A stretch of 41,245 bases of DNA from Candidatus Gastranaerophilales bacterium. GTDB lineage: Bacteria; Cyanobacteriota; Vampirovibrionia; Gastranaerophilales; Gastranaerophilaceae. The position numbers and the translations under genes were made by a program. Location of the stretch: positions 1 through 41,245 of the forward strand of contig CALUQG010000017.1 of NCBI GenBank assembly GCA_944322855.1. Direction: 5' to 3'. Below the pieces are notes generated by a model that was not told where the DNA came from, did not search any database, and was given only the letters and a program-made list of their open reading frames with translations. This document shows positions 1-41,245 of the stretch, one piece after another (positions within the stretch are counted from its first letter, which is position 1; each line of letters opens with the position of its first letter).

Positions 1-30
1 GTGGACTTTTCCGGATTTAATCATCTTTTT

Positions 31-67
31 GCCACACAGTTATCTTATGATAACTGTGTGGCTTTTT
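31..67 (+). terminator. Strong hairpin plus T-run upstream of the MATE genes (terminator or attenuator)
   Basis: A perfect 14-bp inverted repeat (31-44 with 49-62, loop TTAT) is followed by five T residues. It ends 33 nt before the MATE start codon. It could terminate an upstream gene outside the window, or act as an attenuator in the leader of the efflux genes. The arms also fall inside an open frame running into the MATE gene, so a leader-peptide arrangement is possible but unproven. Confidence 0.6.
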
Positions 68-100
68 GATTATCCGGGTAAAAGGAAAAGGAGAAAATAT

Positions 101-1487
101 ATGCAGGCCGAGAATAAAATGGCAGTTATGCCAATTGGTAAGCTTATTTGTCAAATGTCAGCACCACCATTGATATCAATGTTTTTGCAGTATTCATATA
201 ATCTGGTAGACAGCATATTTGTTGCAAGGCTTAGTGAAGACGCATTAACAGCCGTCTCCCTTTCATTTCCTATAACAACTCTGATGAATGCAGCTTCTAT
301 TTGGATAGGAGTCGGGGTTAATGTATTAATTGCAGGATATCTTGGTAAAAAAGAACAAAACAATGCGAATACGGTTGTCACGCATGGAATTTTTCTATCC
401 TTTATCGTTGGTGCTTTACTTAATATACTATCGTTATTGATTATGAAGCCTTACTTTATGGCTTTCTCCAGTAATGAAGAAATCTATAAACTAAGTATAG
501 CATATATGAGTATCTGTTCATTTATGCAAATTCCCAATATGGTACATATATCTATTCAAAAAATAATACAGGCTACAGGGAATATGGTTGCACCTATGTG
601 GTTTCAAATTGCAGGTGTTGTTGTTAATTTTATTCTTAACCCGATTTTGATTTTTGGAATTGGAGCTTTTCCTGCCATGGGAATCTGCGGCTCTGCTTTA
701 GCAACTGTTGCAGGTTATCTTGTCTCTATGATTTTGGCATTTGCTTTATTACTTGGAACAAAACAAAAAGTGCAATTAAAAATCAAAGGTGTTTATTGGC
801 AAAAACAAATAATCAGTAAAATTTTTGCATTAGGTCTACCGTCATTTATTATGAACGCACTTAGTTCGTTTATGGTGACATTTGTAAATCTTTTCCTGAT
901 AGCATATTCTGCAACTGCAATTGCCTTCTTCGGGGCATATTTTAAGGTTCAACAACTAATTATCATGACCGTGAATGGTTTAATTCAGGGTTGTTTACCT
1001 GTTATGAGTTTTAACTACGGTGCAAAAAAACAGAGAAAGATTACATTTAGCTTTCCGCTATGGCACAATTTTGGTTTCAATCATGATGATTATCGGTACA
1101 CTAGTTGTAACTGTATATCCGTCACAAATTTTAAAATTATTTGCGGCTTCCGATGAGATGTGTTCTTTTGGAATATCCGCTATGCGGATTATGGCTGTAA
1201 GTTACCTGTTTTGTGGTATTTCTACAATGATTTCTACTTATTTTCAGGCTACGGAAAAAGTATTATTAAGTATTGGAATTCAACTTTGCAGACAGCTGCT
1301 TTTGTTTGTCCCTGTCTTGTGGTGTTTGGATAAATTATTACAAATGAATGGGATTTGGCTTGCGTTTCCTGTTACAGAAGGAATCACATTAACTTTTGCC
1401 ATTGTCTTAATTGTGTTGGGTGGCTATTCCAACAATCATAGTATTTTCAAATTCTTAACGGAACAATTCAAACAGGAGAAATCATGA
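101..1487 (+). pseudogene. MATE family multidrug efflux transporter, frameshifted
   Basis: This is a MATE (multi-antimicrobial extrusion) transporter of the inner membrane, a family that uses Na+ or H+ to export cationic drugs. The start at 101 is preceded by an AAGGAGA-like ribosome site; the family pattern begins with PIGKLICQMSAPPL and the NLVDSIFVARLSEDALTA segment. The reading frame runs through about ten hydrophobic helices to SFNYGAK at about 1026 and then shifts. Continuity with the C-terminal part (RERLHLAFRYGTILV onward, ending at 1487) is restored if one A is removed from the A7 run at 1024-1030. The two pieces together have normal MATE length (~460 aa). The gene overlaps the next MATE gene by ATGA. 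The frameshift may be real decay, a sequencing error in a homopolymer, or corrected by slippage; sequence alone does not decide. Confidence 0.8.
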
Positions 1488-2812
1488 ATAATACTTTTAT
1501 GAAGGAAAAACCGATTATACCATTGATTTTATCAATGTCATTACCTATGGTTTTATCAATGCTGGTTAATTCTCTATACAACATTGTAGATAGTTATTTT
1601 GTTGCCAGGATTAGTGAAGATGCAATGACAGCACTATCACTTGTCTATCCTGTTCAAAATTTTATAAATGCAGTAGGAATTGGTTTTGGTGTTGGTATTA
1701 ATGCGGTTATCGCATTTTATCTTGGTGCCGGGGATAATAAAAATGCTGATAGGGCTGCTACTATAGGACTTCTATTGGCGATTATTCATAGTATTGTAAT
1801 GACAATTTGTTGTATTGCTGTTATGCCATTTTTTTTAAGAAAGTTCACTTCGTCAGAATCTGTGATTGAACTTAGCATTCATTATTCTGTTATCGCATTC
1901 TCTTTTACTCTGTTTGTTGTCGTTGGGATAACATTTGAGAAAATCTTTCAAGCCGCAGGTAAAATGAAAACAACAATGATAAGTTTGATGAGCGGATGCA
2001 TCGCAAATATCATATTGGATCCCATACTGATTTTTGGTTATGGTCCATTCCCACAAATGGGGATTAAAGGAGCTGCATTAGCAACCGGAATAGGGCAGAT
2101 GCTAACATTGATAATATATCTTATTGTTTATTATATGCGGCCAATCTGTGTACATATTCGCAAGAAGTATATTTTATTTTCTCCTAAAATGGTATTGAAA
2201 CTATACTTAATTGGGATTCCGGCTACACTGAATCTTGCATTACCATCGTTATTAATTTCTGCACTAAATGCAATTCTGGCTGCTTATTCCGAAGTCTACA
2301 TTTTAATTTTAGGTATTTATTATAAATTGCAAACATTTATCTATCTCCCTGCAAATGGTATTGTTCAGGGAATGCGTCCTTTAATTGGTTATAATTACGG
2401 TGCTGGTGAAAATAAAAGAGTCAATCAGATTTATAGAATTGTTTTGTATCTGAATGGTATAATTATGATATTGGGAACTATAATTTGCCTGTTTTATCCG
2501 GAAAAACTTATGGAACTCTTTACTCATACTGATTATACTCTCCAAGCTGGAGAAACAGCATTGAGAATTATAGGAGCAGGGTTTATTGTTTCTGCAGTGT
2601 CTGTTACTTCATCAGGTGCATTAGAGGGATTAGGTAAAGGAATTCCGTCATTGTTAATTTCGCTTTGCCGGTATATATTTATCATTATTCCAACAGCATT
2701 TTTATTAAGCCGGATATTAGGAGTAGTAGGGATTTGGCATGCATTTTGGGTTACTGAAGCTGTTACTGCCATTATTTCTGTTACTATATACCGTAAAGTA
2801 CTAAATAAATGA
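1484..2812 (+). CDS. MATE family multidrug efflux transporter
   Basis: This is an intact 442-aa MATE transporter with the usual twelve hydrophobic segments in two related halves. The first half carries NSLYNIVDSYFVARISEDA near residue 30; the second carries the matching GIVQGMRPLIGYNYGAGE motif near residue 300. Its product should export cationic drugs or metabolites across the inner membrane. It starts within the stop of the preceding, related MATE gene (ATGA overlap at 1484-1487), so the two are translationally coupled and probably arose by duplication or were acquired together. MATE proteins work as monomers, so the intact copy may be sufficient even if its neighbour is broken. Substrate cannot be told from sequence. 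Confidence 0.9.
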   Translation: MNNTFMKEKPIIPLILSMSLPMVLSMLVNSLYNIVDSYFVARISEDAMTALSLVYPVQNFINAVGIGFGVGINAVIAFYLGAGDNKNADRAATIGLLLAIIHSIVMTICCIAVMPFFLRKFTSSESVIELSIHYSVIAFSFTLFVVVGITFEKIFQAAGKMKTTMISLMSGCIANIILDPILIFGYGPFPQMGIKGAALATGIGQMLTLIIYLIVYYMRPICVHIRKKYILFSPKMVLKLYLIGIPATLNLALPSLLISALNAILAAYSEVYILILGIYYKLQTFIYLPANGIVQGMRPLIGYNYGAGENKRVNQIYRIVLYLNGIIMILGTIICLFYPEKLMELFTHTDYTLQAGETALRIIGAGFIVSAVSVTSSGALEGLGKGIPSLLISLCRYIFIIIPTAFLLSRILGVVGIWHAFWVTEAVTAIISVTIYRKVLNK

Positions 2813-3301
2813 TTTAATTTATACGGTAAATTTTATATCAAATTAAGATGTATAAATTGGTAATATAATCTATAAAAAGCATATATGGTTTAAAATTATA
2901 TCATGTGTTTCTGTAAAGCAAACTGCTGAACAATTAGCTTTAATTGTTTTTAAACAGCAGAAAAATATGCTTAAATGCAATAGAATGCTTGAAGCAGGAG
3001 AAGACCCATTGTATGTTGCAATAAGAATAACAAAATTTACAAGCGAAGATGTCGGACTTGCAGCCCCTTATGCTTTAGAAATTGCAGTTTGTAGGTTGAG
3101 GCTTCTACTCCAACACAAAGTGTCCCAAAATAATCAAAGCATCTGTAACAAGTAATCAAACCATGTGTTCTTTTACAAATAATCAAAGTGTATGTAATAA
3201 AAAATCAACCTGTCTGTTTTTAAAGCTTACAAATTCAATACGATACTCCAACATTTCGAATACAGCTCTTAACCCAATTTTATAAATCATCAAACCGGCA
3301 A
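2813..3301. other. 489-bp stretch without an intact gene
   Basis: Apart from the rarA relic, it holds AT-rich sequence. The motif TAATCAAA followed by five bases and TGT recurs at about 3131, 3153 and 3180, with a weaker fourth copy near 3203, at irregular spacing of 22-27 nt. No RNA gene or convincing promoter was seen. Confidence 0.5.
2967..3155 (+). pseudogene. Relic of replication-associated recombination protein A (rarA/mgsA)
   Basis: About 40 codons match the conserved middle of the RarA/MgsA AAA+ ATPase: [19 protein letters not shown] followed by [16 protein letters not shown]. Full RarA is about 430 aa; here the Walker A and B region, upstream frame and C-terminal domain are all missing, and the frame degenerates after ALEIAVC. 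It is therefore a leftover fragment and not a small gene. It lies between the MATE pair and the restriction-modification operon, which suggests that deletion or insertion events have remodelled this stretch. A complete rarA may exist elsewhere in the genome. Confidence 0.65.
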
Positions 3302-3730
3302 CTAATGCATAAACTTTTTATCATCAGGAAGGAAATCAGGACTCAACCCCATATCAGCTAAATAATCGAGATACTTAACATCAAACTTGTCAGCGATTTC
3401 TTTTGCTTTCGTTGATTCATATTTATTGCAAAGTTTATGTGAACCGGCTAGCCCCAAGAAAGTGACAGCGATAGCAGATAAACATTTACCGGCATGTCTC
3501 AATCTTACCAATGCGTATGTTAATCCGCCTGCTAATACTGAAGAAACTGATGTAAAAACACTAAGTATATTATTCTTTTTATTCTGCTTAACTTTATCTT
3601 TTACAAATTCATCTGATTTGTCTGAATCCACAGAAACGAAACATTTCTTTCTTGGATTATCATAATTAAGAAATAAGACTATTTTATTAGTATTTTTTAT
3701 TGTACCTACTTTATCTGCAGAAAACATCAT
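3302..3730 (-). CDS. Hypothetical membrane protein (142 aa)
   Basis: I do not recognise a family. The protein has a soluble N-terminal third (residues 1-50), then two hydrophobic stretches at about 55-75 and 82-98 that could form a membrane hairpin, and a charged C-terminal tail ending near LSPDFLPDDKKF. Two adjacent ATG codons (3730 and 3727) could serve as start; neither has a clear Shine-Dalgarno site. It points away from the next gene on the plus strand and lies beside the rarA relic. Base composition resembles its neighbours. The frame also contains an opposite-strand ORF that I treat as a shadow. Confidence 0.5.
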   Translation of the reverse strand: MMFSADKVGTIKNTNKIVLFLNYDNPRKKCFVSVDSDKSDEFVKDKVKQNKKNNILSVFTSVSSVLAGGLTYALVRLRHAGKCLSAIAVTFLGLAGSHKLCNKYESTKAKEIADKFDVKYLDYLADMGLSPDFLPDDKKFMH

Positions 3731-3906
3731 TTATTAATCTTTTTACTTATACACAGATATTAACATACCTAATATAATAAATTTGTTAAAATGCTTCTTT
3801 TTTTAGAAAAATTTACAAATAAAGAATATTAATAGCAAAAAAATATTTGTAGAGACTTAAATTATTGTTGTTGATAAAATAAAATTACAGAGAAAGGGTA
3901 ATCAAT

Positions 3907-4278
3907 ATGAAAATAAACAATTCTACAAAAAATCCACAGTCTTTCGGACGTATATATATGGAAAATAGCGGCATTACAAAAGAACTTTTTAATTCCTTAA
4001 AAGATACACCGGCATTAAAAAAGTTCGGAGAAAATTATGATGCTTATTTATCAACAGGTAACTTCTTTAGCAGCAGAGTTAAAGACAGGGTTCAATTATT
4101 TATACGCCTCACTGATATAAAACCTGTGAAATTAATAACAAAATTCATGGATAATATCCATAAAAAAAACAAGATGGATTACATTATACTTAAAACACAT
4201 GCAACTACAGAAGAAGAACTTGTTAAATCAATAAAAAACAAGCCATCCGACACTTTATTTAATTTATATCGTAAGTAA
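3907..4278 (+). CDS. Hypothetical protein (123 aa)
   Basis: I do not recognise a family. A ribosome site (AGAAAGGG, 3891-3898) precedes the ATG at a suitable distance, which supports expression. The protein is basic and soluble, begins with a polar stretch containing PQSFGRIY, and has no signal peptide or membrane segment. The C-terminal half (residues 75-123) is lysine-rich and looks helical. It converges on the methyltransferase gene with a gap of only six bases. Short N-terminal segments with a phenylalanine-glycine pair also occur in the glycogen-synthase-like protein of this window (KISFSGE), which may be a lineage habit. Confidence 0.55.
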   Translation: MKINNSTKNPQSFGRIYMENSGITKELFNSLKDTPALKKFGENYDAYLSTGNFFSSRVKDRVQLFIRLTDIKPVKLITKFMDNIHKKNKMDYIILKTHATTEEELVKSIKNKPSDTLFNLYRK

Positions 4279-4284
4279 AAATAT

Positions 4285-5259
4285 TTACTTATCTTTATTA
4301 ATTTTCTCAACTACGCTTTTGGTGATATGCCACATTAAAACCGGTGGTATTGCATTCCCAAGAGCTTTATATTGTGCGGCTTCAGAGCAGACGAGTTTGA
4401 ATGTTTCAGGAAAGGATTGTATCCTTGCGACTTCTCTGGGCAAAAATCTTCTGTAATTTTGACCTATTTTCAAAACAGGATCTGTGCTGTTCAAAGAGAC
4501 TTTTGCCAGATGAGCACCGACAGTATTACAGGGTCTGGTTACATCTTGTTCACGTCCTTTATTCATTTTGGCTCTGGCTCGCTGCATACCTTCTACGGCT
4601 TTTGGGCTAAAATAATATTTTTTATCAATCTTTTTGCTGTCTATTAAAACTTTTTTTAGAGGGACAAATGCTTCTTCATCAAAAACAGGTTCAGGAAAAG
4701 AGTAGTCAAATTTCAGGTCTTTTCTGTACCCGACAATAAATACCCTCTCTCTTTTTTGAGGGACACCGTAATTCGCTGCATTAAACAATTTGTAATGAAC
4801 ATTATAGCCGCATTTTTCAAATTCATTAATAATTAAAGGAAAAGCTTTTCTGTTATTTGCAGACAGAATTCCTTTTACATTTTCAGCAATAAAACACAAA
4901 GGTTTACGCTCTTTTAATATTCTGCACATTTCAAAAAACAACTTGCCTTTTTCATCCTTATAACCAAGGCGCACCGGATTTTGAGCCACTATAGAAAAAG
5001 ATTGACAGGGAAATCCTCCAACAAGTATATCAAAATCAGGAATTTCGTTTGAATGAACTTCTCTTATATCTCTGTTGTCAGGTTTGATTTTAAAATTCTC
5101 TTCATAAATTTTGCAGGCATTTGTCTCTATATCGTTTGCATAAACAATTTCAACAGGGTTTGTATTATAAAATTTATCTAAAAAATAAAAACCGCCTTCA
5201 AGGCCTAAATCACTGCCGCCACATCCGCAAAATAAAGAAGCAACTTTTAATTTTTCCAT
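4285..5259 (-). CDS. DNA (cytosine-5) methyltransferase, R-M operon gene 3
   Basis: This is a 324-aa C5-cytosine methyltransferase that would methylate one strand or context of the recognition site of the operon's nuclease, using S-adenosylmethionine. Motif I is LFCGCGGSDLGL (residues 9-20), the catalytic loop is GGFPCQSFS with Cys85, motif VI is ENVKG (126-130), and motif VIII is QKRERVFIVG (168-177). Motif X (ALGNAIPP) closes the protein. The target-recognition region between motifs VIII and IX is short. The gene start overlaps the end of the nuclease gene by 13 nt, so it is translationally coupled as the last gene of a three-gene operon. It is not a close copy of the other methyltransferase at 6656-7708. 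Confidence 0.93.
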   Translation of the reverse strand: MEKLKVASLFCGCGGSDLGLEGGFYFLDKFYNTNPVEIVYANDIETNACKIYEENFKIKPDNRDIREVHSNEIPDFDILVGGFPCQSFSIVAQNPVRLGYKDEKGKLFFEMCRILKERKPLCFIAENVKGILSANNRKAFPLIINEFEKCGYNVHYKLFNAANYGVPQKRERVFIVGYRKDLKFDYSFPEPVFDEEAFVPLKKVLIDSKKIDKKYYFSPKAVEGMQRARAKMNKGREQDVTRPCNTVGAHLAKVSLNSTDPVLKIGQNYRRFLPREVARIQSFPETFKLVCSEAAQYKALGNAIPPVLMWHITKSVVEKINKDK

Positions 5260-6656
5260 TCCAACAACTCCTCATATCTTCCGCATGTGTTATCACTAAA
5301 AGTTATATCAGCTCCATTTCTCGGTATCATTTTTAGTTTGTCTTTTTTATACAAACCAACCGGATTTTGTATTATAAATAATTTTTTCATATTTTTAGAA
5401 ATTGCAAGTCTGTATACATAATATCTATCTTTGAACGACTCAGCAGCTGACCATTCATTCGGAGTAAGGTGAATTTTCTCAAATTCAACAGGTTTAAGAC
5501 TTATGGTAGTTTTTACTTCAATAAGACGCTGAGTTGCATCTTCTTCTATAGATTTTATATCATAACCGACGCCAAACTGTGTAGGAATACGTTGTATTAA
5601 ATGAACAAGTTCAGGATGACCGGCAAGTTTTATACGCATGCACTCATGACCATGAATAAGAGATTCTCCCCAGTCACCGATTTCTTTAGTCCTAAATTTT
5701 TCTCTTTCAGCGAGTTGATTATCAAGGAGCTCTTTTGATATATTTTTCAGGTTTTCATATTCTTCAACATCTTTTGATACAAATGCAAGAATATCAGTTT
5801 TAAATACATTGTCGTCCAATTTTTGGTTTACATACTCAAACCATTTTTGCTCTAATTCTCTTATATTTTGTATTTCTGCACTTTGTTTTTGAAGAAACTT
5901 ATCATAACCATCAAATGAAGTGTTTGAATTTACAAAATTGTATATAGCAATATCTTCCACATGATTTAAATAAAAAGCATCATTATGAGAAACCAGCAAA
6001 TCCGCTATTTCCATGTAATCAAGAATATCACCTGCATATCTGGTTATATCACCGCCCCAGTCATATTTAATTTTTCTTTCTCTATTTTGTTGTATTGTCT
6101 CCCATGTTTTTGATACATTTTGATGGTCTCTCGTGCATCGAAGATCATTAAATACAATATGCGTGAGCTCTGCCTTGTTTACATAGCAGCGTTTCTTTTC
6201 TTTTTTTTCGGCATAAACAAGTAGTTCGAGAATATATTTAACAGGTTTGAATTTTATACCTGCCTCAATCAACTTTTGATTTTCATGGGGCTTTAAATGA
6301 CCTCCGGGATATTGAAATAAATACAAAAACTTCTTAAATGTCTGAACCAAATCAGAATTATCTGCTAATTCTTTCGCCCTCAAAGAAGCATAAGTACTTG
6401 TCTCATCTTTTTGTACAAAGCCGAACAATGAAGTAATTTCCGTCCGCCAGTTATTGATTGTTTTGAGTTCTTTTATTTGATTTCCCGGATACATTCTGAG
6501 TTTTTCGTTAAAAAGATTTTTAAATTCATCATGCGGTTTATTGCCTAATTCAACAAGCTCAGACGCAATATAAATAAGAACATTTTCAATATCTTTTTTA
6601 AATCTGGGTCTTATATGATGTAATCTAAAATAATATTTTTCAGGTGTTTTATACAT
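5247..6656 (-). CDS. Type II restriction endonuclease, DUF3883 / PD-(D/E)XK type
   Basis: The 469-aa protein sits between two cytosine methyltransferases and is the probable restriction nuclease. Its C-terminal third matches the DUF3883 nuclease-like domain: GDWGESLI (residues 327-334), GYDIKS with Asp366, and IEVKTT with Glu380 and Lys382. These fit the PD-(D/E)XK order of acidic, Asp, Glu-x-Lys residues. LTPNEW (397-402) and YYVYRL (412-417) are further DUF3883 hallmarks. The N-terminal two thirds are helical and charged, with no family I recognise; they may bind the target. Its ATG overlaps the stop of the upstream methyltransferase (TAATG) and its end overlaps the downstream one by 13 nt. 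Nuclease function is inferred from the motif and context. Confidence 0.8.
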   Translation of the reverse strand: MYKTPEKYYFRLHHIRPRFKKDIENVLIYIASELVELGNKPHDEFKNLFNEKLRMYPGNQIKELKTINNWRTEITSLFGFVQKDETSTYASLRAKELADNSDLVQTFKKFLYLFQYPGGHLKPHENQKLIEAGIKFKPVKYILELLVYAEKKEKKRCYVNKAELTHIVFNDLRCTRDHQNVSKTWETIQQNRERKIKYDWGGDITRYAGDILDYMEIADLLVSHNDAFYLNHVEDIAIYNFVNSNTSFDGYDKFLQKQSAEIQNIRELEQKWFEYVNQKLDDNVFKTDILAFVSKDVEEYENLKNISKELLDNQLAEREKFRTKEIGDWGESLIHGHECMRIKLAGHPELVHLIQRIPTQFGVGYDIKSIEEDATQRLIEVKTTISLKPVEFEKIHLTPNEWSAAESFKDRYYVYRLAISKNMKKLFIIQNPVGLYKKDKLKMIPRNGADITFSDNTCGRYEELLEWKN

Positions 6657-7708
6657 TAGTTTTCTTTCATATATTTTTTTATTTCTTCTGCCAGCCTTTG
6701 TGCAAAGACAGGAGGGACTGCGTTGCCTACATGTTTAAACTGTTGTGTCTTTGAACCTAAAAATTCAAAATCATCAGGAAAAGACTGTAATCTCGCAGAT
6801 TCTCTTACCGTAGGAACTCTGTTGTATTTATAGTGAAAATGATGTCTGTGCCCTGTGTCTACCGTAGGAGCCGGCTCATTACCGTTATATCTGGTCCAGG
6901 CGACATGAAAATTTCTCGAATTTCTATATTCATTTGGTAAATCTTTATAATTGCCGCCTTCCGGCACAAGACTTATAATTTTTTTCACTTTATCCGTATG
7001 ATTAGCTGCAATATGATTTTTTACAATTTTAGAATTTTTTCTCATTAATTTCTGATAATTATTCATTGGCTCAGAAATATAATCCTGGTTTTCCGAGCCG
7101 AGAAAATCTTTGTCCAGTGGCGGCAGATCACATAATGCATCCTTACAAGTTATATATCTTTCAGATTTTTTTATACCGGAAAAATCGAATTCAACCCCGT
7201 TATTAAATCCAACAAATATAATCCTTCGTCTTTTTTGCGGTACACCGTAATCAGCAGTGTTAACAATCTCATATGAAACAGTATAGCCGAGTTTTGAAAA
7301 TTCACTCAATATACTGTCTTTTATTTTTCCGCCAAATAAACTCGCCAGCCCCGGAACATTTTCTATAACAAAAATTTTAGGTTTTATCTCCGATACAAGT
7401 CTTATATAAGACAAATAAAGTTTATTTCTTGGGTCACGAAACTTTCTTGGACCGGACAATGACATCCCCTGACATGGCGGCCCTCCAACAATTATATCTA
7501 TTTCCGAAGGATTAATATAATCCTTTAGTGCGTCAGAAGAAAGCTTTGATATATCTGCACAAAGAACATTTGAGCCTTTGTGATTTTTTTGAAATGTTTT
7601 AAGAGCTGTTTCGTCATTGTCAATTCCAAGCACAACATCAAAACCGGCTTGTTGAAACCCGTATGACAAACCTCCGCATCCGCAAAATAAATCAAGCAGT
7701 TTAGGCAT
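6656..7708 (-). CDS. DNA (cytosine-5) methyltransferase, R-M operon gene 1
   Basis: This 350-aa C5-cytosine methyltransferase is the first gene of the R-M operon, so the protective enzyme would be made before the nuclease. Motif I is LDLFCGCGGLSYGF (5-18), motif IV is GGPPCQGMSLSG with Cys79, motif VI is ENVPG (116-120), and motif VIII is PQKRRRIIFVG. The target-recognition segment around NFHVAWTRYNGNEPAPTVDT and the terminal GNAVPP are also present. A GGAGGAAAAA site precedes the ATG at 7708. It differs clearly from the second methyltransferase in catalytic loop (GPPCQGMS versus GFPCQSFS) and recognition region, so the two probably modify different cytosines, for example the two strands of an asymmetric site. 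Confidence 0.94.
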   Translation of the reverse strand: MPKLLDLFCGCGGLSYGFQQAGFDVVLGIDNDETALKTFQKNHKGSNVLCADISKLSSDALKDYINPSEIDIIVGGPPCQGMSLSGPRKFRDPRNKLYLSYIRLVSEIKPKIFVIENVPGLASLFGGKIKDSILSEFSKLGYTVSYEIVNTADYGVPQKRRRIIFVGFNNGVEFDFSGIKKSERYITCKDALCDLPPLDKDFLGSENQDYISEPMNNYQKLMRKNSKIVKNHIAANHTDKVKKIISLVPEGGNYKDLPNEYRNSRNFHVAWTRYNGNEPAPTVDTGHRHHFHYKYNRVPTVRESARLQSFPDDFEFLGSKTQQFKHVGNAVPPVFAQRLAEEIKKYMKEN

Positions 7709-7815
7709 TTTTCCTCCTGAATTTATTATAAGATAAATCGTTTTACAAAACTATTACTATATATTTTTTAATATTATTTTTATGCAATACTTATTATAAA
7801 ATATGTGGTGTTGTA

Positions 7816-8778
7816 ATGGATTTTTTTATTAATATACTAAAGCTCATTTTTTACAAATTTACAGCCAAAAAGACCATAATAATAAATGAAGCGGCCGGTC
7901 TCGGAGATTACCTGTGGGTTAGAAGCTATTTTAAGCTGTTAAAGACCTCGGAAAAATACAGAAATTACAAAATTATATTCTGCGGAACAAAAAGATGGGA
8001 GGACTTTGCAAAGAAAGTCGATTCAAAATACGTAGATATCTTTTTATTTTTCAAAGACCCTTATAAACCAAAATTTTTAGAGATATTTTTACTAAAAATG
8101 TTTAAATTTGACATTTTTGTAAATTTCAGAGCAGCATCAAAACAGTGGGATATAATTTCGAATACAGTAAAAGCACAAAATGTTTATACAAACAAACTAA
8201 ACTTTCCTGAAAATGCGTTTTATGACATGAGAAATAAAATAGTAATGTCACAAATACTTGATATTCCTAATGATTTTAAACATACACTTGACTATGGGAA
8301 CTTGAAACCTCGATTAAAGTTAAAACAGCCGTACATAATTATTGTTTTTGGCGGATATACGGAAGGATATTTGTCAAAAGAACAGATATGTTCAATAATC
8401 AATGAAATTTACAAAAATTACAACGGTTGCATTTTGCTTCTTGGAACCAAAATGGACAAAAAACGGTATGACAGAATTTGTAATTCTGTTCCTTCAGAGC
8501 TTAAAGAGAAATTGATTTGCGGATGCGGTGTTTTTAAAGAGAGTGAACTTCCCTTTGTCATTGATATGGCGAATTTTGTAATCACAACAAATACAAGTAT
8601 CTGGCATTTTGCCATTTTGTTAAATAAAAAAGGTATCTGCTTTAGCCATAATCAAAAATGGATATATCACAGAACTGATTTGTTTCAATATTTGACTGCA
8701 GACAAAAATATTTCCGATATAAAATCAAGAGAAATTTGTGACACAATAAAACAATTACAAAACACAAACAGCCTATAA
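7816..8778 (+). CDS. Glycosyltransferase family 9-like (heptosyltransferase-like)
   Basis: The 320-aa protein resembles ADP-heptose:LPS heptosyltransferases and other GT9 (GT-B fold) enzymes that extend lipopolysaccharide cores. The N-terminal domain opens with INEAAGLGDYLWVRSYFK (residues 23-40), the GT9 nucleotide-sugar/acceptor loop pattern. The C-terminal domain has FGGYTEGY, LLLGTKMDK and the late segment ITTNTSIWHFAILLNKKGI, matching the TG.SWxHFA-like region. A short hydrophobic N-terminus could associate with the membrane. It stands alone, divergent from the R-M operon, with a 107-bp gap that holds both promoters. Sugar and acceptor are unknown, and the match is distant. Confidence 0.65.
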   Translation: MDFFINILKLIFYKFTAKKTIIINEAAGLGDYLWVRSYFKLLKTSEKYRNYKIIFCGTKRWEDFAKKVDSKYVDIFLFFKDPYKPKFLEIFLLKMFKFDIFVNFRAASKQWDIISNTVKAQNVYTNKLNFPENAFYDMRNKIVMSQILDIPNDFKHTLDYGNLKPRLKLKQPYIIIVFGGYTEGYLSKEQICSIINEIYKNYNGCILLLGTKMDKKRYDRICNSVPSELKEKLICGCGVFKESELPFVIDMANFVITTNTSIWHFAILLNKKGICFSHNQKWIYHRTDLFQYLTADKNISDIKSREICDTIKQLQNTNSL

Positions 8779-8927
8779 AAACTATATAAATGTTAATCTA
8801 TTGATTTTTAACTGTCTTCGTATTAATGTTTAATAGTTATTTCGTTATATATTTCTAATGTAATGAATATTTGCACATTAAAAAGAACAATCGCAATGTG
8901 ATTAATTAAACACATTAACTAAATAAA

Positions 8928-9237
8928 TCGGGATACTCTGCCGAGAAAAACAAGACTAAATGTCTTGTTTTACGAGAGGTAGCAGCTTGGTTTTGAAATT
9001 TGACAATTTAATATAAATAAATCTAAAAAAATCGAGATACTCTGCCGAGAAAAACAAGACTAAATGTCTTGTTTTACGAGAGGTAGCAGCTTGGTTCTGA
9101 AATTTGACAATTTAATATAAATAATCTAAATAAATCGGGATACTCTGCCGAGAAAAACAAGACTAAATGTCTTGTTTTACGAGAGGTAGCAGCTTGGTTT
9201 CGAAATTTGACAATTTAATATAAATAATCTAAATAAA
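8928..9237 (+). repeat. Three tandem ~103-bp hairpin units in register with tRNA-Pro
   Basis: Units start at about 8928, 9032 and 9135 (period 104, 103), and the next period falls at 9238, one base before tRNA-Pro. Each unit begins with CGGGAT or CGAGAT, like the tRNA. A hairpin follows with a perfect 10-bp stem (AAAACAAGAC with GTCTTGTTTT, loop TAAAT; 8947-8956 with 8962-8971 in unit 1) flanked by CTGCC and GGTAG. Next comes GTAGCAGCTTGGT, close to the tRNA D-arm GTAGCGCAGCTTGGT, and then a ~40-bp AT-rich spacer containing TTGACA. The copies are nearly identical; single changes sit just after CTTGGTT. I do not recognise a known RNA family. Confidence 0.85.
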
Positions 9238-9238
9238 T

Positions 9239-9312
9239 CGGGATGTAGCGCAGCTTGGTAGCGCACCGTGTTCGGGTCGCGGGGGTCGCAAGTTCGAATC
9301 TTGTCATCCCGA
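9239..9312 (+). tRNA. tRNA-Pro (anticodon CGG)
   Basis: A full 74-nt cloverleaf can be folded: acceptor CGGGATG with CATCCCG (7 of 7 paired), D stem GCGC/GCGC, anticodon stem CCGTG/CGCGG with one G-T pair, loop TTCGGGT with anticodon CGG, T stem GCAAG/CTTGT with loop TTCGAAT, and discriminator A. The CCA end is not encoded. A T-run follows immediately and may terminate transcription. It is preceded in register by three tRNA-like hairpin units, and its last nine bases begin a 73-bp segment that is repeated downstream. Confidence 0.95.
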
Positions 9313-9517
9313 TTTTTTGTGTTTTTACCGGCTGGATGGACAAGATTTCATCTTGCCACAACTCGCAAAAGATTACGCTTACGCTATCTTTTTGCGGTTC
9401 TGATTAGCTATTCGTATCGCTCATTCTTCGCTTACGATAGCCTATCATCCCGATTTTTTGTGTTTTTACCGGCTGGATGGACAAGATTTCATCTTGCCAC
9501 AACTCGCAAAAGATTAC
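9304..9517 (+). repeat. 73-bp direct repeat beginning in the tRNA-Pro 3' end
   Basis: The sequence from 9304 to 9376 recurs unchanged at 9445-9517, an offset of 141 bp. Each copy starts with TCATCCCGA, the tail of tRNA-Pro, and continues through a T-run and the segment ending CAAAAGATTAC. The 68 bp in between contain a terminator-like hairpin (about 9364-9395, CGCAAAAGAT with ATCTTTTTGCG). Only the tRNA tail is duplicated, so this could be an insertion scar or a tandem duplication with later loss. No integrase is nearby. Confidence 0.8.
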
Positions 9518-9544
9518 CAAATATATTAGATAGAAAAATTCAGC

Positions 9545-9573
9545 TTGATAACTAAAAAAAATATTGCTATAAT
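9545..9573 (+). promoter_or_regulatory. Sigma-70-type promoter of the Lys/Gln-rich exported protein
   Basis: TTGATA (9545-9550), a 17-bp spacer and TATAAT (9568-9573), preceded by TGC as an extended -10. Transcription would start near 9580, with a GGAGGG ribosome site at 9587-9592 before the ATG at 9598. Confidence 0.8.
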
Positions 9574-9597
9574 CTTTATCTAAAATGGAGGGTTATT

Positions 9598-9945
9598 ATG
9601 AAAAAATTAGCAACTATTCTTCTCGCAGCAGCTTTTGTCTTTAGTACAGGTGCTTCTTTTGCTGCATCAAACTTCTTGCAGGATTACCAAAATAAAAGAG
9701 ATGCTGCAATTAAAAGACAAGATGCAAAGTTAAATGAATATCAGAAAAAACAGGAAGAAGCTCAAAAGAAAAGAGAAGCTGATAAAAAAGCATGGCAGAA
9801 AAAACAAGAAGAATATAAAAAACAACAACAAGCTAAACAAGAAGCTTACAAAAAGAAACAGGAAGCTCAGAAAAAAGCTTACCAGAAAAAACAACAGCAA
9901 AGAAAAGATGCTATCAAAAATTTAAAAGATTCTTTTAAATACTAA
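9598..9945 (+). CDS. Exported Lys/Gln-rich coiled-coil protein (115 aa)
   Basis: The first 23 residues form a clean Sec signal peptide (KK, then LATILLAAAFVFSTGASFAA). The mature part is almost wholly lysine, glutamine, glutamate and alanine in repeating YQKKQEEAQKKREADKK-like blocks, and should form a long, very basic helix or coiled coil in the periplasm. I do not recognise a family. Expression is well supported by a strong extended -10 promoter, a GGAGGG ribosome site and a terminator hairpin straight after the stop. A second exported protein, Skp/OmpH-like, follows, so both may act in the envelope. A 63-aa frame within it on the same strand is a low-complexity shadow. Confidence 0.8.
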   Translation: MKKLATILLAAAFVFSTGASFAASNFLQDYQNKRDAAIKRQDAKLNEYQKKQEEAQKKREADKKAWQKKQEEYKKQQQAKQEAYKKKQEAQKKAYQKKQQQRKDAIKNLKDSFKY

Positions 9946-9950
9946 AAAAA

Positions 9951-9983
9951 GAGGCGGATAAAATATATATCCGCTTCTTTTTT
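9951..9983 (+). terminator. Rho-independent terminator
   Basis: Arms GAGGCGGATA (9951-9960) and TATCCGCTTC (9968-9977) with a 7-nt loop, followed by a T-run, just after the stop of the Lys/Gln-rich protein gene. Confidence 0.85.
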
Positions 9984-9984
9984 A

Positions 9985-10013
9985 TTTACTAATTAAAAAA
10001 AATATGCTAATCT
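9985..10013 (+). promoter_or_regulatory. Probable promoter of the OmpH/Skp-like gene
   Basis: TTTACT (9985-9990), a 17-bp spacer and TAATCT (10008-10013) with TGC directly before the -10. It is weaker than the preceding promoter but has the same extended -10 form and lies just after the terminator. Confidence 0.5.
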
Positions 10014-10056
10014 TATTGAAAATAGAAACAGATGAAGATAGAAAAGAGAGAACTTG

Positions 10057-10497
10057 ATGAAAAAATTATTCACACTTATTGCATTGCTTGCATTGGCTTC
10101 ACCGGTATTTGCTGCCGACAAATATGCTTCTGTTGACCTTGACAAAGTGTTAAAAGGCTACAAAAAGACTGCAGTAATTAATAAAACATTCCAACAGCGT
10201 GAAGCTGACATCAGAGTATTTATTGTTGATGCGCAAAAAAGTGTCGTAGCTGCAACAACTGACGCAGAAAGAAAAAAGCTTGAAGACAAATATGCAAAAG
10301 AATTGAAAGCAAAGATGGATAAACTCCAGAATGACAAAATTGCTGCTTTGAAAACTCTTGAAAAAGATGTAAAAAAAGCAATTGACACAGAAGGAAAAAA
10401 AGGAGTTTATGCTTTGATTTTAACAAGCAACAATACTCTTTACGGTGCAGTTGATATCTCTGACAGCATCATAAAAACATTAAACGCTTCTAACTAA
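10057..10497 (+). CDS. OmpH/Skp family periplasmic protein
   Basis: This is a 146-aa exported protein with a signal peptide (residues 1-20, cleavage after VFAA). It is followed by a short beta start (KYASVDLDKVLKGY), a long charged helical region (about 45-110), and a returning strand segment (GVYALILTSNNTLYGAVDISDSII). This is the layout of Skp/OmpH periplasmic chaperones, which hold outer-membrane proteins in transit. The ATG at 10057 is preferred to the TTG three bases earlier; AGAGAG at 10045-10050 serves as ribosome site. Mature length fits Skp. It would fit a cell that makes beta-barrel or autotransporter proteins such as the adhesin-like gene at the window's end. A direct chaperone role is inferred. 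Confidence 0.75.
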   Translation: MKKLFTLIALLALASPVFAADKYASVDLDKVLKGYKKTAVINKTFQQREADIRVFIVDAQKSVVAATTDAERKKLEDKYAKELKAKMDKLQNDKIAALKTLEKDVKKAIDTEGKKGVYALILTSNNTLYGAVDISDSIIKTLNASN

Positions 10498-10514
10498 TGG
10501 TCTTTTTAATATAA

Positions 10515-10543
10515 AATCCTCTGATTTTTATCAGAGGATTTTT
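10515..10543 (+). terminator. Rho-independent terminator between convergent genes
   Basis: Stem AATCCTCTGAT (10515-10525) with ATCAGAGGATT (10530-10540), a T-rich loop and trailing T residues. It lies between the Skp-like gene and the convergent PLP-enzyme gene. Confidence 0.85.
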
Positions 10544-10559
10544 ACTGTTAAATTTTTTG

Positions 10560-11780
10560 TTAAATACCTAACTCTTTTAATACACCATCGAGAGCAATTT
10601 TTACATGGGCATAATTCAGACCGCCCTGCATATAAGCCGCATAAGGAGGTCTCATTGGCCCGTCAGCTGATAGTTCGATAGTAGACCCCTCAATAAAACT
10701 GCCTCCAGCCATAATCAATTTGTCATCATATCCGGGAACTTCATCAGGGATAGGAGTCAAATAAGATTCAATAGGCGAATTATGCTGTAATGCCTTGCAA
10801 AATGCCAAAAGAGGTTCAGGTTTTCCAAATTCAATAGTTTGAATTAAATCAGTTCTCGGGGTTTCCGGTTTCGGTGTAGAGATAAAACCTATATCTTCAA
10901 AAACCTGTGAAGCAAGAATTGAGCCTTTAACAGCTTCAGAAACAATTGATGGGGCCATAAACAGACCTTGAAAAATGAGTCTTGTTTGATTAAGCATAGC
11001 GCCTCCATCCGGTCCGATGCCGGGCGCAGTCAATCTGTAAGCGGCCTGTTCCACATATTCTTGTTTTCCTGCGATATATCCGCCTGTTTCAACAATGCCG
11101 CCGCCCGGATTTTTTATTAAAGAACCGGCAACTATATCTGCACCAATTTCCAGCGGCTCTTTCTCTTCAACAAATTCACAATAACAGTTGTCGACAAAAC
11201 AAATACAATCAGAGTTTTTGGATTTAACAATGTCTATAATTTTTTTTGTGTCATCTATATTCAGTGATTTTCTTGTTGAATATCCTCTCGAGCGCTGAAT
11301 TGTAACCATATTTACGGTTTTATCAATTGCTCTTTCCAGAGCTTCATAATCTACATCCATATTATTTATAAGAGGTATCTCTTCATATAACACCCCATGC
11401 CCCATTAATGATGCTCTATAATTTCCTCTTGTCCCGATAACTTCTTCCATTGTGTCATAAGGTGTACCAACAACAGATATAAGCTTTTCACCGTATCTCA
11501 AATTTCCAAATAATGCACAAGCAATTGCATGTGTTCCTGAAACAAAATGATTGCGAACAACAGCGGATTCTGTTTTAAAAACATCAGCAAAAACATTATC
11601 AAGAGCTTCTCTCCCCATATCATCATGCCCATATCCGCTGACTGTAGCAAAATGCTCCAGCCCTATTTTGTATTTTCTGAAAGCTGAAAGAACTTTTTCT
11701 TGATTATATTCTTTAATTTTATCAACACGTCTAAAATACTGCTGAACTTTTGCTTCGGCTTGTTCAATGATTTCGTGCAT
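10560..11780 (-). CDS. Methionine gamma-lyase family PLP enzyme (COG4100, 'aluminum resistance' family)
   Basis: This 406-aa PLP-dependent enzyme belongs to the COG4100 family, often annotated as methionine gamma-lyase family or aluminum resistance protein; the true substrate is not settled. Visible features are the GYGHDDMGR segment (49-57), VRNHFVSGTHAI (75-86), VGTPYDTMEEVIG (104-116), the cofactor aspartate in CFVDNCY (194-200), and the Schiff-base lysine in GSLIKNPGGG (Lys223). The end has GPMRPPYAAYMQGGLNYAHV. Length is typical. In many bacteria the gene lies near glnA or a small GTPase; here it stands alone, separated by 100 bp from the CoA-disulfide reductase on the same strand. Confidence 0.92.
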   Translation of the reverse strand: MHEIIEQAEAKVQQYFRRVDKIKEYNQEKVLSAFRKYKIGLEHFATVSGYGHDDMGREALDNVFADVFKTESAVVRNHFVSGTHAIACALFGNLRYGEKLISVVGTPYDTMEEVIGTRGNYRASLMGHGVLYEEIPLINNMDVDYEALERAIDKTVNMVTIQRSRGYSTRKSLNIDDTKKIIDIVKSKNSDCICFVDNCYCEFVEEKEPLEIGADIVAGSLIKNPGGGIVETGGYIAGKQEYVEQAAYRLTAPGIGPDGGAMLNQTRLIFQGLFMAPSIVSEAVKGSILASQVFEDIGFISTPKPETPRTDLIQTIEFGKPEPLLAFCKALQHNSPIESYLTPIPDEVPGYDDKLIMAGGSFIEGSTIELSADGPMRPPYAAYMQGGLNYAHVKIALDGVLKELGI

Positions 11781-11880
11781 AAACCACCCTGTCTAATTTT
11801 CATACTCATGATTAATAATATGAAAAAGACATTACGGAAACAAGCAAAAAGATAATTGCATATTCACCATATTTTTACTG

Positions 11881-13524
11881 TTATACTTTGTTTAACAAAG
11901 ATTGCTTTTTAGCTTCTTGATCTTTAATCAGTTCTTTGTAAAGCTCAATTCCGCCGGCAAGACTGAATACATTATCAAAACCTTTTTGTATCAGTATTCT
12001 TGATGCAACATAACTTTGAAAACCGGTGTTGCAAAACAGCATTATTTTCCTGTCAACAGGAAGCTCTTTGTATTTTATACGCAATTCAGGTGTAAAAATA
12101 TTAACTGCGCCTTCAATTGTTTCATTCTGAAATTCTTCCTGAGATCTCACATCGACAAGAAATGAATCTTCTATATCCTCAAAATATCCGGGCTTCATAA
12201 AACCTTTCAAAATATTGTCTGCATGCATTCCAAGAATATTGACAGGGTCTTTTGCTGAAGAGTAAGGCGGTGCATAGCAAAGCTCAAGGTCAATTAAATC
12301 CCATACTTTGAGCCCGTTTCTCATTGCCACGGCAATTACATCAACTCTTTTTTCAACCCCCTCTTTGCCAGCAGCCTGAATGCCAAGTATATCTCCATTT
12401 CGGTTAAAAAGAAGTTTATACATTGTTCTTGTAGCATTCGGATAATATTTTGCGTGTGAAAAACCGTAAGTAAATGTTTTCAAGTACTGTACATTTTTTA
12501 ATTTCAATTGCTCTTCACTATTTCCGGCAGATGCTATTGTTAAATCAAAAATTTTAACTACAGCAGAACCAATTGTTTTTTTATAAACAGAGCAGTAACC
12601 TGCTATATTATCGGCAATTATTCGTCCTTGTCTGTTTGCAGGCCCTGCAAGTGGTATTAAAGTATTGTACCCTGTCACAAAATCAGTAACTTCCACACTA
12701 TCACCGCCTGCATAAATATCAGCATCTGATGTTTGCATATTTTTATTTACTCTAATGCCTCCTGTTGTACCGATTTCAAGGCCACAGCTTTTTGCTAAAC
12801 CGGTTTCGGGTTTTACGCCTATTGCAAATACTGCTATATCGTATGGGATTGCCCTTCCTGAATTTAATACAATTTGATTATCTTCAAAGTGATTTACTCC
12901 ATCAGATAGAATCAGATTTACACTATGTTTTCTAATCTCATTTTGGGCAATTGCAGCAGTTTCTTTGTCAACAGGAGGCAGTATGTGCGAAGACAATTCA
13001 ACGAGAGTTGTCTGCAGATTTGGTATTTCTGCAAAGTTTTCAGCCATTTCAATTCCGATAAAACCACCTCCAATAACTACAGCATTTCTAGCATTTGTAG
13101 ACTTTAGATGCTGTTTTATTTTTTCTGCGTCAGCAAGAGTTCTGACAGTAAAAATTTTAGGATTGTTTATTCCCGAAATATTCGGGATAAAAGGTTTTGC
13201 ACCGGGAGCAAGAATAAGCTTATCATAATTAATTTTTTCTGAGTTATTAACAACCACAAACTTTTCTTTTCTGTTAATTTCAGTAACCTCAGCTCCCATT
13301 TTTATATCTACATTTAATAAATTTTTAAATTTTTGAGGACTTGAAACATGCATTTGCTCTTCACTATCAATAACATCGGAGCAATAATACGGCAAACCAC
13401 AGTTTGCTATCGAAATCTCATTTGTTTTTTCCAGAATTAGGATTTCCGCTTTATCATCCAATCTTCTAAGTCTTGCAGCTGCACTTGCGCCGCATGCACC
13501 TCCGCCTATTATAACTACTTTCAT
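11881..13524 (-). CDS. CoA-disulfide reductase with C-terminal rhodanese domain
   Basis: The 547-aa flavoprotein reduces CoA disulfide, persulfides or polysulfides with NAD(P)H. The FAD site is IIGGGACGASAAARLRR (5-21), the redox cysteine is Cys42 in SIANCGLPYY, the NAD site is VIGGGFIGIEMAE, and the second FAD segment is DIYAGGDSVEV. The dimerisation domain follows, then a rhodanese domain from about 455 with Cys498 in LFCNTGFQS. This matches CoADR-rhodanese fusions of anaerobes that handle sulfane sulfur. The rhodanese loop lacks the usual arginine two residues after glycine (Gln instead). It is on the minus strand, divergent from the UDP-glucose dehydrogenase gene. Confidence 0.9.
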   Translation of the reverse strand: MKVVIIGGGACGASAAARLRRLDDKAEILILEKTNEISIANCGLPYYCSDVIDSEEQMHVSSPQKFKNLLNVDIKMGAEVTEINRKEKFVVVNNSEKINYDKLILAPGAKPFIPNISGINNPKIFTVRTLADAEKIKQHLKSTNARNAVVIGGGFIGIEMAENFAEIPNLQTTLVELSSHILPPVDKETAAIAQNEIRKHSVNLILSDGVNHFEDNQIVLNSGRAIPYDIAVFAIGVKPETGLAKSCGLEIGTTGGIRVNKNMQTSDADIYAGGDSVEVTDFVTGYNTLIPLAGPANRQGRIIADNIAGYCSVYKKTIGSAVVKIFDLTIASAGNSEEQLKLKNVQYLKTFTYGFSHAKYYPNATRTMYKLLFNRNGDILGIQAAGKEGVEKRVDVIAVAMRNGLKVWDLIDLELCYAPPYSSAKDPVNILGMHADNILKGFMKPGYFEDIEDSFLVDVRSQEEFQNETIEGAVNIFTPELRIKYKELPVDRKIMLFCNTGFQSYVASRILIQKGFDNVFSLAGGIELYKELIKDQEAKKQSLLNKV

Positions 13525-13557
13525 AAATAAACCTCTTCTTTTTCTTCAATAGTTTTC

Positions 13558-13586
13558 AGAATACACAACTCATTTTTAAAAAACAA
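13558..13586 (-). promoter_or_regulatory. Candidate promoter of the CoA-disulfide reductase gene
   Basis: On the minus strand, TTGTTT (13586-13581) and TATTCT (13563-13558) are 17 bp apart, 34 bp before the start codon. The AGAGG ribosome site lies between. The assignment rests on spacing and a moderate match. Confidence 0.4.
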
Positions 13587-13626
13587 CTGTTTTGTGTTAA
13601 TATTATATAAAGATTTGGAGGAATTA

Positions 13627-14928
13627 ATGAAACTTTGTGTTATCGGGACAGGATATGTCGGGCTTGTTGCAGGAACATGCCTTGCAGAAATGGGAAACAC
13701 CGTTATATGCGTAGACAAAAATGAACAGAAGCTTAAATTACTTGAGAAAGGAATAATTCCAATTTATGAACCTGGATTAGAAACTCTTATTCTTGAGAAT
13801 TTAAAGGAAAACAGGCTAAGTTTTTCAAGCAATATTGATGATGCAGTAAAAAATAGTGATGTATGCTTTATTGCTGTTGGAACACCGCCTAAAAAAGACG
13901 GCTCAGCAGATTTGTCCGCAGTTTTCGATGTTGCTGAAAGCATAGCCAAGTCAATGAACAATTACAAAGTTGTTGTAAATAAATCTACGGTTCCTATAGG
14001 AACTTGTGAAAAAATTGCTGAAATAATAAAAAAACATACCGCCTTTGAATTTGATGTTGTTTCAAACCCTGAATTCTTAAAACAAGGTGCGGCAGTACAG
14101 GACTTTCTTCATCCGGACAGAGTTATCATAGGAGCCAATTCATCAAAAGCTTTCAAAATAATGGATGAAATCTACTCTTCTTTTTTAAGGACAGGAAATC
14201 CTATCATACAAATGGATATAAAATCTGCTGAAATGACAAAATATGCATCAAATGCTTTTCTTGCATTAAAAATTTCTTATGCAAATGAAATAGCAAACAT
14301 ATGTGAATGTGTCGGTGCAAATGCAGAAATGGTGAGAAGAGGAATGTGTGCTGATAAGAGAATAGGCAAAAAATTCTTGTTCGCAGGGTTAGGATATGGT
14401 GGTTCTTGTTTTCCAAAAGATGTAAAAGCACTTATTTCAGTTGCAAAGAATAACGGATACAGTGCTGAAATATTAACTGCGACTGATAATATTAATTTAA
14501 GACAACGTTATATTTTTATAAACAAAATTCTAAAAAGATATAAAGGGAATATCAAAAACAAACACTTTGCGCTCTGGGGATTGGCATTTAAGCCAGAAAC
14601 AAATGACATGAGAGAAGCTCCTTCAATAAATATTATTGAGGAACTCACAAAATCAGGTGCAGCAATATCTGCATTTGACCCGAAAGCCATGGAAACTGCA
14701 AAAAAAATATTCGGAAATAAAATAAGTTATGCCAATTCTCCGTACGAAGCATTGAAAAATGCAGATGCACTTATTCTTGCGACTGAATGGAATGAATTTC
14801 AAAATCCAGATTTTGAAATCATCAAATCTTCTCTCAATGAACCTGTGATTTTTGACGGACGTAATCAATATAACGAAGAAATGTTAAAAGAAAAAGGTTT
14901 TGAATACCACTGTGTAGGGAAAAAATAA
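13627..14928 (+). CDS. UDP-glucose 6-dehydrogenase
   Basis: The 433-aa enzyme oxidises UDP-glucose to UDP-glucuronate with two NAD+. The Rossmann motif is [12 protein letters not shown] (5-16), KSTVPIGT is at 119-126, [10 protein letters not shown] at 147-156, and the catalytic cysteine is Cys261 in [10 protein letters not shown]. The second domain has [17 protein letters not shown]. The start at 13627 is chosen because GGAGG lies seven bases before it and the glycine-rich loop then falls at the normal place; an upstream in-frame TTG is rejected. It overlaps the next gene by one base (TAATG), so UDP-glucuronate passes directly to the coupled UDP-xylose synthase. Confidence 0.95.
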
Positions 14929-15863
14929 TGAAAAAAATATTAGTTACAGGCGGAGCCGGTTTTATTGGCAGTCATTTGTGTAAAAAATTGATAGAAAATG
15001 GTGATAATGTTATCTGTCTGGACAATTTTTTTACAGGCAGGCATGAAAATATCGAAAAACTCAAGAAAAAAGAAACTTTTCAGCTTCTTGAACACGATAT
15101 TATAGAGCCTGTTGATATTGAATGTGATGAAATATACAACCTAGCCTGCCCCGCCAGTCCAGTTCATTATCAATATGATGCGATAAAAACATTAAAGACA
15201 TCTGTTCTTGGAATATTAAACATGCTTGAGCTTGCAAAAAAATATAATGCAAAAATCTTGCAAGCATCCACTTCCGAAGTTTATGGCAGCCCTCTTGAAC
15301 ACCCACAAAAAGAAACTTATTGGGGAAATGTAAATCCAATAGGAATAAGAAGCTGCTATGATGAAGGCAAACGAGCAGCTGAAACTTTGATGACTGATTA
15401 TAACAGGCAGTATGGAGTTAAAACCAGAATTATTCGTATATTCAATACTTACGGTCCCAATATGGATCCAAAAGACGGGCGTGTTGTTTCCAATTGTATT
15501 ACACAGGCACTGAAGGGTGAAAATATTACAATATACGGGGATGGTACTCAAACAAGAAGTTTTTGTTATGTGGATGATCTTGTGGATGGAATAATAAAAA
15601 TGATGAACAACAAACAAGATTTTACAGGGCCTGTAAATCTTGGAAATCCATCAGAACGTACTGTTCTTGATCTTGCTGAAAAAATACTTGAATTAACGGG
15701 TTCAAATTCAAAATTAGAATTTTTGCCTCTACCTGGTGATGATCCGGTGAAAAGAAAACCGGATATTTCTGTTGCCCAAAGAGAACTTGGCTGGAAGCCA
15801 AAAACAGATATTATTGAAGGTTTGAAGAAAACAATAGACTACTTTTCTAATATAATGCAATAA
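14928..15863 (+). CDS. UDP-glucuronate decarboxylase (UDP-xylose synthase)
   Basis: This is a 311-aa extended short-chain dehydrogenase that converts UDP-glucuronate to UDP-xylose. The NAD site is [11 protein letters not shown] (7-17), followed by [12 protein letters not shown] (71-82), which is characteristic of UXS enzymes. STSEVYGSP is at 114-122 and the catalytic pair is Tyr144/Lys148 in SCYDEGKRA. The C-terminal part carries VNLGNPSE and GWKPKT. Length matches bacterial UXS. Its ATG overlaps the stop of the UDP-glucose dehydrogenase gene, making a two-gene UDP-xylose pathway for an envelope or capsule glycan. No xylosyltransferase is obvious next to it. Confidence 0.93.
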
Positions 15864-15913
15864 CATTACACAAGCATATACTACATTCTAAAAGTTTTTT
15901 TAAACAAAAAAAA

Positions 15914-15986
15914 TGCGTCTGATGCGATTCGAACGCATGACCTATCCCTTAAAAGGGGAGTGCTCTACCTGCTGAGCTACAGACGC
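15914..15986 (-). tRNA. tRNA-Lys (anticodon TTT)
   Basis: Read on the minus strand, the 73-nt cloverleaf has acceptor GCGTCTG with CAGACGC, D stem GCTC/GAGC, loop CTTTTAA with anticodon TTT, T stem ATGCG/CGCAT with loop TTCGAAT, and discriminator A. The outermost anticodon-stem pair is a C-T mismatch. CCA is not encoded. A poly-T stretch lies downstream. Confidence 0.95.
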
Positions 15987-16098
15987 ATTTTTTATTTAAT
16001 TTTCATTATGTTTCGGTTTGCTTATTTAATGTATCAAGAACATATTTTTGAGTCAACATATTTTTTTTGAAAATTTTCAATTACCCTGCTATACATAT

Positions 16099-17385
<1,287 letters not shown>

Positions 17386-17611
17386 TCATCCCCTTAAATT
17401 TCTACTACAAAATTATAAAACAAACCAAAATTTCATGCAGAGTATATACTTTACAAAAAAAATTAAAATCGTAATATTGTTGAATTTTAGAGCTATTACA
17501 TATTATAATATTAAGTTTTGTAACACAAAGTATATACCAAAATGGCAATTTTTATATACTATTTTACTTTATATATATACAAGAAGTAAATAAGAAAAAG
17601 AGGATTAAGAG

Positions 17612-18007
17612 ATGGGCTTTGTAATTTCACAATTAACAACTTTAATGACACAGGATGTAAAATCCAATTGCGAATATAGATTGCAATTGATATCAAATGA
17701 ATTAATGAACCTTGCAAGACAATCACAGCAGGTTATAGAAACACAAAATGCAATGTGTCAGGCATATATGGCTGATCATCAGGATGAAGAAGGCCAGGTA
17801 ACTGACGAAGCAATTGAATTTGTTAACAGTGCGGCTTTCAATTCTAAATATGAAGCGCAATTGAGAGCAATTCAAACAAAAGAGCAGTCACTAGAAGTTC
17901 AGAAAAGACAAATAGAAACTCAGCAGCAAACTTATTCAACTCAGCAGGAAAGCTGGGAAAAATGTATCGACAAAAACGTTACAAACACTTTCAAATACGG
18001 ACAATAA
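17612..18007 (+). CDS. Hypothetical coiled-coil protein (131 aa)
   Basis: I do not recognise a family. The protein is soluble and rich in glutamine and glutamate. It has helical stretches at about residues 15-55 (LQLISNELMNLARQSQQ) and 80-115 (RAIQTKEQSLEVQKRQIE) and no signal peptide. An AGAGGA ribosome site lies about ten bases before the ATG, which supports translation. Two cysteines (near the start and near the end) could be structural. The next small gene follows in the same direction after 98 bp, so they may share a transcript. Confidence 0.65.
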   Translation: MGFVISQLTTLMTQDVKSNCEYRLQLISNELMNLARQSQQVIETQNAMCQAYMADHQDEEGQVTDEAIEFVNSAAFNSKYEAQLRAIQTKEQSLEVQKRQIETQQQTYSTQQESWEKCIDKNVTNTFKYGQ

Positions 18008-18105
18008 GAAAATAAATAATAAATAAAACATAATACCTATAACTAAGTTTATTAAAATACAAAAATTTATCAGGCACTACTAGACTAAGAGAGAGAAAAA
18101 ATACC

Positions 18106-18300
18106 ATGACATTCACCGTTTCAAACAATCCATTTGCAAATTATACATTATCTATAGCAGCACAATATCAAGATACCAAAGAAGGCATCGAACTGGCTCA
18201 GAAAAAGCCCGGAAGAAAAATTCATCATTCTATGGAATCAATGCTCAAAGAGTGTGTTTTTCTCGGAGCAACAAGATTTGGTACAAATTTCATAGCTTGA
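18106..18300 (+). CDS. Hypothetical small protein (64 aa)
   Basis: I do not recognise a family. It has an AGAGAGAGAAAA purine tract before the ATG. The sequence begins MTFTVSNNPFANYTL and contains a basic middle (QKKPGRKIHH); it has no membrane segment. The NPFA-Y start resembles the NPFAKYNY segment of the small protein at 21253-21522, which may mark a shared short motif. It lies between the coiled-coil protein and the large membrane protein gene. Confidence 0.5.
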   Translation: MTFTVSNNPFANYTLSIAAQYQDTKEGIELAQKKPGRKIHHSMESMLKECVFLGATRFGTNFIA

Positions 18301-18331
18301 AATTAGCAAAATTTATATTTATAATTCAGAA

Positions 18332-20764
18332 ATGAAATTTTTAAAGAATTTATATTCTGATTTGAATATAACAGATTATATTTTAAACACAATATTATCA
18401 ATAAGCATAGCAATCGGGATTTTTAATTTTGTTAAAATTCCCGGTTATTCTTGTTTATCAGACTTTTATGTCGGGGATACAATTTTTAGAAATTACAATA
18501 AACATTTTGATTTTATATTTATTGCCGGATATGTATTATTATTCTTTTTGATGCTTATTTTATATAAGCTGATAAAAAATTATCTTCAAAAAACTGACTG
18601 TGGTTTATTATTCCAAGAGAACTGTATTTCTAAGAAAGTATTGTATCCTTTGCAATACATTTGTCTTTTGGGATATTTTAAGTTTTATCCCGTTGATTTT
18701 AGTTTTTATCCTGTTGTACTTCTTTTTATTATCGGGCTTATTGGGCTCGGAATATATGATTTGAATAAAAACATAAAAAAATACAATGATAATGATAGCG
18801 GAAAAATTTATTTCTCTAAATTTGCTATCGCCCCTTTAATATTAATAATTTTTGGTAGTTATTATGATTTTAATCAGATATTCATAGATCCACACCACGA
18901 AGCAGAACACATAGTTGCATATTTTTCTCATTCTAAGTTCCATATGGAATATTACAAAGATATAATGCTTGTACATGGATACAGAGATATTCTTGAAAGC
19001 TGGATAGGAGCTCACTTTTTTGGCGAAAATACTCTTTATTCATATTTTCTTGGAAAAGTTTTTTTACAAAATATTCTCTTATTTCTGGCATATATTCTAT
19101 GTTCGTTTATCTTTGGAACAAGCGCTTTAATCATCCTTCCTCTTATTTCATTTGTAAACCAAAATATATTGATAACAATGTTTTCTGTTTATTTACTATC
19201 CTATCTTTTATTATTAAAAAATCAGATATTTAACAGACCGTTTTTGTCTTTGCTAATTTTTATAATTCTTTCGTTTTTGTACGCTTCATTGTGGACCACA
19301 ATGGGAATATTCTGGGTTGCTGCCGGAATACCGTTTTTTGTATATCAATTAATTAATTTTGTAAAAACTGGCAGAGATAAACAGAGTTTTGTTTTGTATT
19401 CATCAATCTTGATTTTGTCAGTACTGGTAATTTCTTTTTGCGCAGGAAAAGATATCTATTACTTTATAAAACAAGCATTTTTTTATACACAGTCAAATAT
19501 TTATAGCTTTTCAACACCTTTCCCTTTGATAAAAAACAATTTTATATTTTTTGCAATGAGGTTTTTTGCAATAATAATACTTCCGGCAATGATTATTCTT
19601 CTTTCAAAAGAATTTTTGAATAAGCAGCAATCAAAGAAGAACTATCCTTACATATTTGCTCTGGCTTTTTGTATAATTCTTACTCTTGTATCAATGAATT
19701 ATACAATCGGCAGAATAGACTTTGATTCTTTCACAAGACTTATGTTCTTGTCATACACCTTTCTTTTCATTATTGTTCCATATCTCTTTTACAAAAAAAA
19801 TACTCATACAGAGAAATTAAAATCTATTTCAGCTGCATTCATCATAGTATTTTTTGCAATAAGCTTATTTAAAATTACAGAACTTTCAAAAATAAATTAT
19901 ATAAATAAAGAAACACCAGATAACAAGCTTCCAATGATAGGCCGGCTTGATTTAATGGATAAAGAAAATATTGCATTTAGTGAAATGTACAATTTTTGCA
20001 GTAAATATCTTGAAAAAGGGGACAGTTTTTATGATATGACATACAAGGGTCTCCTGTATTACATACTTGATAAACCAATGCTTACACCGTATGTTGCCTA
20101 CTATAATATTGTTTCAACTAAACAGGCAAAGCAAGCTCTATCAATCATAAAAAAATCAAAACCCAAAGTTGTATTTATAAACGATTTCAACTTCCGTCTT
20201 GATGAAGTAAGCCCGTCTTTAAGAATAAATCCAATATACAGATATTTTCTTCTTGACGGATATTACAAATTAGAAGCCGATGAAATAGGTAATGCTGCTC
20301 TTGTCAGACAAAAACAATTACATGTTTTTAGTGATGAAGAAAAAAATTTACTCGACAAATATTTATCTGTCAGTGATTTAAAATATCTTCCTGATGCCTG
20401 GGGCTCTTCAATACACAGGCTGCCTGTGAAGTTTTTAAATTACAAATATTCTCTACAAGTTTATACAACACAAAGCGGAATGATTTATAATATTCATTTT
20501 GCTTCACCTGTCAACGGAGCCGAACTTGTTCTGTTATATTTTGAAATTCCTTATACATCATACAGCACTCCTGTTGATTATTTGATAAAAATCAATGGAA
20601 GTGATGCCATACAAAAATTTCAAAGCAAAACAAACAAAATACTTGTTCCGACAGACAACTATCCGTCCTGGCTGTTGAACAAAGCAATAACTGATATAAC
20701 AATCATAACGACACATCAAACAACAAAAATGCCGATTATAAAATTTTATTCAAGAGAAAAATAA
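18332..20764 (+). CDS. Large polytopic membrane protein, possibly GT-C-type glycosyltransferase
   Basis: The 810-aa protein has about twelve hydrophobic segments in residues 15-530 and a soluble C-terminal part of about 280 residues. An acidic-histidine loop, IDPHHEAEHIVAYF (about 187-200), lies after the fourth or fifth helix, where GT-C enzymes carry their catalytic acidic loop. The C-terminal part (YDMTYKGLLYYILDKP, KPKVVFINDF) resembles periplasmic domains of membrane glycosyltransferases of the ArnT/PMT type. This supports, but does not prove, transfer of sugars from polyprenyl carriers. Ribosome site is weak. It follows two small genes and converges with mrnC. Confidence 0.6.
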   Translation: MKFLKNLYSDLNITDYILNTILSISIAIGIFNFVKIPGYSCLSDFYVGDTIFRNYNKHFDFIFIAGYVLLFFLMLILYKLIKNYLQKTDCGLLFQENCISKKVLYPLQYICLLGYFKFYPVDFSFYPVVLLFIIGLIGLGIYDLNKNIKKYNDNDSGKIYFSKFAIAPLILIIFGSYYDFNQIFIDPHHEAEHIVAYFSHSKFHMEYYKDIMLVHGYRDILESWIGAHFFGENTLYSYFLGKVFLQNILLFLAYILCSFIFGTSALIILPLISFVNQNILITMFSVYLLSYLLLLKNQIFNRPFLSLLIFIILSFLYASLWTTMGIFWVAAGIPFFVYQLINFVKTGRDKQSFVLYSSILILSVLVISFCAGKDIYYFIKQAFFYTQSNIYSFSTPFPLIKNNFIFFAMRFFAIIILPAMIILLSKEFLNKQQSKKNYPYIFALAFCIILTLVSMNYTIGRIDFDSFTRLMFLSYTFLFIIVPYLFYKKNTHTEKLKSISAAFIIVFFAISLFKITELSKINYINKETPDNKLPMIGRLDLMDKENIAFSEMYNFCSKYLEKGDSFYDMTYKGLLYYILDKPMLTPYVAYYNIVSTKQAKQALSIIKKSKPKVVFINDFNFRLDEVSPSLRINPIYRYFLLDGYYKLEADEIGNAALVRQKQLHVFSDEEKNLLDKYLSVSDLKYLPDAWGSSIHRLPVKFLNYKYSLQVYTTQSGMIYNIHFASPVNGAELVLLYFEIPYTSYSTPVDYLIKINGSDAIQKFQSKTNKILVPTDNYPSWLLNKAITDITIITTHQTTKMPIIKFYSREK

Positions 20765-20772
20765 TAATATAA

Positions 20773-21156
20773 TTAATCGTCAATTATATGGTCTTTAGAA
20801 TTTATATAATCAGAAATTATTTTAAAAAGCTTAAGCAGCCTTTCTCTGTCATGGATATGCAAATAACCGACAAGGACTTCAAAACCTGTAGCCATACGAT
20901 GAAGAGCCTGATTTGAACGACGAGCAGAAGACGTCGGAAGGTTGCGTCCTCTTCTTATCAAATCATTTTCCTTTTCTGTCAAATGCGGTTCAAGTATATC
21001 TAAAAGCTCACATTGAAAAGATGCTCTGACAAGTTTTGTATTTATCTTATGCATTTTTGATAAACTGGATGTAAGGTAAATAACCTTTTCCCTAACAAAA
21101 AGCTCATATACTGCATCACCCAGATGTGCATAACATTTTAAATTTAATTCTTCCAT
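20773..21156 (-). CDS. mrnC: Mini-ribonuclease III
   Basis: This 127-aa protein is a stand-alone RNase III catalytic domain without the double-stranded RNA-binding domain, the form that matures 23S rRNA in Firmicutes and cyanobacteria. HLGDAVYELFVRE (11-23) carries the catalytic acidic residues, RGRNLPTSSARR (about 69-80) is characteristic of the family, and ATGFEVLVGYLHI (about 88-100) carries the second acidic set. Length matches MrnC. It converges with the membrane protein gene, with an eight-base gap, and no terminator hairpin is visible there. It is usually found beside cysS in other bacteria, but not here. Confidence 0.92.
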   Translation of the reverse strand: MEELNLKCYAHLGDAVYELFVREKVIYLTSSLSKMHKINTKLVRASFQCELLDILEPHLTEKENDLIRRGRNLPTSSARRSNQALHRMATGFEVLVGYLHIHDRERLLKLFKIISDYINSKDHIIDD

Positions 21157-21252
21157 TTTTTAATTATAAATTAAATTTTAAGTTTTGTAAATAAATACTA
21201 ATAATTTATACGCTGAGTTTGACCTGTAAAAAATCATTATTAAACTCAAAAT

Positions 21253-21522
21253 ATGAATACAGGTAATATGATAAATCCGGCAAACTATTACAATCCGTTT
21301 GCAAAATACAATTATGTCAGCAAGACCAGAGGTGTTTATATTCCAAGAGATTCTGAACCTATCTTGAATATATCTCAATATGGTTATGAAAAATCATCGA
21401 GTATTTACAGCTCGAATTACGATGCAGAAACTGATGTTATGGAAAACTTGGATAAATCGGATAATAAAAAAGATTTTGGTACAAAAATACTTGGTTTTAT
21501 AAACAAATATTTAGATAATTAA
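21253..21522 (+). CDS. Hypothetical protein (89 aa)
   Basis: I do not recognise a family. It is a soluble, tyrosine- and asparagine-rich protein beginning MNTGNMINPANYYNPFAKY, with an amphipathic C-terminal helix (FGTKILGFINKYL). No signal peptide is seen. Ribosome site is poor (AAACTCAAAAT before ATG), so the start is uncertain. It lies divergently from mrnC and 70 bp ahead of the HELGH membrane protein. The NPFA-Y segment is shared with the small protein at 18106-18300. Confidence 0.45.
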   Translation: MNTGNMINPANYYNPFAKYNYVSKTRGVYIPRDSEPILNISQYGYEKSSSIYSSNYDAETDVMENLDKSDNKKDFGTKILGFINKYLDN

Positions 21523-21592
21523 AAACTAAAGCGCAAAATTTTGTTTGTTTATACTTTATGCAAATATGTTTGGTTTATAATAATCTAAATAC

Positions 21593-23311
21593 ATGCAAAT
21601 ACAAAATCAGCAGCAAAATTTTAATAATAGTTCAGTTTTTTCTCAGTTTTCTGTACCTCAAACATATAATAGTCAACAGAACACCGGTATTGCTGCGTCT
21701 GAAAAAATATCATCTGCTGATAAAATCACAACTTACAAAAACTCTGACGCAGTTGATATTAATAAAACAACACCAAATAAAAAATTAAAAAAAACAAAAA
21801 GTTTAAAAGAACTGGTTATAGCTTATCAAGAAATCCCAAAAAGTGACAAAAAAGAATATATATCAGGTGTTAAATCATTAACCTCCTCCTCTGCAGCTCT
21901 TATGGGAGCGCTTATGAGCGGAACACTTGATATTATTTTTTCTATTGTTGCTTTCAGTTTTGGAATAATGCTTTTACAGAGATATGTAAACGGAAAATTT
22001 TTAATAAATTTTCTGGATAAGAAATTTACTGCAAAAATAAAAGACTTTGACAGATTCGAAGATTTGGCGGTAAAAATGAGAAAAGAGCACAATCTTCAAG
22101 ACAAAGTGAAAATTTTTATTACCAGAGGAGATGATGCTTACTACACACCTCAGGGTAATCGTGTTGTTGTCGGAGAAAAACAAAAAAGCGCTCTGTTTCA
22201 TGAACTCGGTCACGCAGTAATAGAGAATAACACAAGTCTGTTGAGTCTTTTACAAAACGGACGCGGTCAGTATGGAAATATTGCAATTCTTCTCAATGCA
22301 ATTTCTATGGGCACAGCAGCAAAACATTCAAAGAGATTAGACAAACATAAAGACAATAAAAATAACAAAGATAAAAACAAAATAAATAAAGAAACCCAAA
22401 AGCCTGAACCAAATAAACTCGGGAAATTTTTAATAAAAAACCCGTATATAATTCCAATTGCAGCATTTTCTCCTGAATTAATCACGGAATTCGGAGCATC
22501 TACATACGGATTAAAATTTTTAAAAAAAGAGCTAAAAACCGGTAATGTCTCTAAAAAAGTATTTAAAAATATAAAAAGAAGTTATATAACCTGCTTTTCG
22601 ACATATTTCTTTATTCCAATAAGTGTAATAATTGTAAATTATCTTCAAAAACAACTTGATAAAGCAGATAATATTAAAATTAACAGGAAACAACGTGAAA
22701 AAGATTATATTAATATGCTTAAAACAGCAATAACAGTCCCCATTGCTTCTGCTGCCGCAGCATGGGCTTTATCCGGTAAACAGGTTACGCATAATGGAAA
22801 ATTTACGAATAAATTTTTGAACAAAATTTGTGATTATATTTATGAGCAGCCTGAAAAAGCTCCGGAGGAATTTAAAAATCTGCACAGAATTTATCTTTCA
22901 AATCTTCCTGTTAACGGAAAAATATCATTTACAACTCTTTTAAATAATCCAAATCTTGAAGATGTCATAATGAACAGAGGCAATGAAAGACTTAATGCAA
23001 AAGAAGTTTTGCTTGAATTTAGAAGCAAAGTTTCAGATATAATGTCAGATTTCTATGATTTTGACAGAAATAAAATGATTAAGAAAAAATCAGTTACCCC
23101 CGGATATGAAGAAGAACTCTACAAATACATAAAAAAACTGACAAAACAACAGAAACGCTCATTTATTAAACGAATTTCTTTAAAATCTACAGGTATAGTA
23201 ATATTTTCAATGTTTTTATTTAACAAATTCAAATATTTAACAAATAAATATACAAAATACCGTGAAAATACAAAACAGAGCAATATAAAACCAGAAAAGT
23301 CAAAAGTTTAA
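21593..23311 (+). CDS. Membrane protein with zinc-metalloprotease-like HELGH motif (572 aa)
   Basis: The protein has a disordered Gln/Asn-rich start (1-40) and a hydrophobic hairpin at about 97-128. A domain with VVVGEKQKSALFHELGHAVIE follows, with HELGH at 203-207, as in M48-type and other gluzincin metalloproteases. A possible third zinc ligand lies in FSPELITEFGAS, similar to the ExxAD-like helix of M48. Lysine-rich linkers and further membrane segments (about 345-362, 385-400 and near the C-terminus) follow. The family is not one I can name; protease activity is inferred from the motif and its spacing. It ends 67 bp before gyrA, whose promoter lies in the gap. Start ATG lacks a clear ribosome site. 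Confidence 0.6.
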   Translation: MQIQNQQQNFNNSSVFSQFSVPQTYNSQQNTGIAASEKISSADKITTYKNSDAVDINKTTPNKKLKKTKSLKELVIAYQEIPKSDKKEYISGVKSLTSSSAALMGALMSGTLDIIFSIVAFSFGIMLLQRYVNGKFLINFLDKKFTAKIKDFDRFEDLAVKMRKEHNLQDKVKIFITRGDDAYYTPQGNRVVVGEKQKSALFHELGHAVIENNTSLLSLLQNGRGQYGNIAILLNAISMGTAAKHSKRLDKHKDNKNNKDKNKINKETQKPEPNKLGKFLIKNPYIIPIAAFSPELITEFGASTYGLKFLKKELKTGNVSKKVFKNIKRSYITCFSTYFFIPISVIIVNYLQKQLDKADNIKINRKQREKDYINMLKTAITVPIASAAAAWALSGKQVTHNGKFTNKFLNKICDYIYEQPEKAPEEFKNLHRIYLSNLPVNGKISFTTLLNNPNLEDVIMNRGNERLNAKEVLLEFRSKVSDIMSDFYDFDRNKMIKKKSVTPGYEEELYKYIKKLTKQQKRSFIKRISLKSTGIVIFSMFLFNKFKYLTNKYTKYRENTKQSNIKPEKSKV

Positions 23312-23316
23312 AATAT

Positions 23317-23344
23317 TTGCACAGATGTTTGTTTATGCTAGAAT
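23317..23344 (+). promoter_or_regulatory. Probable gyrA promoter
   Basis: TTGCAC (23317-23322), a 16-bp spacer and TAGAAT (23339-23344) with TGC just before the -10. It lies in the gap after the metalloprotease-like gene and 35 bp before the TTG start of gyrA. Confidence 0.6.
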
Positions 23345-23378
23345 TTTGATATGGATATACTAGATTAGGGGTGGAGAA

Positions 23379-25952
23379 TTGAGCCAGCAGAATTTATTTG
23401 AAGATGGAAAAATAGTACCGGTTAATATAAGAGATGAGATGAAACGTTCTTACATAGATTATGCTATGTCGGTAATTGTGGGACGTGCATTGCCTGATGT
23501 CAGAGACGGTCTTAAGCCGGTACACAGACGTATTTTGTTTGCAATGAATGAACTCGGAATGACACCGGATAAACCGTTCAAAAAAAGTGCGAGAATTGTC
23601 GGTGAAGTTTTAGGTAAATACCATCCGCATGGTGATTCTGCTGTATATGAATCACTCGTCCGTATGGCTCAGGATTTTTCTACCAGATATCAAACAATTG
23701 ACGGTCATGGAAACTTCGGTTCAGTAGATGGTGATTCTGCTGCAGCTATGCGTTATACAGAAGCCAGAATGCACAAAATCACACAGTCTATGCTTGCTGA
23801 CATTGATTGTGAGACTGTTGATTTTAACCCGAACTTTGACGGTTCTTTACAGGAACCTTCAGTACTGCCTGTCAGACTCCCAATGCTGCTATTGAACGGA
23901 GTATCCGGTATTGCCGTAGGTATGGCAACAAACATTCCTCCGCACAATTTGTGTGAAATTGTGGATGGAACAGTTGCATTGATAGATAATCCGGAAATAA
24001 CTGTAGAAGGGCTGATGGAACACATCAAAGGCCCGGATTTCCCGACAGCTGCTACTATTGTAGGTCTGCATGATATTAAACAGGCATATATGACAGGAAG
24101 AGGCTCTATCAAAATGAGAGCCGTAGCTCAGATAGAAGAAATACCCGGAGGCGGCGGAAGACAAGGAAGAACAGCAATAATTGTTACTGAAATCCCTTAT
24201 CAGGTTAACAAAGCTATGCTTATTGAAAAAATTGCAGAGCTTGTTCGTGACAAAAAAATTGACGGTATTTCCGATTTGAGAGATGAATCCGATCGTGACG
24301 GTATGAGAATTGTAATTGAACTCAAACGTGATGCAAAACCTGAGGTTGTCAAAAACAACTTGTTTAAGTATACACAGCTTAGTACAACATTCGGTGTCAA
24401 TATGGTTGCTCTTGTTGGTAAACAGCCTAGATTGATGAACCTTTACGAAGTATTAAATGAATTCGTTGAGCACAGGGTTGAAGTTGTTACCAGACGAACA
24501 ATTTTCTTCCTCAAAAAAGCAAAAATCAGAGCACATATATTGGAAGGTTTGATTATTGCCCTCGGAAGCCTTGATGAAGTAATTGAGTTAATCAAAAAAT
24601 CTAAAACTACAGACGAAGCAAGAACAGGTTTAATGAGTCGCTTCGGTCTTGATGCAGATCAGGCAAACGCTATCCTCGAAATGCAATTGAGACGTTTGAC
24701 AGGTTTGGAACAAGACAAAATCAAAGCCGAATACGATGATTTGAAAAAGAAAATCGCTGAATATGAAGCTATTCTTGCTGACAGACAAAAAGTTTTGAAT
24801 ATCATCAAAGAAGAATTACTTGAAGATAAAGAAAAATACGGCGATGACAGAAGAACTCAAATTGTTCCTGAAGCTGATGAAATGACAATCGAAGACTTGA
24901 CTCCAAATGTTCCTATGGCAGTATTTATTACACGACAGGGCTATTTAAAAAGAATTGCCCTTGATACATTTGAGCGTCAGAACCGTGCGACAAGAGGCAA
25001 AGGCGGCATAAAGACTAAAGAAGATGATGATGTTGAACAGTTCTTTACTGCAATGATGCATGACAAAGTATTATTCTTCTCGTCAAAGGGAACAGTGTAC
25101 AGTCTCAATGTATACGAATTTCCGGAAGGCGGAAGACAAGCAAAAGGGCTGCCGATTATCAATGTGCTGCCGCTTGAGCAGGATGAACAGATTACAGCGG
25201 TTGTTCCGGTCAGTGATTTCAAATCAGCATCTAATCTCATTATGCTTACACAGAAAGGCTACATTAAAAGAATTGCGCTTGACAACTTTGAAAATATCAG
25301 AAAAAGCGGCATAATCGCAATCGGCCTTGAAGAAGGTGACAGACTCTGCTGGGTAAAACAGGCTCAGGACAATGATGAAGTAATAATCGGTACCTCATGC
25401 GGTATGGCTATAAGATTCCCGATTAATGATTTAAGACCGCTCGGCAGAAGCGCAAGAGGTGTAAATTCAATGAAATTGAGAACAGGCGACAACCTCATCG
25501 GTTGTGATATTGTTCCGAGAAATTACGATGCAGACCTTCTTGTTGTTACATCTGACGGATTTGGAAAAAGATCTAAACTATCAGAATTCAGGCCGCAAAA
25601 CAGAGGCGGCATCGGGTTGATTGCTACCAAGTTCAAATCTTCTTCCTCAAGACTTGTTGCTTTAACAATAGTCGAAGAAAATGACGAAATCATGGTTGTT
25701 ACTCAAAACGGTGTAGTTTCCAGAATCAAAGCAGACTGCATCTCCCGTCAGGGCAGACCTGCGACAGGTGTGAGAATTCAAAATCTCTCTGAAGGTGATA
25801 TGGTTTGTACTATAAATAAAATAGTTGACCCTGATTCTGATGAGGATGACAAACAGGAATGTAACACTTCGCAAACAGAAATACCTGATAACTCTATACA
25901 GCAGAGTATGTTAGATGGTATAAATAAAGAAAATAATGACAGTGATGAATAA
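23379..25952 (+). CDS. gyrA: DNA gyrase subunit A
   Basis: This 857-aa subunit breaks and rejoins DNA in the gyrase A2B2 complex. The active tyrosine is Tyr126 in MRYTEARM; the quinolone region reads [10 protein letters not shown], with Ser87 and Glu91 at the places of E. coli Ser83 and Asp87, so no classical serine change is present. The C-terminal wing has pinwheel repeats, and the GyrA box appears as [10 protein letters not shown], an extended form rather than QRRGGKG. Translation starts at TTG (23379) after GGGGTGGAG; the first downstream ATG would remove the conserved N-terminal arm. The acidic tail (DSDEDDKQE) is common. The ycf23-like gene follows after 20 bp. Confidence 0.96.
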
Positions 25953-25972
25953 AATAAAGAAAGGTTTTTAAG

Positions 25973-26746
25973 ATGAAAAGAATAGACTCATTCAAAAGAG
26001 ATTTGGAAGCTAAAAGAGCTGTAAAAATCATTGCAGGTATTGATAATTTCGATATCAACAGAGTAAAAAATGTTGTAATTGCTGCCGACAAAGCCGGTGC
26101 CAGCGCAGTTGATGTAGCAGCAAGTGAAGAAATCATCAAAATGGCTAAAGAAACAACTACATTGCCTGTTTTTGTTTCATCAATAGTTCCTCAGGATCTT
26201 GCTATGGCTGTAAATGCAGGTGCTGATGCTATTGAAATCGGCAACTTTGATGCTCTTTACAAAAAAGGTATGAGAATGTCAGCTGATGAAATTCTTGATA
26301 TCGTAAAAGAAACACTGGCATTGATTGACGGCTCTGATGTATTTGTTTGCGTTACTGTTCCGGGGCACATTTCAATAGAGTCTCAAATTGAACTTGCAAG
26401 AGAGTTAGAAGCACTTAATATCGATTTAATCCAGACAGAAGGTGCAGCTACTGTTGAAACACAATCTGCAGGAGCCAGAGGCCTTTTGGAAACAGCTCAG
26501 GTTTCTATAGCAAACACTATTGAACTTTCAAGAAATGTTGATATACCTGTTATGACTGCATCAGGCTTGACAACAACTACTGTCGCAATGGCATTGGCTG
26601 CAGGTGCATCTGCTGTTGGTGTTGGTTCTTGCGTAAATAAATTGGGCTCTGATATAGAAATGATTGCAGCCGCAAGTGCAATTGTTGAAGCTGTTGCATC
26701 TGTTAGAGGTTCAAAAGAACAAGAAAAAGAACATGTTATTGCTTAA
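25973..26746 (+). CDS. DUF561/Ycf23 family protein
   Basis: This 257-aa protein belongs to the DUF561 (Ycf23) family of predicted TIM-barrel proteins known from cyanobacteria and from red-algal and related plastids; its biochemical role is unknown. Alternating strands and helices are clear, with KIIAGIDNFD (18-27), AGASAVDVAASEE (43-55), VFVSSIVPQDL, AGADAIEIGNFDALY, LIQTEGAATVET, and PVMTASGLTTTTVAMALAAGASAVGVGS near the end. An AAGAAAGG ribosome site precedes the ATG, 20 bp after gyrA, so the two are probably co-transcribed. A terminator follows. The family membership is one reason to place the host near the Cyanobacteria. Confidence 0.85.
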   Translation: MKRIDSFKRDLEAKRAVKIIAGIDNFDINRVKNVVIAADKAGASAVDVAASEEIIKMAKETTTLPVFVSSIVPQDLAMAVNAGADAIEIGNFDALYKKGMRMSADEILDIVKETLALIDGSDVFVCVTVPGHISIESQIELARELEALNIDLIQTEGAATVETQSAGARGLLETAQVSIANTIELSRNVDIPVMTASGLTTTTVAMALAAGASAVGVGSCVNKLGSDIEMIAAASAIVEAVASVRGSKEQEKEHVIA

Positions 26747-26760
26747 TAACTGATATAAAA

Positions 26761-26797
26761 AAAACACCTGATAATTAATTTTATCAGGTGTTTTTTA
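26761..26797 (+). terminator. Rho-independent terminator (bidirectional)
   Basis: Arms AAAACACCTGATA (26761-26773) and TATCAGGTGTTTT (26782-26794), with T residues downstream and A residues upstream. It can serve both the ycf23-like gene and the convergent glycogen-synthase-like gene. Confidence 0.9.
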
Positions 26798-26815
26798 TTT
26801 TGTATACTTGTTGAA

Positions 26816-29677
26816 TTAGCTTGGATTAATAACCTTAAATTCAGAAAGTACATCCAGATACTTATCAATCGGGCCATTTTTAACGAGCCAGCCGTGATCA
26901 GTTTCTATTGATGATTTCAGCATTTTCGCAAAACGCGTTTTATCTTCAAAAATTTCTGAAGCTTTCATAAATATTTTACCTAAATTTTCTCCGTTGATTT
27001 TTACTGCATCAATGCTTGAATCAAATCTATGCTGATATTTTACAAACAGGGCATTTAATTCATCGGTTAGATTTGCAGTTAAGCCTCCGACTTCGTTAAT
27101 TACCGGGATAGAACCGTTAAATTTGGCATTTTCTTTATGAACAAGGCCAAAAGGCTCAAACCAGCTGGGCATTGGAGTAAAGTCTGCCATCATTTTGCAG
27201 CCGTTGTATCTGCCCGGTTCAGAGAAAAGGCTTGCGGCCACCAACCTTTTTGCTGCTTCAGGATTTGTTTTTGCAAGTTCCTTTTTAGCATCAAGGAAGA
27301 AATTCATATATTTTGGATCTGCGCCGATACCTTGAATATAGAATACCGGATAGTTTTTTCCTTTGTAATTTTTGTAAAATTCAAGTATTGCTTTTGCATA
27401 GATATCAACACCTTTTTGATCTTCAATCCTTCCGGCAAGAGCATAAACAGGAGTGTTTGCTGTAACACCGGTTAAATCTGTTTGTTCAGGCATGTATAAT
27501 TTCATCGGGTTGTCTTTTCCTGCAGAATTTTTGGCAAGCTCAACTTCTTTTACAACTTTATTAACCAGATATACCTCTTTATTATGATTATGCCATTCAA
27601 GTATATCGACATCCTTTGAATAAGGAATTATTGAATTTTCCGGCAATTGCAAATCCTTTTCCATTGTTCTTGCAACTTTTGAAGATAAAATATTATTTGA
27701 AGTATCACATCCGTTGTTTATTCCAATCAAAGTCTTCTTATCTGTTACTGCAGCCGTATTTAACTTAAGTTTGTGCACAATACTTTTTACGTGGTCAAGA
27801 TTTTCAAATTCAAACATTCTGGCTCTCATTTTGAAAATATCGTGTACACTTCCGCCAAATCCGCTATGAGTTGCAATATCTTTTGAATATTGTTCAGAAA
27901 CAGGGATTAATATATCAGAATAACTTGCAGCCATCATTTGCGGATTTACGTCTTTGCCAGTCATCATTGCATTCCACAAATATTGAGGAAGTCCGGGTAA
28001 ATCATTTACAACAGCTGTGTCAGGCATATATGCATTTTCGACAATTTTAGCTGCGTGTTCACCAAACATAATATTAAACATTCTTTCCTGACTAAATCCC
28101 ACACTTCCTTTGTATTCAACATTGTGAAGTATAGTCATAATCGGAAGATTTTGTATTTTGTCAGCCTTTTGAGGATCCATACCGTAATATTTTTTTACAG
28201 TCGTAAGCTGACGCAAAATAGCTGAGATAGGCCCTGTATGCCAATCATTTCCAATTATTGCATCTGCAGATAATTTAATATAGTCTTTCTGAGGTAATTT
28301 TGTTTTAGGGTTTATTATGACATTTCCGGCTTCATCAACTTTATCCAATGCTTTTAAAACGAATTCACTTTCATCACTTCTATACAGTTGTTCTGTAAAG
28401 AATTTTGAGAAGTAGGTCATTCTTTCTGTTTCACCTGAAGATAGCGTATCATTTCTGTATAAATTAAATTTCTCACCTTCGTTAAGTTTACGGGCTGAAA
28501 GGTCAAACTTCTTTGAATCATAGAACACTGTTCTGTATTTTCCATATGCCTCTATTTCTTTTGTTTCCTGGTTTTGAAAGATTTTAACAAAATCAGTTTC
28601 ATATACCTGTCCGTCTTTCAACGCTTTGGCAACCTGTTTTCTTATATCTTTTGAAAGCCTGTTTCTAAGTGTTTTGTAATCGACAGGAGCTTCCATCAAA
28701 TCTGTTATATAAACATTGACTTTTTCCTGTATAATATTTTTTTCTGTATGTATAGGTATAGTCATTTCCTGTACTTTATTCAGGGTCGCAAGAATTTCTG
28801 TTTTTGTGCCCTTGGGATCAATTATTTTTCGTACATACTCATATTGCCCCTCAAATTTCCCTGTTGTCGGAGAAATTTTTGCGACTTTTGAATAAAATTG
28901 GTTTTGTGCCACCTGACCTGTATAAAGAGGTGTATCAAGTATCATTGCACCATTTTGGCGGCCATTTAGAACTGCAGCAAGGTTTGAAGCAATATCTTTC
29001 GGTACAACGGCCATACCGCCTGCTTTGCTAAAAGGAACAAGCTCGGAGGTGGGCATTCTTACTATAGAAAATCTCGGTGGAGTATTATTCCGTTCAACAA
29101 GTCCGAAAATACGTTTTGTTGATTCCGTTCTTAGGGTATTTCGCATCTGTTCTTCTACTTTACCGGTTATTTCGCTGACAATTGTGCCAAGGTTCATTTC
29201 AACACCGAATACGTTAACTTTTCTTGTTTGATAAATTCCGGGTACTTCAAAATTCGGCTTTGGAAGGCTGTCTATCCTGTAGTTTATATTTTTTACAGAA
29301 TTTTCGGAATTTGCAGCTGCATTTTTTATTTCACCTTTCAAATCGTTAATGTTTTTGTTCACACCGTTTTGTACATTTTCTATTCTGGATGAAAAACTTT
29401 GCATCTGGCTATTCAGTTTTGTAAGAGCCTTAGTAACAGTCTTTGTCGATTTTAAATTTTTTCTTAATGCTATCCCTGCAACCCCAAGAGAAGCTAAAGC
29501 AACGGCTGAAGTGACATAAAATGCATTTTTCACGTTTTTAATGTCAGTGTTGTTGGTATAATTTTTATTGGTATAGCTGTTCTGAGGCTGTGCAGCCGGA
29601 GTCTGCACCAAGTTTTGATTAAATCCGCTTTTTAGCAGACTTTCACCCGAGAAAGAAATTTTTTTAATTGCACACAT
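26816..29677 (-). CDS. Glycogen synthase-like (GT5) protein with long membrane-anchored N-terminus (953 aa)
   Basis: The catalytic parts resemble bacterial glycogen/starch synthases (GT5, GT-B fold). FSKAGGMAVVPKDI (216-229) corresponds to the KxGGL nucleotide-sugar loop, and the C-terminal domain has AGRIEDQKGVDIY (748-760) and MPSWFEPFGLVHKEN (836-850), the family's E-x7-E region. GlgA is normally about 480 aa; this protein is twice that. It adds an N-terminal extension with a hydrophobic segment (52-71) and a coiled coil (84-135), and large insertions between the glycosyltransferase halves. It may act on a membrane-linked glucan or have lost activity; the conserved loops favour an active enzyme. 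AAGGGGAT precedes the ATG, behind a strong promoter and structured leader. Confidence 0.75.
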   Translation of the reverse strand: MCAIKKISFSGESLLKSGFNQNLVQTPAAQPQNSYTNKNYTNNTDIKNVKNAFYVTSAVALASLGVAGIALRKNLKSTKTVTKALTKLNSQMQSFSSRIENVQNGVNKNINDLKGEIKNAAANSENSVKNINYRIDSLPKPNFEVPGIYQTRKVNVFGVEMNLGTIVSEITGKVEEQMRNTLRTESTKRIFGLVERNNTPPRFSIVRMPTSELVPFSKAGGMAVVPKDIASNLAAVLNGRQNGAMILDTPLYTGQVAQNQFYSKVAKISPTTGKFEGQYEYVRKIIDPKGTKTEILATLNKVQEMTIPIHTEKNIIQEKVNVYITDLMEAPVDYKTLRNRLSKDIRKQVAKALKDGQVYETDFVKIFQNQETKEIEAYGKYRTVFYDSKKFDLSARKLNEGEKFNLYRNDTLSSGETERMTYFSKFFTEQLYRSDESEFVLKALDKVDEAGNVIINPKTKLPQKDYIKLSADAIIGNDWHTGPISAILRQLTTVKKYYGMDPQKADKIQNLPIMTILHNVEYKGSVGFSQERMFNIMFGEHAAKIVENAYMPDTAVVNDLPGLPQYLWNAMMTGKDVNPQMMAASYSDILIPVSEQYSKDIATHSGFGGSVHDIFKMRARMFEFENLDHVKSIVHKLKLNTAAVTDKKTLIGINNGCDTSNNILSSKVARTMEKDLQLPENSIIPYSKDVDILEWHNHNKEVYLVNKVVKEVELAKNSAGKDNPMKLYMPEQTDLTGVTANTPVYALAGRIEDQKGVDIYAKAILEFYKNYKGKNYPVFYIQGIGADPKYMNFFLDAKKELAKTNPEAAKRLVAASLFSEPGRYNGCKMMADFTPMPSWFEPFGLVHKENAKFNGSIPVINEVGGLTANLTDELNALFVKYQHRFDSSIDAVKINGENLGKIFMKASEIFEDKTRFAKMLKSSIETDHGWLVKNGPIDKYLDVLSEFKVINPS

Positions 29678-29722
29678 TTTTATATCCCCTTTTTATTACA
29701 CACAAAAATTGCACAAAACCTG

Positions 29723-29819
29723 CACCGCAAATCATAGCGGTGTATTCTGCCGCAAAAAGGCAGACAGAATTACTTTATCTAAAATGCAGTAAATAAATTT
29801 GTGATTAAAAGCAAATCAC
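29723..29819 (-). promoter_or_regulatory. Structured 5' leader of the glycogen-synthase-like gene
   Basis: Between the promoter and the start codon the transcript has a leader of about 140 nt with three hairpins: GTGATT/AATCAC (29801-29819), TCTGCC/GGCAGA (29746-29764) and CACCGC/GCGGTG (29723-29742). None is followed by a T-run, so a plain terminator is unlikely. I do not recognise a known riboswitch; it may regulate translation or stability. Confidence 0.5.
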
Positions 29820-29825
29820 ATTTTG

Positions 29826-29855
29826 ATTATAGTTAGAAACATGTTTTTTTGTCAA
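29826..29855 (-). promoter_or_regulatory. Strong sigma-70-type promoter of the glycogen-synthase-like gene
   Basis: On the minus strand, a perfect TTGACA (29855-29850) and perfect TATAAT (29831-29826) are 18 bp apart. Transcription would start near 29819, giving a leader of about 140 nt before the ATG at 29677. It is the best consensus promoter in the window. Confidence 0.8.
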
Positions 29856-29956
29856 TTCGTACACATGATTATATTCAATTTTTGACTTTACTATTTGTCA
29901 TGTTTTTACGAAAATATACTTGTAATGTACGGATAGTATATAAGAAGAGGTGTATT

Positions 29957-31162
29957 ATGAAAAAATCAGTTCATGATTTAGGAGACATTAAAGGTAAAAG
30001 AGCTCTTGTTCGTGTAGACGTTAATGTTCCGATGGACGAAAACAAAAATGTTACAGATGACACAAGAATTAGAGCAATTCTGCCGACAGTTCAATTTTTG
30101 AAAGATAAAGGTGCAAAAATTATTCTTATGGCTCACCTTGGAAGACCAAAAGGCGAATGGAAAGTTGATGAATTTTCGTTGGAACCTGTTGCAAAATATC
30201 TTTCTAAAGTATTGGGTGAAGATGTATTGTTTGTAAAATCACCTGTAGGCGAAGGCGCAGACAAAGAACTTGAAGCTTTGAAAGACGGACAAGTTGCTTT
30301 ACTTGAAAACATAAGATTCTATAAAGCAGAAGAAGCAAAAGACGATGATATGACTTTTGCTAACGAACTTGCAAAATTAGGTGACTTCTATGTAAATGAC
30401 GCATTTGGCGCTGCACACAGAAATCATACATCAACTGCAAAACTTGCAAAAGTATTGAAACCTGCTGTTTCAGGTTTGTTGATGGAAAAAGAAATCAGAT
30501 GCCTTTCTCAAGCATTGGATAATCCTGTAAGACCGTTCACTGCAGTTGTTGGTGGTGCTAAAGTGTCTTCTAAAATCGGTGTTTTGGAAAACTTGATCGA
30601 TAAAGTTGATAACTTGATTATCGGCGGCGGTATGGCTTACACATTTGTAAAAGCTAACGGCGGTAAAATCGGTAACTCTATCTGTGAAGATGACCAGATG
30701 GATGTAGCAAAAGCTATTGAAAAGAAAGCTGCTGACAAAGGTGTAAAAATCGTTATGGCAACTGATGTTCTTGCTGCAGACGATTTTTCAGGCAAGGGTA
30801 CAAACAAAGTTGTTCCTGTCGATCAGATACCTGACGGTTTTGAAGGTGTAGATGCAGGCCCTGAAACTCAAAAAGCTTTTGCTGATGTTATCAAAAATTC
30901 CAAAACTATTTTGATGAATGGCCCTGTTGGTGCTTTTGAAAATCCTGTATTTGCAGAAGGCACAAAGGCTGTATTAAAAGCAATTGTCGAAGCTACTAAA
31001 AACGGTGCTGTTTCTGTTATCGGCGGCGGTGATTCTGTTTCTGCTGCTAAACAGTTCTGCAAAGCAGAAGACTTCACTCACGTTTCTACAGGCGGCGGTG
31101 CTTCATTGGAATTTATCGAAGGTAAAGTACTACCCGGAGTTGCTGCACTAGACGACAAGTAA
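29957..31162 (+). CDS. pgk: Phosphoglycerate kinase
   Basis: This 401-aa glycolytic enzyme transfers phosphate from 1,3-bisphosphoglycerate to ADP. The substrate site is RVDVNVPMDENKNVTDDTRI near residues 19-38, followed by LMAHLGRPKG, LLENIRFYKAEE and DFYVNDAFGAAHRNHTS. The nucleotide side has VVGGAKVSSKIGVLENLI, GGGMAYTF, MNGPVGAFE and GGGDSVSA. The ATG at 29957 follows AAGAAGAGG; an upstream in-frame ATG at 29849 would add 36 residues not found in the family and is rejected. It is divergent from the glycogen-synthase-like gene. A terminator follows. Confidence 0.97.
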   Translation: MKKSVHDLGDIKGKRALVRVDVNVPMDENKNVTDDTRIRAILPTVQFLKDKGAKIILMAHLGRPKGEWKVDEFSLEPVAKYLSKVLGEDVLFVKSPVGEGADKELEALKDGQVALLENIRFYKAEEAKDDDMTFANELAKLGDFYVNDAFGAAHRNHTSTAKLAKVLKPAVSGLLMEKEIRCLSQALDNPVRPFTAVVGGAKVSSKIGVLENLIDKVDNLIIGGGMAYTFVKANGGKIGNSICEDDQMDVAKAIEKKAADKGVKIVMATDVLAADDFSGKGTNKVVPVDQIPDGFEGVDAGPETQKAFADVIKNSKTILMNGPVGAFENPVFAEGTKAVLKAIVEATKNGAVSVIGGGDSVSAAKQFCKAEDFTHVSTGGGASLEFIEGKVLPGVAALDDK

Positions 31163-31188
31163 TCAATATTTGATAAAAATATTTGATA

Positions 31189-31227
31189 AAAACAGTCTTT
31201 TGATTTTTTCAAAAGACTGTTTTTTAT
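31189..31227 (+). terminator. Rho-independent terminator (bidirectional)
   Basis: Arms at 31189-31203 (core AACAGTCTTTTGA) and 31209-31223 (core TCAAAAGACTGTT) are followed by T residues. It lies between pgk and the convergent Hsp20-like gene and can serve both. Confidence 0.9.
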
Positions 31228-31241
31228 TTGAAAATTACTAT

Positions 31242-31787
31242 TTAATCATCTATCGGCAGTGTTATTATATATTTGTTTTTTATTTTTTCTTTTGTTATTT
31301 TGCTTTCATCAATTTTGTCCGGCAGTACAAAACTCTGGGAAAAAGCATACAACTTTTCGGAATTGTGTTTGTTTTTTTCGCTGGCTGCTTTAATTTTTAT
31401 CTGATTTCCGTCAACAGTTAATTCTACATTTTTGGGATTGTTATCAAACGGTTTTAGGTTAACAATCATTTTATAACTGTCAGTTGCATCATCTTTGTAA
31501 GTTTCGACAGGGCTCTTAAGTGCCATCATTGCAGAATTATGCATAGGAAAAGCACTCATTTCGTTAAACATTCTGTCTTGTTCTCTCATAATCCTGTCAA
31601 TATTTTCAATTGGTGCAGACGGGATGTAATAAGCATGTCTCATCTGATCTAACACATAATAAACGGCAAGATAACAAGCAAGAAAAACAGCAAGCAGTAC
31701 CAATGCAAGCTTCAACATATAATCAGTTTTTGATGAATGGTAATGTTTTTCGTAATCTTGTTCATTACGTTCTTTGTTGTCGTCCAT
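31242..31787 (-). CDS. Membrane-anchored Hsp20 / alpha-crystallin-like protein
   Basis: The 181-aa protein starts with a charged cytosolic-type segment (1-23), has one hydrophobic helix (24-46), and ends with an alpha-crystallin-like domain (about 95-181): DSYKMIVNLKPFD, VELTVDGNQIKIKA and the late strand YAFSQSFVLPDKIDESKI followed by NKYIITLPI. Small heat-shock proteins normally prevent aggregation in the cytoplasm and have no membrane helix, so this one would hold its chaperone domain at the membrane, probably on the outer face. The start at 31787 is chosen because AAGGGGGGA lies just before it, in preference to an upstream ATG at 31835. No typical CIRCE or HAIR operator was seen. Confidence 0.7.
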   Translation of the reverse strand: MDDNKERNEQDYEKHYHSSKTDYMLKLALVLLAVFLACYLAVYYVLDQMRHAYYIPSAPIENIDRIMREQDRMFNEMSAFPMHNSAMMALKSPVETYKDDATDSYKMIVNLKPFDNNPKNVELTVDGNQIKIKAASEKNKHNSEKLYAFSQSFVLPDKIDESKITKEKIKNKYIITLPIDD

Positions 31788-31854
31788 AAAGTCCCCCCTT
31801 AATTCAATAATATTACCAATTTTGTTCGGGTTCATAAACTTTTTTATTCAACAA

Positions 31855-32652
31855 TCAGACAAAGTTGTCAGGTAATATTTTTTTCAGATTAACAATAATA
31901 TCATTCAATATAACCAATTTTTGGTTATCCGGAACTGAAAGCAGTTTTCTTATATTTTCTTCAAACTTATCAGGCAAAATTTTACAATGATTTTGTGCAT
32001 ACTTAATCATTCTTTTTTCTCCTGGGTGAAAAATTTCATTAAGTGCAAAAATTATATCAAAATAACTTGCTAAAAATGCAGTAATACGATGATTTACACT
32101 AACTGTATCATCTCTTTTTAGTGCGAATTCAATCTGATGAAGATATGAAGCAGACTGTTTGTCGCAAAGCAGCATTAAATTACGCTTGATTATATTGTTT
32201 TTTAATTCTTCCGGATACCCTTTTGAAATCTTATTTTTCAAATCCAAAAACCAGTTATTTCTGTCAAAAAGTATTTTGGAAGTATAAACATTATGCAAAA
32301 AACATGTTGAATACCCGTTTGAAGCAAAATGTTTACAGTATACATTATCTATACAACCCGATATCCAATCCGTATTTCTGAACATAAAATCTAATCCGGT
32401 CTTGTTATCTTTTAATATCCATTCATCACCTGTTTCAAAATAGCGATTATCAATCTCATATTTAAAAGCATAATTTTCAGCTAGTTTAGTACGAAAATCT
32501 ACAGGAATTTCTTTTTCAGAATAGATGTAAATGTCATAATCAGAAAGCATATCATTCTGATTAGATGTTCTGGAACCTGAAAGGACAACAGCCTTAATAG
32601 TATCAATGACAGAGTATTCCAAAGCTATTTCTTTTAAAATTTTATCATCCAT
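31855..32652 (-). CDS. Nucleotidyltransferase-fold protein with DUF4037-like C-terminus
   Basis: This 265-aa protein belongs to the MNT/aminoglycoside-nucleotidyltransferase superfamily. The catalytic motif is LSGSRTSNQNDMLSDYDIYI, with Gly-Ser at 26-27 and aspartates 38 and 40; a third acidic residue is likely in TGLDFMFRN. The C-terminal half is helical with HQIEFALKRDD, as in DUF4037/AadE-like proteins. It could adenylylate a small molecule, possibly an aminoglycoside, but this is not shown by the sequence. A strong GGAGG precedes the ATG. It is divergent from the half-TolC pair. Confidence 0.75.
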   Translation of the reverse strand: MDDKILKEIALEYSVIDTIKAVVLSGSRTSNQNDMLSDYDIYIYSEKEIPVDFRTKLAENYAFKYEIDNRYFETGDEWILKDNKTGLDFMFRNTDWISGCIDNVYCKHFASNGYSTCFLHNVYTSKILFDRNNWFLDLKNKISKGYPEELKNNIIKRNLMLLCDKQSASYLHQIEFALKRDDTVSVNHRITAFLASYFDIIFALNEIFHPGEKRMIKYAQNHCKILPDKFEENIRKLLSVPDNQKLVILNDIIVNLKKILPDNFV

Positions 32653-32734
32653 TTTAGACCTCCTGTTTACACTTTATTTTACAATACAATTTTTAAATTT
32701 TCTTCACCTTTATTATGTGTTATAAAGTAAGTAT

Positions 32735-33616
32735 ATGAAAATGTTAATTGCTGTAATTTTTATATTTTTATCATTAACAGGCTGTTCTTTTGCCGGTGAA
32801 ATAAGTCTGAAAAATGCTGCTGAACAAAAAATAGAATACACACCAAAAGTAAATAAAGACACAAAAGAGCTTACCCTTAACGAGGATAAAGCCATACAAG
32901 AAATAGTAAAACTACAGCAGCAAAAAGATATTGAAGATATTGATATGCTCTGGAAAGCGACTATAGAAAATAACAGCATAATTAAATTTGCAATGAAAAA
33001 ACTTTCAATTCCTCCTGAGCAGCAAAGATATCACTCGTCTGTCCTGGCAAAATCGGTATCCGCACTTGTTAACGGTGCTTCATTTATACCGGCAATGTTC
33101 GGAGCTGATTATATGGTTCAATCAGCTGCTTATGCAACAGGCCGTCTTGCTAATAACTATATTGCAAAAAATAATAACCCTAAAGAAGTTCCATTAACCG
33201 ATACAGAGCTAATCGAGCTGGCAGGAATGATTGAAGCACTGCAGGACCAGATAATTAACTCGTATTACAACTACAAAATGGCTTTGACACAGGTAAAAGA
33301 TACCAGACAGAGACTTGTTCTTTACAATAAAAATTATGCAAACGCTTTAAGAACAGGAAATAAGATGGAAATAATAGTTTCCGGTTCATTGTATGATGAT
33401 TTGCTTTTTGATGAGTTTCAACAAATGAACCTTGCTCGTAAATATCAAATGGATCTGGAAAGACTCGCAGGTAAAAAAACTGTTCAAAATCTAAATCTTT
33501 ATCAATATGCATTTAAAAATGAGCTTTTTTCGCAAAAAAATTCATTACAAAATGACAGAAAAATAGCACTTCCTAAATCTGCAAAAGAAAAAAATAATCA
33601 AGGAGGTGCAAAATGA
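32735..33616 (+). CDS. Half-length TolC-like exported protein A
   Basis: The 293-aa protein starts with a signal sequence containing a possible lipobox (LTGCSFA), so it may be a lipoprotein. The rest is helical: EDIDMLWKATIENNSIIKFAM (about 69-89), a glycine/alanine-rich segment, then IEALQDQIINSYYNYKMALTQV and the closing helices YANALRTGN and MDLERLAG. This is the pattern of one TolC-type repeat (outer membrane efflux protein), but TolC normally has two repeats and about 450 residues. It overlaps the next gene by ATGA and shares its helical plan. The two may act together, but the pore function is inferred and needs structural comparison. Confidence 0.6.
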   Translation: MKMLIAVIFIFLSLTGCSFAGEISLKNAAEQKIEYTPKVNKDTKELTLNEDKAIQEIVKLQQQKDIEDIDMLWKATIENNSIIKFAMKKLSIPPEQQRYHSSVLAKSVSALVNGASFIPAMFGADYMVQSAAYATGRLANNYIAKNNNPKEVPLTDTELIELAGMIEALQDQIINSYYNYKMALTQVKDTRQRLVLYNKNYANALRTGNKMEIIVSGSLYDDLLFDEFQQMNLARKYQMDLERLAGKKTVQNLNLYQYAFKNELFSQKNSLQNDRKIALPKSAKEKNNQGGAK

Positions 33617-34512
33617 TAAGAAAAAGTATACTAATTGCATCTATTTGGATCTTGTTTAGCAATTCTAATTGTTTTGCAATTAATCTCAATGAATTATCTT
33701 CTCCTATGCCGCCGGCAAACAGGCTCGGTGTTGGAAGTACACCGGAAAATATTTACCAGGTTAAAAAAACTGAAAAAAAGATAAATTCAAGAGAAGCAAA
33801 TCTCGATAAAAGCAGTGAAAATGTAAAAGATATTACTTATGCTGATTTAAGCTTGAAAAAAATAGCAAAAGAAATAAGCGATGAAAGTGAACTCGAAGCA
33901 GATACAGTACTCGAGGATATAAAACTTTTGTGGGTCGGTGCTGCACAAAATAGCGAGACTGTCAGATTTATTGTTTACAAACTTTCAAATCCTGACGAAG
34001 ATAAGCCTAAAGAAAGTATTGTAAAAAAAATTATCCAGCCTATTTCTACAGTGGGAAGTCTTGCAGGACTCGGTATAGGTAATCCTGTTGCAGCCATTTC
34101 TTCAATTATGGGCAGCAGCATGCTGGGTACGATGTCGATTGATGACAAAGATTTAAACTACAAATTTTCTAAAGTAAATGATGCCGACATGATTGTTCTC
34201 ATAAGAAAAATTGAAGAGCTCCAGCGTAAAATAGTAAACTACTATTTTGATTACATGTCTGCACGTGCAGCACTGATTAAATCAGATGAAATTGTTGCAA
34301 AAAGAAGAAACACTTTTCTAAATTCTGAAAATATGTCCGATGATCAGGTAATAATGATAGATTCGTTTTACCGTGAAGCATTGAACAAACAAAGCAAGCT
34401 GCGTTCGGACTTTCTGTCCACACGTTCAGCACTTGAACAAATTGTAGGAATGGATGTGCTTGCTCAATTTGAAGAGATTATAACAAAAAGGGAACAAAAA
34501 AATAGGAAATAA
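33613..34512 (+). CDS. Half-length TolC-like exported protein B
   Basis: The 299-aa protein has an N-terminal signal peptide (MIRKSILIASIWILFSNSN, cleavage near CFA) and the same helical plan as its upstream neighbour: EDIKLLWVGAAQNSETVRFIV, a glycine-rich middle with LAGLGIGNPVAAISSIMG, then IEELQRKIVNYYFDYMSARAAL and a closing LEQIVG helix. The pair therefore looks like a duplicated gene. Its ATG sits inside the stop of protein A and is preceded by a perfect AAGGAGGTG, so the two are coupled and should be made in equal amounts. An inner-membrane transporter partner is not in the window. Terminator follows. Confidence 0.6.
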   Translation: MIRKSILIASIWILFSNSNCFAINLNELSSPMPPANRLGVGSTPENIYQVKKTEKKINSREANLDKSSENVKDITYADLSLKKIAKEISDESELEADTVLEDIKLLWVGAAQNSETVRFIVYKLSNPDEDKPKESIVKKIIQPISTVGSLAGLGIGNPVAAISSIMGSSMLGTMSIDDKDLNYKFSKVNDADMIVLIRKIEELQRKIVNYYFDYMSARAALIKSDEIVAKRRNTFLNSENMSDDQVIMIDSFYREALNKQSKLRSDFLSTRSALEQIVGMDVLAQFEEIITKREQKNRK

Positions 34513-34517
34513 AAAAT

Positions 34518-34556
34518 AAAAGAACCCCTCTATTAGAATAGAAGGGCTCTTTATTA
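34518..34556 (+). terminator. Rho-independent terminator between convergent genes
   Basis: An inverted repeat with arms roughly AAAGAACCCCTCTATT and ATAGAAGGGCTCTTT (a few mismatches) followed by T-rich sequence. It lies between half-TolC protein B and the convergent rubrerythrin gene. Confidence 0.7.
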
Positions 34557-34586
34557 TTTAAAACTTTATTATTTTAAAAGCAGTTT

Positions 34587-35132
34587 CTATGAAAAATATC
34601 TTTTCAACAAACCTGCGAAAGCCTGACCATGACGTGCTTCGTCTTTGCACATTTCATGAACTGTATCATGAATAGCATCAAGGTTAAGTTCTTTTGCTCT
34701 TGTTGCAATAGCTTTTTTAGCTGCACAGGCACCTGATTCAGCTTCAACACGCATTTCAAGATTTTTCTTAGTAGAATTTGTAACAACTTCACCCAGAAGT
34801 TCAGCAAATTTTGCTGCGTGTTCAGCTTCTTCAAAAGCAATTCTTTTATATGCTTCAGCAACTTCAGGATAGCCCTCTCTATCAGCCTGTCTGCTCATTG
34901 CAAGGTACATACCTACTTCTGTACATTCGCCGAGGAAGTGATCTTTCAAACCTTGTTTTACTTCTGCGTCAACGTCAGCGCCAACTCCTATTCTGTGTTC
35001 ATCTGCCCAGCCTTGAGGACCGTCTTCAACTTTATTAAATTTTTCGGGGCCTACACCACACATAGGGCATTTTGCAGGAGGATTATCTCCTTCATATACA
35101 TAACCGCATACTGAACATACGAATTTTGCCAT
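34587..35132 (-). CDS. Rubrerythrin (reverse type, N-terminal rubredoxin domain)
   Basis: This 181-aa non-haem iron protein reduces hydrogen peroxide in anaerobes. The rubredoxin domain comes first, with [10 protein letters not shown] (6-15) and CPMCGVG (22-28) binding one iron. The ferritin-like diiron domain follows, with [20 protein letters not shown] and EARHGQAF as ligand helices. This order is the reverse of classical rubrerythrin and matches the oxygen-induced reverse rubrerythrins of clostridia. A strong promoter with operator-like palindromes precedes it and suggests induction by oxidative stress. AGAGG precedes the ATG. The gene stands alone. Confidence 0.93.
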
Positions 35133-35185
35133 AATTTACCTCTTTCTTTTTAATACCATATTCTCACTTTGGAGTACTTTCTCTA

Positions 35186-35219
35186 TTCTTAATAAGAACC
35201 ATTCTTAATAAGCTTATTA
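35186..35219 (-). promoter_or_regulatory. Tandem operator-like palindromes at the rubrerythrin start site
   Basis: Two palindromes lie one after the other: TTCTTAATAAGAA (35186-35198) and TAATAAGCTTATTA (35206-35219). The word ATTCTTAATAAG is common to both, 16 bp apart. The second overlaps the -10 element, and the first lies just downstream of the expected transcription start. This is a good place for a repressor. A PerR/Fur-type peroxide sensor would fit the gene's role, but the sequence is not a textbook Per box. Confidence 0.6.
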
Positions 35220-35244
35220 TAACTTCAATTTTTTATTTGTGCAA
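35216..35244 (-). promoter_or_regulatory. Strong promoter of the rubrerythrin gene
   Basis: On the minus strand, TTGCAC (35244-35239), exactly 17 bp, and TATAAT (35221-35216). Transcription would start near 35209, leaving a leader of about 75 nt before the ATG at 35132. Confidence 0.8.
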
Positions 35245-35280
35245 GTACTTTTTATAATTTGTATTAAAATATTAATATCA

Positions 35281-36132
35281 TTATATTTTAGCATATATTA
35301 CACGTTCAATTCCAGTCACATCTTTTAAAATATTTATATCCGAAAAATTTTTATCCTCTAATATTTTTTTCAACATACATGCCTGGTTTATACCTGCTTC
35401 CAAAATTATATACCCATGCCGGTTCAAAAAATTCTTGGCCTGATATATTATTGCCTTATAAAATTCAATGCCATCTTCATCTGATGTAAATAAAGCCACA
35501 GCCGGTTCAAATTCTCTGACTTCTATTTGAAGATGTGGTTTTTCTTTTATTGGTATATACGGAGGATTTGATACTATAACATCGAATTTCTCTTCTGGGC
35601 GTATTTTTGAAAACAAGTCTGATTTTCTGAAAATTGCTTTGTTCATTAAATCCAAGTGCATTGCGTTATTCAATGCGATTTTTAATGCATCATTGGATAT
35701 ATCGGTGCCTATTACCTGAGCATCAGTTAATTTTGCTATCATACAGGCAATGCACCCTGAGCCGGTCCCAATGTCGAGCACCTGTTTAAAGTTATTTTCT
35801 TTTATAATATCAACAGCCGTTTTGACTAGTAACTCTGTTTCAGGTCTTGGTATAAGAGTATTTTGGTTTACTTCAAATTTTTGCCCCATAAAAAAAGTTT
35901 TTCCAAGGATTTGTGCTATAGGTTGTCTTGTCGTTACTCTTTTTTCAACAATGTATTTTAACTTTTCAAGGTCTTTAGTATCGGGCATAATACCCAATAT
36001 CAAATCTTTTGGAGAAATTCCGCATAATAACTCTATGGCAAAATCGATTTCCGTCACTGCTTCATTGAAAGTAAAGCCGTTTTCTTCATAAAGTGCTATC
36101 AAATCCTTTTTTAGCAGATTCTGAGTATTCAT
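35281..36132 (-). CDS. prmC: Peptide chain release factor N5-glutamine methyltransferase
   Basis: This 283-aa enzyme methylates the glutamine of the GGQ motif in release factors RF1 and RF2. The helical N-terminal domain (1-85) binds the release factor. The methyltransferase part has VLDIGTGSGCIACMIAK near 115-131, VIGTDIS, and the diagnostic NPPYIP (about 190-195). IPRPETELL also precedes the SAM site as usual. The gene overlaps the end of the upstream hypothetical by 47 nt. In many genomes prfA is next to prmC; here it is not. Confidence 0.95.
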   Translation of the reverse strand: MNTQNLLKKDLIALYEENGFTFNEAVTEIDFAIELLCGISPKDLILGIMPDTKDLEKLKYIVEKRVTTRQPIAQILGKTFFMGQKFEVNQNTLIPRPETELLVKTAVDIIKENNFKQVLDIGTGSGCIACMIAKLTDAQVIGTDISNDALKIALNNAMHLDLMNKAIFRKSDLFSKIRPEEKFDVIVSNPPYIPIKEKPHLQIEVREFEPAVALFTSDEDGIEFYKAIIYQAKNFLNRHGYIILEAGINQACMLKKILEDKNFSDINILKDVTGIERVIYAKI

Positions 36133-36604
36133 CTAATATTTTTCCGATCATATTTTTTAAATCTAATCTGGATTTATTCTCCAGATTTTCCATTTCTATT
36201 TTATGATGTTTGCACAATTTTTCATAGTAGTATAACTGTTTTTTTGTTGGAGTTTGCTTTGACATTTTCAATTCTGAAGCTTTTTTTCGCTGCTGTTTGG
36301 CAATTTCTTTCTGTTTTTCTATGTAGGGTTTTTGTTTTTCTTTAAGCTCCAATTGTTTTTTGTTTTCATTGATTAAGATTTTTAATTCTTTTAAAAAAAT
36401 ATCGTCGTCAAAACATTCAATTATCCACTCAAAATGAGGATTACCTACATTATTGTAGTAGTTCTCCTCTTCAATGAACAATTGTAATATTTTATCAGTA
36501 CTATTCAAATAATTTTTTTTTACAAAACTTTTCAGAAAGCTGAATAAAGAAGCCTTCTGATTTTTTGTCAAAGTCATAAAAAGAGTATTTTTTAAATAAA
36601 ACAT
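36086..36604 (-). CDS. Hypothetical protein (172 aa)
   Basis: I do not recognise a family. The protein has a compact N-terminal half and a very charged, lysine-rich helix at about 90-130 (ELKEKQKPYIEKQKEIAKQ), then a C-terminal helical segment (KSRLDLKNMIGKILDEY) that might bind nucleic acid. The first ATG lies one base after the stop of the small gene upstream; a second ATG nine codons in (36577) is also possible. It overlaps prmC by 47 nt, so the three genes form one transcript. No membrane segment. Confidence 0.55.
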   Translation of the reverse strand: MFYLKNTLFMTLTKNQKASLFSFLKSFVKKNYLNSTDKILQLFIEEENYYNNVGNPHFEWIIECFDDDIFLKELKILINENKKQLELKEKQKPYIEKQKEIAKQQRKKASELKMSKQTPTKKQLYYYEKLCKHHKIEMENLENKSRLDLKNMIGKILDEYSESAKKGFDSTL

Positions 36605-36605
36605 T

Positions 36606-36782
36606 TTATCTTAAAAGATCATTTATATTGAACTTATTGGACAATTTATCATTTGTGAAAGCGGCGAGTTTCTTCAAAATAGGGTTTGTAGTCTTAGCAT
36701 CATTTAAAGAATGAAGTTTCTTATCTTCACCATTGACTTTGTTTTTCTCCAGAAGTTTTTTCAAATCTAATATCTTGTCCAT
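36606..36782 (-). CDS. Small hypothetical protein (58 aa)
   Basis: A short frame begins MDKILDLKKLLEKNKV and ends NINDLLR before TAA. It lies just upstream of the 172-aa hypothetical (one-base gap), in the same direction, and so heads the group that leads into prmC. The protein is basic, with a predicted N-terminal helix and no membrane segment. The ribosome site (AAAAAGAG) is weak. Tight packing and a reading frame that fits the gap exactly support it; no family is recognised. Confidence 0.5.
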   Translation of the reverse strand: MDKILDLKKLLEKNKVNGEDKKLHSLNDAKTTNPILKKLAAFTNDKLSNKFNINDLLR

Positions 36783-36834
36783 ATTTTTATATTAACTCTT
36801 TTTTTTATTTATTGCTACTTATATAAAAACTATT

Positions 36835-37416
36835 TTAAGCAAGAAGTTGCTCTAATATATTTTTTGTAATAGGAATATCAGAATGTAATATCTCAAAAAC
36901 ACAGCTTATATCACGAAAAGCCAAAGACAAATTTTCTTTATAATCAGTTGAAAAAGGAATAAAATACAAATCCATTGGCAAGCCGCCATTTTTATTTGGA
37001 TATATATAGTTCAAATTTAATTTTTTAGCCCCGAGAGATTTATAAAAATTTATTCTGCGAATAGTATTTTGTTCGTTGATGTCCGGTTTTTCAACTTCCA
37101 AATAAATTCCGGTATAAGCTGCGAATTTTTCTTTTAGCAGATAAAAAATTTTATGACCGTATCCTTTGCACTGCATATTTTTATATATAGCTATATAATC
37201 AATCCACAAAAATTTGTTCTTGTCATCTGTTATACAAATAACATAGCCGACTCTGACATTATCACTTTCAACAACTGAATATAATCTGTAAGAAGGCTTG
37301 TTTAATAATTTAATAAAACAATCAAAATCTTTCAATTCATCTGCCGGAAATTGTATTTTCATATCTTCATAAACAGATGAAAAATATTCAGTGTTTTCTA
37401 AAATCAAATTAAGCAT
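36835..37416 (-). CDS. GNAT family N-acetyltransferase
   Basis: This 193-aa protein has the GNAT fold order: YSVVESDNVRVGYVICITD (strands 2-3), FLWIDYIAIYKNMQCKGYGHKIFYLLKEK with the acetyl-CoA loop Q/C-K-G-Y-G-H (residues 82-88), then a fifth strand (GIYLEVEKPD) and NTIRRINFYKSLGAKKL, which is the usual late GNAT signature. It should transfer an acetyl group from acetyl-CoA; the acceptor is unknown. It lies on the minus strand, 52 bp upstream of the small gene that starts the prmC group. Confidence 0.85.
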   Translation of the reverse strand: MLNLILENTEYFSSVYEDMKIQFPADELKDFDCFIKLLNKPSYRLYSVVESDNVRVGYVICITDDKNKFLWIDYIAIYKNMQCKGYGHKIFYLLKEKFAAYTGIYLEVEKPDINEQNTIRRINFYKSLGAKKLNLNYIYPNKNGGLPMDLYFIPFSTDYKENLSLAFRDISCVFEILHSDIPITKNILEQLLA

Positions 37417-37448
37417 ATTAACATTATAACTTAACCTAAAGAATATGC

Positions 37449-37454
37449 TATAAT
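37449..37454 (+). promoter_or_regulatory. Extended -10 promoter giving a near-leaderless transcript
   Basis: TATAAT (37449-37454) with TGC directly before it. The ATG of the following gene is at 37461, just where transcription should start, and there is no room for a ribosome site. No good -35 is visible. Confidence 0.5.
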
Positions 37455-37460
37455 CTGGCT

Positions 37461-37826
37461 ATGAAACGATTTTTGCTTATAACTGTATTAATTGTTATGT
37501 CTGCACAAACCGGAGATGCAGCATCAATGTTTGATGATGATGGAAATTATTCAGGCAGCTGGAAACAGATGACAAATGTTTCTTCGTCTTCTTCAAATAA
37601 ATACAGCAGCAGTTCATATTCATCATCAGCCTGGTATTCAAATAATAGAAAGCAGCAGGCAATGCAAAAACAGACTGCTTATTCATCAGAAAATGTTCAT
37701 AAGCAAGATGCTGTTCCGTTTAGATACAATACATTAAACTATACCCGAATAAGAAAAGTAAAAGGCGGTTACGGTGACTACAATGCACATTGCTCTGATA
37801 TAGGCGATGTCAGTTTTTGTCATTAA
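37461..37826 (+). CDS. Hypothetical exported Ser-rich protein (121 aa)
   Basis: The N-terminus is a signal peptide (KRFLLITVLIVMSAQTGDAA, residues 2-21). The mature part has a serine/tyrosine-rich low-complexity segment (about 40-60), then a basic segment and a C-terminal piece with two cysteines (HCSDIGDVSFCH) that could form a disulfide bond. I do not recognise a family. The promoter's -10 sits seven bases before the ATG, so the mRNA may be leaderless. It converges with the gdx gene. Confidence 0.6.
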   Translation: MKRFLLITVLIVMSAQTGDAASMFDDDGNYSGSWKQMTNVSSSSSNKYSSSSYSSSAWYSNNRKQQAMQKQTAYSSENVHKQDAVPFRYNTLNYTRIRKVKGGYGDYNAHCSDIGDVSFCH

Positions 37827-37856
37827 CTTTTACTAATAAGGTATAAATTATAATTA

Positions 37857-38174
37857 TTAATGAGTTAACAATTTTAAGCCAACTATACCGCTAAAAATAA
37901 GAGCTATGCAAAATAATCTTAAAACACTTACAGGCTCTTTAAACATGATAATACCTAAAATGACTGTACCTATTGTTCCAATACCTGTCCAAACAGCATA
38001 AGCTGTTCCTAACGGCAGATTTTTAAGAGCCAATGCCAAAAAGTAAAAACTTGCAATCATACATAAAATAGTTATTATAGTCGGAACTATAAGAGAAAAC
38101 CCGTGTGTAAGTTTTAAACCCACAGCCCAACTGACTTCAAAAAGACCTGCTACAAATAAATACAACCAGTGCAT
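37857..38174 (-). CDS. gdx: Guanidinium exporter (SMR family, Gdx/SugE)
   Basis: This 105-aa small multidrug resistance protein has four helices and is very close to the SugE/Gdx subgroup. The essential glutamate is Glu13 in GLFEVSWAVGLK, the subgroup signature THGFS follows, and the third helix carries LPLGTAYAVWTGIGTIG. Gdx proteins form antiparallel dimers that swap guanidinium for protons. A guanidine-I riboswitch with a terminator lies directly upstream, which matches this function and argues against a general drug pump. AAAGGAAA precedes the ATG. Confidence 0.93.
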   Translation of the reverse strand: MHWLYLFVAGLFEVSWAVGLKLTHGFSLIVPTIITILCMIASFYFLALALKNLPLGTAYAVWTGIGTIGTVILGIIMFKEPVSVLRLFCIALIFSGIVGLKLLTH

Positions 38175-38193
38175 ATTTTTTCCTTTCTTTTAC

Positions 38194-38228
38194 ATAAAAA
38201 AGCCGGGAGAGAATATCTCCCAGGCTTT
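38194..38228 (-). terminator. Riboswitch-controlled terminator
   Basis: On the minus strand the hairpin AAGCCTGGGAGA / TCTCCCGGCTT is followed by a run of T residues, about 20 bp before the gdx ATG. Its 5' arm is the 3' end of the guanidine aptamer, so ligand binding should block terminator formation. Confidence 0.85.
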
Positions 38229-38306
38229 TATCCTTCCGTGTTCACAAATTTGTGAGTTTTCTCTCGGTCCAGCCCAATTTCTTCCAAAATTACGGAACCC
38301 TAGAAA
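38216..38306 (-). ncRNA. Guanidine-I (ykkC) riboswitch
   Basis: Read on the minus strand, the segment carries the conserved pieces of the ykkC/guanidine-I aptamer in order: CTAGGGTTCCG, GGCTGGTCCGAGAG, ACACGGAAGGATAAAAGCC and GGGAGA. It is followed by the terminator and gdx. When free guanidinium is present it should let transcription continue into gdx. A TATAAT at 38349-38344 lies about 40 bp upstream and may be the promoter's -10. Confidence 0.92.
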
Positions 38307-38443
38307 ACATTGATTATTAAATTTTAAAATATAAATATATTTTATTATAAAAATTGTTTTTTACAATATCAGACAAAATTTTAGCTAAAGTGAAATATAG
38401 CTTGCTACGGCTATTTTTGGTTTATTAACAATCCTATATCAGT

Positions 38444-39440
38444 TTAAAACAAGCTAAGTTGAGCCGAATGAACAGTTTCTTGTTTTTCTCTTTCATATTT
38501 AAACATCATCAAAAGGCTTTCTTCTATTCTTGATAAAAAAGGAGAAATTTCACATTTTTCTTTTTTACCGAATTTAAACCGGCTCAAAGCTCTACTCAAA
38601 AAGAGCTGCTGTTTTGCTCTTGTCATACCAACATACAAAAGATGTCTTTATTCCTCTATTTCATCAGAGGATACTGCCTTATAATAATGTAATATTCCGT
38701 CTTCCAATCCAACAATAAAAACATTTTTAAACTCCAAGCCTTTAGAAGAGTGTAATGTCATTAGAGTAATTCTATCTGCTCTTTTGTCTAATGCAACAGA
38801 TTCTTTAAGTAAAGACACTTCATGTATAAAAGAATTGAAATTAGCATATGTTTCAGAAATTTCCTTCAAATATTTAAAAATATATTCTTCAATTTTATCA
38901 TTATATGATTTATATAAATTTTCCAGTTGATTAAAAACAGGTGTCTTGTCATCAAGATTTTTTAATAATGCTTGTATAGATTTGTTTTCACATAAAATAT
39001 TATCTGACAATTTTACAAATGGCATTCCGGAACGCATCAGCGCCTCAACCAAATCATTAATATGTAACGATGAACGATATAATATCGCAAAATCGCCAAA
39101 AGAATACTCATTCTTTTGCCCGTCAGAACGATTTGAATCAAAAGAGAAAAAACTATTTCCGCCAATTAGATTTTCTATTGTACTAACTATAAATTCAGCC
39201 TCTGACTTTCCTGTTGGTGCGGTATGAATCTAAACTTGCATCAGCAGTATTATCCGTATATCTATTAAAATTTTTGCTTATCGAATACTCTCTGGTATGA
39301 ATAAAATTTTTCTTATTTTGCTCAATAATTGAACATTCAGGTAATTTTATATCAAGTTTCAGATTTGAAAAGTTTTTTTTACAAGTTCATCAGGATTAAA
39401 AAGATTTATAACCCCGTATTCACCATCAAATCCTGAGCGT
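38444..39440 (-). pseudogene. UvrD-type helicase remnant, possibly from an EndoQ-UvrD fusion
   Basis: The minus strand retains the C-terminal part of a superfamily 1 helicase: TAPTGKSEAEFIV, then motif V as TLMTLHSSKGLEFKNVFIVG, and motif VI as LLYVGMTRAKQQLFLS. It is broken. An in-frame TAA (38650-38648) splits motif V from motif VI, a TAG (39232-39230) closes the frame upstream, and the text before that continues in another frame. A segment near 39440-39370 reads GFDGEYGVINLF, like the end of the PHP nuclease part of EndoQ-UvrD fusions. Helicase motifs I-III are absent. The gene has therefore lost its function. Confidence 0.75.
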
Positions 39441-39451
39441 TTTATAACATT

Positions 39452-39690
39452 TCCGCTGCGCAACCTGGGTCGTCGGTTGGGCATAGCGGATTTTCGGACG
39501 GGTGAAACCCGGGGAGCGAGGACATTGAGCCGGCTTATGCAAAGCATAAAAGGCGAAACTGTCTGAGCGTGAAGAAAATACAAGACGCGGATTTTGGCTA
39601 GTGCGGAGTCGACCGCAGGGAGAAGTAGGTTGGGCATACCTGCCCAACATCATCACCCTTACGGGTCAACCCTCACCCCAGCCCTCACCT
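39452..39690. repeat. GC-rich island, probably a dispersed repeat element
   Basis: This stretch is markedly richer in G and C than everything around it and lies just where the helicase remnant breaks off. It contains a clear hairpin (GTTGGGCA with TGCCCAAC, 39629-39648); the word GTTGGGCATA also occurs at 39476-39485. Open frames on both strands look accidental. No transposase or known RNA is visible. Its being a repeat is inferred from composition and position. Confidence 0.4.
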
Positions 39691-39866
39691 ACTTTTTACT
39701 TCGAAAACTTTTTAAAGTATTGATATTTCCGGTTTTGAGTGCGGTGTGCAAGGTTTTGTTTGTAACAATTCGTTAATATTTTATTCATTTTGCGATTATT
39801 TTTTCAAAATCAGGGAATTTTTTATTTGTAAGGTGTATTTAGTATTTTGGCAGAAACGAGGACTTT
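39691..39866 (+). other. Upstream region of the Pmp-like repeat gene
   Basis: AT-rich sequence after the GC-rich island. An ACGAGGA ribosome site (39856-39862) lies at a good distance from the ATG at 39867. I see no clear -35/-10 pair. Confidence 0.4.
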
Positions 39867-41245
39867 ATGGTTAGATTTTTTGATTTTATAAATACTTCAA
39901 ACAAGGCTCGTAATGCTTACACTGACAGAGTTCCACCTTCCCCGAAATGTTGTATGCCGGTGAAGTCGGGTGTTTTAGCCTCTTTACTGTTTTCTGTCCT
40001 TTTTATTTCTGGTCCTGTTTTTGCTGATGCACCTATTCCGACTCTGGATTCTTTAAAAGGGCAGGAAATTCCTGATTCTGATCCTGTTCAATATTATCCT
40101 GAATCTGCTTATACTTTGACTGAAATCAAAGATGCAGATCCTGAAAATCTGCCATTGAATGCTGTTACGCTGTATGACAAAAACAATGACGGTACAGTCA
40201 CACCAAAGTACTATCTTGTAAACCTCAAAGATTCTGTAACAAATATAGGCACAGGCGATACGACAAAATATTTTGAATGGTCACAAAATTCTGAGGGTAA
40301 ACTCGAACTCAAAGAGGTTTCTGCTCCTACCGAAGGTAAAACAACAATTACCGTAAAATACGATACATCTAACCTTCAATCCAGATTTGAAAACACATCT
40401 GACAATTCATCTAAAGTAACAACAGGCACATTTTTAAACCAGACCACAGGCAGCACATCCGGCAGTCAATATGGCGGAGCGATTTATAATAAAGGCTCTG
40501 CAGCAAAGCTCGGTAATATCAATGCTGATTTTATCGGAAACTATACGACTTCGACTGATGGAGATGCCAGAGGTGGGGCGATTTATAATAGTGGCTCTTC
40601 TGCAAAACTCGGCGATATCACAGGAGATTTTATCGGGAACTATGCTTCCTCCACTAGTTTTTCTGCCTACGGTGGGGCGATTTATAATGGTAATGGAATA
40701 ATCGGCGACATCACAGGTGATTTTATTGGGAACTATGCTTCCTCCACTAGTTCTCATGCCTACGGTGGGGCGATTTTTAATTCTGGAGAAATCGACTGCA
40801 TCACAGGAGATTTTATCGGGAACTATGCGTCAGGTTCTTATGCCTTCGGTGGGGCGATTTATAATACTGGCTCTTCTGCAAAACTCGGCGACATCACAGG
40901 TGATTTTATCGGAAACTATGCGTCGGGTTACTATTCTGCCTACGGTGGGGCGATTTTTAATTCTGGAACAATCGACAGCATCACAGGAGATTTTATTGGG
41001 AACTATGCGACTTCGACTGATGGAGATGCCTCCGGTGGGGCGATTTATAATGAAGGAACAATCGATAATATAACAGGCGATTTTATCGGGAACTATGCTT
41101 CCTCCACTAGTTTTTATGCCTACGGAGGAGCGATTTATAATTATAGTGGAGAAATCGGCAACATCACAGGTGATTTTATCGGTAACTATGCTTCCTCCAC
41201 TGGTACTTATACCTACGGTGGGGCGATTTTTAATTCTGGTGAAAT
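39867..41245 (+). CDS. Large exported repeat protein with Pmp-like GGAI/FxxN repeats (5' part, cut by window end)
   Basis: An open frame without stop runs from 39867 to the window end (459 codons). The start has a long basic N-region (1-33) before a hydrophobic core (VLASLLFSVLFISGPVFA, 36-53), like the extended signal peptides of type V secreted proteins. Residues 54-200 are a soluble lead-in. From residue 203 about eight and a half repeats of 28-34 residues follow, with the plan GGAIYN-x-G-x-I-x-x-ITGDFIGNYA-x(4-9). The GGAI and FxxN tetrads recall chlamydial polymorphic membrane proteins and predict a beta-helix passenger. A C-terminal autotransporter barrel, if present, is outside the window. 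Probable adhesin; function is inferred. Confidence 0.85.
   Translation, partial: MVRFFDFINTSNKARNAYTDRVPPSPKCCMPVKSGVLASLLFSVLFISGPVFADAPIPTLDSLKGQEIPDSDPVQYYPESAYTLTEIKDADPENLPLNAVTLYDKNNDGTVTPKYYLVNLKDSVTNIGTGDTTKYFEWSQNSEGKLELKEVSAPTEGKTTITVKYDTSNLQSRFENTSDNSSKVTTGTFLNQTTGSTSGSQYGGAIYNKGSAAKLGNINADFIGNYTTSTDGDARGGAIYNSGSSAKLGDITGDFIGNYASSTSFSAYGGAIYNGNGIIGDITGDFIGNYASSTSSHAYGGAIFNSGEIDCITGDFIGNYASGSYAFGGAIYNTGSSAKLGDITGDFIGNYASGYYSAYGGAIFNSGTIDSITGDFIGNYATSTDGDASGGAIYNEGTIDNITGDFIGNYASSTSFYAYGGAIYNYSGEIGNITGDFIGNYASSTGTYTYGGAIFNSGE
40473..41245 (+). repeat. Tandem coding repeats (84-102 bp) within the Pmp-like gene
   Basis: Eight complete units and a partial ninth start with GGTGGGGCGATTTATAAT-like DNA and contain ATCACAGG(T/A)GATTTTAT. 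DNA identity is high within the cores, while the linkers vary in length and sequence. Some linkers recur (TCCTCCACTAGT, ACTTCGACTGATGGAGATGCC), pointing to recombination or copying between units. Confidence 0.9.

What the first reader, a model, noticed from the sequence alone, without database searches (positions are those of the whole stretch)
8928..9312. Three hairpin units phased with tRNA-Pro, built from tRNA-like pieces
Three nearly identical ~103-bp units precede tRNA-Pro(CGG) so regularly that the tRNA stands exactly one period after the last unit. Each unit begins with the tRNA's own CGGGAT (CGAGAT in unit 2), inserts a ~44-nt element with a perfect 10-bp stem, then resumes with GTAGCAGCTTGGT, nearly the D-arm of the tRNA, and ends in the same AT spacer that precedes the tRNA, including TTGACA. 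They look like tRNA 5' halves with a hairpin inserted after position 6 and the 3' half lost. They could be an RNA that mimics tRNA-Pro, a precursor-processing array, or copies made by an unknown mobile element that targets tRNA genes. I know of no described family with this layout.
Basis: partly seen in the sequence, partly recalled or inferred. Interest (0 to 1): 0.75.

Follow-up and report, generated by a model that had tools for sequence, protein, structure and literature searches.

The report
Mobile hairpin repeats hugging tRNA genes
The three repeats in front of this tRNA gene are partial copies of the tRNA's own beginning, each carrying a small hairpin-shaped DNA element that occurs next to tRNA genes, and inside other repeats, throughout one family of gut bacteria and appears to spread by swapping itself for a six-letter target word.

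Summary
In detail: three ~103-bp units at 8929-9238 stand in phase with tRNA-Pro(CGG). The conserved part is a 48-nt hairpin, "E" (ACTCTGCCGA-stem/loop-GAGAGGTAG). E is not specific to this locus. It has 24 copies in this genome and occurs in 141 of 146 genomes of the family (Gastranaerophilaceae-type); in the rest of the phylum sample only one genome outside the family had it. Its stem covaries strongly. G-T and A-C mismatches are equally rare, as expected of a DNA palindrome rather than an RNA. In six genomes 70 of 114 copies lie within 600 bp of a tRNA or tmRNA gene (~3% expected), pointing from the gene's end inwards. They sit in tandem partial copies of that gene's own end, beside an intact gene. 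E replaces a GNAGYG-like hexamer (here GTAGCG), and tRNAs with that word in the D arm are the ones that carry it (P=1.7e-24). Copies in one genome resemble each other more than copies at the same tRNA in other genomes. Best reading: a new family of non-autonomous mobile palindromic DNA, tolerated beside tRNA genes because decoy copies absorb it. The mobilising enzyme is unknown. The tRNA-mimic and processing ideas are not supported.

The parts
8929..9032 (+). unit 1: CGGGAT (copy of tRNA-Pro positions 1-6), element E, CAGCTTGG (tRNA D arm), spacer with leader motif
8935..8982 (+). element E copy 1 (48 nt; replaces the hexamer GTAGCG of the tRNA copy)
   Evidence: covariance model R1, 74.6 bits, E=1.2e-15; empty-site comparison
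9033..9135 (+). unit 2 (CGAGAT variant)
9039..9086 (+). element E copy 2
9136..9238 (+). unit 3; its spacer is the leader of the real tRNA gene
9142..9189 (+). element E copy 3
9000..9013 (+). pre-tRNA leader motif TTGACAATTTAATA, copy 1 (further copies at 9104-9117 and 9207-9220)
9239..9312 (+). tRNA-Pro(CGG), intact
   Evidence: ARAGORN 9238-9313; Rfam tRNA 58.4 bits
9245..9250 (+). GTAGCG, the intact target hexamer (GNAGYG) that E replaces in the copies
9304..9517 (+). 3' flank: 141-bp tandem partial copy of the tRNA 3' end (TCATCCCGAT...; exact 73-nt repeats at 9304-9376 and 9445-9517) carrying other hairpin modules and no E

Best explanation
The ~44-48-nt hairpin E is a non-autonomous mobile palindromic DNA element confined, as far as tested, to Gastranaerophilales. 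It enters sites containing GNAGYG (or T-loop forms such as GGAGTCG and GGAATCG) and takes the place of that 6-7-nt word. tRNA and tmRNA genes offer the word in the D arm (sense strand) and the T loop (antisense strand). A replacement in the gene itself would destroy it, so E persists only in tandem, sometimes folded-back, partial copies of the gene's end that lie beside an intact gene. Unequal recombination between unit copies then amplifies unit plus leader in phase with the tRNA, as seen here three times. Shown: hairpin, covariation, target word, tRNA association, orientation rule, within-genome similarity, family-wide range. Inferred: that movement is at the DNA level, that the tRNA copies arise by template switching or tandem duplication, and that selection for an intact tRNA shapes what is seen. 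The enzyme is unknown.
For: Covariation: 94.6% of cells paired versus 78.4% shuffled, 39 double changes versus 10.2, slid controls 33-53%. Dispersal: 24 copies in the own genome, 141/146 family genomes and 34/36 genera. tRNA association: 70/114 within 600 bp; orientation 41 '5' same', 25 '3' opposite', 0 '5' opposite'; the 4 '3' same' cases mostly lie between neighbouring tRNA genes. Filled/empty comparison: 80 of 190 copies have a recognisable empty site, mostly GTAGCG, GGAGTG, GAAGTG, GCAGCG or GGAGTCG. The D-arm word predicts 5' E: 73/91 versus 13/113, P=1.7e-24; among tRNAs of G006 and G173 4/12 versus 1/47, P=0.005. Copies at different targets in one genome are closer (0.334) than copies at the same target in different genomes (0.390), permutation P=0.001. 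E stems: 16 G-T versus 27 A-C against 1704 Watson-Crick pairs; tRNAs from the same loci have about 7% G-T. Partial self-copies flank 8/32 and 15/33 tRNA genes in two genomes.
Against: No excision, circle or new insertion has been observed; one genome per species was available. No transposase tracks with E: Y1_Tnp is absent from this genome and from many E-rich genomes. Replacement of a hexamer with no target-site duplication fits no standard transposition mechanism. The near-invariant ends and the strict orientation could also reflect a function.
Confidence: 0.72

Rival explanations
1. The units are a functional structured RNA in the pre-tRNA leader (tRNA mimic, attenuator or processing signal); E is an RNA arm.
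For: Strong covariation. The tRNA-Leu promoter appears to lie upstream of its array, so 5' units would be in the transcribed leader (read by eye). Some units fold back on the tRNA sequence.
Against: At 3' ends E is antisense to the tRNA and beyond the terminator. G-T and A-C mismatches are about equally rare in E. Copies lie inside unrelated repeats and in a phage contig. Copy number at one tRNA varies between genomes.
Confidence: 0.15
2. Passive repeats: tRNA ends are prone to fold-back template switching and slippage during replication, and E-like hairpins are homogenised by ordinary gene conversion, with no dedicated enzyme.
For: Inverted copies of tRNA ends beside the gene are frequent (21.5% versus 1.5% control at 5', 17.4% versus 1.5% at 3'). 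Arrays with modules other than E show the same layout. A between-target similarity signal is also expected from gene conversion.
Against: E has fixed ends and a fixed target word in unrelated contexts with no flanking homology, which replication slippage does not explain.
Confidence: 0.25
3. E is a REP-type element mobilised by a RAYT (HUH tyrosine transposase).
For: E is a small palindrome that often ends in GTAG (TAG after GAGAGG in 170 of 304 copies), and RAYT-like genes exist in some family members, several of them near E.
Against: No Y1_Tnp match in this genome or in many E-rich ones. The RAYT-like genes appear to carry their own REP (GTAGGTTGGGC...GCCCAAC), and in L285 the gene is inserted into the apex of an E. 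The GTAG of E is on the 3' side and not conserved in all copies.
Confidence: 0.12
4. Assembly artefact.
For: Many contigs end inside such arrays, so copy numbers there are uncertain.
Against: The three units differ from each other (93-97%) and similar arrays occur in metagenome-assembled genomes from many separate projects.
Confidence: 0.02

Closest known systems
REP elements / REPtrons (GTAG- or CGTC-tagged palindromes, RAYT)
   Same: Short palindromic, high-copy, mostly intergenic DNA, often with GTAG at one end; family-specific (PMC3733652).
   Different: E replaces a hexamer at a defined word, sits in tRNA-end copies and in other palindromes, and has no Y1 transposase in this genome.
Mobile GC clusters of yeast mitochondrial DNA (e.g. 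GC42)
   Same: About 40-nt palindromic elements that proliferate, merge and shuffle (PMC4478555).
   Different: Bacterial chromosome, tRNA-end arrays, replacement of a hexamer.
Rickettsia palindromic elements (RPE)
   Same: Hairpin elements inserted into genes; CGTC-tagged at one end in R. conorii (PMC3733652). Insertion into RNA genes is from my own knowledge.
   Different: Much shorter here; in partial tRNA copies beside an intact gene; no sequence relation was tested.
E. coli tyrT / rtT RNA repeats (from memory)
   Same: Tandem ~180-bp units after a tRNA gene, each containing a piece of the tRNA end.
   Different: No Rfam match to RtT; here mostly 5' units with a dispersed hairpin replacing a hexamer, at many tRNAs.

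Membership tests
REP / RAYT system | small palindromic repeat, dispersed in many copies | tested here: met
REP / RAYT system | GTAG tag at one end | tested here: inconclusive
   TAG follows GAGAGG in 170 of 304 copies; it is on the 3' side of the hairpin, and outside tRNAs it is often GGA, GAA or TAA
REP / RAYT system | cognate Y1 (RAYT) transposase gene in the genome | tested here: not met
   PF01797 absent from G000 and from 20 of 28 genomes searched
E. coli rtT RNA (Rfam) | match to the Rfam model | tested here: not met
   cmscan at E up to 10 finds only tRNA as a credible match
tRNA-like or tRNA-mimic RNA family | structure conserved at RNA level on one strand (G-U pairs tolerated, A-C not) | tested here: not met
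   G-T 16, A-C 27 of about 1750 stem pairs; tRNAs about 7% G-T
MITE / DNA transposon | terminal inverted repeats with target-site duplication | tested here: not met
   filled/empty comparison shows replacement of 6-7 nt, with no duplication outside tRNA arrays
CRISPR array | repeats separated by different spacers | tested here: not met
   spacers within an array are nearly the same and match the tRNA leader

The most novel reading that the evidence does not exclude
A dedicated, undescribed recombination system in Gastranaerophilales recognises GNAGYG in folded single-stranded DNA (tRNA ends, tmRNA, other palindromes) and exchanges the word for a hairpin cassette, producing fold-back decoy copies of tRNA ends that protect the gene. 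This would be a swap-type mobile element with no target-site duplication.
Probability: 0.3. Interest if true: 0.85.

Novelty: new variant of a known kind. Interest (0 to 1): 0.62.

Why it matters
A hairpin element with near-invariant ends is present in nearly every sampled genome of a common gut lineage, has no credible Rfam match, and follows a clear rule: it replaces a defined word in copies of tRNA ends, with fixed orientation. It makes testable how tiny palindromic DNA without its own enzyme spreads, and why tRNA genes in these bacteria are wrapped in decoy copies of themselves. It also explains many contig breaks in assemblies of this group and gives a covariance model for annotating it.

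Tried and rejected
(1) tRNA-Pro-specific mimic: rejected, because E occurs at many tRNAs, at tmRNA and elsewhere. (2) TTGACA as a promoter repeated in each unit: rejected, because the spacing is wrong, the same motif precedes tRNAs without arrays, and the promoter scan is at chance. (3) RAYT/REP: Y1_Tnp does not track with E; the link in L285 looks like insertion of a RAYT-like unit into E. (4) Kink-turn: the GA/GA positions flanking a covarying pair suggested one, but the loop geometry does not fit a canonical kink-turn and the lack of G-U bias argues for DNA. (5) Fold-back layout as a universal rule: clear only in a minority of E units (longest-helix test close to background); many units are plain tandem copies. 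(6) Phage carriage: the viral scan gave one credible copy (L205, 55.7 bits); the other hits score 27 bits or less. (7) Literature searches for such repeats in Melainabacteria/Gastranaerophilales found nothing relevant. (9) A first attempt at a tRNA G-T control failed to parse and was repeated.

Full report
Observation. The three units at 8929-9238 are real. Start-to-start spacing is 104 and 103 bp, identity 93-97%, and the intact tRNA-Pro(CGG) at 9239-9312 begins 103 bp after unit 3. Each unit is CGGGAT (tRNA positions 1-6; CGAGAT in unit 2), then a 48-nt element, then CAGCTTGG (tRNA D arm), then a spacer nearly equal to the sequence that precedes the tRNA.

The element. A DNA search with one unit showed that only the 48-nt hairpin is dispersed. 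From 22 distinct copies I built a covariance model. The stem covaries strongly: 94.6% of cells paired against 78.4% in shuffles, 39 double changes against 10.2, slid controls 33-53%. The ends ACTCTGCCGA and GAGAGG are nearly invariant among the copies collected (the collecting pattern allowed one mismatch in each, so this is partly by construction). The model finds 24 copies in this genome and copies in 141 of 146 family genomes and 34 of 36 genera. In a phylum sample only the family and one genome of a sister family (G040) score. No credible Rfam family other than tRNA matches.

Where it sits. In six genomes 70 of 114 copies lie within 600 bp of a tRNA or tmRNA gene, against roughly 3% expected from about 42 tRNAs (counted), 15 more end at a contig edge and 29 are elsewhere. 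Orientation at the gene is strict: same strand at 5' ends (41, none opposite), opposite strand at 3' ends (25; the 4 exceptions mostly lie between neighbouring tRNA genes). So E points from the gene's end inwards. The copies lie in tandem partial copies of that same gene end, next to an intact gene. In tRNAs sampled from two genomes, 8 of 32 and 15 of 33 are flanked by partial copies of themselves, some with other modules than E; the sample mixes regions around E with regions around tRNAs from the Rfam search. The 3' flank of the window's tRNA-Pro is such a case (9304-9517).

Target. Comparing filled with empty sites, E stands in place of a 6-7-nt word, mostly GTAGCG, GCAGCG, GGAGTG, GAAGTG or GGAGTCG, that is GNAGYG and T-loop forms. 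tRNAs with GNAGYG in the D arm carry E at the 5' side far more often: 73/91 versus 13/113, P=1.7e-24; in the two-genome set 4/12 versus 1/47, P=0.005. The first figure comes from loci mostly fetched because they hold E, so the second is the fairer one. The same replacement is seen in a second dispersed repeat ('B'), where copies with and without E exist at two sites, with no duplication of flanks. Duplication is therefore a feature of the tRNA setting, not of E insertion as such (inference).

DNA or RNA. In E stems G-T (16) and A-C (27) mismatches are about equally rare against 1704 Watson-Crick pairs, whereas tRNAs from the same loci have about 7% G-T (the program that drew those stems does not admit A-C, so only the G-T figure is comparable). 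With the antisense position at 3' ends this argues for selection on, or recent spread of, a DNA palindrome.

Mobility. Inner hairpins recur in different contexts (31 of 146 in two or more; some of these contexts are near-identical variants of one site). Within a genome, copies at different targets are closer (0.334) than copies at the same target in other genomes (0.390, equal to background), permutation P=0.001. This is what spread within genomes predicts, though gene conversion would look alike. One phage contig carries a credible copy between structural genes (L205).

Fold-back. Some units continue, after a short loop, with the reverse complement of the tRNA end, including the complement of the replaced word (L020, L053, L094 and L149; L026, L032 and L085 read by eye). 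Inverted copies of a tRNA's 5' end upstream of it occur in 21.5% against 1.5% in cross-tRNA controls, and 17.4% against 1.5% at 3' ends (loci chosen for E, so not a genome-wide rate). The pattern resembles template switching at a hairpin, but only a minority of E units show it.

Leader. TTGACA in the spacers belongs to a motif TGAMAANTNAATA that precedes tRNAs with or without arrays, including tRNA-Lys(TTT) in this window. For tRNA-Leu a conserved promoter-like stretch lies upstream of the whole array (by eye). 5' arrays therefore probably lie in the transcribed leader.

Verdict. A new, family-wide, probably mobile palindromic DNA element with a defined target word. Its enzyme is unknown; Y1/RAYT genes do not track with it and one is inserted into an E. 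The tRNA-mimic reading is not supported.

Noticed in passing
L084, L111, L131, L137, L155 and others: A second dispersed repeat of about 240-500 bp (TGTCTGAGGCGGCCTCGCTTGTAG...GTCGGAGTCAGTTGACAATATGAAA) with several optional nested hairpin modules, E at two of them; no Rfam match in the loci scanned.
   Followed up: partly
window 9304-9517; L005, L026, L027, L051: Other tRNA genes (Leu, Phe, Gly, Asp; 3' side of Pro) carry the same kind of tandem self-copies with modules different from E.
   Followed up: partly
L285 around 1357-2088; L284: A RAYT-like transposase gene flanked by palindromes (GTAGGTTGGG...) is inserted into the apex of an E; in L284 such a gene lies among B repeats.
   Followed up: partly
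L205 3445-3493: E in an intergenic gap between structural genes of a phage-like contig, next to another palindromic module.
   Followed up: no
L070 1501-1548: E inside or at the 3' end of a 160-aa reading frame that resembles DUF2924, just before a reading frame that resembles a large serine recombinase (both recognised by eye, not searched).
   Followed up: no
window 5247-7708: BpuJI-type restriction endonuclease next to a C5-cytosine methylase, about 1.2 kb from the array.
   Followed up: no
window 38215-38314 (-): Guanidine-I riboswitch, 88 bits.
   Followed up: no
window 40600-41234: About 7 imperfect 93-bp tandem repeats.
   Followed up: no
upstream of tRNA genes, e.g. window 15913-15987 (-): Conserved pre-tRNA leader motif TGAMAANTNAATA mostly within 18 nt of the tRNA start.
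   Followed up: partly
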